NCBI GenBank assembly: GCA_021904315.1
Contig: CM038916.1
Coordinates: forward strand, 14,969,065 to 15,033,064
Direction: 5' to 3'
DNA length: 64,000 nt
Origin: Sphagnum magellanicum
Taxonomy: Eukaryota > Streptophyta > Sphagnopsida > Sphagnales > Sphagnaceae
A program made the translations under genes and the position numbers. Shown here one piece after another: positions 1 to 64,000 of the stretch. The number at the start of each line of letters is the position of its first letter. Position 1 is the stretch's first letter. Below the pieces are notes generated by a model, which saw only the letters and a program-made list of their open reading frames with translations, made no database searches and had not been told where the DNA came from.

Positions 1-1545
1 AGTTCGTGTATGTTCGTGATTCGTCCGTGCACCAAAAATGCTCCAACCATGCATTAACCAACTTGTTGTTTGGGTTGTGCAAATCCGTGTGAATAATTGA
101 CTCGCTTATCACTCGTCCTAATCCCCATCCCAAATCTTTAACACGCACCTCTACCCCAAAGTGCTACAAGTTAAGGAATGTATTTCAACTATTTATTCTT
201 TCATTGTTTTAACTTTCGAACTTGCATTTGAGTCTTTCAAGGAGTGTGGGGGTGCATCATTGCCACATCATATGCTGCAACCCCCCTCCACAACATTTAT
301 AACTCTTTTATTAAGGGTGCCATGTAAACATCAATATTATGCATTTTCACTGTTTTTTCCTAGGAATAATCAAATCTAACACACAAAAAACTTTTTGGTG
401 ACAAGACATGGTGGGAGATTATAATTGAACAATAGGACTGGCCAGGTAGACCAATTAGAAATCTTCTCACTAAATGGATTCATTCCATCCATAGCCAATC
501 CTAATCTCATGTTATGAGGTTTAGCTATAAACTTTGGCTACCTAACATCAATATGTGCCCAAGTTTCGATATTAGCCACATGCCAAACCAAGCCATCAGT
601 GCTCTTGTTACCATTATGCCACACCATGAGATCTGATAAGATAGGGACCCTAAACATCCGTTTTAATCTTGGAATGAAAGGGAAGTGACAAAAAACCTTA
701 TTTGGCACCTTCACCCGACTAATGTCCTTATATCATGCTACTTCGCACTTTTGGGCAAATTTCCATTTCTCCATACATCCCTCGGAACAACACACACCCA
801 TTTGGACATCCATGGATAACTTTGTAGTTTAGGCTTAACTTTTTTGTCAAACTTTTTGCATGATACATATTTGAAGGGAAACAATTGTCTGCTGGGAGTA
901 AATACTTGTGCAAAAATGACAACATTTCATTTACAAACTTATTATTAATCCCATGAACTATACAAATGTTCATTAGTAGCATTGTAGTTGCAAGCTTTAT
1001 GGAATGAATGTTTGGATACAATGGTTAGCATGTTTCTTGCAACCCAACTATCTTTACCCCAATGGCCTCATCATTTTCAATTGGCATCTCCATTATATTT
1101 GAGGTCGGTTCATTATTTGCATTGCCTTCAAAGATGCCAGGAAAAATTTCAAAGATTGTTGCAAGTTCATCCACAAATTGAAAACACCTCTTGGACAACA
1201 TGAATGTTGGCCATTTCATCTAAAATTGATTGCCTTTGGGTTTGTGATGGCCCATCCATCATATGGTCAAGCTATATTAAATGCTTCAACATGGTTCCCA
1301 TCTCAACACCCTCATCCATCTACACTACCCTTCCTTGCATACCTTTCTGTGTAATTGCTACCCATTCTTCATAAGATTCATTAATGGGATTTGGCCTTGT
1401 CCAAATTCGAAATGTAGGCCGTGCCACCCAAATCTTATCAAGTGTTCCTTTACATTAGTGATCATCCTAGGTTTCGATCTCCCTTGGCAGAAGTTGCAAG
1501 GGCACATGAATTTTGTTATTGATACTTCTTAACCCACAACACGTT
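1..1545 (-). pseudogene. Decayed CACTA (En/Spm, TNP2-type) transposase, truncated by the window edge
   Basis: Read on the minus strand, this stretch gives the ordered landmarks of the plant TNP2-like transposase. The N-terminal Cys-rich module, CPCNFC followed by KEHLIRFGWHG, lies at about 1440-1515. Next come SFLHKYLLP and HGCPNGCVLF (728-1021), then HFPFIPRLKRMFR, RLGLAMDGMNPFS and WSTWPVLLFNYNLPP (about 660 down to 385). The protein would cut and paste CACTA elements in the nucleus. The order matches the family. The frame is broken by in-frame stops (for example after HIDVR) and at least one frame change between the N-terminal module and the body, so it is a pseudogene. The C-terminal half would lie left of base 1. 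Identification rests on motif recognition without a database search, but several independent motifs agree. Confidence 0.85.
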
Positions 1546-3350
1546 TCGAACCCATAACTTATCATCCCTACGTTTTTGCTGCTCACTGTCATCTAAAGGG
1601 TCTTGCATTTCATCTACAAAATTTGCATTGGAGGGAAAAAACATAACAATAATAACCAATGACTTTGCAATTTGAACAAAAGGGATCTTGACAATATGGC
1701 ACTAATCATTAAAATGACGTCCATGAAAAATGCAAATGGTACATGATAACTTCCAAATTCAACTCCAAGTTTTTTTGGAAAGTGTATAACATGTCCATTT
1801 CCCAAGTGGCATCTTCTATGTAGGAAAACATATCTACTTATATTGAAGCCTATAGATCTATAATAAATTTACCCAAGTGATTCAAGCTAAAGACAATTTA
1901 ATGGTCTCTTGGAAGGCCAACCTTGTGATGGGCATAAGGAGGAGGTGTAATGATACACAAATGCACTATGACACAAAGGTTGATTTTCTTATTGTCTGGA
2001 ATGAAACAGTGAGGCTAGGAAAATTTTTGCAACAAAGCAAGGCAACAAAAGGAGATCCGCTCAAGTTACACTGGAATTGTGCCAATTGTGATCAACTTGT
2101 CAACACATATTTGATAGAGAGGGAAACTTCCTTGAATTCCCATGCCTTGAACTAGCACAAAAAAATTATGCCTACTTAATTTACATATTAATTATATAAC
2201 AACCTAGTCTATCACAATTACCAATAACATTTCATGACATAGGGAGTTCTGCTAATTTTCGTGGTAGTGCTAGCATCTAGTTCAAAGTTCAACTCACAAT
2301 ACATAACAATGTTGATGGTGTGGCCAAGTGTTGAACTAGGTTATAGGTGTGCTTAGAAGATGTAATTTTAGGGTCTTAGGAAAATTTATGAAATTTGTAA
2401 TTAGTTTGATGGCATTTATCATTCAAGTACCATGGTTCGTCAATGTTTATATTGGACAATCCTAATTACAAATATATACAAGAAAACCCATAGGAAAATC
2501 CACATGAAAATAAGAAAAGGTAACATGAAATCCACAAGTCTTGTCAAGACCCTCATAAAAAACATAACATGTTTCCACCAAGATACCCATCAAACAACAC
2601 CTCCTTCAACATTCCCATAATGTTTCCCTTTCAATTTACATCACCATGCATGACCTCTTTCAAAATGTAACAAGATTTTCCACTCTCAGCCTCACATTCA
2701 CAATTAAAAGGGCTCTCTTCACAATATCTAGGTTGACTTCCTCCCATAATCATGTCCTTCATGTTCCTAAACTCAATAAATTCAACCAAGGACTTACGGT
2801 CAAGATCTGCGTCCACCTTTGACTCTGAATCTTTGTGCCTCAATGCTTGAAAAGACCACACCTAGATATTATATGTCAAGAGTCTTACATCTATGTCCTC
2901 AACATTAGGTTAATGAGAGGCTCTAACATCAGCCTTGCTAACCTAAAAAACACACCAAAGGAAGTTAATAGATGTAGCCACCTTCCAAGACTTGCAAACT
3001 TTCATATATTTATGGATATCATTTAAGAGAGCTTCATCCTCTCTGCCTTTACATAGAAGTGGGTAGATATGGATGTAGAAAATAATGTTCGGAATGGTTG
3101 GGATGATTGTGCCACAATCAAAAGCTTGCATTTGGGTCATTTGATACAGGTCTTATGAAACACAAAACTTGACCTACACCTCATTATTCCCCACATAACA
3201 TTAATCTACAAGAAAAGCTAGTTTGATATGTTCTATTACAAGACTTGAAATAATGGGAAGACTTGATTATGGTGTTACCTAACTATGATTAACTATAACT
3301 AATTTCCAATTTCTAAGTTATGACATCAGAGTTATGATTGAGTTCATTTA
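1546..3350. other. Intergenic, no supported gene
   Basis: AT-rich DNA with short open frames only, the longest being a 92-codon frame at 1877-2155 (+) and a 76-codon frame at 2631-2861 (-). Neither carries a motif I recognise. Parts near 1560-1810 could be the decayed 5' end of the neighbouring CACTA transposase, but no motif proves it. Confidence 0.5.
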
Positions 3351-3359
3351 CATAAAGAC

Positions 3360-4515
3360 TAATTGTAAGCATTTCAACATTGTAGCAAATTATAGAATTG
3401 AAACAAATTCACCAATATTAGATGGAAATCATGGATGGTTATGTACTTGTTATAACATAAAAAATGTAGAATCCTTGCTACCCACGCAATTTGTGGGAGG
3501 TTTTCCATCCATCTTCGAACGCATTCCACAGTCTCTTAGGCACTCGCCGTCATAGTCGTCAAAAATAAAATAAAATCTTGGAAACAACTGTTGTCAAAAG
3601 AAATCATATGCAAAGCTACAAAACTTCAATACTTGCTCTTGGATTATGTCTATATCAAAACTTGTTGGCAACTTAATCAAATGATCTATCATATAGAATC
3701 ATTGTAAATTGTTTTAACACATTTGCTCGTAGTAGATTGATGTATATTACGGTTTACATATTTGTGTCACTTACAAATCCTACATTGTTCATTAATTACA
3801 CTCTTATTGCCAAGTATACCTAGAGCTAGGAACACAAAAAGACTGTCCATAGTTACCATCAACTTAGAATTCATGATATTAATCATATGCAGCAACCTGA
3901 ATCACACCCTAAACATTTAAGCATTGTAAGCATTTCAACAATGTTAGATGGAAATCATGGATAGTTTTATACCTTGTTGGAATGTTAAAAGGTGTACAAT
4001 CCTGGTTGCCCACACAGAAACACCACCAATCTTGAAAGTAGTTGTTGTCAAAAGAAACAATATGAATAACAAAACAATTACAATACTTATTCTTGCATTC
4101 CATCAATATCAAAACTTTCATGTTAAACCACTATTTGGTAGTTCAATAAAACTAATTATGATAGTCATTAATGAAAATGATGTCCATTTATCATCAGACA
4201 TCAACTTTCGTGCCATTGTTTAATCAAAGAAGTTATTGGAATCTTGAACCTATCATAACAATATCTAAAATTAGTTGGCCAACAAAAAGAAGTTATAGAT
4301 CAATCAATTGATCTATAATATCGAATCATTGTAAATTGATGTACATTATTGATTATTGTTTATGTTTTCATCCCACTTACAGACTCGTCAATGCTCATTA
4401 ATTAAGCTTTATATTCTCAAGATTACCCATAGCTACAAAGATAATAAAATTGTCCACATTTATTTTCAACAAGTAGAATAATCATATTATCATATGCAAC
4501 AACCTAAATCATACT
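3360..4515. repeat. Old direct duplication, two units of about 570-590 bp
   Basis: The segment starting at 3364 (taagcatttcaacattg, then attagatggaaatcatgg) recurs from about 3928 in the same order. Shared later landmarks are gaatcattgtaaattg (about 3697 and 4324), an attaatta stretch, a degenerate accatagctac-like stretch and catatgcaacaacct (about 3890 and 4495). The copies have diverged and carry indels. No coding capacity is visible, so this is probably duplicated non-coding DNA or a transposon fragment. Confidence 0.65.
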
Positions 4516-5110
4516 GCTAAAACAAATATGGAAACACATGATGAGAATTGGTTGTAATAGATGAGTAGAAGCAAACTTGCATGCAACCTTACTACCTAAG
4601 ATGCCTTTTGTGTTATGGTTGCACATGTGGTTAAATTCATGATGTCTTTGTGCTTCCCCCGAGTCACCAACAGGGAATTTGACGCTTCTTGCATGAATTT
4701 GCAAAACATATGACAATTTATGAGCACCCAATTTAATTTATAAATGACAATAGTTTAGGGTTGATTCGTGTTTGGGAAATGAAAGCTACCATGGCCTAGA
4801 GGAATTGACATCCAACAAATAAAGAAATGTTAACCAAAAAATATGGGAATTGACACCATTAATTAGAGAAATGCTCACCTACAAATCTAATAATACAAAA
4901 GGCTAGAAACATATAGGAGGTAGACCAAGGTGTTCATTGACAATGAACAACACTGCCACTCAAAAGTTTGTTTACTCATAACCTAAAAGTCATTTCTTTT
5001 TTTATGACAAACCCCAAATGGAAGATGAAATACTCAAAGGTTTGGGTGTATTCAATATTTCAACCAGATTTGAATTGAAAGCTATGAATCTACTTACAAA
5101 AAGGCATTAC

Positions 5111-5793
5111 CTTGCAACATTGTTATTAGTCATAATTCCCACAACAGTTTGTAAGGAAACAAGTCTACACATATGCAACATTATCAATAGAAGAACACAC
5201 GTGCTCAAATTCAAAAAGGTTTAAGGGAGAAGAAGGAATCACTTCTTGAGAAAAAATGTGAATTTGCTTGAATGTTTTGTAGGTCACATTTGCAGTAACT
5301 AAAATTCGTAGCCAAGATGAAGATTGAATGTCGACTCCAATTGAAAAGCAAGAGTGAATGCAAACCACAATATGTAAAATAAACCCTATAGTTATGGTGT
5401 TTAAATGAACTGATATCTAAAAATTCAATGCACCAATAGTATCTACAACCTTGCTTCTACTTATGTGTAAGTCATAACTCCCTCAACATTTTGCAAGGAA
5501 ACAAGTCTACACACATGCAACATTATCAAAAGAAAAACACATAGGCTCATATTTTTAAAAGGTTTAAGGGAGAAGAAGGAATCAATACTTGAGTTTTAAT
5601 GTGAACATGCCTAAATGTTATGTAGGCCACACTTGCGGCAATTGAAGTTATTAATCGAGATGAAGACCTTGTTGACTCCAATTGAGAAGCAAGAGCAAAT
5701 GTATGCCACTTGATTTGTAAAATAGTTTCTACAACTATGGTGCACAAATGATCTCATCTCTCAAAATTCAATGCACTGGTAGTGTTTCCAACC
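5111..5793. repeat. Tandem duplication, two units of about 342 bp
   Basis: Unit 1 is about 5111-5450 and unit 2 about 5451-5793. Clear shared blocks are ggaaacaagtctacaca, ggtttaagggagaagaagga, gactccaattga-aagcaaga and aaattcaatgcac, each offset by about 342 bp. The minus strand of both units yields similar short open frames, but neither resembles a known protein and one unit is not better conserved than the other. Confidence 0.8.
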
Positions 5794-7500
5794 CTAACAA
5801 GGAAATTGTTTTTATTGTAATTATGTCAATATAACTTTTTTCTGAAAAAATTACAAATAAAGTGATCTAAAGGAAATTTTCAATCACTAAAAGCGAGGGG
5901 GAGATATAATGGGAATTGCCGAATGCCAAAAATTTGGTTTTAGACTATAGCTATAAATAAATAAAGATGATTAAAATGTTGTATTTCATATGTGGTTTGT
6001 CACCATATTTGGTTATATATTTTAAAGGGTGGTTTGTCACTTCTTCAACATGTCCTACATGGATAATTGCCACTTTGGCTAAAGCTAAAATTTCTTTAAG
6101 AAAATTATTGAGTACCAATCCTATAACTAGTTACCATATTTATAGTATGAACATTAACCCTAAAACCAAACAAACACAAAAGTGCAGTTTAGTAATTGAA
6201 CAGTATGCACCTAATTCCATACAAGGTCCATTTACATGAGCTCAAATGTCATTCATAACATCCTAGATAATCGGACTCACAATTGTCTAATCTAAGCCCA
6301 AACAAACATCCTACATGTACTCTTATAACCGGACATTGTGCACATAAATCCTTGTAACCATACACATGATCTTTTTTGTCTTTCACACTCTATCAACCCC
6401 TCATTTCAAATATGCACGTAGGAGAAGGCACTGCAAGCAAACCCGTCACACATTCTCAAATTGCTTGGTAAGCTTGAAGGTATAGAAAGTTTAAGCTTTT
6501 TGCTAGGCACAAAGGCTTCTTCAAACTCACGCATGTAGGCCTTTTATTACCAATCCTTTTGCACCATCTTTCTAATGTAGTTGTTGTAGGTAACACAATC
6601 CTTTCACACCTTCTTTCCAATCATTGTTTGTTGCAAGTTGCACATGTATTCACCCATATAAAGCCCTCCAATTTTTCCATAAGTTTTTTAACCTCTAGCC
6701 TTGTTGCACTTAGGATCTTGTTGTGGAAGGTGTTGTCAACTTTAAAAATCTTTGGCCATCAAAGTATGGGGAAGACAATGGAGATATTATAAGTGGAGAA
6801 AACAATGTCACATTGAGCCTTAGCTTTTGTTGTGGAAACTTATTTCAACCTAAAGGTACAAATGTGCATTCCATTTGTTTTACCACACTTCTTTTATTTT
6901 GCATTTGCTAGGCACTTGTTATTTAGGTGTTGCCTATTACCAACATTCTTATGTATATATACATAGTATGTATAACATGTTTTATACAAGGTTAGGGTTG
7001 CTCATGGTAGTTTGTGACATTGAAACATGGAATGAGTCATGTGTGATGGAAAAAAAATGATTTTGTTTAGGCCCAAGGTCCCCACATTATGTATCAATCC
7101 ATCTTATGTTTACATTTTGAAATTTCTAAACTTGCACACATTTTGCATTCTTTTAATAGAATAGGGGACATGAAAAAAAAATCATTTACTTAGGAAATTT
7201 TGAACTTGTAGTTTGTAGCAAATGCAAAGAGGTCTTACTAACTAGTATGGTCACTTGAAGAACTATGGAAAAATAATATAAAATTGATAGCCACCTTGTT
7301 CTTTGCCATGTCTGCTAACATATTATAAAGACATTGTTCAATTCCTTGTTGCATATCCATTGTCTACTCAGTCTATAGGTTTGTTGTGCCAAGTTTGCTA
7401 GGTTATATTGTGTTCAACTCCTTGCTACACATTGTCTAACATTTTGTTGGTATGTATTGTAGTTGTAGCTATAATCACCATGTTGTGAATTTGTTATAAG
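5794..7500. other. Intergenic, no supported gene
   Basis: AT-rich sequence with only short chance open frames (at most 90 codons, at 5967-6239). No transposon terminus, tandem repeat or recognisable protein motif was found here. Confidence 0.5.
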
Positions 7501-7509
7501 CCTCACGCT

Positions 7510-7912
7510 AGCTACCTCAAGCTCTACCCATGAAGATCTTATTGAATCCATTAATCCATATGAGGAACACCACAACCAAAACATAGCTCGAATTCAAGAG
7601 GTGATGCGAAAGTTGGGGCTTCATAAAGTTGCCAAAGATTTGTAAGCCAACCCTTTCTTCTCTTTGCATTGTCTTGGCCTACCAAATCCAATCATTTTCC
7701 TGTTATGCTATCATTACCATTGTTTTTTTAAATGAATTTATGCTACAATATTAAAGAATCCATGTTGACCTTATAAAACATAATTATTTTTAATGTATTT
7801 TTTGGTTTTCTATGGAAGGTTTCAAGTAATGAAGAGCACTAATGAGATCACCATGCTTCTTCACAACAACAAAAATGGAAGGCCAAAGGTGTGGCGCAAA
7901 CTAGTTGGTGTA
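7510..7912 (+). pseudogene. Two exon-like coding fragments, possibly of a transposon-encoded protein
   Basis: A frame before 7640 reads NPYEEHHNQNIARIQEVM then RKLGLHKVAKDL and ends at a good splice donor (GTAAGCC, about 7641). A second open block starts after an AG near 7820 and reads QVMKSTNEITMLLHNN then GRPKVWRKLVG, ending at another donor (GTAAGT). Nearly the same helix (NPYE, then NI-R, then LGL) recurs in many plant proteins of mobile-element origin. I infer an old gene fragment carried by a transposon, perhaps the second product of the CACTA family whose transposase lies at 1-1545. No start codon or downstream exon was found. Confidence 0.35.
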
Positions 7913-8654
7913 AGTATTTCATGTTTTTATTTTCTTTTTTGATTTTGAGTTTTCATCCTCCTCATTGTTTTTTTGCTTGATTTCCTTCTTTGGAATCAAA
8001 GTTGCTTGAAATTGTTTTCGTGGTTTTTCAACAAGTCATTTCAAGGTTGTGGAAGCCATTTGTTTTTTTCTTGGTTGTGCATCTCCATCTCCTTTGAAAG
8101 TAGATCTAGTTCTTGAGTTATAACCATTAATCTTGTTCTTTACCCACTATTTGAAACATGCAATCTATTTTTTTTGTTGTTTGCTATTGCTTGCCATATT
8201 TCAAGATTGTTGTAAGCAATTCTCAAAACAAAAATGGAAATTTGGATATGGAAAAAAAACACCATTCATAAGTTTAGTTACATCTATCAATGCTAATGTG
8301 TGAAAGGAAAAATAAAAAATAAGCAAAGATATATTGATGCTTCTAATGTCTAAGTAAGAAATTCATGCACAAGATAACATTTGAAGAATAAAATGCCAAG
8401 TGAAGAAATTGACATTCTTGAATCAAAAGTGCTTGAATGGATGATAAAAAAAAAGAATGGATGTGTTTCTAACTACTCAAGATAGTTTAACAACTTGTTG
8501 AAATATTTGATTTTTTGGGGAAAAAGTTGAAAATTTTAATAATTAAAAAAATATTTGTCAATTTTTTCTGGAAATAATTAATTATTTTGACAAAATCATC
8601 CAAATCCTAATGGTAGTTATGGTATCTTTTTCAATTAGGGTGAACAACTAGCAT
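7913..8654. other. AT-rich intergenic DNA
   Basis: T-rich and A-rich tracts with no open frame of note. Nothing recognisable. Confidence 0.5.
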
Positions 8655-9545
8655 GCAACTTCAATTTTATACATATAATATTTTAATATTTATTCTAAAT
8701 TATGATAACATTACATTACATGTAAATTTTATTTGTATAAATGAATGGTTATTTTTTTGTGCATATAAATATTAAAATTTAATTTCCAAATAAATTTGAA
8801 GGAAAATCCGAAATATATGTTAATAATAATGTATGATGCAAAAAAAAAATTGTAATAAAATTTAAGGAAATTCTATGTGGATCGAATTTTAGTTTACAAC
8901 ATATCAAGTAATGATACATAATTAATAGTTTTGTGGATATTTAATGTTTATTCATTTTTATACACATGATATTTTTTATTTTTAAAAAACTGTAATAAAT
9001 TTTCATTAAACATTATACTAGATGTAAATTATATTTGTGCTAATGAATAGTTATGTATGATGCAAATATTTTTGTGTGCATATAATATTATAATTATAAT
9101 TTCAAAATATAATTTAAGGAAATTATGAAATATATATTTAAAATAATCTATTTTCAATATATGTAATTTATTATTTCTATGTAAATCAAATGTTAGTTTA
9201 CAACAAATCAAATGATGATGCATAATTAATATTTTTGTGGAACTTTAATGCTTATTCATTTTTATACATAGGATATTTTAATATATATTTAAAATTACAA
9301 TAATAATTCATTAATTATTAAGCTACATGTAATTTCTTTTTGTATAAATGAATGGTTATGTATGATGAATGTTTTTGTGTATAAAAATGGTCAACTTTAA
9401 TTTAAAAATAAAATTTAAGGAAATTTTGAAATATAAGTTTGTAATAATGTGTATGTTCAATAAACATGTAATTTATTATTTTTATGTAGTTTGAATTTTA
9501 GTTTACAACATATCAAATAATGATACATAATTAATGATTTTATGG
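8655..9545. repeat. Three AT-rich tandem units of about 300 bp
   Basis: The block ttttatacatataatatttt at about 8665 recurs as ttatacacatgatatttt at about 8958 and ttatacataggatatttt at about 9260. Each is followed in the same order by a catgtaaattttatttgt-like block, aatgaatggttatgtatg and gtttacaacatatcaa. Spacing is 297 and about 303 bp. Diverged relatives of the same unit reappear at about 20760-21170. No coding potential is seen. Satellite-like or LTR-derived origins are both possible. Confidence 0.7.
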
Positions 9546-10194
9546 AAATGTATGGGGTGTAAACATGCTAATAGGATGCACTTTAGTGTAATGATTGTTT
9601 AAAAACGTGTATTTGGAATTTTGCATAATGGTTGAAAGGTTATAATATGAAAAAAAAATCATGCGATCTAACTTAATGTGGTGTAATAATTTTTTTGAAA
9701 TTTTTTAAATGAATTTTGAATGTTGAAAAAATATTCTTTAAGCAATGTACTTACTCCTTACTTTCATTACATCAGAATGCATCCTAGTTCACTTTGGGTT
9801 TCATTAAATTTTGAGTGAATTTGAACATTTTTACCATGGTGAAATTAATCAACCTCTTAGTGAATGGGGACTAGTTGTTGTGGACAATGAATTGTTTCAT
9901 TAGTACCTAGTGAAATAATGTTACTATCAAATGAAATACAAATTTATTAAACCATTCATTTGCTAGTTAATTAACTAACTACCCAACATGGAAATCAATT
10001 AAAATTAAATTATTTAATACATAATATTATCAATAATTTCATTATTTTCAACTTATGATTTGTTGACACGTGTTACTACCTAAGTTAAATTTAAAACCTA
10101 GCCTATGTATGTATGCGACATAGTCAACTTAGGCACTTATTTTAAGGAACTAGATAGAAAAATATTCAATCAATTTACCATTGTTGACCACACA

Positions 10195-10265
10195 CAACAC
10201 CACTTATGAGGTTTGATCCTTTAACCTTTAGAATGGAGGCAAACACCCTTACCATCAAGCCGCCC
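10195..10265 (-). other. tRNA-like A-box/B-box pair inside the CACTA subterminal region
   Basis: On the minus strand CGGCTTGATGG (10262-10252) resembles a pol III A box and GGATCAAACCT (10219-10209) a B box, separated by 32 bases. This is the layout of the head of a tRNA-derived SINE. The B box is retained in the second copy of this sequence at 36204-36214, where the A box is lost. It may be a SINE inserted into an ancestral CACTA element before that element multiplied. Confidence 0.4.
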
Positions 10266-10667
10266 CACTTATTGTGATAATATCTTACATTACATTCTAT
10301 TTATCAAATATTTCATTTTTAAACACAACAAAAACATAAACTTTGAAAAAAATTCATATTTGAGATTTTGTTCAAATGAAATGATTCAAGTTTACTTTTT
10401 AAATTTTTTTAATAATGTACATAATTAAATTTATTTCCTTTTGAAAGTGTAAAATCATTTGAACAAAAAAAAATTTGAATATCATTATTCAATAACATTG
10501 CAATGACCATTTAAAAATAAAATAAAATTAATAAATGGATTTTTTGTTAATATAATAATATTACCTATGCTAGGCTACTTTCAATTATTATATGGTTAAT
10601 TTTTATTAATTTAAATTATTTCACCTTACATTATTTATGACTATTTATGGTTATTTAAAAAAAAATT

Positions 10668-10669
<2 letters not shown>

Positions 10670-10714
<45 letters not shown>
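10670..10714. repeat. Poly-T run of 45 bases
   Basis: An uninterrupted run of 45 T follows TTGG. It could be a retroposon tail on the minus strand or a slippage product. Its exact length is liable to sequencing and assembly error. Confidence 0.9.
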
Positions 10715-11039
10715 CTTGCGTCATTTCAACTTAGGCTACTTTTGGTTATTTTAAGTTACTTTTAGTTATTTTAGCCTATTTCACCTTAGGTTATTTACAT
10801 CTATTGTAAGTTATTTTTGGCTATTCTATGTTTTTTTGGCTATTATAAATTATTTCACTTTAGGCTACTTGTAACTATAATAAGTTATTTTTGGCTATTG
10901 AAAGTTATTTCACCTTATGTTATTATTAGCAATTTTAGGTTATTATAGGTTATTTCACCCTAAGTTACTTTTGTTTATTGTAAATTATTTCATTTTAGAT
11001 TATTTTTAACAATCCTAAATAATTCTAATATATAATTAT

Positions 11040-11960
11040 TGGTTATTATTTTATTGGGGCTATTGGTGGTTATTAATGGCTATTAGTACCTATTTTATTT
11101 GTGGCTATTAATGATTATTCTATTACTGGTTATTGGTGGTATTCTATTAATGAATACTAATAAATACTTTATTGGTGGTTTATTAATGATTATTATAGGT
11201 TAAATTACCATAGGTTATTAATGGTTATTGGTGGTTATTATATTAATGGTTAATGGTGGTTATTATATTAATGGTTATTAGTGGTTATTATATTAATGGT
11301 TATTGGTGGTTATTATATTAATGGTTAATGGTGGTTATTATATTAATGGTTATTAGTGGTTATTATATTAATGGTTATTGGTGGTTATTATATTAATGGT
11401 TAATGGTGGTTATTATATTAATGGTTATTAGTGGTTATTATATTAATGGTTATTGGTGGTTATTATATTAATGGCTATTGTGGTTATTATATTAATGGTT
11501 ATTGCGATTATTATATTAATGGCTATTGGTGGATATTTTATTAGTGGATATTAGTGGTTACTAATGGTTATTATATTAATGGCTTTTGGTGGATATTTTA
11601 TTAATGGATATTGGTGGTTACCAATGGTTATTATATTAATGGCTATTGGTGGTTATTGGTGATTATTATGCCAATGGCTATTGGTGGATATTCTATTATG
11701 GATATTGGTGTTTGTTGTTGGTTATTATATTAGTGATTATTAGTGCATATTTTATTAGTGAATATTGGCGGTTATTAATGGTTATTATATTAATGGTTAT
11801 TGGTGACTATTTTATTGGTGGCTATTAGTAGTATTTTATTATTGGTTATTGATGATTATTACATTATAAGTTATTATTGGTTATTATATGTTATATTACA
11901 ACTATTGGTGATTATTCTATTATAAATTATTGTTGGATATTATATGTTATAATATCATAG
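11040..11960. repeat. Minisatellite with 25-bp unit and 75-bp higher-order repeat
   Basis: The core 11221-11470 consists of ten 25-bp units built on ATGGTTATTGGTGGTTATTA. Three variants alternate strictly: A has TTATTGGTGG, B TTAATGGTGG and C TTATTAGTGG. They start at 11221 (A), 11246 (B), 11271 (C) and so on, giving three ABC rounds plus one A. The core is almost free of mismatches, whereas the flanks (11040-11220 and 11471-11960) contain related but degenerate TTATTGGTGG units. The sharp contrast points to recent amplification of a 75-bp unit inside an older array. The open frame at 11646-11828 is a by-product of the repeat. Confidence 0.9.
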
Positions 11961-12579
11961 TTTATTAGTAGTTATTATATTGTAAGTTATTTTAAATTAG
12001 TTTTCATAAGTTATTATTTTCTATTCTAAACTATTTTGCCTTAGGTCATTATATTTTATTTTAGATTATTTTAAGTTATCATGTTTAAGATAAAATAACT
12101 ATAATAACATAAAGTAGAATGACCTTGAATAACTTAAAGTATAATTCGAAATAACACATATTAATTTAGAATAAAATAACTTAAGGTATAGCCTAAAGTT
12201 AGTTGAATAATTTAATTTAAAATAACTTAAAAGCTTATAATAATTTAATTAAAAAATTTAAGATAAAATAATGTATAATAGTTTAAGGTATAATAATTTA
12301 CAATAACATAAGGTATAAGTTAGAATAACTAAAGTAGCTAAAAAAAATATAGGTTATATCATAAAGTAACATATATAAGGTATGTTTTAAAACATAAAAA
12401 TAAACCTATTGACTATAGTGAATTATAATAGTGAATTATGTTAACTAGTAATGAAACAAGATGTTTACATAATGATATTATAATGAAATAACTTTAACCA
12501 AAGTGAAATCAATAAATTTCACTTTTAAAGTCCCATAGTGATTTAGGCTAATGACCTACACCCCATTTTTGCAGTAGTG

Positions 12580-15500
12580 TATCCTTTTGTAACACCATTA
12601 CCATTTTCCAAGAAGTAAGATCAATGGAACAAGGTCAGCACCTTCGTATTCAAAAAGGAAACTACCTCCACTTGCTTACTTTATTACAACTATTCAAGTA
12701 ATAAGTAAAAAGTTGTGCAAAAAGTAAAAGATGAGGGTAGGTATATTATCTAAGAACAAACCTACCATCTTGTTTGTAAGCTATTCCAAAGGTGCCAAAG
12801 GAAGAAAAAATATAAAAGAAAAATAAGAAATGAACTTAATTAGGGAATAACTATTCTCCCAGGGTTCTGCAGTACCTTCAATGCTTTTAAACATTGCCCT
12901 ATGGGGTTTGGAAGCCTCCAACATCTATTATCTCACCATAACATTGCATGTAGGCCCTTTGGTAATTTTGCTTATCGTTGCAACACCTTGGAACGCCTCC
13001 CTGACGATGCTTGTTGTCTAGAACAAGTTACACCCACTCATGGCCTTTACCTACCACCTACAACAATCCTTCCTAACCTGTAGACTACTACCTTATTGTG
13101 GCAACTAGTAGCTTACTATTTTAAAGGTTACCATTTAGTAGGCCCTTTTACTCTCTATTCTAGAAAAGAAGCATAACTACCATGAAAAAGGGCAACATAT
13201 ATTGTATAATCTTAAACTACTTTATTTTCCATGCCTTTACATAAAATAAATGCACACAAAACACATAGAAATTCCTTAACCATTTTCCATTAAACACAAA
13301 TACAAATACATTTCCTCACTACTTTTTCCTCCGTAATGTTACAATACACACCTCTAAAAGAATCCTCCATTCCATCAACCAACTACAAAAGTACTGAATG
13401 CCATAGAAATCTTCCAAAACTTCATCTAATTTTCCTTCACAAAATCACACAAGGCCCACATTGACCCCATGAAAATAGGGCCCTTATCCTAATCCCTTTT
13501 TATAAATCTTTTAAATGATTGGGTAGATTACCCCCAACCACTCACTAACATGAACTACTTAATCCCATTAGCTTCACCCCTTTGATAAAGGATGGTAAAT
13601 CTACCACTAATAATTATTAATTACTACAATCCCTATGGTATTAACTAGTCTAAATATTTTTACTCTTTAATACACCAATTCACATGTTTTACTTGAGATT
13701 TAAAGGTTATTTAACTTCAAAATTTTTATGCATTATCATTATTTATTAATTTTAAAATCACAATAAAAAATATAATCTTTTTTACAAAATTTATTTACCC
13801 ATTATTATTTTCTAAATGTTAAATCACTATGAATGTAACGGCAAACCAAAATTTTGAATGTCAAAATTTAATATACATTATATGACGGTCATTGAAAAAA
13901 AACACACAAATTATTTAACTTAAGATGCTATTAATTTGGCCCTACATTATATTTAAAAATTCATTGAATTAAAGGGTATAACCTACATAAGCAGCATTTA
14001 ACATCCATTTGTAAATGGAAAATGGATGAACAATTTGAAACAAATGAATTTGAATGAAATCATTAATTTTTGTTGAAGTCAATCAACAATTTAAATTGAA
14101 TCTTGTAGGGTTCAAATTACATCAAGGTTGTCGATGAACACAATTAGCCCCACCTAGCCCCTAACGCCTCATAATTTGGACAACTACTATTGTTAAGTGC
14201 TTGTAATGTTGTAGTCGCTAGTATGCTTGAGCACTACGAGTGTTGGAGCTTCCGTTAAGTTTGGGAAGCAAACATTGTTGCAAGCCAAATGTGGCCGCCA
14301 TGTTCTATAATTCTCAAGCTTTCCAACTCCATTTTGTCTTGAATTTTGGGTGCAAGATCTTTTGACAATGACAAAATCCCTTGAAGTCAAAGGTTAGTTT
14401 TGAATTTTGAATGTGAGAACTTGAAGTGCTTTGCATCAACTAGGATTGAATACAAATTCTTGCATCTTAGTTATGGTGGGATTTAATAATATAAAGCTTA
14501 TTCAAAGAGAAGTTGATAAGGTTAATAATGTCGTGTGGCAAATTTTGAAATGCACCCACATAGTTGAGGAGTGTGAGCATGTTCTAGATTGCAATTAACA
14601 TGGAAACATCTTTTACACACCTCCACAAAATCCTAATCAAATACCAAATGCAAATCAATTTTTAGTAGGTCTACCAGGTCCTTGGTTGCCCCTACCATCG
14701 ATTCGTGCAAAGTTGATGATTGATTTGACATATGCAATCAGTTAATGCAACCGAATGTAACTTGGGATGGTGGTTCACTTTTTAAAACCCCATTTGCTAC
14801 TAAAAACCAAGATCGTTAATTACTTAGGAAAGTTTTTGGAGAGTTTATAATCAACATTATGGTAATTATTAAACTCGGTCTCAAATGATTATGCACTCAC
14901 AACAAGGTTGTGCAAAATTCAACCTTGAAGGTTCATTGTGGTTCAAGACTATCAACTTGGAGATTTTTTTAACACATGTGCAACTGTTGTTTTTAAAATG
15001 TCCTTGACGTTTTCAATGGGTTGTGTGTAGGAATCACAAGGTCATCATGGCAAATTGCAAGTGTAATTTATAGTTGTAGATGGTTGACAAAGGTGCAAGT
15101 GGGTTGCAAGTTCTTCAAAATGACCAAGACCTTGACAAAACTTCATATCAAAGTTGGTATGATGCTAAGAGGAAAGTTACACATGCGATTAAGTAAAGGA
15201 ATACCGACTTTGCAAAGCTAAATTCATAGACCGGGAAGCATAGCTTGCTTTTAGAGTGTCTGCCAATAAAGTTCTACTTGACAACTATGATAGATAGGCA
15301 CAAAAGGTCATTTGTTGAAATTGCAAGAAAGTTTGCAAAATTTGCTTTAGAACTCAAGAAGGATTTTGAACATTTTATCTAACAAACAATTCTTGAAAAG
15401 TTCCTTGGTGATGCTTTCATGAAAGATGTCATGCTTGAAGTTTTATGATCTTCAATCTATAAAGTTGCATAAAATAGTTTTGAATAACATGAAATCAGGG

Positions 15501-15840
15501 ATTGGAAGTCATTTAATGGGTGCAAGGTAGTCCCCACTTGTGGTTGCCAAAGACATTGTGTGTATGTTAGCATTAACCACCTCCATCATTAGTAATAGGA
15601 GCGTTGCAAAGGTGTTGATAAGTGAAACATCAAACATGCCTTGGGGTGATGGGTGCAGTTGGATACAATGAAAGATGTTTTTTGGATTAGTCATAAGAGG
15701 CAAAGATGTTTTGATGTAGTGTTCAAATTAGTGAGAGATTTTGTTGTACAATTTTGGGGAGATGTTATTTCATGACCGAGTGAATGTGAGTATGAATGGC
15801 GAGTAGGGTTTCGTGAATAGGAAAAAATATTTTCAATAAA
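12580..15840. other. Intergenic, possible decayed coding at 14430-15560, no supported gene
   Basis: No intact gene. Between about 14430 and 15560 the plus strand shows stretches of protein-like reading interrupted by many stops, such as SWYDAKRKVTHAIK and FVEIARKFAKFALELKKDF near 15150-15360, suggesting an old transposon gene. I cannot name the family. The remainder (12580-14190) has pyrimidine-rich stretches and short frames only. Confidence 0.35.
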
Positions 15841-15882
15841 TTTTGTTCATGTCAAAAAATATATTTTCTTACATATTTAAGT

Positions 15883-15928
15883 GACGTGAAAAAATATTCC
15901 ATGACACAATCAAATATTTTTTCATGTC
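15883..15928. repeat. Inverted repeat with 16-bp arms
   Basis: GACGTGAAAAAATATT (15883-15898) faces AATATTTTTTCATGTC (15913-15928) across 14 bases, with one mismatch that would be a G-T wobble in RNA. It is the kind of hairpin left by a MITE or a fold-back element. No gene lies close enough to suggest a terminator role. Confidence 0.75.
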
Positions 15929-17700
15929 ATCAATGCATTCACATGGCCAAGCCACATGGTGTTCAATGGCTCTAAATTGCTAGAATTAAAAGGGTTGCAA
16001 TGTTTATGAAATTCCATATCCTATAATAGATTAGGATTGATGGAAAAATGACAATGGATCAATCAAATCTCATAAGCGTAAATCATAATCTACTTTTTCC
16101 TTATTATATGGATGTTTAGACCTTTCAATGTCATGAAAAAAATGAGAGTGACGCAATTACTTGTACTCAAAAGCTTGTTTGAATATAGATGAAGCTTGAC
16201 ATTTTGACGTAACTTGACATTTTGACATAATGTGTTGAAGCTTTTGAATTCTTATTGCACTTTGTAGTAGATTGCATTCATCAGGATGTATATGTTAACA
16301 AAATTAGATTTAGTAAAAAGGTAAATGCAATGTTCATTCTTGGCTCTCACTTCTTTGATTTACCAAATCCATGGCCTTTTTATCTTATCTGAGTTATGAG
16401 ATTAGAATTATCATCACAAATCTATGAAAATCACATAATGCAGGACAAATATGCGTTCACATTGCTCCCTTTCAAAATTTCCAATTCCTAGAATCTAATG
16501 ATTAGAACTCAATAATTTCCTCGAAATTGGTGAACTTTTTTTTTTTTTTTTCCTACTCCAACCTTTTCTGTTGGAATGATGTTAACTTATTTTTCGTTGA
16601 CCAACTTCCCTCTCCTTTGAAAGGAGTGAATAATTAGCTTTTTCCATCCAATCTCATTTTTTGTGTGGAAAGGGTGGACAAATTTTTCCCCCCCCCCACC
16701 CCAAACCAAACCTTCTGCAATGGTAGGTAAACAACTTTGCTTTCCCCTTCCAATCACCTTCTCCTTTGGAATTACACAAAATTCCCCTCTGTAATGCTTA
16801 ATCCCGGCTGCTGGTTTAATAGTTGGTCATATACTATGTTGTAACGGTTCAAATCTGCCTGAGAGCAGGATATGCAAAAGTAAATTCTCTTCATCCTGCA
16901 TGTTTTCATGTCACGAACACCCTGCAAGACCGTGCACTGGCACCGACAAAGTTTGTAAGGGTTGTTTAATGTCCCCTCGCTGTGCTGCAACGTGCATGTG
17001 GTGATTCTTTCTCTATAATATTTGCACTGTAGTCTGGTTGAAAGGAAGCGTTGTTTCAAAATGATTGAATTACGTTTCTCATTAAGGCAATTTCAGACTA
17101 AAACGTACTAGTGGAAAAATTATAAACTTGTAACTATAGCATTTTCTTACATTCCTAGTCCGACAACAAGACTCTAAAACCCAAGTGTAGGTTAAGATAT
17201 TGAGTGTGAGATTATTTTGAAGCAAAGAATTTTCTATTGGTATGGCAATGTGTTAGGGTCGTATCCAAATTATTATGGGTTGATCCTAAAGTATTGTCTT
17301 TCTCAAATGACTTTAGGCTGGAGAGATAGACCAACCCAGTGCTTTTCTGTTTCTTTTCTTTTGAAAGAATTTTCACTACTTGGTGAATTTGTTTTCAAAA
17401 CTTCAAAAAAGAGAAAATTCGTGGATTTTAGGGATTTTTCGCCATTTTCCGAAATGAAAATAATTAAATTATGCACATCTAGACCTACGCACTAGCTAGG
17501 TCGCCACTTGAGGAATTTGAAAAACAAACCCCTGGCCACACCGATAATCTTTCTTCACAATAATATCACTCCCACAATTATATCTCCCACAAGAGTACTA
17601 TGGCCTGTACACAATCTTTTAAATACTTTCAGCTTGTAACTATGCCCAAAGATACCCTGACCTCCAAAAAGGCCAGAGTCAACCAGCACCCACCAGTGCA
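15929..17700. other. Intergenic, no supported gene
   Basis: Mixed AT-rich DNA with a T run at 16539-16552 and a C run near 16688. A 95-codon minus-strand frame (16772-17059) is Cys-rich but matches no family I recognise and has no supporting splice or start context. Confidence 0.45.
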
Positions 17701-17739
17701 CCAACGTGGATGGATGGTGCACTGATAGTATTCTCTTTC

Positions 17740-18060
17740 CTATCCCTGTGCCATCCCAGGTTCACTTTTTTTCTTTACCCTTTCTCAGCCCTGAACTCAG
17801 TTTTTTTTTGGGAACTTTATTTTCTCCCCGCCCCCCACCCGGATTCTTTTTTATTGCTTTTGAAACTTTTCCCACCCACCCACCTACTACCCCCCACTTT
17901 CCCCCACCAACCTACTCACCTATATATTTTAATTAAAAGTAGACTCTTCCCCATCTACCTATTCACCTATAACTTAAAAATGTGTTACTCTCACCCCCAC
18001 CCACCTACCTTCCCTACCACCGACCTACCAACCAACACTTTTAAATAGGTACCTACGAAA
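17740..18060. repeat. Polypyrimidine, C/T-rich tract
   Basis: About 300 bp dominated by C and T, with recurring CCCACC, CCTACC and CTTTTT stretches. Two overlapping open frames of 76 and 112 codons here are products of composition: Pro/Phe/Leu-rich, no conserved domain. The tract sits just before the satellite array. Confidence 0.7.
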
Positions 18061-18179
18061 ACCCCATGTACATGGTTACACCTACCTACATGGTTGCCAT
18101 TGCAATAGACCCCCAACAGTTGACAACAATGAGGAAAGAATAAAATGAAGGTATTGCATGGAGCTTGTTCTTGTTCATT

Positions 18180-20115
18180 CAAACAAAATAAATAAGGGGA
18201 CAATCAAAATATTTAACACCCCCTATATAAAGGTATTGCGTTCTACTCAAAGAGTGTTTTCCATGGGGGTATTGCAAACCAAGTGGATGATCAAAGTGAT
18301 AGGGAGCTTTAATTCAATTTAGGCACATTTAATGCATGTTGTACTCAGGTTCATAAAGCAAAATACTCAATGAACATGTAATATTCCATTCTACGTACCC
18401 TTGAAATAGTTTGGGCTCCATATCATATCTTTCAACAATTCGAAGGGTATTGCATAGCCTTACCAAAACCTAGAAGGAATGTAATACCTTCATTGGGTTA
18501 CATTATAATACCCTCATTGGGCCACATAGCAATACCCTTCCTAAGGTATCCTAGAAATACATTAGGCTCCATAACATATCTTTTGACATGTGAAGGGGTA
18601 ATGCATAGCCCTACCAAAACCTATAAGGATTTCAATACTCTCATTGTGCTACATTATAAACATCATGGGCTGAATTATTTTGGTCTAGGCTATCAAAGGG
18701 GTATTGCTCATGTTCAAAACTACTCAATACACTTGCAATACCCCTTTCAAGGTCTCCCATAAATATATTGGGTTCCATAACATATCATTTGACACATGAC
18801 AAGGTATTACATAGCCTTACAAGGAAACCAATACCCTCATTAAGGTATTCTGTAATTAAACACCAAGGGTCTACGTCGCTTTTAGAAAGGTATTAATCAT
18901 GCCCAAAACTACTCTATACACTTGTAAGGTATCCCAGAAATACATTGGGCTCCATAACATATCTTTTGACACATGACGAGGTATTGCATAGCCCTACCAA
19001 AACTTATAAAGGATGCATTACACTCATTGGGCCACACTATAAAAGCCATGGGCTGAATTATTTTGGTCAAGGCTATTAAATGAATATTGTTCATGCCCAA
19101 AAATACTCAATGAACATGCAATACCCCTTGCATGTTATCCTTGAAATACATTAGGCTCCATAACATATATTTTGAAACTTGGAGGAAAATTGCATAGCCT
19201 TACCAAAACCTAAAAAAGATGCAATACCCTCAATGGGCTACACTATAAACACCATGGGTTGAATTATTTTGGTCTATGCTATTAAAGGGGTATTGTTCAT
19301 GCCCAAAAAGACTCAATGAACATGCATTACCCCTCCCAAGGTATCTCAAAAATACATTAGGTTCCATAACATATTTTTTAACATGCGAAAGGGTATTACA
19401 TAGCCCTACCAAAACGTACAAGGAAACTAATACTTTCATTAAGGTATTCAATAATGAAACACCATGGGTCTACATTATTGGAGGGGTATTGTTCATTTTC
19501 AAAACCACATAATACACCTACAATACCTTTAGGTTATCCTAGAAATACATTGAGTTCCATAACTTGAAACATGGATGGGTATTGCATAACCCTACCAAAA
19601 CCTACAAGCAAAGCAATACCCTACTTAGGGTATTCAATAAAAACCATGGGCTAAATTATTTTAGTCTAGACTATCAAAGGGGTAATGCTTATGGCAAGGA
19701 ACATGCATTACCCCTCTCAAGGTATCCCATAAATACATTGGGCTCCATAACATATTTTTTGACATGTGGAGGGGTATTGTGTACCCTTACCAAACCTCCA
19801 AGGAAACCAATACCATCATTAGGGTATTTAGTAATTAAACACCATGGGTCTACACTACTGGAGGGGTATTACTCATGTTCGAAATTACACAATAAAACTA
19901 CAATACCCCTTATAAGTTATCCCAAAAATATAATGGGCTCCATAACATATCTTTTCAAATTGGAAGGGTTTTGCATAACCATACCAAAACCTAGAACGAA
20001 AGCAATACTTGCATCATATTGCAATAATATCTTAAACCATGAAACAAAAAGATCTTTTAAAAAATACTTATTCCATGCTCAATATAACATGCCTTACATA
20101 TTGATTCAAGTAAAT
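18180..20115. repeat. Satellite-like tandem array, nine units of about 150-206 bp
   Basis: The marker gggctccataacatatc, or a close variant, starts at 18412, 18564, 18770, 18947, 19153, 19359, 19551, 19740 and 19934, giving spacings of 152, 206, 177, 206, 206, 192, 189 and 194. Each unit runs through gccctaccaaaacctacaag, a caataccctcatt block, caccatgggct, ggggtattgttcatg and tgcaataccccttc-like sequence. Every unit thus carries GGTATTG and its complement CAATACC. Units differ by roughly a tenth to a fifth of positions. A 219-codon frame (19564-20223) crosses two units and is an artefact. Confidence 0.9.
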
Positions 20116-21890
20116 GAAGGTATTGCAAAGTTTTTCACATTGATGGTAAAAGGTCACTTGAACAAAGTTACGAAATTTAAATGTAATACTTGGATCATCA
20201 TGGGATATTTTCATTCATCATGAAACATAAAAACATTTTTTAAATATTTGATTCCCCACCAATATATCATGAAATCCATGTTTTCAAAATTATTTATTCG
20301 CCTTACAAATGATTTAACATATATAAAAATGAATGTAATGGAAAATTAGTGACATTGATGGTACAAGGGTTTAATGTTAGAGTTCAAAATTTGTCAAAAT
20401 GAAAAAATGAAAATTATTGCTTAACATTTTTTCAATGATGTACATATTTATGTTTTCCCTTTTTAAAGTTGTAAACTCCATTTTTTTAAAAATAAAATTA
20501 TTTTAAAATGATTTTAATGGATGTTTTAAAAACTTAATTAAAGCACATGATTTTTTACTTTTTAAAATGGTCTCTCCCATATATTAATCCTATGTATAAT
20601 TGAAATTTTATTTAAATTTTTTTGACAAATAATAAATAATTTCTAGCTATTAAAATTATTATATAATATTTTGATAATATTTTATATTTTATAAAGATAT
20701 AACACACCTTATGTAAAATTTATTTTTTATGATGTATAATATTGGCTTAAATATTGGTCTAAATATATTGTTATTTATAACATATCAAATAATACATTAT
20801 ATATAATTAATGATATTATCAAATTATATTGTTGATTCATTTTAATATATATAAATATCTTCATATTTATTTTAAATAGGATAAAATTGATTATGAAATA
20901 TTAAATTTGAATTATATATATAAACCCATGGTTATGTATAATGCAATTTTTTTGAAAATTTTATTTTAATGAAAATTTAAAAATCCAAAAAAAGTTATTA
21001 ACGTTGTATATTTTAATAATGCATGTAATTGAATATTATTTCTATGTAAATTGAATATTTAATTGAAGTTTGAAATATAAGTTATTAATATTATGTAAGT
21101 ATAATCTTGTAAATTAATTCTATGTAAATTTTAGTTTACAATGTACTAAATGATGATATATTTAGTTTTATAATGTGTGAAATTATATTTTTTGCATTTC
21201 TAAAGATATAATGTTTGCACAATTATTTTCATTTGGTAGAAATTTTGATTAAACATTTGATGGAGGAGGAAGGTGGGGCAAAAGTGGGGTTTTCTTCAGA
21301 GGTGCATTCTTTAGATGAGGCTTTTAAAACCTTGAAATTTCTTCCAATTGTGGTTGTTTAAAATTTGTGCTCCAAATAGTTTGAAAGTAGTTGGGCTATG
21401 GATGTAATCATCTCGTAATGGATGTGGCATGATCCACTATTTAAATCCTTACATTTATGATGATTATAAACTAAGATACTACCAACTTACATAAAGTTTA
21501 ACATGAAATAATTTCCTAGTCACAATTTTGTCTTCATTTTCATGCATCCCCTACATCAAAGGTGGTTGTTATTTTACATGAATTTTATTAGAAATCATCA
21601 ACCCATTGGAGGCATTGGCAATGCCATGGTTAGTGTGTGTAACATTGAATGTGTAATACTAATTTGGAGAGTTTTTGAAAACCCAAATTTGGGTCAGATT
21701 TTGTAATTTTTTTTTACTCTTTTTGTTGTGGCTTTCTTTGAATACCTATTGATATGCAATGACCTCATGAAAACTAGAAATTTAAACATGTAGAGTGAAA
21801 CGATAGGCAAGTTTCAAACCTTTCAAAATCATTTGCATAATCATCTAATTCAAAATCAAGATAATATCACATCATGGGAATTGAGGGTCT
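20116..21890. repeat. AT-rich DNA with diverged copies of the 300-bp unit from 8.7-9.5 kb
   Basis: At about 20760-21170 the blocks aacatatcaaataatacatt, cccatggttatgtataatgc, catgtaattgaatattattt and tttagtttacaatgtact occur in the order found in the tandem units at 8655-9545. The similarity is weak but collinear. The rest, to 21890, shows no gene. Confidence 0.5.
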
Positions 21891-21894
21891 TGAG

Positions 21895-22072
21895 AATGGG
21901 GTAAGATTTCGTGTGGGAGATGAAAGGTCTCTAAAGTGTAGGCGAAAATCTACACAAAAGTCCAGGGTTTTGGGAGTGGGGGCAAGAATCTACACGAGGG
22001 TCAAGGGTCCCGGGCGTGGGGGCAAGAATTGAAGGGTCCCACAAGTGCAAACGAAAGTCTGTGCAAACTTTG
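21895..22072. repeat. G-rich minisatellite, about four degenerate units
   Basis: Variants of gggagtgggggcaagaatct and ctacacgagggtcaagggtc recur about every 45-60 bases, in contrast to the AT-rich surroundings. No gene is associated. Confidence 0.6.
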
Positions 22073-22440
22073 TTAAGTTCAAGAGGCAATGCTTTAGAGT
22101 TGTGAGTTCTTTTCTCTTTCAAAGTTGTTATACATTACTTTCCTTGCAAATCTTGAGCATTCAGTCTTGTCCCTTGGGTCAATTTTCAAATGAATCAGTC
22201 CACCATGAGGTTGGAGGATGGAGGATGTTGTTAGAAAGATGCAAGAAATCCCTTATTTCTAATCACTCCACCATGAGGGAGAGGGTGTTGTTTAATCCTT
22301 GCAATCTTTTTGCAAGAATATGGACATAGGTTTGGAGAAAACATTCACCTCAGGCTACCAAGTGGTTGACCATTGTTGGTTCATCTAAAGGTTATTAAAA
22401 AAACAACTTGTTCTATAGTTTTTTTTAACATGGTCGCCAA

Positions 22441-22955
22441 GATGTCATTGATGCTATTAGATTGGACAGAGTTGACCATATGACCTTGAATGGTCTTGGA
22501 AAAGATTATAGTTAGTTTTAAACTTCAATTATAGTTTGAAAAACATTTTTCGATTTCCAAGAATTGATAACCTTACTTATAAATGAAAAGATGATAATCA
22601 TTGGTACTTCATCCAGTGGAGGATCATAAGAAAGTGTCTTTTATTCAAATACTAATACAAATAGAGGTAGAAGTAGAAGTGTTAGAACTTCATTTTGAGG
22701 TTGACACGAAAGTTCGCATGGTGGACATCATTAACATGAAGGTCAGCCTCATGGAGGTGGACGAAGAAACTTTAGAAGAAAGGGAAGTCATGGAGGCCAT
22801 GGTGGAATTCATTAAGATCAATAATCAAACAATGATTCAAACATCTATTACTACAAGAAACCTAGGCACATGGCAAATAAGTTATCGAAGGGAGCATGAT
22901 GCACGGAATGGAAAGTTGTAGCAAGGGAATTATGCATCAACTAACAATCAAGGTG
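22441..22955 (+). pseudogene. Copia gag remnant
   Basis: One continuous reading frame contains DFQELITLLINEK, GTSSSGGS and the Arg/Gly-rich run GGGRRNFRRKGSHGGHGG, followed by YYYKKPRHMAN where a CCHC zinc knuckle (C-x2-C-x4-H-x4-C) normally sits; the cysteines are lost. Gag forms the particle that packages retrotransposon RNA in the cytoplasm. The frame is intact in length except for roughly nine stops, most of which can be read as former CAA, CAG, CGA or TGG codons. No frameshift was seen until the junction with the polymerase part. Confidence 0.8.
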
Positions 22956-22962
22956 ATGAGCA

Positions 22963-24235
22963 ATCATTGCTATGGCAACAACAAAAGGATGGTCTTTACA
23001 TCAAATGGATGTAAAGAATGTTTTTCTTCATGGAAACTTGTAGGAAGAAGTGTACATGGAACAACCACCAAGTTATGTGGACCAAACATAGCCTAATTTG
23101 GTTTATAAGTTGAGGAAAACTTTGTATGGCTTGAAATAAACACCTAGAGTTTGGTTGGACAAGATAGGTTAGTATATTGTCACAAGTGAATTTTAAACAT
23201 CTAATGTAGAATTTTCACTATATGTGAAAAAGATAGCTTGTGGGATTGTAGTCATAGTCATTTATGTTGATGACCTAATTGTAATAAAAGATAATGATGT
23301 TGACATCTTTGATTTGAAGAAGTTTTTGAAGAAAAAGTTTGAGATGAAAGATTTGGGATAGTTGCATTATTTCTTCGGCATTGAGGTTATCCAGTCTTTT
23401 AAAAGGATATGGTTATTACAAATGCAATATGCCTTGAACAAATTGTCTGAGTATGGGATGATAGGTTGCAAACCCATTTCAATTTCATTAAAGCAAAATG
23501 TGAAATTAAATGCAGATGAAGGTGGCCTTGTGGAAGATACCACTACATACATATGCATAATGGGTAGTTTGATTTACATGACCATCACAAGGCTAGATTT
23601 GAATTATGTAGTTGGAGTGGTGAGTTAATTCATGCAAACACCACAATAACCACATTTGGATGCAGTGAGGCACATATTGAGGTACATAAAACATACTTTG
23701 CAATGTGAAATGTTTTATGAAGTTGAAAGTCACTTATAAGTACATGGATACATGGATGCTGATTGGGCTGGTAATGTTTCAAACAGGAGATCAACAAATG
23801 GTTTCATGTTTTTTTTGGGAAGTGGTGTTATTAATTAAAGTAGCAAGGATCAACCAATAGTTGCATTATCAAACACAAAAGTAGAATACAAAGGCATAAC
23901 AATTGCTACATGCGAAGTAGTTTGGTTACAAAAACTATTTTCAAATTTGGGATAGTCAATGGATGTTCTTATTGTCATTTATTGTAATAACATCAGTAGC
24001 ATACTACTTGTTAACAACCTGATTTATCATGTTAGGACAAAACACATTGAGGTGCACTATCATTTTGTTAGAAAAAAAATTATAGTAGGAAAAATTAACC
24101 TTATTCATGTTAGTACTGAAGGTTCAAGTTGCTGACATTTTCACAAAAGGCTTTAGGTACAAACAAGTTAAGGAAGTTTAGAAAATTGTTTGGTGTACTA
24201 AAAGCAGACTTGAGCTTAAGGGGGAGTGTTAAGAA
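22963..24235 (+). pseudogene. Copia reverse transcriptase and RNase H remnant
   Basis: The frame opens with IIAMATTKGWSLHQMDVKNV, which lies inside RT, so its N-terminus is missing. Then follow VYMEQPPSYV, the catalytic YVDD box at 23263-23274, LHYFFGIEV, the MGSLIYMTITRLDLNY block, the RNase H start MDADWAGNVSNRRSTNG, TKHIEVHYHFVR, and the end QVADIFTKGF. The enzyme would copy element RNA into DNA. It has many TAG/TAA/TGA stops and a one-base insertion near 24121-24125. The upstream and downstream domain order is normal for copia, apart from the absent protease and integrase. Confidence 0.92.
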
Positions 24236-24540
24236 TTCAAGTTCAACTAGTTAGGTTTTCATTAGTTATTGGAGTAGGAAAGTAATTAAATTACTTTCAC
24301 AAGGTTGAACTACTTTTTTTACTTAAATTAGTTTGGTTATTTCTGGTTTGGTCTTTTAATTAAATACCTTGGTGTTGATGATTTAACTCTCTTTTCTTCA
24401 TTGCACAAGTTTGTGTCTTTGATGTGACAAGAACCTTGAGGAGTTCTTGATGTTATGTTCCATGTTGTGAACATCATGTTTTAGTTTCCTTCCAATAAAA
24501 ATTTATGTTTGCACTTGACTATATCTTCTATTTTTTAACA
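24227..24540 (+). repeat. 3' LTR of the copia remnant, 314 bp
   Basis: It begins TGTTA directly after the polypurine tract and ends TAACA, the short inverted ends typical of copia LTRs. A possible polyadenylation signal, AATAAA, is at about 24495 (tccaataaaaattt). No matching 5' LTR was found in the window, so the left part of the element was lost. Confidence 0.8.
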
Positions 24541-25879
24541 TACAAATCTTTAAATAAAAGGAAGTAATCATGTACTAGGCACTATGTAAATTGTAAACTA
24601 CCTAACAAAAAACTTTCAAAATGATTTGTAAGGAACATTTGAAAAAACAACTGGGCACCTTCTCCAAGTACTTAGTATCAATTACAAATTGTTAGTTGAA
24701 GAACATATTTCCTAAGTTTAAGGTTCACAATGCTAATTTGACAAAACAATGTACTTTGCATAAGCAACTTTGCATTGTTCAAAGTACTTGGGAACTTGAA
24801 ACTTACCCAATGATCTAGTCTTGCAACAAAATGCTTTGCGAGAGGATCCAAATTATCCACTATAATGAGTTGTACACATAAGGAAAACTCATGAAGACAA
24901 CAAAAGATGTAAATTAGTATAGGAGCAAAGTCCTGTTTGTGTAAGCAATCAACTACATATGGCCATCTACTTTCATAGTAATTCCAACAAAGTTCAATGC
25001 CATGGAAAATTTAAAGAAACTAGGAACTCACCTTGAATAACTTGATAACACATTTATCCAAAGTGAGACATGTCTACCTTATTTCAATAGCAAAGTTCAT
25101 GGAATATGAAGTTCAGGGATTATAAAAATGAAAGGGAATTCTTGATCACCTACTTGAAATTCATAAAGGAAGAGCTAGATGGCCTAGATGAAAATTTTCT
25201 TAGATTGTTATACACATCATAGGGTAAGATATGGTATGGCTTCCTTGACTATGGGCATATTGATCTACCACATTTTGGTTGAAATTTCCTATCACTGCTT
25301 TTGATGAGTTTATCATTTTGATGGCTACTTTGATTTGGATTATTCAAGTGCAGGAGCTTGTAAAGAATTTTAGAGTTTTATATGAGTTATTAATTGTTCA
25401 ACAATAACAACATGTTCAACACCATTATACATCAAATGAGTTTGATTGCAAAAAACTACATTGCCATTACCAGGTACGTCCAAATAAAATGAGCCAAACC
25501 CAACTCCTTTGTTCTTTCCAAAAGGGCAAGGATTTGAAATTGGAAATTGAGATGGCATGCAACCATTGCACACTTGTATTTTTTTTTCAACATGAATGGT
25601 AATAACCAGTGTTTTTTTTTCCTTAAATTTTTTTTTTTCAATTTTCCAAAAGTGATAAAATTTTCTTCAAAACACATTTTAGACACACACAAAAAACCAC
25701 ATTTCTTGAAATTTCATTTTTAAAAAAATGCAAAAGAATGGAATTTACCACAACAATATCATTGGTACAAACTTTAACAATTCTAATATTTAATATCAGG
25801 TGTGTTGGATTTCCATTTCATGGAATTACATTTGACAACCAAAGTGAAGCAACGAGAACCCCAAAACTAGAGTGATGCC
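24541..25879. other. Downstream flank of the glycosyltransferase gene, no other gene
   Basis: AT-rich DNA with short chance frames. The 3' untranslated region of the minus-strand glycosyltransferase gene must lie at its right edge (below 25880). I see no clear transposon signal. Confidence 0.5.
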
Positions 25880-28800
25880 TCATAAACAATTTAATTTCTT
25901 CAACGAAGTCATGGTGTTGAGGTCTTCCACAAAGAGATCCAAGCTTTTCCTTGAAGACCCTCCAGGTTCAGTTGCATTTCTTGCCACCTTCTTTAGCTCC
26001 TTAGCATTTTTCCTCACAATATTGCTAGCAGCATCTTCCATCAAAAGTTGAACAACCCTTTCAACCTCCTCTTGTCCAACAATCTCCTTGAATTTCTTGT
26101 CAACTGCAATTGCAATATTCAAAACATCAACACAAAACCGGCCATTGAGCATTTGATCAGCCCAAAGTGGCCATGTAATCATGGGCACACCCATGGAAAT
26201 GCTTTCCATGATAGAGTTCCATCCGCAATGTGTTAAAAATCCTCCAATGGCGGGATGTGCTAAGATTTGTACTTGTGGCGCCCAAGATGTATAGACCAAA
26301 CCTTTATTTTTGGTCCTCTCCATGAAACCTTTGGGAAGGAAGGTTGCAATTTCTGGGGCCAAGTTCCCATCTTCGCCTTGTGGGATCCTTATAACCCAAA
26401 GGAAGCGCACACCACTAGTTTCAAGCCCCATAGCTAGTTCATTCAATTGTTGTGTTGGGAGTATGAATACTGTCCCAAAGCATATGTATAAAACAGATGA
26501 TCTTGGTTGTTGGTTCAAAAATTGTAAATAATCATTATCTTTTCCATCCACTTTCGGTTCCTCTAGTTTGTTGTTGTGGGTTAGTAACAATGGCCCAATT
26601 GTGAAAATTGTTGGCACCTGCAAACAAAATCAATATAAAGTTTAGATGAAAATTGCATCTCAAAAGCAATGCCATTGACCTAATATAATCAATTAAAACA
26701 AACTTTTCAATATAAAACAAATGGTTTTAATATGAGGTAGGGACTTCTTGAAGTAGCACATAATAAACAATGCAACCACACTAACATGTACACAAGCAGT
26801 TGTAACCAATGTTTGGTTTTGTGTATTTAACATTTTAGAAAAAAATAAAGAACTCCAAATGGAATTGCTTTCACATAATGTTATTTTCAATGTATTGGTA
26901 TATATAGTTTAAAAGTTTGAAATTGATCTAATGAATGAAAAATACCCAAAAGCATTTTGAAAACATTATAACTAGTGTTTTTAAGCAATAAAAAGACTTG
27001 TAAATGGACTTGAATTTTTTTTGACAATAACAGAATTTTATCAAAATTTTGATGTAAACCTAATATAATAGAGTGACGAAAATTTTGAAGATTTTAAAAA
27101 AAAAATTAAAATTTTTTGTTCAAAAAATTTCAAGAATATCCTAGAATAAACACCCAATTAGCAATCACCCAAGGGAGCGAGTCCGGTTCATAGTGTCCCA
27201 TCTGCACCCTAAGTTGATTGAAAAAAAATGTCCTTACAATAATCATTTCAAAGTCTTCTCTAGTTTGTTGCACAGGCACAATCACTTCTTTTATTTTGGT
27301 GATGGGCCTCTTTGATTGGCTCATCACAACACCAACAAAAAACACTCACAATGTGAACACTCCCAAAATAAAGATTTTGTAGCATTTCTCTTTGGCTTAA
27401 CTACATATCTTTACCATAATATAATTTGAGCAAAGGATATGGGATAAAGTTTGGTGTTATTAGGAACAGTTTGAGGAACACATTGAGAGCATCGTTAGCA
27501 ACTAAAATCTAGAAATAAATCCCCCCATCCTGCCCTTCTCCCCCCCCCCCCCCCCCCACAAACACACTTTTAGGGGAAAAAATGGACCCTAAAATTTCTT
27601 GGTTCATATTTAGCTATCTCATTGGCTGTATTTGCTCTAAAGTTGTTCACAACCATTTTTGGCTTGGGCTATAATTTCCCCTTCCTAAGAGTGTGGGTTG
27701 TTGGCTGTATTCCTTTATTTTTCCATTCATTTACTTTGAGCAGCCTTGCACCCAAAAAAAAGTTCAAACTTAAGATGAATGTTTGAAGTTTAAGCTTCTA
27801 AAACTTCAAACTCTTTCCCCAATTGTTAGTTTGCACTGGAACAAAGTAGGATTATGGTTTTTCTCCCCTTTAGCCCAGCTATATAGGTTATGGGAGTGCA
27901 ACTCTGAGAATAGGTTATGGGATAAAATGTTTGGGGAACACATTGAAAACTTGAGAATATGGTAGGAACCCTAACCCCCCTTCCCCCCCCCAAAGAAAAA
28001 AAAAACGTGGGCCTTATGGCTGCACCTTATTGGCTAAGTAAAATTTTTACTCCTTACTCTCTTAGTCACCCATTTTTTCCTACACTACAACCCTCCTTGA
28101 TCATGGGTAGCTACTAGGGTCATGATATTAGTAAGAAACTCCATGGTAAGTAAGGGAACCGACCTGCTCTTGTTCTGAATCACTTTGAAGAAATTTTTGT
28201 ATGCCAGTGATAACACCGGATTCCAATTCATTGACTGTATTCACAAGCACCCCAGTGGCTTCCTTGAGCTTTTTCCCTTCATCAACAAGTCTTTGTGGAG
28301 GATATTTCATCTCACTTCCCTGCAAGTAAACTGAGGGAAGATCGATGGGTGAGAGTGGGGGAAATCCAGGAATTTCTAGTGGCTTTGCAGCGTCTAATGG
28401 CATGGGGATGAGCCCTTGAGCAACCCAATTTTTAGCATGCAATATCATTGACAAGGAACGTGCTGCACAAGTGTAAAGACAATATCTTGGGATTTTGAAT
28501 TTTTTTGCTGTATCCTGCATCCCCATCCTCGATATGACATATCAATTAGTCAGGTTTGAAGCTAGAAAGTGAAGAATCCAAAACTGTAGGTCAAGGACTT
28601 ATTTTCTTAACAAGGGACCGTGAGGGTAGCTCCACTTTAAGAAGTTACAACTACTACTACATTGGAGGTGGAGCAAGTGGTCCATATTTCCATAATAATT
28701 AGTTTGCAAGAATGTTGATTGCTGGTAGGTCTTATTTTCCCTCTGCATCAACTAATTCTCATGCTGAACAGCTGAATTGACCAAACTTTGCCCACTCTCT

Positions 28801-29344
28801 AATACATCATACAAATTGACACAATAAATAATTAATGAAAACGTTGCAATAAGGGTACCTGGGTCCAACCCAAAAGCATGTCGGAGATGATGCACACAGG
28901 AGAGCTGAACCAAAAACTTCCAATGGTGCTGCTTGATGAATGAGAGATTGGGGAAGGCTGATGATGATTAAAAGCAGTAACATCCTGGGGTGCCATCAAT
29001 TTCTGTATGATTTCGGCAAAAACCTCGTGCTTGTTTTTGGGAAGATAGAACATCAGATCATACAAGGTGTGTGGATTAGTGTTGACATATTGTGGAGGAA
29101 TATCAAAACAAATGATTTGAATCTTGCCATGGCCTTCAAAACTATCTTCCACCAATGCTCGCACACTAGCAAGATGAGGAGTTGCAATGATGAAGGTGAT
29201 AGCAATCCCATAGCTGGCCAAGGTCTTGGATAGCTGAACCATGGGAGCAATATGTCCTTGTGCAGGGAAAGGGAAGGCCACCACATGAGCACCTCCTCCA
29301 GCCACTACCGCTTGGTTTGAGTCTTTGTCTTCTTCACCCAACAT
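25880..29344 (-). CDS. Family-1 UDP-glycosyltransferase (UGT), three exons
   Basis: The enzyme transfers sugar from a UDP-sugar to a small plant metabolite in the cytosol. Exons: 29344-28859, 28514-28164 and 26617-25880 (162, 117 and 245 codons), with GT-AG introns of 344 and 1546 bp, both phase 0; 524 aa, slightly longer than usual. His31 in PFPAQGH is the expected catalytic base and Asp155 in CIISDMLL its partner. The plant secondary-product box occupies about residues 391-434: it starts WAPQVQILAHPAIGGF, contains HCGWNS and ends WADQ; a final Gln usually goes with UDP-glucose. All key residues are present and there are no stops, so it looks functional. The acceptor substrate cannot be told. 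Two introns are unusual, because most plant UGTs have none or one. The ATG is the first in the open frame and lies in a GGGAAAATGTTGG context. Confidence 0.93.
27420..28050. repeat. Duplicated block with poly-C runs inside UGT intron 2
   Basis: The segment around 27431-27640 (tatgggataaagtttgg, gaacacattga, a run of 18 C at 27540-27557, then cattggctg) is echoed at 27905-28040 (tatgggataaaatgtttgg, gaacacattga, a C run near 27976, then tattggcta). It explains part of the length of this 1.5-kb intron. Confidence 0.6.
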
Positions 29345-29589
29345 TTTCCCCTTGTGATAATAGAACTTCCACGACTTTGAACAAGCAAAATTTCCTAACA
29401 GAAATCAAGAGCAAAGTTATTCAATCCAACTGAAATCTCTCACATACAAAGTCCTTTCAATTTTCCAAAGAAAGAGACGGAGTTTCGTGATTATGGTGGA
29501 CTGCTGCAGAAGATACAAGAAACCTTCAAATTCAATGACAGAATGACGTCCCTTACTTTAGTTAATCTCAAGAATCGAGTATCACAAAG

Positions 29590-29600
29590 GCTATATAGCT
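29590..29600 (-). promoter_or_regulatory. Candidate TATA box of the UGT gene
   Basis: GCTATATAGCC on the minus strand lies about 250 bp upstream of the UGT start codon. It is the only convincing TATA-like sequence I saw in the first 300 bp. The implied 5' untranslated region would be roughly 215 bases. No transcript evidence is available here. Confidence 0.4.
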
Positions 29601-29742
29601 TCAAAGACTCCTGATCCTAAATGATCGCCCGCTAGTTTCCCACCAGAGCCGATCGAACTGCCGAGAAGCAAGTCGTATGAAATTTAGCCCGCGGGAGAAA
29701 TTCTAGAGAGTTGAGAAGCTGAGCATACTAAATCTCTTAAAA

Positions 29743-29858
29743 TCTTTTGCTACTGCCAGTTGTTTGTTGTAGGTGAGCGAGGTGGGGTTTCGTACTTAAG
29801 TCTTTTGCTACTGCCGGTTGTTTGTTGTAGGCGAGCGAGGTGGGGTTTCGTACTTAAG
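29743..29858. repeat. Perfect-phase tandem duplication of 58 bp
   Basis: tcttttgctactgcc to gtacttaag occurs at 29743-29800 and again immediately at 29801-29858 with only two differences (cagt/cggt and ggtgag/ggcgag). It lies about 400-515 bp upstream of the UGT start, just beyond the TATA-like site, so it could duplicate upstream regulatory sequence. Confidence 0.95.
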
Positions 29859-31741
29859 TCTGTGTCGTTATCCAATTTGGAAGGAAGGGAAAAAGGGAAT
29901 CATAAAAAGACAAACCACCGGCGACGATGTCAGCAATAATACCTTGCAATTGATAGACAACCTTTTGACGATCTTAGCAATAGTACGCATGCAATTGCAA
30001 CGGAAAAAAACGGAAGATGAAATAGACAAACGCGGATAAGTTAATTCATAGTTTTAAAAAAGTCCTATTGATGTTGGGGGATGGTACCATGGCTATTGGG
30101 AGAGGACAGCAGCTGCCATGGCCATTGAGGCCATGCGCATCTAATAGTGATTACTCAAACAATGTTAGCCCCTGTGGTCGGGCCCTGGGATACTTGACCA
30201 TCACGTTGGGAGTTACCTCCCTTCCGTGATGAATGAAGAAGTTCCTCATCTCATCCAGTCCCCACAGGAGCTGCTTTGATTTGCCATGTTTCCGTGGTTG
30301 TTCCCCTTGGGTTCAAGAGTCTTTTGTTCACTGTGTTCCCAATGGTCAACATTCCCAATTCATTGAATTAGGGCAGCAGCCGTTGAGAATGCAGTGAACC
30401 AAAAAACCTCCAAATAAGTCTATATACAGATTTTTTCAACCAGACGATCTTGAGTTGCTCAGACAGCTGGTGGGTAGCGAATGAATGTAAATAACTTGCC
30501 TTTACACAGGTCTTGGGATGATGCTGCAAAAGGATCCAAACTTTGAAATGTAATTTTTTTGACCTTAAAAAACAAGTGTTGCAAGGCTGTCTGCAACACC
30601 ACCAACATAGGTATTGCAAAAGTCTTCACCACAAAAATTCTAAGGCATGGGAACAAAACAATCAATCTCATCCAACAGATTCTGTCCAGGTAACTTCCCA
30701 AAGTGATGGTTTTTTCATCTCAGCCCGTGGTCAGTGCACTCGCTCCGTATCCTTGGCAGTTTTTTTCATTTCTATAATTGGCGAAATTCCGCCAAAAAAT
30801 GAAATCCAAAATAAATAGAAAAGTGATTTTGGAGGGTTTTGATTGCCAGAAGTGAGGGAAATTTTAGTTAAAATCGCCATATTTCTATATTTGATTTTCA
30901 CAGGGTAGCAAAAATATTAAAGGGTAATTAGTATTTTGTAACTCATATACGGTTTATAATCATATTTGCCTAAATCTTCCTAGGGATGATCGCCAGTATG
31001 GCTTTAAAAGAATTCCTACAAAAACACTGGTCCTGAGTGCAACCGCTGGTGAACGAAAGGACCCGCCAACGTGCTGTATCGATTAGATACGTACATCCTG
31101 AGGAAAGCTGGTGGGTCGCAATGATGACCCTGTTGAAGCTTAGTTGGTGGGTCTCTCCTGTTATTCCGACTGTCGAGGTAAAGGGTAGTACATACCTATC
31201 ATTGCAATCGCATTATTCTCGCACAGGGGTGCTCCTATTGCCGAACACTGTTGTTTCCTATGCTTGCACACAAATGCCCTTATTTGTGACACACTGGTAA
31301 TTCTTATCCCTGCAAAACTCCCAACATTATTTGTGCACATAGTTGTTAGTGCCGGTGCAAAACTTTTTTTCCCTGACTGCCCTTTCGCCCCTCCAAGATG
31401 TGATGCCTAAACACATCTTGATGTTGCTCCTACAAACTTTGTGTCCTATTATGCAGGTTTTGGGCTTGTAAAATGTGCATAACATGGGCCCAAGGTGTGT
31501 TTGGGTGTAATCCATCCTTTTTGAGAAAAGTAGATTGGGTCAAGGGCATATAAAGATAAAAAAGGTGGTAAGACTTTTCTACTGCTTGCAATAACAACTA
31601 GGTGCACATTAGGCAAACCATAAACATGTGTAACGAATTAAATGTGACATTGGGCTTGACATATTTGCAAAATAGTGCTCAAGAGGAAAAATATTTACTA
31701 TTTTAATTATATTTACTGCATAACATTTTCAAGGAAAAGAG
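29859..31741. other. Upstream flank of UGT, no supported gene
   Basis: Base composition is more balanced than in the transposon-rich parts, and several short frames (up to 91 codons at 30543-30818) overlap on both strands. None has a recognisable domain. Old genic or LTR-derived sequence is possible. Confidence 0.4.
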
Positions 31742-31788
31742 TGATGTAGTGGTTAGAATCTTCCTCTTCTACCCAAAGGTTCAAGGTA
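31742..31788 (+). other. tRNA-like promoter boxes, possible SINE head
   Basis: TGATGTAGTGG (31742-31752) matches the pol III A-box pattern at 10 of 11 positions and GGTTCAAGGTA (31778-31788) resembles a B box, with 25 bases between. The intervening TTAGAATCTTCCTCTTCTAC has the look of a tRNA anticodon arm region. No tRNA can be folded from it. A SINE remnant is the likely explanation; its 3' end was not located. Confidence 0.35.
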
Positions 31789-32589
31789 TTCTTTTCCCAA
31801 ACTCTCCTTTTCTTTCACAAACCAAATGTATGAAAAAAATTAAAAATAACCCATGGGTAACTTCTTCAAGGTAGTTGTTGTCGGGTAGATTCCTTCGCAC
31901 AAAGAAGAGGATTAAGTGGTAATCTCAATAAAGTTTCGTGAGGTTGAACTCTCTCAAGGAGAAGGGGACTAAGCGATAGGCCCAACTAAGTTCCTTGGGG
32001 TCAACTTCCACAAGGAGAAAAGGACCTTTCCTATGGAGAAAGGGACTAAGTGGTAGCCGCAACTAAGGTTGCTCCCTTGAAAGAAATGAATTTTTTCTCT
32101 AGGAAGGATTCTCTTTGGGGAAAAAGGAACATGGAATGTCCCAAATTTTTGAGAGAAATGTGCAAGGAATAATTTTTTTCCAAATCATTTATTTTGTTAA
32201 AAAGTTTTCAAAGAATAGATATCAAAAATGAATTTGCTTTTTCCATTTGAGGCTATGAGATAAAAGTTAAAAGGTTAAAAAAAAGCTCATGAATCAAATT
32301 GATAGTTTGATTCTTGATTATTAAAACACAAGAAATAAGGTCAAATGACCTTTGATAGAAACCCATGAAACAATGTTGGAAAGATATCATCGAGGGCTAC
32401 AACTTTGTAATGTAAAGTTTTTCAATCATAGATCACATGAAGATGTTATGAACTTCCAAAGTTGTGGGAACCATGCGTTCCCCATGGAACTTGGGCCCAT
32501 AAATGGTTCCCAAGGCAACTTGGGTGGGTTCTTTTCAAGGCAAGTTCCTTATGAACACTATTTAAAAAGGGGTGTTTTACAATTGGCAT

Positions 32590-32612
32590 TGCAACTCAAA
32601 TTTTGAGTTGCA
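32590..32612. repeat. Near-perfect palindrome with 11-bp arms
   Basis: TGCAACTCAAA and TTTGAGTTGCA are separated by one base. CAACTCA or AACTCA recurs several times in the next 170 bp (for example at about 32624, 32684, 32703 and 32728), so this could be the tip of a degraded repeat family. Confidence 0.8.
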
Positions 32613-32974
32613 TCGGACATTTGCAACTCATTGTATTTATATGTGAATGCTAACAAACAAGTTGCATGAGTTACAAAATTACAACTCACCATATATATAC
32701 TATAACTCATTGTAACTTAGTCAAAACAACTCATTTTCAACTACTATGTAATCCATTATAATTGCACCCATGATGTCATACTAACATCATTAATTGTCAT
32801 CCATTCATTAAAATCTTACACGTGGCATTATGACAAATTTTTTTTGGAAATTATCCATTGTTCATTATTATTGTTAATGATTGTCCGAAATTGTGACATG
32901 TGGCCAATCAAAAATTGTCACATGGCATTTTAAAAATAAATAAATAAATATTTTAGTAGCTAGGTAGGTCATTC

Positions 32975-32978
<4 letters not shown>

Positions 32979-33016
<38 letters not shown>
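32979..33016. repeat. (CA)19 microsatellite
   Basis: An uninterrupted CA dinucleotide run of 38 bases, in AT-rich intergenic DNA. Confidence 0.97.
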
Positions 33017-33017
<1 letters not shown>

Positions 33018-34330
33018 TGTCTTGAATAATTGATCGAATTCATTATGAAGTATCCCCAATTTGGATAAATATTTATTTAATTATTATTTAATAAGTAATT
33101 AACTTTTTAGTTAATGTGAAATTAATTATATTAATTACACTTATTTATTCATATTAATAGCCAATTATTTAATATAATCAATAAGTTCATAATAAGTAAA
33201 TGTATTAAACATAATTAATCTTTAATAGTGAAATTATTGAAACAATAAATTTTTACAAAACATTACATATGAATATGTATCCTTATTAAAGTATAAGTAA
33301 TTGCACTATAGTTATAACATATATAGTTGAATAATATAGTAGTTTAGTAGTGGCACATTAATGTCCCTACTAATTATATCAATGGGAATCATAATAAAAA
33401 AAATAGTTACAAATGCATCCTATAATGGGTGGTGGAAATGTGGACAATAACATGATCACATGTATGTACATTATACATTAATTGCAACATAGTTGTTGTT
33501 TTAATGCCCCATTTACAATAGTTTTTAAGTAGTTGCCACAAACAACTACAATGCAACTCTTGAAAAAGTCAAACATGGTTGATTACATATGTATGTACGA
33601 TGTATATAAATTACCATATAGAAAATCCAATTTCAACTCACTTGCAATTATAAATACAATTAACTAATTTTCTAATGTGGCAATTTATTTATTAATACCC
33701 CTTATTTCTAAGGGGATAGTCACAAAATAGTTGTATATGAATTGTTTTTTGAGCTTTAGTTACAAGGGAGTGTGGTTTCAACAAACGCAATTTCCCATAA
33801 TGGAAGGAAAAGACTTTCCATGGGGAGAAAGGGATTAAATGGCAATTGTGAACATTAATTCACCACCAGTGTTTTCCTGGTCCTTATTATTGGGTTTTTT
33901 AAGTTATTAACATTTTAAAATAGGTAATAATTTTATTTAACAAGTTATAGCCCATTTTGGTTTCATAAGTCATTAAAAACATTGTGATTTTAATATTGTT
34001 AAACATTCAATATTATATGTTGAGTAACTTCATGAATGAAATTTTAAACTATAGAGTTATATTCATTTATCATTTATAATTTAGTTAGGTCAAGTCATTT
34101 ATCATATTTTAAAAATTGAATCAATTTTAAATCACAATTGTAGTACATATCAAGTTGTGATGTTAGTCACGATTACTACAAACTTTGCAGTTGTTAATGA
34201 ACCCACCTTTTGATCTCAATAAAAGTGCCAACTCAATTTGGATTTGCATTTGAATCTAGTATAGATGGGAGTGAGGATAAAATGAAGGCTAGCAAATGGA
34301 GGTGGATTTAGTAGTCACACTGGAATCGTA
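33017..34330. other. AT-rich intergenic DNA, no gene
   Basis: Long A/T-rich stretches with no open frame of note. The sequence cccataatggaaggaaaaga then ccatggggagaaaggga near 33797-33830 resembles the repeated gagaaagggactaa motifs at 31960-32060, so a shared repeat may be present on both sides. Confidence 0.45.
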
Positions 34331-36115
34331 ACTTACCAAATTGGAGGTGGCATCTAGTAAGAGAATTATTTTCAATGTTGCAAACATTTTTAACATAGCA
34401 AAAGGCTCTGTACCAATTCAAGCCCCTGCCTTTGTAGAAGTTAAAACATTTTCCAATGACACAATTGATCTAACATTTTCCGGTATAACAATAAAAAACA
34501 AAGTTCCGGTGGTTGGAATTGGTATGGAGGGTGAGGCTTTTATTTGGTACAACCAGAGTCAATTGCTATCCTTGCTACTAATGTACTGAGGTCTTCTACC
34601 ACATCGAAAGATGTAGGATTAAATGTTAACGAGGAAGTTGTAGATGTAACAAAGGTAACGACTATGGAAAAATAGTGTAGAAAGTATAGACTGTAATTAT
34701 GAGGATGTAAGCCTAATTAAAAAGGGGAATGAATTTGAAGGTAGAATTTATTGAAATCATATTTTTATCCAAGTTTTATTAAAACCAAAATTTCTTTATC
34801 AAAACTCATTTACTAAATTTTTTTCTACCAAAAAGCTTGTTATCAAAACCAATTTGTATTATTGATTTGAATTAAGTTATATTTAGGATCAATTTTTTGG
34901 AGGATTGGGCTAACTACATGTTCCACCCTTTTTGACTTTTTTCTTGGAGGTATTTAAGGCTTTATACCTTTGAGGACTATATAGGGGAATTTTTTTTTTG
35001 AATAAAATTAATTTTTTCTTGCCATACTTTTTTATTTTGATTTCTATGTGTTGCTTTCCCTTTGTATGTTTTGAATGTTTTAATGTTTTGTATGCAATTT
35101 TTCTTTTTTTTATTTGCTTCAAGTTTGTTTCTATAGAAAGTTTATGAAATTGTCCTACTAAGATTTGATAATCCTTTTTTTGTGTTGAAGCCTTTTGCTT
35201 ACCTTACAAGAGTAAGAAAAAATTATCTTCTATTCCTTTATTTTATTTCCTTCAAAACTTGATAGTTCACTGAGTGGCCTTAAGAACTATCTATAGGTTA
35301 GAGCAATAGATGTTTTCTTCATTATTATTTTCAGAATAGGATTGTTACCTTACTTCATATTAACTACAACATGTATGAAACAAAATACCTTGATTGAACA
35401 AAAGAAGTTACTATAGTATGTGAGGAAAGTGGACCTATTAGTTTGAGTTATGATGCATTACTAACCACACCAAAGGTTAATATAGTAACTAAACCAGTGG
35501 TACTTGTTGTTACTTGTGTTAAATCTACGTCAACTTGTATTAATTGTGGTAAAATAGGTCATAGTCTTGATACCTGATAAATTTGAAAAAAAGAAGTACT
35601 AGTAGTATGAATAACCACAATTAAGTCTACAAAACTAGTAGCAAGAACTAAAACACAACATGTTAAACTGGTTAGGATACATGTTCAATACCCTTGTATT
35701 ATATGTTCAAATGCCGAACAAAGAACCAGAAAATGTCCTAGGAAGATTGAAATGCAAAACATGTTTAGAATTAAACCTATTAATTTTACTATTACAATAC
35801 CAAAGCTACCTAAACTTGAGAATGTACCAATTAATGTGGTAGTTGTTGTCACTACTTGCATTTAACAATTGAAGTAACATGTGTTGAAAAAATGGGAACT
35901 GATTAAAGCCAAGGAGTAGAGGATTGGCAAATAGAAGAACATTTACAATATTCATTTGTTGAAATTGTGAAACAACTACAGTGTGGCAAGATTGACAAAC
36001 AACCCACTGCAATCATTAAAGAACCATTCCATAATAATTGGGCTGAACTACCTGATAACATTACTGTAAATCAACTGGTTGAAAACAATTGAACTGGTGA
36101 AGTGTTTCAACAAAT
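34331..36115 (+). pseudogene. Decayed gag-like coding region with zinc-knuckle motifs
   Basis: A plus-strand frame includes CINCGKIGHSLDT followed by TGA at 35536-35577. This is a C-x2-C-x4-H-x4-C knuckle whose last Cys codon has become a stop. Some 120 bases further on is YPCIICSNAEQRTRKCPRK (about 35689-35745), a second Cys-rich module. Downstream protein-like stretches include EDWQIEEHLQYSFVEIVKQL (about 35920-35985). An 82-codon frame at 34341-34589 may belong to the same unit. Zinc knuckles of this type bind nucleic acid in retroelement Gag proteins. The polymerase part is absent. I infer a retrotransposon-related protein but cannot name the superfamily. Confidence 0.55.
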
Positions 36116-36171
36116 TATGACATCATAACATGTGACAACAAAAAAAACTTTGAAAGAAATTCTAAAGGACA

Positions 36172-36653
36172 TAGAGGTGTTTGCTTCCATTCTAAAGGTC
36201 AAGGGATCAAACCTCATAAGTGATGTTATGTGTGGTCAACAATGGTAAATTGACCAAATATCTCCTATTTAGTTTCTTAGAATAGGTGCTTAGCTTGATT
36301 ATGTGGCCTACGTACATAGGTTTGGTTTTTAACTTAACCTAAGTAGTGACATGTGTCAATAATTCATAGGTTAAAAATCATGAAATTATTAATAATATTA
36401 TATATTATATAATATAATTTTAATTGATTTCCATGATGGCTAGTTAATTAACTAGCAAATGAATGGCTTGGTAAATTTGTATTTCACTTGAGAATAGTTT
36501 TGTTTCACTAAGTTCTAGTGAAACAATTCATTCTCCGTAGTAATTGGTCCAAGTTCACTAGGGGGTTGACCAATTTCACCATGGTAAAAATGTCCAAATT
36601 CACTCAAAATCTAGTGAAACCCAAAGTGAACTAGGACACATTTTGGTGTAGTG
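36172..36653 (-). mobile_element. CACTA element end, inverted copy of 9765-10255
   Basis: Read on the minus strand from 36653 this begins CACTACACCAAAATGTGTCC, a well-kept CACTA terminus. It then follows the left end of the element at 9765 for about 480 bp at roughly 80% identity; shared blocks include CTAGTTCACTTTGGGTTTCA, ATTCATTTGCTAGTTAATTA and TTTACCATTGTTGACCACAC. The other end of this element was not found; the decayed gag-like region to its left may lie inside it. Confidence 0.8.
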
Positions 36654-36959
36654 GATAATCTAAAATGAATAGTACATCAAAATGATGAAATCCAAAATAT
36701 ACATTATGGTGAAGAAAATTTGTTTATAGTGTTGCATCATTGCTAATTAACATACGTACCAATCTAACTTGAATATTAAAGCTAATCAAACCCACATTTT
36801 AACTACACCTCTAAAATCATATAAAGACAAAAATTGCAAAATGGTTAGCTTAATTATTCTCTCCAACTATTACCAAAAAAACACCAAACACCTTATGTAT
36901 TGCCTACTTACCTTCTAATGGATACATATTTCTACACAATGTTGCCCTGATTTTTCTTT

Positions 36960-37350
36960 GGTTGCTTTAGCTTGGGAGCCCATGGTAGCTTTTCTTTTGG
37001 GCAATTATTCTGCAAACCTTGATCATCTCCACTTTTATTTGAAATTCTTTTTTCACTATTAACTGGAAGTGTTTGTAACACTTTGTCTGATTCAACACTT
37101 TAAATAAGGATGTTTTCTTTACAAATTTTGAATCAAGTATTGTGGCCATTGATTTTCTCTTCTAGAAGGAGTATTTAGTAGCAACTTTCTCTTGGTTGCT
37201 AACATTCCCTAGATCTTTTTCTTCCCCATTATATGTGATGTTCTTTGAAACATCATAACCCCATCTTGGTCTGCTTGAGTCCAGATATAACAGTCCTTGC
37301 ATGAATAACACACTAATAGTAATTTTAGTAATTGCAATATTATCATTCAC
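36960..37350 (-). pseudogene. Minus-strand protein-like frames, unknown
   Basis: Two consecutive minus-strand open frames (37350-37162 and 37149-36967), separated by a stop, contain Lys-rich, protein-like sequence such as KNITYNGEEKDLGNVSNQEK and FKVLNQTKCYKHFQLIVKKE. They may be exons of the same decayed gene as the Cys/His-rich exon at 38307-38640, 1 kb away on the same strand. No family was recognised. Confidence 0.25.
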
Positions 37351-37429
37351 TAACTAATATTCAAATTTTGTAGATTGCAAATTACATTTGAACATCAAGT
37401 GCTTATGAAAAGTCACACAAACATAACCC

Positions 37430-37830
37430 ATAAAGCAGTAAACTGATTACCAAAGGGCCGTTAAGTGCTTACCACGAACCTAAAACACCACAAAGTAGTA
37501 GATTAATTACCAAAACAATTAGGTGTTTACTAAGGGCTTGAAACTCCCCAAAAAAGTAATAGAATCCTTTCCAAGCAATCATATGATTAACAAAGGACTT
37601 CAAGTAGGTAAAAAAAACCATACTCCTTACCAAACCAATTAGGTGCTTAATCATAGGACTTGATATACTGAACAAAAGACTAGATTGATTACCAAAGCAA
37701 TTAGATGCTTTAGTAAAGGACTTGCAATTCCTTACAAAGGAAATTATTCATTACCAAAGTGGTCAGATGTTTAACAAAGGATTTGAATGATGGACAAAGG
37801 ACAAGCTGTCCTGAACAACATTAGAGTCCT
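37430..37830. repeat. Minisatellite, about 61-bp unit, six to seven copies
   Basis: The block ttaccaaagcaattaggtgc, or a variant, begins near 37447, 37507, 37567, 37627, 37689 and 37751, each followed by a ggacttg-like block. The period is 60-62 bases and the copies are diverged. It lies between two minus-strand coding remnants and may be intronic. Confidence 0.8.
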
Positions 37831-38306
37831 ACCAAAGGACTTGTGCATGAATGCTATTAGTCATGAATATTGTCTTTGAATGCTTAACACAAGATTTAAA
37901 TGTTAAAAAAAGGATTATGTTCATGTTGCATGTTGAGTTCTTCACTTAGATGCTTATTAAAGAATGAATTCATTTGCACAAAACAATCAACTACTGTGAA
38001 CACCAAATTACAAACTAAACATTAAACAAAGTTTGCACATCCAATGCACACTAACTTTGATTCTAAATCCTAGATCAAGGATTGGATAGATAGCTAGAAC
38101 TTAAAAGGAATTTAAACATGCACCCAAAACTTACAAAACCGGTCCAAATTGAGTTAGATTAATATCCTAATTAATGCCATATGTAAGGATTGTAAAGGTA
38201 GTAAAGAAATACCTTAAACCGTAAATAATAAATAATGCAAGTTACATAATCCATGGATGTGAATTTAAACATTTGTTGGTAATGAAGAAAGAATTTAGGA
38301 ACTTAC

Positions 38307-38640
38307 ATGATTCTCTTTGTGTTGCACACTCTTCCTTCAATGCAAGCTTGAGGTTGTTGCACAAGTCATCCACACCAAGCTCTATAGTTAGAGCCATAAT
38401 CTCATCATTTGGTTCTCGTATTCCCCAAGAAGCCCACTATTTAGGATGAAATACCTCCTTGCATACACAACATTTATTATCTTCTTTACACAATTGAGCA
38501 AGGCAAAAAGGGTGGTAGGTATGTTTGTAAGATGCAATAGCTACATCATATGAAATAAACCCTCTCTTACAAAAACCACATCCTTGCACAAGAACGTAAC
38601 ATGAACCACTAATCATCATCATCAAGAACTAGGGCAGATG
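38307..38640 (-). pseudogene. Exon of a decayed Cys/His-rich protein
   Basis: The minus-strand frame reads CGFCKRGF, then YKHTYHPFCLAQLCKE and CCVCKEVFHPK, a C-x2-C...H-x4-H-x2-C...C-x2-C pattern that would bind zinc. A stop (TAG) follows, after which the frame continues as WASWGIREPNDEIMALTIEL and VDDLCNNLKLALKEECATQR up to a clean splice donor (GTAAGT at 38306-38301). The continuation past the stop shows it was once one exon. Similar Cys/His modules occur in repetitive plant gene families of apparent transposon origin. I do not assign a function. Confidence 0.5.
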
Positions 38641-39459
38641 CATGTAGAATTGGTTGAAGCCAAAAAAAAAAACCTTCCCCTTTGTTGCATATGAATGATT
38701 AGTTGCATATGTCTTTCCTGATTAAGACGTAGTCACAAAGCCTAGTCACAAAACTCAAGAGGTGTTGTTGTGAAAGGTATTGCCCTCAATGACAATCTTT
38801 TTCAAATATTGGGTTGTTTCATTATTTTACCAATAAATGTTTCTTGAGGTTCCATAACTATTAGAAACAATGTTTTATACCCTGCAGGCTGCTCCTTTGT
38901 CCTAGGATTTTTAACACAATATGTTATGTATTTTTTTTCAAATCTAGAACTATGCGACATCATCCAACAATAATAGTTCCACTTCTACTATGTTTTTTTC
39001 ATTCTGCTAAATTACAAATCTAATGTAGTTGTCTTTGTACAAAAACCATGCGATTCATGTTTGTCCCCATTCCAATGATCTTTTTAGTTAATAAATTACT
39101 ATAAATTCAAATCCTTACGACAATTGTTTCATTCAAATTTTCAATCCTAATAACTAAATTCCTATTTTAAATCTATATAACGAGGGGAAAAAATCACACA
39201 ACCTCTCTGTACTTGTAACAAAAATAACAAAAAACAAAAAAAATCCATATAATCTTCATTTTTTACCCCAAATTCATCCCGATGATGGTCACCGAATGAT
39301 AAATGTTAATATTTTTCTATTATTCTAATTTGTATTTCTATACTTCCACATATTGTCATTGAAACTATCAAATTTTAGAACAACAACAAAATTATAGAAA
39401 ACATAAAATCAAGTTTATCAAAATCATAAGAAAACCCATATTTGAACTAGAATTGATGC
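38641..39459. other. AT-rich intergenic DNA, no gene
   Basis: No open frame of note, no terminal repeats. Nothing recognisable. Confidence 0.5.
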
Positions 39460-40270
39460 ACTCCCAAGTCTTTTGTTGGTCCCAAGTCGGGACCAAGTCA
39501 CCCAAGTTGCGAAATTGGGGAAGATTTAGGGCACGCTCTCAACTCTCAACACTAAAAGGGGTAGAAGGGCATGCTGAAGCTCCAGGATTGGACTAGGAAG
39601 AGGGACAAGTTATTCTCTCATTCGAACCTGCATCAAACCAACCAACAAGTTGGTTAGTTCGCATTCTAGAGCACCCTTGGTGCTAGGACAAGCCACGGGC
39701 AACACTGGACTCACTTGACTCACCACGTCCCGGACTCGGGGGAAGCCACCACCTTCCCCCATATAGTATTCTTTGCGTCTCACTGTCGCACTTGCATCCG
39801 AATGACACTTTTTCCTGGGACTCCCAAAGTGGAGTCCCGAAATTGTCCCGGTTTGGACTCCCGAGACTTTGGGCGTTCGTAACTTCTCGCCCCGACCTTG
39901 GACTGAGACGAGGTTTGAAGCAAAGTTGTAGCTCTCCTCGAAAGCTTTCTAACAATGTGTTGCAGTTCACTTACAGGCACCGGGATTGGGTCGATTCCCG
40001 ACTTTTAGTGGTCGGGAGTCACACTACCAGTTTGACTCCCGGCCTTTCTTTCGACCATAACTTGTGCTATAGATGTCCAAATGGCTCATGCAAGGCCATG
40101 TTGGACATCTACACTTCAAGACCTTTTCAATGATATAAAGAACATTTCAATGCAAGGTGTTTTGATCCTTACAATTTCGTTTTGAGTTTTCGGGAATCTC
40201 GGAGGACTCTTAAGTGCCATTTTCGGGAGTGTGAGTGACGCACTCACACTTCCCTCAAAGTGGGGTTGCG
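39460..40270. other. GC-rich island, possible LTR or retroelement fragment
   Basis: Roughly 800 bp of clearly higher GC than both flanks, with repeated short words such as gggactcccaaagtgg, gactcccg and gtcggg. Overlapping open frames on both strands (up to 113 codons) share no known domain. Near its right end is a hairpin: gggagtgtgagtg faces cactcacacttccc (40225-40254). Composition and lack of a gene suggest a transposon long terminal repeat or a fragment moved from elsewhere. Without a second copy in the window this stays an inference. Confidence 0.4.
40225..40254. repeat. Hairpin-forming inverted repeat
   Basis: gggagtgtgagtg and cactcacacttccc can pair over 13 bp with one bulged T and a tiny loop. 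It sits at the edge of the GC-rich island. Confidence 0.85.
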
Positions 40271-40917
40271 ACAATAATCATATATGTAGTGAACTGAAAC
40301 AAAATTCCAAGCAGTTTGGAATTGAAAATAGAAAAATCAAAATGGGTACAAAAATATCAAAAATGTGTTTATCCATCAAAGTATTTTCTCTTAGTTCTAG
40401 TATGAGGTCCTCCAAAAAAAACTATAACAAATTTTAATGATCCAAAATCAAAACTCCTCCAAAGTTCATTCCCAATTAAGTCTTACCATAAAACCAATTC
40501 AAATTGCCCTCTCTTTTGTCCTAATCAATCTAGCCCCATTCTACCCTACAATGACAACACAATTCTACCCATTTTGTCCTACAATGATAACACAAGTCTG
40601 CCTTTAACAATGAGTTTTTAAAAGGCTTATTGGAAGGTATCACCATTGGCAATTGGTATTGGAAATTGGGATAGGCGGTAGCATAAGCATTGATCTTGTG
40701 CCCATATAGTTGTTCATCCTTGTTCCACTTGTTGAAAGAGGTTGTAATCATATTAACAATGGTTTCTTACATTTGTGCCCACTTGGTTATTATGTTACCA
40801 TCTTTGGTAGCCCAATGAATTTCCTTGATCTTTAGCAAAATGTAATTTTGTAATAAATATTTGTAATCTTCGAGTTGATTTTCATCAATGATTGATGCAC
40901 ATCAACCTAACCTTCCA

Positions 40918-41970
40918 TCACAACAGTTGTTCCTTGAGTTTTGCAATCATAGTGTCTATTAGAGGATTATTGGGAGGATTCCCAATTGGAGGGTTGGTTT
41001 TTAGGTGCTTCAGTTTATAACTTGTAGTAAGCTGACTTAGAACTTGAGCTCCCCTTCCAATTGCCCTTTTTCTTTGAACAACTACTAATTTAACTTTTGT
41101 TGTCTCCCATTTCTTTTGGAATTCCAATGCAATGGTAGTCATATCATTTAATCACAACTCAAAGTCCACTAATGTCCCCTTAGCTTGTTACAATCATTGA
41201 TTGGTATCCAATAACTTTTGCTCCTTCTAGCCTAGATTTTTGTGTTTAAACTATAGTTATTCTATTGCTTCAGCACATTGTGACCATAGTGAGGCTACTA
41301 TAACTTCCACAAGTCGAATTTTCATCAATTTTTTCTCCATCTTTGCATACCCAATAACTTGGTTTTATAGGTTTTCAACTAGGTTTTGAATATTTTCCTA
41401 TTGTATTTTCAAATTGGTTTCTAGTAATGCATCATGTTCCTTGTATTACTTAGTCAGCTTCTTAGATTACTACATGAGCTGGCTTTTGTGTCTTCCTTTC
41501 ATTCCTTGAGTTCCCCTAGTTGGGTAATTATTGTGGCATACATCTAAGCCTAGTTTTCTACATGTTGGTAAAAAGATCAAATAACTAGGAAGACATTAGG
41601 GATTCTAGTGTTTGTTCCCAATGGTGAATTTTGATGTTATCATAGTAGGGTTGAACTTATTGAAAATATCCAATGGGCTATTTGAACATGGTGAAGTTCC
41701 TTTAGAATTAGGCTCAGAGTCTCTAAAGGCTATTTTGTGCACAATAGGGATTTTCCAAATAGCAATTACATGGATTGGACTTTTTTGAAGTAGCTTTTGG
41801 TCTATCTCCATAGCATTAGTTGCCTCCATTAGCTCCTTTGGATTAACATCGCCATGTTGTATACCCTTCATTGCTTCTATCACCTCCACTGCAATAACAT
41901 CAACTTGACATGGATGTAATGAAGTCCCAACCATGGTTAGTGTTATTCTAGCTTGTGTAGATTTTTTCAC
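40918..41970 (-). pseudogene. Decayed coiled-coil coding sequence, unknown family
   Basis: One minus-strand frame runs for about 1050 bases with only substitution-type stops and no frameshift. The first open block (41970-41605, 121 codons) is followed after a TAG by YKEHDALLETNLKIQ, ENIQNLVENL, IGYAKMEKKLMKIRLVEVIV, KEQKLLDTNQ and then MTTIALEFQKKWETTKVKLV in the last block (41142-40918). Leu/Lys/Glu-rich heptad-like spacing suggests a coiled coil. Most stops are TAA, TAG or TGA where Gln or Arg would fit, as expected from methylated-C decay. Probably a structural or gag-like protein of a transposon; no family recognised. Confidence 0.5.
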
Positions 41971-43840
41971 TTCATCCTTTATTGTAATGTGGTTGTTAAT
42001 GCATGTTCACTTACTACCAATAAACATATTAACAATAGTAGATAGAAGTAATTCCAAATTTATTCATTCAAACTTGGGATTAAATGCCCCAATTTTTTTT
42101 GGTTTTCTAAGCTTTTCCACTTGGTGTAGTAGCAAGTTGAATCTTTGCAATATAGGTGACCTTACTCAAGGGTGGGAACATTTACTACACCTCTCTTTCT
42201 TTTAATTGTTACAACAAGGGTGGGCACTATAATACCCATGGTATTATTTTTCTTCTTCTTCTTCTTGACCCTTTTGTATAATAGTGAGAGCAATTGCCTC
42301 ATTTCAAGGCTTGGTAACAATTTTACAAGTCGGTTTGGTGACAAATGGTGACTTTTTGGGAAAATAAATGGTCAATGGGGGGTGGAGACATTCCATGGCA
42401 CGACTATCCTAGACTTTTGGTTCAAAGTAGATGTGGCAATTGGACATGTGCTTGATGCTTCATGGATGCACCCCAACAAAGGAGATGAAACTACAATGGG
42501 AGATGTCATAGGCACTTTTAAATTATGGAATTAGAATTATGTCAAAATTGCAAATTGACATACTTTTTGAATGACAAACACAATTTTTTCTAATGCTTGA
42601 TTACTAATTCCATAATTAGATTTTTGCTTGTTTTTGGCTTTTTCGAACAAGTTGATATGTATTGTTCTACGTTGCAATTAATTAGGTTGGTTTAGTGGTC
42701 TCCAATTTTGCATATTTTTACATTTTAGGTAGTTGTGATTACGATTGTTACATTAGATCTAAATGAACATGATTAGATTCCATATGACATTGTTATCCAT
42801 TTCTCTCTTTGAACCTGAAATAGGAATAGTTAGATATGTGAAACATTAAAAGTATCATACATAATCATTCCCAATATGATTAACATATGACATGAAGGGT
42901 AATTATAAATTTATTGGAAAGTATTACATGTGATGAAATGCATCTACAAATGTCAAAATAAAGATCCACCATGCATACGAATCAAACCCCACCATGTGGC
43001 AATTTCTACTAGGAAATGTGAGCCACTTTGTTTCTAACATGTGTACTACTAGTAAAATATAATTAATAATTAACAATTATCATATATGACTACATTTCTG
43101 CCAATCCTTGTGCACCATGTGTACAACATGAATATTTTTATCACTAGTAAACAACTATAAAATGATTAATATATAACTAAAATTTAACCTATCCTTATGT
43201 GCCACATATACATATCAACCTATTTTATTATTGTGCAAACAATTCCTTAATGATTCCAGCACTACTTAGTTTATGACTATGACTATGTTATGACTAATAT
43301 ATGACTACATCTCCACAAATCATATGCCACCATGTGTCAACATGGTTGCAAAAATTGGGTAAAATGCATGGTGACATGTGGTAGTCGAAATTATTCATTA
43401 CCCACATTAATGAATAAGTCAGATTAGGTGAGTCATACATTAATAATTTAATACATAAATTCAAAGATAATGTTGCAAACAAAGGTTTCAAAGGTTTCAT
43501 AATTGTGGGCCCAACCTTCATGCTAGCATAACATCTTTTTGTTTGAAATGATCGATAATTTGTCCGTAATGACTATTGGATGTGAAGTGCCACATCAAAC
43601 TTTAAATGACTAGGTGTTTTAAACAATTCCTTCGTAATTATTATGGTCCATGTTAGTCATTTCTATCCTTTATGATTAAAAAGTTAGTCATAAAGTCAAT
43701 CACAGATCGTCAAATTTCTTTTAGTGATTTGGGTAAGTTTAAGGACTTTGAATGTATATGTTTATGCCAACCAATCTTGGTTTAACATAATTATTCATCT
43801 GCAATAAGAAACCAAATACACAATTAATGACCAAAAATTT
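41971..43840. other. Intergenic, degenerate repeats, no supported gene
   Basis: Contains a CTT microsatellite (42247-42266). Between about 43010 and 43390 there are loosely repeated stretches around atgtgtacaacatgaat, tatgactacat and gccaccatgtgtcaacatg. No protein motif found. Confidence 0.45.
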
Positions 43841-43842
43841 GA

Positions 43843-44300
43843 TACCTTTAAATCTTGACATTCAAATTTTTTTTAATACATTTCATGCAAATACTAATAC
43901 TTGGTGGCCACTTGGTACAACTTGTAAAAGTTTCAATTTATCAAAACATTGATAGGCAACACAATTTGGACTTAGTATAATAATACGATTAAAACTTGCT
44001 ACTTCTAAATCTTGAGTTTTCAAAACAATTTTATACAGTTCATGCGTGTACATGGTGGCCATTTGGTACAACTTGTAAAACTTTAATTTATCAAAACATT
44101 AATAGATAACACAATTTGAACATAATAAAATAAAAGGATAAAAATTGGCTACCTTTAAATCTTGACATTTCAAAGCAATTTTTATACATTTCATGCAAAT
44201 ACCTAGTGGCCATCTCGTAGAACTTGTAAAAGCTTCAATTTATCAAAAAAATAACAAATAATACAATTTGAACTTAATAAAATTAGAAGACTTAAAAAGC
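43843..44300. repeat. Three tandem units of about 150-157 bp
   Basis: aaatcttga starts at 43850, 44007 and 44157. Each is followed by tttcatgcaaatac or a variant, ggtggccacttggtacaact, tcaatttatcaaaacatt and aacacaatttg in the same order. The copies differ by small indels. Confidence 0.85.
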
Positions 44301-44984
44301 TAATGAACACCAAGTCATCATTACATACCAAATAAAGTAAAATTGTGAAAGCTTGCAAATTGGATTATTATCGTGCATGACATAGGTCCATATTAATATG
44401 ACATAATCAACATAATAAAAATAAACATAAATTTTTTTAATAACAAATATATATTTTTTCAAACTAAACAACAACCAAATTGCATTTAAAAAAAAAAAAG
44501 TAAAACTCACAATAATAATTACACACCAACAATTTCATTAATTGCATTAGGGTTTTTTTGGCCTTGGTTGCATTAATCATTATAATGTTATTGATTGTGA
44601 CATTACTTTTTGTAGGATTCGAAAATATAATGAATGAGATGTCGACCCATTGTTTTGGATATGCTAAATTGCATTTCCATTTATTCACCCAACAACCTTA
44701 ATATAATTTTTTATCACTCCTTTTTTCACTAGCACCCACCATTGACTATGAACTTCAACATCAAGAATTCAAGGCCCAACTCTAAAAGACCTAACCCTTT
44801 TATATATGAAAAAAATCTTTGGCCCATGTCCCATAGGCCTAGTTTGGTTGACGTTCATGCATGAAAACCTTGGACCTAATGTAAAAAGCCTAGGCCCAAT
44901 GGCAAAAGCTTGGTTCTTATTGTAAAAGGCCAATGATTTTATACCCCTCAAAAGGAAGAATAATTGAAATTAGTCACATGATAA

Positions 44985-45315
44985 GATCTTTGACTAGGAA
45001 CCTAAGAAAAATTTAGGCACCTTATGAAAAAACTTCAGTAGTTAAGAAAAAGCCTGGGTAATTAACTTAAGAAAAATTCCATGCAACCTATTAAAAAGCT
45101 TAAGCAACCTAAGAAAAAACCTAAACACCCTAGGAAAAAGCTTGCAAAGCCTATGAGAAACCCAAGGCAACCTAGAGTACCAAAGAGCCTAGGCAACTTG
45201 TGAATTTATTAAGAAGCCTAGGCACCCTAGGAAGAAGCCCATGCAAACTATGAAAAAGCTTAAACAATTTAGGAAAAAACTTAGGCACCCTAAGAAGATG
45301 CCCATGGGCCAAGGC
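44985..45315. repeat. Degenerate short-unit minisatellite (about 22-26 bp)
   Basis: Many variants of aaaaagcctaggcaccctag and aagcttaagcaacctaagaa follow each other. A related stretch with ggcctaggcccaa-type words precedes it at about 44765-44945. Confidence 0.75.
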
Positions 45316-45623
45316 TTGCTACAAGCATGGCCTTTTTGCTATTCCATAAAAGGCACATGTAAAGTATTTCATTAGTATCTTCCCATTCAGAAGCAAAATC
45401 CATGGACATTTTGTAATTGTTTTTTGTAAAATTCAAAACCGGAACACACTTTTCATTCACCATTGATTAGCTTTGAGTATTTTTTTCTTGTTAAACAGAG
45501 AAATTTTTCACACATCCATGCATACTATAACTCACTTTTGTTGGAAAAACAACACCATGTCACCAAAAGGAGGGTAACATACAAATCTATAAGCTAAATT
45601 GTCACAACAAAATAATGCATGCA

Positions 45624-46078
45624 TCTACTTATATAAAAGAATCGGTGTGTGTCCGTCCGTCCGATATCCTATTGGCTGGAAAACTCAGGGTAATGGGTAT
45701 CACTCAGTGTCTGGTTTGTTTGTGAGGAAAACAGGGTCCCTCATTGCAATGGGTAAACTCTTGGGTGGGTTGTGAGAACTTTCGGTGAGAGGAAAAGTCA
45801 CTCAGGGTATCGGTATCACTCAGTGTAATGGGTATCACTTAGTGTCAGGGTGTCACGAAGTGTAATAGGTATCCTCTTGGGTGTGTCCGTAATGGGTATC
45901 ACTCAGTGTAATGGGTATCCCTCAGTGTCAGGGTATCACTCAGTGTAATGGGTATCCTCTTGGGTGTGTCCGGGTTTAGGGTTTTCCTTTTTCCGGGAGA
46001 TTTTCCTTTTTTCTTTCTACCTCCTGATAAAACTTTTCCCCTGATCATTTTGCTTGCAAAATGGGTTTACCAACTAGT
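45624..46078 (+). mobile_element. Non-autonomous Helitron, 455 bp, both ends present
   Basis: The 5' end is TCTACTTATATAAAAGAATC, a typical plant Helitron start. The 3' end has an 8-bp stem, CATTTTGC/GCAAAATG, with a 2-base loop (46047-46064), then ten bases and the terminal CTAG (46075-46078). The base before is A and the base after is T, the expected A-T insertion site without target duplication. The interior carries no Rep/helicase gene, so it would depend on an autonomous element for rolling-circle transposition. It contains a short tandem array of gggtatcactcagtgtaat and tcctcttgggtgtgtccg words (45690-45975). Confidence 0.88.
45690..45975. repeat. Short tandem array within the Helitron
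   Basis: gtaatgggtatcactcagt and close variants recur about ten times, interspersed with two complete copies of tcctcttgggtgtgtccg. The arrangement is patchy, not strictly periodic. Confidence 0.8.
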
Positions 46079-48300
46079 ATATCAATACAAAAAACCCTGA
46101 AAACACACAACCAATGTGTAGGAGTAATACATTTTTTAATAACTTGATAACAGAAGGACTTTAAGGACCTTGACGAATTAGCACCTTTCGGATCCTCTTT
46201 TTGTGGACTATCATGGCCTTCCACTGGGTATCCTAACAGTAAATAAATTTTACACACAACATTCCTAGAATGCCAACAAAAATGTAGGTGTGGAGACAAC
46301 AAAGATATGGACAAGTAATGTCTGTAACATCTTCTTAAGATCTTCCCAAGAACCTCCCATTATAAAGAACTTGCTTGGAGCTCCTAAACATTAAGGAATT
46401 CAATCTTTCCCATGCCCCCTCAAATTTATCTTAAGCACATTCAACTTGAGTAGGAATCCCATTAAGGCCAGTTGGAACAACCCCTTTGAGCCTTTCATCA
46501 CCTCCGTCCTAAAACTCTACTAACACATTGACTCCTAATGTTCTATTCACCAATTTCAGCACAATGGAAAATCCTAAAGCAACCATGAGTAGTCTATTCA
46601 AAATCAAAGCTTCATGCATTCCTCTTTAAAGTTTTCAACACAAATAGATTAAATTGAAGAAAGAATTTGAGTGAGAAAACTAGGGTGCTTAGTTTTCCTC
46701 ATCATCAGGTATTTATTTCCTCCCTTCAACAAACGCCTTCTTTTCTCTCTCCCACAAATCCCGCATCACACCAACAAAGAAAATCCTGAAATAATGCTCC
46801 ACCATCAACTTCTAATTTGGGCGTTGACATTCCATGAAGAACAACACACCAGATTCCATAACCTACAAACAACAAAAACACATAAAATAACAAAGACATC
46901 AAGAAGCAAAATGCGGCTCTTCTAACATGAATGATCACCAACCGTCCTCTCTCTTGGTGTCTTTTGCTAGTACATTTGTTAACCCAATACTTCATTTGTT
47001 AAAGCTATTTCATCATTTCCTCTGGTTAGGGCTTAGTCACCAATTTTTTTTGCTAACACAGATCTAGGTCACAACCAATAAACCAAGTATCCAACTCCCA
47101 CAACTTCTACAACATTTGATTTCTCTAGATGTACATAATTAAAAACTTTGATAGGTGCGAGATTCTGTGGATCAAACAAACTTGATTGTTTCTGTGGACA
47201 GTGTTCTACCCTTGTGGATGAAACATACTTGACTATCCTAGGATTCCCTCCAATTATTCTCACGCTAAAAATCCCATGTATTAGATTTTTAAGATCAATG
47301 TTGATAATAGTTAGATTGGTTTTAGTTATATTGGTCTTCCCACCCTATTTCATCATCTAGGTGGACAATACGTTAATTTCCTTACACTTGTTTTCTTTAC
47401 ATATTCTGCCAAAGTCCTATGAAACTTCAAATGTACAAGAATGAAACATGAGCAATGTCCTTAGTACTGTCCAATATTGGTGGCTACCTTTGTTTTTGGT
47501 CCTTAGTTTGTCATGTGGACAATATTACAATATTACGAGGACAAATGTTGATGTGGAGGTATACTTCTTTTGTGTCAAAAAACATTTTATCATGTCATGA
47601 GAATTTGTTAGAAACTATTCTATCCACTATAGATGAAATAAATTTGAAATATTCTATCTGGCTCTAGCTCATGCTCATAGGCTCATGGAATAACAATATG
47701 GGTGGAAGTTTGTTATCTTTGTTTTCTGTGTCTGTCTATGATTTGTTTGTGTGTCATGTTTTGTTTCTATTTGATTTGTATATACACATTTCCAATTTGG
47801 AGTGTGTGTAAAGTCAAAGGTCGGATGGAAGATGGAATGGAAAGGTTTAGAAGACTTGCTTAAAACTTAGAACAACCAAACATGACAAAGAAAAAGACCT
47901 TCACATTCTAATTCACATTTTTGAAAGTCCTTTTGGGGTTAACCAATAGTTGGATTGTAATTTCTTTAGCTTCAATGAAAACCATGATAATAAATTTTTT
48001 GAGGTTTTGTTTTGCACTCTATCTTTGAAACTTATAATTGTGCTACCTTCCAATTGCAAAGAAAAAAAAACTTTTGCTCGATAAGCTTAAAAGATTTAGA
48101 TTGTTTGTCAAAGCCTCAAAGACCTGACCTAGCCCTGGCCATACAGGACATTGTTAAACACCTGACATTTGTTTTTAAGGGGTCTTCCAAAAACCTTAAA
48201 AGAACATGGTTGTACTTGTCCAGGTTTTTGTTAAAGAATCGGGCCATATACCCGGTTAATCACCTAGCTTAATTGTGCCCCCACCTCATAACCGCCTTTC
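46079..48300. other. Intergenic, no supported gene
   Basis: Short overlapping frames on both strands (up to 89 codons), none with a recognisable domain. The minus strand at 46330-46500 shows protein-like stretches broken by stops, probably decayed transposon coding. Confidence 0.4.
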
Positions 48301-48339
48301 TTTGGGTTTCTAAGACCCGGATCTGGTGATTTCAAAAAA

Positions 48340-48440
48340 TCTTTTAAATAGATGGACCAGACCCGGACGGGTCTTGGAATTTTTATTCGAATACCCGGAC
48401 CCGATTTTTACCACCCCCCCCCCCCCCCCCGGGGAAAAAA
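48340..48440 (+). promoter_or_regulatory. C-rich upstream region of the TMEM230-like gene
   Basis: About 220-320 bp before the start codon there are several CCCGG words, the palindrome GACCCGGACGGGTC (about 48359-48372) and a run of 17 C followed by GGGG (48414-48434). The GC shift relative to upstream intergenic DNA fits a promoter-proximal region. No TATA box was convincing. Confidence 0.3.
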
Positions 48441-48656
48441 ACCAAATACCCGCCCCCACACTGGTATTGATGTTGTGCAGAAACACGCCAGAGATTTGTG
48501 TGAGGGGGACGAGGGGAAAGAGGAGGAATAGGTATTGTGCAGTTTGCAATTTGTATGATATTGTTCCTTTCCGGAATTGTGAACCTGGAGGCTGTGAGAT
48601 TTTATTATGTTTTTTGGTTTCTTGAGGTTAAAATCTGCGGATGATCGAGGAAAAAA

Positions 48657-49292
48657 ATGGCGTACGTCGATCATGCGTTCTCTATTAGCGAAGATCCCAC
48701 TGGGACTTTCATCGTGAACAACAAGCCTCCTATCAAGGAGATTGCCTTCGCTATTGCTTTGTTATCGCTCGGAGCGCTCGGTTTCATGTGTGGAATCGGC
48801 ATGGCTGTTGGCAAGGTTGGAGGAGATCGGGGGCATGGTAAGCCTTTTTTTCCTCGCTGCAACAATCTCTTTCTTTCCCTCCTGGGTCTCTTGTTAATTT
48901 GATAGTCTTGAATTTGCAAGCTCCTTAACTTGATAGTCTTGAGTCGGTTAACGATACCAGACAAGTCTTTGATGTTTCTTTCGATCACCCTGATGTGGGA
49001 TGTTACGAGACTCCGGTTTGTCGAAGGTGCTAGGTTTCGTTCATAGTCTTGGAAAGGTGAGTTCGTTGTTTTTTTTAGTCATGTAGTTATAAGCTCGGCA
49101 AGGTGTAGTAATTCTTCCCCTGGAAGGTTTTTATTGTAGTAGTTAACTACGTATTTTTCTTCTGTGTCAGGAATCGCTTTCTCAATTCTCGGAGCTCTTC
49201 TGTTTTTGCCTGGCTTCTACTATACCAGGATTGCATACTATGCCTACAAAGGTTACAAAGGGTTTTCTTTCTCCAATATCCCAGCCGTCTGA
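48657..49292 (+). CDS. TMEM230/DUF872 family membrane protein, two exons, 100 aa
   Basis: Exon 1 is 48657-48837, exon 2 is 49171-49292, with a 333-bp GT-AG intron splitting a Gly codon. The protein starts [16 protein letters not shown], carries [10 protein letters not shown], a first membrane helix at about residues 29-50, the conserved VGGDRGHG loop at 54-61, a second helix at about 62-79, and ends with the highly conserved [20 protein letters not shown] tail. Length and all family landmarks are normal, so it looks intact. In animals TMEM230 acts in vesicle trafficking; the plant role is not established. The start lies in a good context (GAAAAAAATGGCG). Neighbours are unrelated. Confidence 0.96.
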
Positions 49293-50884
49293 GGAGACGG
49301 CAATCGGTGGAAACCACCATCATGTGTGTGTTGTATGTGCCTCACGATGCCTCATTTCAAGGATTGAATATGGCAGATCGACTGGCACATAACTGATTGG
49401 ATATTCTGTCGCCTTCTTTGATGTTATCGACACTGTTGGCACTGCAACCAGTACCTGCAACCTTAGTATATATAGACACATGGTATTTTAGGCTACCAAG
49501 GGCAAGCTTTTTTCTTAGGGTAAGAAGACTTTACTAGTTGAATTACAGGGTGGAGTGTCTGTACTTCTCACACGGGAAGTGTTTAAGCTTTAGAACTTGG
49601 AAGTGGACATGGACTGCTTGTCAACAATGTGAATACTGTCTGCTTGCAGATATGGACAAATACTGACTTGTCTGTGTCTCTGTATATTATCTTTGCAAAT
49701 TCAACATTGGTGCTAGGATTTGCTCTGCCTAGACTAATTTTTGTTCTTTCAAAATATTTGTGATGTCCCTTTTGTCTCTCTTATCCATGGTACCAGATGA
49801 GGCAGCTATACTACAATGCGTGTCCTAGTTTGTTTTTGAGCTATGGTGCTACTTTAAATGAAGAAAAGTTCAAACATGCTGGTTTGGCTCAGCAAAATGG
49901 TTTTGGCCCAGCATTTTTGCTCAGGATGTTGAGGCTGGAAAAAGGCACAGCAAAGCCTTACACCTGCTGCTGATTGGCTAGATTGTTTGATTGGTCCAGG
50001 TGGGTTGCTAGTAGTTGTTTCTTACAAAATCAAAGCATGACACTTATTGCAGGACATTACCTGTTCTAGGATGAATAGAAAATCACAGAGCCAATTGTAT
50101 TATAGTCGTTCTTCTAGCCCTCTTAAATGTGCTGAAAGGAAGGTTTTGAATCCTTGTGGAATTTGGAATCCAGCCAAGGCCTGCTTATTGTCTTTGCTGT
50201 GTGTGAAATGGATGAGCCAGTTGAAAGCTTTCCCAATTCTTCAATGGAGATATCATGGACATTTGGGTGTACTCTGTTGTGTAAGATCTTTGCTGGGAAT
50301 AAATTAGGATGTCTGCAAAAAAGCACTGGAGACGATTTGAACTTGCTTTGATTCTGGTATTGTCACCATGAAGGTAAGCGTTACTGTCATCCATTATAAA
50401 GAGTTTGGATAAATTATGATGGCACTAGTTTTATGGGGCAACTGCTGGTTGTAGCTGGTTGTGCTCATAGCTATACATGATGCACAATGCTTCATTAAGT
50501 CAGCTTCCGAATTTCCTGCAGTAAGAGGCAAGAAACTTTTGTAGAACTTCAAGGATTCAATTACCTGCCTGTGCTGATGGTGTTGGTGTAAATCAATCCT
50601 CCCCTGCCATTTTAGAGGTAGATAATCCATCCCTAAGATGCCAGCGCCTAGAAACAATCCAAAACTGCAGCACTCCGAAGAGGTGTCTGGCCAACATTTC
50701 CAAATTTGAGGATGCCTGGAACCCTATGTCTGAAGGCCCTATACCTGAACTCTGTACTCTAATTGTAGGCAGTACTTTGAGATCCCAATAGAAGTTTGGG
50801 CAGTGAAAGAATAAAATTTCAGACATTGGGCAGCTTGTAAATATTTCAAAGTTTGAGCAGCTCAAAAATCACACTGGGGCTGGT

Positions 50885-51040
50885 CCACGTGCTAAAGTGG
50901 TGGCCTTGGCAACCTGGCAACATGGTGTTGGCTGCCGATGTGGAGTTGGTGACTTGGTGATCTAAACTCGGTGACATGATGATTTGACTATGTGGACTTG
51001 GCAACCTGGCGAAGTGGAGTTGGTGAACTAGAGAAGTGGA
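50885..51040. repeat. Short-word minisatellite
   Basis: Variants of tggagttggtgacttggtga and cttggcaacctggcaacatg follow each other in a 10-20 base rhythm. Degenerate. Confidence 0.6.
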
Positions 51041-51460
51041 TGTAGAAAACTTTCTTAATTTTTGCCTGTTATGGGCAGCTGTAAACTATAAACCTGGTAT
51101 TGAAAACGTTGGTTCAGTTCTAAAATTGAGTTTAAAAGCCATTTTATGGTCTGCTAGCATACCATTTAAATTAAAAATATAAGTTTTTTTTAGATTTCAT
51201 GTTAAGTTATTATTCCATTCATGTTTCTTAACACTCTCTTAACACTAACTGTCACATAAGCAATTACATGGTATTTGATGATAGCTAACATTTTATGTGT
51301 GAATCTGGAAAATCCTTAGCATTGAGTTATGGATGACTTGTCATCACACCCAGCACCCCTACATAGACATACCACCCTAAAAAGGAAATTCATAAGAACT
51401 TTCAACTTAAGAGGCCAAGCTAAAGATTTTATCCTCTATATTGACTTGTTACACGTAGGG

Positions 51461-51557
51461 TAAAGCCCTAGGACTGGGGCTTTATGAAAATAAAGGACCC
51501 CTAGATGGGAGCCGACGGAGTCTTGCATTTCTCTAAAGCCCTGGTCTGTGGGCTTTA
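51461..51557. repeat. Two identical 8-bp stems, each with 8-base loops, 73 bp apart
   Basis: TAAAGCCC (51461-51468) faces GGGCTTTA (51477-51484), and the same pair recurs at 51534-51541 and 51550-51557. Loop lengths are identical but the loop sequences differ. Confidence 0.9.
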
Positions 51558-52493
51558 CATGTAATAAAACATTGGTCTTTTTTTAATTAACATCCTGTCC
51601 TATGCAGCAAGTACTTGTCGGGTATCATGGGATTCTTTTTTTTAAGCCTGCATTATAGTTTTCAAAAATTCGGCTGGCCTTTTATGCTTCATAAGCCATC
51701 CTGTGGATACACTATTTAAAACCGGGCAAGTACTTTGGGACAGGTTTTTTTTTATCATTCATGTTGACTGCCACCCTTTCCCCCTCTCAACTAAGATCGC
51801 CTGCCTAGGGTCAATTCTCATTTGGTAAAACTAAACTCGAGTAAAGAGGTTAAGGAAAAGTTAAATTTATCAATTGTTACCATTACAGAAGTCAAAGCCC
51901 AAAACACTATTCACACCCCCTTCGTCATCGTCATCGTCGTCTTCTTCTTCGTCCTCTCCTTCCCTCGTCCCTCTTCACGCCTGCTGCGAATCCCGCCGAG
52001 AGTCATTCGATCGTCCGAAGTGCGGGCAGATCGACAATCGATGTTGATTCAAGCAATGGAGAGATCGAGCAATCGCACAGCCGTGGTTTGCATTTTTGCA
52101 AAGCAACTGCAACAAATTCCGTGCGAAAAACTCTAATAAGTTGTAAGAAATTGAGCTGCCACATGAAGCAGCAGCAGTGGTGGTTTTGTTTTGTGCCGGG
52201 TGCATGGCAATCTCTGAGGACTCATCTATCTGTGGACTCTCAACTGTCGGGTTTGCGGATCTCTGGGTACCGAAAAGCAATTCTGTAATTTGTGAAAGCC
52301 GAATCTTGACGTTGATTTGTACCAGAAGTGGGTCATGAAATTCAGGACTTGTCGGTAACAGACGACCCTTGAGCTGAATCTCTTCTGCTACCATCTCTAC
52401 TGCTGCTTCATGCAGAGGTGATGATGGACGATGCTTGATGATCACCTTCAGTCGTGCAGTAATTTGCAAGCTAGCTTAAGAAACTACCAAAAC

Positions 52494-52495
<2 letters not shown>

Positions 52496-52533
<38 letters not shown>
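52496..52533. repeat. (GA)19 microsatellite in the probable 5' leader of the DEUBAD gene
   Basis: An uninterrupted GA run of 38 bases, about 720 bp upstream of the chosen start codon. GA/CT runs are common in plant promoters and 5' untranslated regions; the CT-rich stretch at 51920-51980 fits the same picture. Confidence 0.95.
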
Positions 52534-52535
<2 letters not shown>

Positions 52536-53251
52536 CACTTGCTGCGATTGTTAAGAAAAACCCAATCCGAAAATTCCATTCCAGCATGTGTGGCATCTGA
52601 AGAAGAATCATAGAGACGGATTGCACAATCGGTAGAGACATAGAGGCTCGGGAGCATGCATTTTGCAGTGGCTGCTTACACATGAGATCTGTTGCAATAA
52701 TGGTGGTTCCTTTTCTGCCATCTGCAGCAGCAGAGCAGCAGAAAAAAAATAACAAAAAGGAGAAAGAAGATAGGATATGGTGGAAGCCAAAACAGCGGAT
52801 ATCCATCCCCATCCCATTCCTGCTTCTTCAAGGAAGCGGTGCTGTTTACACCAGTGACTGACTGACCACGCACAACAACCCAGAGAGATTCCCCAAAGTC
52901 TGCTAACAAGAGACGACCAATATCCTGGTTGCCCTGGAGTGGATGGAGAGGAGGAAAAGAAAACAACAACCCTAGTAGGTCCTTTTTCCTACTCTTGTCC
53001 TTTCCCAGCAAACTTTGCCTTGGGGGTAGTGGAGCTATGGGAAGCTTCTTCTCATGCAACATGGCCGCCGGGCGTATGCACCGAGAGTTCTAGAGAAAGA
53101 GATGAAGCTGCGGTGAGGCGGCTTCAGGCCTGAAGCATGCGATTTCAGATTCTCTCAACTGAGAAGTGCAGAATTGGATTGTCTTGAGAGGCGAGAGTCG
53201 GAGGTTGGGGTTGTGATCTCAGTCACAGACAGACAGACAGACAAGTTTGCA

Positions 53252-56200
53252 ATGGATGTGGCTGAGATTGGGGATGTGGGAGAGGAGAGGGGGTTGCTGG
53301 ATTTGGAGATGAGCTGTTGTGCGTGTGTGGGGAAGCGAGGAAACATAAGGAGGTCATCAGCAGCGCTAGAATGGGATGAAGCTCAACAGAAAGTAGTCGC
53401 GCAGCGAATGCAAGTGGGTCTCTCAATACATCAGCTTTCACTGAGTGCTGCGCAGGAGTCGTCTTCTTGTTACAACAAGCGCACAGGTCTTGTGGATACG
53501 ATTGTGGTACCGGAGGAACTCGCCGAGCTCAAGGATCTCACATCGATACTCTCCTTGGAGGTACATACTTTGCTTGCATGTTTCATTCAGAGCTTCCCTC
53601 CCTACCCGTGCATACCCTAGCCCAGTAGCGAGCATCCATCGAGAAAAGAATGTCTTGTACCTGAAACCCAATCGATGATGATGATGATGATGATAATGAT
53701 CTGCTCCTGCTGTGTATGATTTGGTTTTCGTTGTAGACATGGAGGACCTGCCTTACAGAGGATGAGAGACAAGACCTGTGTCAATACCTCCCCAAAGCTG
53801 TTGACACAGAAGCTTCAGTCAGCACATTGCTCAATGGAGAACACCTGTTTTCCAAAAGCCCTCTTCCTCTCTGGTTAGTACCTACTCTCTGCCAGCTGTG
53901 ATTTTTGGTGCCTCTGAGATGCCTGAAAGAAACCAATTGAAGATGATGATCAAGTCTCACTTGTGAATGCTAGGGTTTAAGGATTTGTTTCCCCATGTTC
54001 ATGACTCCAAAGATTTGTGTACAAGCAAGTAATCTGTCATACCATCTTCACAAATCACACTATACTCTCATACCCAAAAGATTCAAAGATTGTGTACAAG
54101 CTCTTGTGCATCCACCACCATTTACAAATCCACACTGTACTCTCACACCCAAAGATAGAAAGTTTCAAAGATTTTGTACAAGCTCTTGCACACCCACTGC
54201 CTTTTACAAATCCACACTGTACTCTCCAAAGATCCAAAGATTGTGTACAAGGTCTCATGCATCTGCCACCTTTTACAAATTCACACTTTATTTACTATTT
54301 TCTGGTGGCAGGGGTGCTGCTGTTTGTGATGGTTCCTGGCACCCAGATGTTCTAGCATCAAGATACTTGAAGAATCTGCACAATGGTTTAACATCATCAA
54401 GTGGAGGAATGTGGGGATACTACAAGAAGTAAGTGCCACAACATTTGCTGTTGATTTGTGTGACTCAGTCCTTTTGCAACAATCAGTACTAGTGCACTAC
54501 ATCCCTGTGTTTGTGCTACATCTGCTTCCACCTGCTTCCATCTTTATATTTAGGACCAGTGATGTCTTGTGTTCAGCAGCTGCTATTCATGATGAAAATG
54601 ATGGTCTGACACTTTGTGAGGAAGGACTCTGATAAGGTTAGGACTGCACTTGTTTTGGAGATTTCGCACCAATTTCATAGAACATATGTGTTCAGCAGCT
54701 GATGGCTTGCTCAAATGGTTTTGTGAGGATTGTGATGCTTGTTGCAAAAGCTGAAAAATGGTCAATACTCTGCACAGGTTGGAAGTGACATGGAAGAAGA
54801 GACAGGGTGTGGAGAATCGCAGTCTGGTTCATGCTGCTAGGTACATCACTGTTTCCCCTTGTGCTGGGTTGGGTTTTCAAGGAAGTTTCAGGTTTTTCCA
54901 GGAGCAGTTAAGCAAGGAGTTGATGTTGAGCATGTGGTTTGAAAATTGTGGGATCAGGGAGGAGATTAGAACAAATGCAAGTGGGCCTGAGAATGGAAGT
55001 CAATTACAATGTGTTCCTGAGCAATCATCTAGGAGGCAACTCATTCATGCTGGAAGTCAAGAGGACTACACAAAGGACAAGAGATATATTGAAGATACAA
55101 GAAAAACACTTAATAAACTGAGGTACAATTCAGGGCATTTGTAGAGCTTGTGTTCCTTAGAATTGATAGCAGTGAGGTGCTTGTCAGTTTGAAAGTTTGC
55201 ATATGGAATTTTTTTCTGCTTTAATGTAGGGATCCTTCAGCCCAGGCCAGCTGGTCCTCCAGTGGAATAGGATGTTTTCAAGTTTTTTCCTTTCTGTTCA
55301 TTGTTTGGGTTTGAAGGCAGGGCAGGAAGAAGCAGAAGATCAACACATATCAAGAAGATGTGGAGCAGGGGAATGGACCAAATTCTTCAGCAATGTCTAA
55401 GTGGCTTGAAAATCATTCAGCAATGTCCTTTCATCACCCAGTCACAGGTGAAGAACTACAAGATGGAGTTCGCATATTCAAGGTTAGCTCATTTTTCAAA
55501 CCTAATTGTCAATCACAGGTCAAGCCTTTGCATAAGAAGAAGCAGCTTTTTCAGTGAGTGATGTGGGTGGTTTCCAGTAAAGAGTACACAAAGTGTTATG
55601 ATTTGGTTTCAACCATTGCAGGTCAGCAAAAGACAATTTGCAGTGATTATGGAGAAGCAAGACTCAGGGGAGGATATTCATGTGTATACTTTGCAATCTG
55701 TTCTTGGCAACAACAGCATGGGACAAGCAAGCAGCAATGCCCTTCAAGATCACTGGTGGCCTATCAACCCTTTCTCACACACAGCTGCCTACACTTAGTT
55801 TGAGCTGGGATTTGTAATAGTACTGATTCTGTATGCAGGATTAGGAATGGTGTGATACTTTGGCACCCATAGTGATGGTTTGGCTGTGGCTTCTGTTCAT
55901 TGTTTGCCTGCCATTGCAAAATTGGCATCTGTTCTGAAGCTTTCTCACAGCCTGATTTGGTTGATGACAACATTGCCTGGAGGCAGTTAAGGTCCATGAC
56001 TCAAGAAATGCTTTTCTCTGGTGCCACAGGCAGGAGCAGGTGCTCCTAGAATTGCCATTAGGACATGAGCTTTTCTCAACGAGAAAGGTGCAGCAGGCAG
56101 GGCGTGCCCTTTTAGCTGCTCAACTTTGTGTTCATCAACAGGCTCATGTGCTCCTCACTCCAATTCATCTGGTAGGCCACTCTCAATGTTGTCATTCATG

Positions 56201-57849
56201 TTGAGTTCAGAGGGATCAGCCACTCAGATGACTGTCAATTTCCAATTTCCTTTCATATTCTGGTAGCTGCAATAGGAATATAGTGTGTCTGTCTTTCCAT
56301 GATATTCTCACATTCATGCTTGTCACTTTGATCTGCAAATGGGTCTTTGCAGAGCAATGGTCATGTTGCTGCAGACAGGGAGGACATGGTACACAGAGAG
56401 GAAAAGGAGTCACTTAGCACAAAATTACTGGATCAACGAAGGCTGTCATGCAGGCAAGCTAGAACTGCCAGAGACAGGGAGCAGCAATGGCTTAAAAAGC
56501 CAGCACCACCACCATTTGCAGGTGTAAGCAGAATTGAGCCTGAAGCTTTTGGTCCTTGTGAGCTGATCAGGTCATATAATGAGGATCCACCAATGCAAAA
56601 CAGAGATATACTGCACCCACCTCCTGCACAGGTAGATACTGGAGGTGAATGCCACAGGGCATCCAAGTCTGGGAAGCAGAGCCCTCCAAACGAACAGGTT
56701 GTGCAGCACAATATGAGACATGAGAGTAAAGATGTATCTGATGAGGAGGAGTCTTCAATTCATCAGATGTGGACAAGTGTTAGTCTGGATACACAAGTCC
56801 TCTCATCTGCAGAACCCCTGGAACCAGCTGGTAAAGACACAGATATTCATGAGATGAAGTTATTTGCGGACTTTTGGGACCCTGTCAAGCCTGTGGAGGG
56901 TGTAGCAGCAGCCATGGGCGTGGTAAGGGGTGGTCTTGCCAGAGAAGTTGAGTCCGAGAGAGAAACCATGATAGGGGCTGAGGAGCATACCACTGCCTCT
57001 GAGATGAAGCTTGAGGGATTTTCTGGCAATGAGGTACATCCCGCATCTGCTCATGCACACAAGGACAGACCTAGACTTTATGATGAACATAACTTGCGTG
57101 TGGACCCAAGGAGTTTTGGATTTGGCCACTTGCATGAAACATCATTGCAACATCATGGGAATGGCAGGAGAGATGGCAAGGACAATGATTTTCAGCATCA
57201 AGAAGATAACATGCCACCTGATCACAGACACTCTGTCTCTTCACTGTTTGTTGTGCACAGAGGCAGAGGATCTGAGAATGGGGCACTGGTGTCACACTAT
57301 TCTAACTCAGATTTTACAAAGCAGTCCTTCAGCAATGATGTATTTTTGCCATCACAAGGGCAGCCTTTGCAGTTTCCATTTGAGGATCCACATCTCCTCC
57401 ATAAGGGGCAACAGCAGAGGTCATCTGCACTTGGATATGTCTTCAATTTGGCTAAAGAAAGCTTCAACTTCACTGCACCTTCAAAGCAAGAGGTGCAAGA
57501 TTTTATCAGGGGCCAGTCTCAACATCAAGAGGATGTCAGTCCTTTGCATCAGGTGGAGCATCATAGGCTTCAAGCATCAAATGCGATATTCTCCCAATCT
57601 AAGTTGCCTCCAACACTCTCTTCAGAGCCAGTAAGTTTCTTTGCTGGGTCACAGCATGTTTTTTCCCAGTTACAAGCTGATCACAGACAAGGACAGAATC
57701 TCTGGAGCTCTGGTTCCGAGGACTTGACCCCTACACGTTGGGGACTGTCAGAAGCTTCTCGAAGTCAAACCATTGCCATTTCATTGGAGAGACCTCCAAG
57801 TCCGCAAGCACATTGGGAACAGCAGCTAAGTTGGCAGCAACATGCATGA
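53252..57849 (+). CDS. DEUBAD-domain, NFRKB-like nuclear protein, at least six exons
   Basis: Supported exons: 53252-53560, 53737-53873, 54312-54428, 54778-55122, 55317-55482 and the large 56353-57849; phases agree, giving about 856 aa. Residues 37-50 (SAALEWDEAQQKVV), 82-103 (an IVVPEELAELKDL stretch), 104-149 (WRTCLTEDERQDLCQYLP then LLNGEHLF) and 150-187 (WGAAVCDGSWHPDVL then YYKK) follow the plant NFRKB-like family in order. In animals NFRKB is an INO80 chromatin-remodelling subunit that uses this helical domain to bind the deubiquitinase UCH37; the plant role is inferred. The C-terminal half is Gln/His/Ser-rich and without a domain I know. The start is the first ATG in frame; an upstream exon is possible. 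The splice into 55317 uses a weak TTGAAG acceptor, and the route from 55482 to 56353 is not settled. Confidence 0.75.
54007..54300. repeat. Four tandem units of about 69-81 bp in an intron of the DEUBAD gene
   Basis: caaagattgtgtacaagctc starts near 54007, 54083, 54164 and 54233, followed each time by an acaaatccacactgtactct block. The array fills most of the intron between 53873 and 54312 and ends just before its acceptor. Confidence 0.85.
55622..55798 (+). other. Possible alternative terminal exon of the DEUBAD gene
   Basis: After a clear acceptor (aaccattgcag, ending at 55621) an open frame in phase with the exon ending at 55482 runs VSKRQFAVIMEKQDSGEDIH, continues to TLQSVLGN, and reaches TAG at 55796-55798. 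It contains no strong donor in a phase that would join it to 56353. Either it is a terminal exon giving a shorter protein of about 416 aa, or it is spliced from a weak internal donor. Confidence 0.45.
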
Positions 57850-60239
57850 GATCCAGAAAACTACAATCCATCATGTGCACCAAGGCTGGAATCCAATAGC
57901 TGTCATGGCTGTGTCTCATAATTGTCCTTCACCTAAGAAAGGATTTGGTGGATACTCTTGGTGCCCCTGAGGTAGTGCCAGGTAAAAAGTCCACAAATGG
58001 AAACCCGGTAAACTGCAGGTTTGCATATCTCCAGTGTGCAGCATTTACATGAGGAAAGGTTAGACATAAGTAGAGGCTTGATTCAAGCTTGTCTGCACAG
58101 GAAATCTTCAATCTTTTGTCTCTGGTGTGCTCTTGCTTTTAAAGCAATGACATGGGAGTGCACACCCAAGTTGAGACAAATTGTACTCAAGGCAGCATGT
58201 GTAAAGAGAAGGCACAGTTTTTTCATGTATGAGTATGCAAGGACAGTTCTACATTTTTGTTTGTGGAGGAACAAAAGTGCACTATAGGGCACACTGCACC
58301 AAGCTTGAACATTGCTTTTGCAGCTGCCAATGTTATTGAAATTGGCTGTTTGTAGGTGGTAAATTGGTGTCATGGTCTCTGGGAATGGTTTTTTGGAACT
58401 GAGAAGTTATGGAACCAAGAGACAGGAAATGACTTGCACAAATACAGAGATCCTTATGAGCACCCATCAGCCAGCTCTGACAGCCACCTTCCTCTCGAAT
58501 TGTTGTCATATTCTGCAGTTTCTTTTCCTCACTCTGAAGTAAAAGGCAAAGAGATCACCCTCACTTGGTTTGTGAGGGTAGAAAGTATTGGATCCAGGAG
58601 GAAATGCCATATGAGATGTTATACAAGAACAGCAGCATGGTGGCTTGTAAAGAGTTCTTTGGATGAAGTTTAGCATTGTATAGCCTGAAACTGATTTTGT
58701 ACCAGAAATATGCACAGGATTTAGTGATCTCCGAAAAGGCCAACAAAAGAAATTGGCTGCCTTTGATTGGCCCAGGTGGTGGCATTTGAACAATCTCACT
58801 TAATGGTATTGTCCAATTTTTTTTATGTTTATATGTAAGGATAAATAATTAACACTATGATCAATGTGCTAAACTTTGGAGAGGCCTAAATAGGGGGTGT
58901 AAATAGAGATGCTCATAGTACACAAAAGTAATAATCGTTTTTTTTTCATTTGGGATCTTAGAGTCTCTCCAGCAGTTCCACTTGAAATCACTTGATATTA
59001 TTAAGTATAAAATCCATTTTCAACATAAGTGCTTGCCCATTCCCACCCAACACATAATTATGGTGGTTGACCGATGAACAACAGTCAACTTAGTGTTGAT
59101 ATTTTGTTAATGTTTTTAGTCATGGAATATTGAATTCATCAACATGAGAATTCAAAGGTTGCAATTATTGTTATTTATAGTTGTTGATGGTTTATCAAGC
59201 ATTACAGTAATGTGGGAAATTGAGGGAGGATCAAGAAAGGACCAATGTGAGTGATATGATCCAAATTGGTAGCAAGATCATGGGAAATATTAAATCAGCC
59301 AAAGAAATTGATTGCAACTGGTACAAAAGTACTGCCAGCATTACATGAATGGGCAAACTCCCCTAACCCTTTGATCCGTGCTCTCATAATAGCCATGTAG
59401 GCACATTACAAATCTATCTCACGTAAACCCCTTGCCATGACATCCATGGGATGCAGATTATCCACCATTGCATAATCCTATTTCACCATCCCATGAGCCC
59501 GTTAGTAACTTGGAGTCGTTTCAAACCCTATTCCCACGCATCGAGATTACCACGAAGCCCAAACTTATTACAAGTCTTGGAACCTAAACCCTAATGCAAC
59601 ATAACAATTCTTTGCTTGTGTACCATCTCCATTGCCATCGTTGTATTTGCTTCACACAATCATCATTAGCTTTATTATGCATCAATAATTTGGCTTTTGT
59701 ATTTAGGAGAGTTCAACTTGTATACATCAAGTTTTTTAAAGCGTTGGTTGAATTATTGCAAGCAATTTGGGCAAAGGGTGTGGAACTGGAGTTGGAGTGC
59801 AAAACTTGTAACTTTCAAGCTCAAGATTAATGTTCAAGTAAGCTTTTTGTTTTTTTGTTAGAATCCATGGCTACAAAACATTTGTGGAAGCACCTTGTAT
59901 ATCAGACAATGTTTTACTAGGGCGCTCATGGATGGCACGGAAATTTTCAACAAAGAAACATGTTGCAACAACAAATTGTTAGTAAAAAACTAAAAACATC
60001 AAGATGATGTTGTAACATCATCTTGATCATTCATTAGAGAGAGGTGGTTGTCATCTTGCCATGTTTATGGTTGTTTAGAAATAAAGAAACAACAGAAAGA
60101 GTTTGTTGTGCTAGGTTACATTGATAATTGGAGCCCAGTATTGTTGTTGGAATTGGTAAACCATTAGTAGCCAAGTTGGTAATCTTTTTTTTAAAAATGT
60201 TGTTGCTATTAATATGGATGTTAGGTTTTCCAATGGCTG
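57850..60239. other. 3' flank of the DEUBAD gene and intergenic DNA
   Basis: From 57850 to about 58900 the base composition stays like the gene and two frames (58021-58287 and 58356-58673) are open, but neither shows a domain; a long 3' untranslated region is the simplest reading. From 58900 to 60239 the sequence returns to AT-rich intergenic type without recognisable features. Confidence 0.45.
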
Positions 60240-63060
60240 AAAACAAGAATGTTGGAAAGCCTAAAGCTCAGTCAACAATGGAATCTATTGAGGGGTTGGT
60301 ATGCTAGTTTATCAACTTGGGATACGAGAAATGAATTGAACAATTTGTGACTCCAAAGTTCTACAATGAGCTCAAATTGGAATTTGTGGCTATCAAGGTA
60401 ACAAAGTTTTTGGTTGTCAAAGTTTTCATGTTGAATTTCCATTTACATGATTTATACACTAACAAAAAAAAATTGTCCCTATGTGAAGTTACACCCACCA
60501 ATAGTGAAAAAGTAGCGAAAGCACAACAAGATGTTGTTTACATATATTATGGTGGAGAGTGGCCTAGCAAGCTAAGAATTTCAAAACATTGGCATAAGGG
60601 TTGCAAAAATGCACCTTTCTATCCATATTCATCTAAACAAGTGCGATTGCTTGTCTACCCCAACTTTAAATCTGTGGAGGAAACAAAGAAATTGAAGTAG
60701 ATGTTAATTGGTGAAAAATGTTCTTCTCATTTGCTTTTAAAAACCTAGGCATAAATTAATGAGGAACAAGATGGGCAACTTGTAGTAGTGGAATACATTA
60801 GGCAAGTGTGTCAGCTTAAAACACTTGTTGGATTATAGCCCCTTGCTAGGTTTGATGCAAAACATTATAAGTGCACCGCAATTAACACATTAGATGAAGA
60901 TGCCATTGTTGACATCAACCAAAAAGGATGTTCAACTATGCATAAACGAATCTTTAAGGATGTTGAGTTGGCTACTAGATTTGACAAGGAGAGGTTGAAA
61001 AGGTAAAAGTTGGGGTCTAATGCTAGGAAATCTAAAAGACAATGTTCCCAACCACAAATTAAGAAGGTGGATGGGGATGTTGTAACGCTATTTAATAGCA
61101 TTATTGAATAGAAGAGTGGTGAGACATCAACACCAAATTCTATATCCCTAGTTGAAGACCAAACATTGGATAGACAACTTATTACTGTAGTCACAAGTGA
61201 AGCCCTTGTGGAAGAAGATGGGGGGTAGGTTATAGGGATACCTTGTAACATCCCATTTGTATAGATTTCCAAGTTTATAGCAGATGGGTTGGTTGACATA
61301 GTTTCCAAGAGAGTCATAATAAAATCTGCAAGTTTAGACTTAAATTCGATAGAATTCCAAATGGATGAAATTGATGGTGAACGTTGGGAGGCACTGTTTG
61401 TAGCATGTTTGGAAGCAAATCAATAAATGGTAATGGCATGGCATTCATTTCCCCCTCCTCCACCTTTTTTGAAAAAAAATCATGCTTTGTTTATGTTGAT
61501 GCCATGCCATACATGTTATGGCATTACAATTGGGAGATGGACACAATTGATGGATTCAAAGCTTGGTTGCACAATATAAATAGTTTGAAAGTAGCAAATG
61601 GGAGGATTGGGTTGAAGATGTCTTCATGTGTTCATACGGTAAATGAACACAAAAATCTTCACTTTTAATTACAATTTGTGTTTTTTATACATCTTTGAAA
61701 TGTTGTAATTCCTAACTTGTTGTGTGTTGGGTGATAAATTATACCAATACATTAGTAGTGTGAAGAATGCCACCACAATGTGTGTCGAGCACATGTGGAA
61801 TCCGACCACTGTGGATGAAGAATTCCAAGCACTAGTTGAATATGTCAAACATCAACTTCTTGTCAAAGCGAGCATGGCCTTGGATGCAACATGGAAAGAA
61901 AAAAAAGCCCAAAAAGTTGAAGAATATGTGAAAGAAAAAATGTAAGATTGGGAAGCCCTTGTTGCTCCTCACCTAGAGCGCATTACTTGGGGATGGCATC
62001 TGATGTTTCAAACATTCACTCTTGTCCCATTACTACAAGGTGTTTTGCCACAGTTCCTTTGGACACAAAGCAAAGAGGAGGCATTGAAGGTTGCATCAAC
62101 AATTTGTAACATGAAAATGTTTTCCCTGTTACGACTAACCCCGTGAACTATACTTATTATTAAAATGTTCATGTTTGCTAGAAGGTTTAGGGAACCAGTG
62201 TTTCACCCTATAAAGGGTGGGATTAGGCACAACATCCTAAAATGGATTGGCTTGGGCTTTACATCTAGGGCATGGTCTCCAATAAAACAAATGTTATAGG
62301 AAGAAGGGTTTTTATTGTGTGCAAGTTGTACAAATGTTTTTTCCTCCTAGGAATGGAGGCAATAGGTAGTCATGGCATTTGAATCTTGAAAACCCCAATT
62401 GATCAATGGTGGGGTAAATACAATGCTTGGATCCAGCGTATGCAATTGTGAGCTATTCAAGTTATGGTGGTGGGAAACAAACAAAGCTTTTTGGAATTAT
62501 GGCAACAAACAGAAGCTGTACATGAGGAAAATTACCTACAACAACGCTTAATTGGCTAGCTAAAGTATGTTGAGGACCACAACATTAGGTGGATTACTCA
62601 TGATGTAGGTATGATGACTTACGATAGACTTTATGTTTAAAGAAAGATGTTTGTTGTGAAAGATATTGAAATTTAAAATGTTTCCTTTTTTATTCCAAAA
62701 GTGCCCAATTGTTATGGTTTGTACAAGCACACTAGATTTAATTGTAGATGGAGAAGATCAACATAGGTTGTTACTATGCAAAAACATTCAAGACCATAAC
62801 TAGTCACCCGTTAGACTAAATCCAAAACAAACAAATTCAAATGACATCTTTGAAAGTGTCCCAACCTATAACCCATTATCTATCATTATAGCTTTTACAC
62901 GTGATGCAGGGATGGAAATTGGGGCAACCAATCATAGCACAAAAGGCATTATGAATGGCATTACCATCATAGAGGCATTAACACCAATGCAAGATATACC
63001 TACTCTTGCAACAACAGAGGTTCAGGAAGTTTTTAGTGGTCCATCAAAACATCAAGTACA
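60240..63060 (+). pseudogene. Long decayed coding region, unknown family
   Basis: Protein-like sequence in the same plus-strand phase is found at 60347-60700 (117 codons, with VVYIYYGGEWPSKLRISKHW), 60755-61430 (DEDAIVDINQKGCSTMHKRI, DVELATRFDKERLKR), and 61724-62146 (MCVEHMWNPTTVDEEFQALV, ALDATWKEKKAQKVEEYVKE, TWGWHLMFQTFTLVPLLQGV). Between them a second phase is open at 61384-61668. Further protein-like stretches reach 63060. Stops are single substitutions spread along the frame. Size, decay pattern and lack of introns in the main blocks suggest a transposon gene, but no domain I know is visible. Confidence 0.45.
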
Positions 63061-64000
63061 TGTTATAGATATTTAAGTCTCATCTACAACCAAAATCTCA
63101 TTTGGTATGTTAATCTTCTCGTACAACTTTTAGTTGAAGGATTGGGTTTAGGGTTTATGTCAACCATTGCTTAACATTTTGTTCAACTAGTTGTTGGATT
63201 TTGTTGTAGGGGAAGGAAAGGAGCATGGTGTGACTGGAAATGATATCACTACTCATAATAAAGGAGGAAGTAGCTTCATTGAGCTACTTTTAGTTCACTC
63301 ATAAAGTGTTGAAAACACAACATGATTTTGCCAACACACATGGATATTTAAGGTAACATGCCCATTACAATTTTTTTTTGGATTATTTCCATTCATGCAT
63401 TATTTGTAACATGGAAACTTTGTCCTACAATTTGTAACCTATTTTGTAAATAGTCTACCATCTATAACATGTTGTCCTATTTACTATGTTGTAGGCAACA
63501 CATTAGTTCATATTTTTTAGTTTAAGGATTGGGACAAATGGTGTTGACCCCTCCTCAAGCAATGAGGATTAATTGACTAGATGTGGACCAATGGGGCACA
63601 AGTTTTAACCCTTTTTGCAAAGTCTAGGATTATGTAGATTTAGGGTTAAACTATTATAGTTGCAAGTTTTGATGACCCATGTATTCTAATTTTTTGCCAA
63701 TTGAATTTTGCTTATGTTCATTGCCATATATTTCATAGTTGGGTTATGGTGTTGTGTTTTCCTTACTTTATGGATAACTTTATTATGTTGGTAATTCTTC
63801 TCCCATCCACCATAATTGTTGTTACATTGTGAGACTTCTTGAACATTTGAATTGGTGCTCTATCTTCATTTGTTGTTGTCTACATTGAAGTTTGATTGAT
63901 TTCCAAGGAAGAATTGAAGTGTATGAAAAGAATTGAAGAGTTGGAAACTGTTTTGGAAATTCACTTGTTAGTGTTTGGAACTTTGCCAACATACACATGA
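63061..64000. other. Right edge of window, no gene
   Basis: AT-rich sequence with scattered stops in all frames. Nothing recognisable up to the end of the window. Confidence 0.5.

Follow-up and report, generated by a model that had tools for sequence, protein, structure and literature searches.

A perfect 75-bp block of three alternating 25-bp units in the tandem array of a probable CACTA-type element of Sphagnum magellanicum

The window, a 64-kb stretch of Sphagnum magellanicum DNA, holds a faultless block of 75-bp repeats, each composed of three alternating variants of a 25-bp unit, set among diverged units of the same kind (Table 1). The block is likely to be the product of a recent multiplication, in place, of a 75-bp segment in the old array of a probably dead CACTA-type element (E1), and a case of neutral turnover.

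Table 1. Positions of the proposed features in the window
Feature	Position	Strand	Basis or remark
E1, proposed decayed non-autonomous CACTA-type element, ~2.8 kb	9765..12579		Homology edge on the left; right end by eye
E1 left terminal region, begins CATTACATCAGAATG	9765..10247	+	Common to E2
E1 right terminal region, from the end CACTACTGCAAAAATGGGG	12380..12579	-	4 AGTGAA/TTCACT motifs in 200 bp
Degenerate GGTTATT-type unit array	10560..12085	+	RGYTAYT counts; Tandem Repeats Finder periods 25, 35, 55, 60, 75 and others
Perfect 75-bp block (25-bp A-B-C units)	11216..11474	+	3.45 copies
Second multi-unit block, 60-bp period (25+20+15)	11508..11657	+	Tandem Repeats Finder, 2.5 copies, 93%
Short arm of similar units in opposite orientation (weak)	12090..12440	-	blastn, RGYTAYT, 25-mer score
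E2, second CACTA-like relative, ~4.1 kb	32556..36653	-	Left end 36653; right end 32556 by eye

When cut into 25-mers, positions 11221–11470 read ABCABCABCA with no mismatches within any class, bearing out the preliminary description of ten 25-bp units in three strictly alternating variants. Exact identity at a lag of 75 was found in all 184 comparisons and extends slightly beyond these limits, giving a block of 259 bp with diverged units flanking it on both sides. Within 11221–11470, identity was 1.0 at a lag of 75, 0.95 at 50 and 0.947 at 25. Of the 4200 possible orders of four, three and three units, 2 have a strict period of three, and the A-B-C order is not due to chance. Across the 64-kb window, 40 or more consecutive bases match exactly at lags of 6–400 in two cases, the block and its own harmonic at a lag of 150. 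Tandem Repeats Finder (TRF) called a period of 75 at 11216–11620, as well as periods of 25 and 50; the 75-bp call has 89% matches because it continues into the diverged units.

The three variants differ at two positions overall, with T>A at unit position 8 in B and G>A at position 10 in C (A-B, 1/25; A-C, 1/25; B-C, 2/25). As just two sites distinguish them, a single base change each in B and C, followed by an amplification of 75 bp, suffices to account for the pattern. The block shares with satellite-type higher-order repeats a fixed order of variants and near-identity between blocks (here 100%, with monomers 1–2 of 25 bases apart), such that the label is formally correct but thin. Monomers of classical alpha-satellite higher-order repeats are far more diverged from one another. 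The block likewise consists of a multi-monomer unit in near-perfect copies, but with the small monomer differences given above and 3.45 copies at the locus, while satellite-type higher-order repeats form long arrays of many copies in heterochromatic or centromeric positions. The same differences in monomer divergence and copy number separate it from FabTR-2 of Lathyrus, for which higher-order patterns of a 49-bp monomer are among the results reported (PMC7004042). The view that the multi-unit order is unusual or centromere-like is not supported, given monomers one or two bases apart and a second multi-unit block, with a 60-bp period, adjoining the first.

This second block starts 33 bp to the right of the 75-bp block, and its neighbouring copies are identical at 56 of 60 positions; TRF also called a 55-bp period at 10810–10944 (71%). 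The proximity of the 60-bp and 75-bp blocks marks multi-unit expansion as a habit of this array, one that has probably occurred more than once and at different periods. Judging from its lower identity, the 60-bp block is probably older than the 75-bp block.

Units of the GGTTATT type extend over approximately 10560–12440 in both orientations. The interval first proposed for tandem-repeat analysis, 11040–11960, includes the A-B-C block, but related degenerate units continue beyond it. The motif RGYTAYT, counted in 150-bp bins, has 62 matches on the + strand and two on the - strand in 10500–12149, with both - matches in the last bin, and none on the + strand and five on the - strand in 12150–12599. 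On the + strand it is present from the bin 10500–10649 through the bin 12000–12149, while outside 10500–12500 it occurs at 0.14 per 150 bp, strands combined. This passage from + to - matches indicates that the array switches strand near 12090, and 12213–12311 matches 11999–11912 in inverted orientation (blastn, 72.7%, E 1.6e-5). By 25-mer score the opposite arm is weak (7.84 on the - strand and 5.99 on the + strand vs an AT-rich background of 6.66). Mean scores against unit A were 23.8 in the block, 13.8 to its left (11040–11215) and 16.3 to its right (11475–11960), dropping to 8.3 and 9.1 further out (AT-rich background, 6.7), in agreement with the earlier claim that the related units around the block are diverged. 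On its right side, the block is followed directly by two related 24-mers, each with one lost base, that carry one and two substitutions, respectively. The block stands in register with diverged related units on both sides, which makes growth in place likelier than insertion ready-made. A GC skew of +0.68 across 11001–12000, a strong strand bias over 1 kb, arises because the + strand of the array units contains G and is poor in C. A strict 5-bp lattice across the whole array was considered and rejected, with multiples of five enriched in one of the four segments tested; mean autocorrelation at multiples of five vs other lags was 0.445 vs 0.331 in 10716–11040, and 0.347 vs 0.333, 0.376 vs 0.359 and 0.377 vs 0.375 in the other three.

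The perfect block is non-coding. A coding repeat had been considered, as 75 bp (3 × 25) would stay in frame, and was rejected on account of a stop in every 75-bp repeat in all six frames. A structured RNA was likewise rejected, with no Rfam match at the gathering score in 9600–12700; the fold of the strand-switch region (11900–12440) was modestly better than that of shuffled sequences (z -2.90, 1 of 100 as good). The block is probably without function.

Elements of the CACTA (En/Spm) type are recognized by CACTA terminal inverted repeats of ~13 bp, short subterminal repeats and a 3-bp target site duplication, and autonomous members encode the tnp2 (Transposase_21) transposase, which non-autonomous elements need not. 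The left end of E1 was delimited by homology, as 9765–10247 aligns inverted to 36653–36176 in E2 (blastn, 83.4% over 483 columns, 16.6% differing). The alignment starts at CATTACATCAG in E1 and CACTACACCAA in E2 even when 60-odd extra upstream bases are supplied on each side, and this edge does not depend on any motif search. The right terminus of E1, chosen by eye, may lie at 12579; the sequence there resembles the right end of E2, which reads CACTATTTAAAAAGGGGTGT from 32556. Inward from 12579, the - strand of E1 reads CACTACTGCAAAAATGGGGTGT, and its first bases, 12579 down to 12567 (CACTACTGCAAAA), equal the left end of E2 at 11 of 13 positions. Three of the four proposed ends begin with CACTA, both right ends having been chosen by eye, and the left end of E1 begins with CATTA; the first 13 bases of the left and right ends agree at 9 of 13 positions in E1 and again in E2. 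A 13-mer search allowing three mismatches found 32 matches vs 31.65 expected, which is chance level, and the exact match at the E1 right end is no evidence since the search used the letters of that end. Similarity between 200-bp ends was scored for five pairs against 300 single-base shuffles per pair. The E1 left and right ends scored 69 vs a shuffle maximum of 66, a marginal excess and the sole one among the five pairs; the others fell below their maxima (E1 right/E2 right, 58 vs 66; E2 left/E2 right, 58 vs 68; E1 left/E2 right, 48 vs 59; E2 left/E1 right, 49 vs 52).

Subterminal repeats were found in the form of AGTGAA/TTCACT. Of 1276 overlapping 200-bp intervals, 10 contain this motif at least three times, all of them at either end of E1 or the left end of E2 (E2 right, none). 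As the motif was picked after viewing the ends, this clustering counts as support and not as a blind test. In both elements, the 3-bp flanks agree at two of three bases (E1, TTT/TAT; E2, ATC/TTC). The longest listed open frame in E1 is 67 amino acids, and a transposase was absent from the 10 open pieces scanned against Pfam, five of which came from E2 and none from E1; the five represent a subset of the 14 listed open pieces of at least 55 amino acids in E2. The identification of the host as an old CACTA element is supported by the left end common to E2 and the motif clusters, and weakened by the CATTA end, the two-of-three match of the flanks and the lack of a transposase in the scanned pieces. 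Taken together, E1 is probably a decayed non-autonomous CACTA-type element.

No match to the GGTTATT array was found in E2 (blastn of 8001–14500 against the window, E 1e-3). Near its right end, repeats of the GAGTTGCAA type were seen by eye. An open piece on the + strand of E2 (35398–35574) has a possible CCHC zinc knuckle below the cut-off (Pfam E 0.17) and is perhaps captured sequence.

The block most likely originated in an old AT-rich minisatellite array that forms most of the interior of E1. Units B and C of three adjacent 25-bp units would each have acquired one base change, and the resulting 75-bp run would recently have been multiplied in place to ~3.45 copies, either by slippage during replication or because misaligned units underwent unequal exchange. 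Either process may have been at work, and the two would give an indistinguishable picture here. A different three-part 60-bp segment would have been multiplied at another time, probably earlier. Divergence between the 75-bp copies is at most ~1.6% (rule of three on 184 comparisons, which are not fully independent) vs 16.6% between the left ends of E1 and E2, suggesting a young age for the block compared with that of the family. Of the proposal of a young block in an old CACTA element, the faultless block amid diverged units stands, and the host is less firm. Gene conversion may instead have homogenized the copies, in which case the expected picture is identical, and selection for regularly spaced protein-binding units may have shaped the block.

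Selection for binding also enters an alternative in which the array serves as a functional subterminal repeat region, bound by a TNPA-like protein of the element itself and expanded for that reason. Subterminal repeats and their variability have been described for CACTA elements (PMC2613891). The units here point inward from both sides of the strand switch near 12090. The + arm, however, starts ~800 bp inside the left end, E2 has the same left end without the array, a different short motif (AGTGAA/TTCACT) already has the look of a subterminal repeat at three of four ends, and the five of 14 open pieces of E2 that were scanned contain no TNPA-like remnant; this reading is unlikely. Perfect repeats tend to be misassembled in copy number, and the copies could be collapsed or spurious, but a 259-bp block flanked by diverged units lies within the span of ordinary long reads, and a collapse alters the copy number and does not generate the A-B-C order; an assembly artefact is very improbable.

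It is also conceivable that E1 seeds or carries a satellite, with the 75-bp unit exported to longer arrays elsewhere in the genome. Precedents are found in several plants: the CficCl-61-40 satellite of Chenopodium originated from Jozin, a CACTA-like element (PMC7320549), an array of 5,550 bp with 32.5 copies of a 171-bp monomer resides in CACTA-like elements of C. quinoa (PMC8978399), and satellites of Lathyrus arose from short arrays in the 3' UTR of Ogre elements (PMC7004042). Against these precedents, the locus has just 3.45 copies, and the blastn search that included E1 recovered no second copy of the array in the 64-kb window, a result that applies to the window and says nothing beyond it; export of the unit is quite improbable. 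A combined scenario, in which a mirrored, inward-pointing GGTTATT array of this CACTA family repeatedly spawned blocks, the 60-bp one and then the 75-bp one, and one of these founded a satellite elsewhere, is very improbable. Local multiplication within the old array is the preferred reading.

Transposons, CACTA elements included, are well documented as sources of satellites and as hosts of tandem arrays. A 2022 review tabulates cases (PMC9659126), and a 2025 review describes how tandem repeats expand within MITEs, as well as arrays within Helitrons (PMC12628747). As in Chenopodium, the tandem array lies within or derives from a CACTA element, but the Jozin monomer comes from a ~40-bp tnp2 fragment, and that of C. 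quinoa is 171 bp in 32.5 copies, while the unit here is 25 bp, non-coding and AT-rich, and the 75-bp block has 3.45 copies (PMC7320549, PMC8978399). The Ogre arrays are likewise short tandem arrays whose monomers vary in length and which lie in a mobile element; in contrast, the host here is a probable CACTA-type DNA element and the array is known from one locus (PMC7004042). Satellite seeding by a CACTA element, if true here, would not be a first case, and the block is an ordinary feature of an already known type. Its value is as a compact example of multi-monomer blocks arising inside the tandem array of a transposon, where two neighbouring blocks differ in period and decay and a few hundred bases are enough for higher-order structure to form. 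The block would gain greater importance only if the 75-bp unit occurred in long arrays elsewhere.

Other features of the window include a UDP-glycosyltransferase frame at 25883–26629 on the - strand (Pfam UDPGT, 4.8e-23; region 25880–29404), and a frame at 28835–29404 that resembles the N-terminal part, with a sub-threshold Glyco_transf_28 match (E 0.16). A 305-bp unit occurs in two to three tandem copies shortly before E1 begins on the left (8660–9552; 73–75% between copies), and its diverged relatives are found at 20760–21161, partly within a 1-kb stretch of 19% G+C. Tandem repeats with periods of 206 bp (2.4 copies) and 195 bp (3.8 copies) are present at 18926–20008, and short tandem arrays occur at 43843–44283 (150 bp), 45798–45972 (83 or 19 bp), 5128–5776 (343 bp) and 37500–37787 (62 bp), making the window rich in small arrays.
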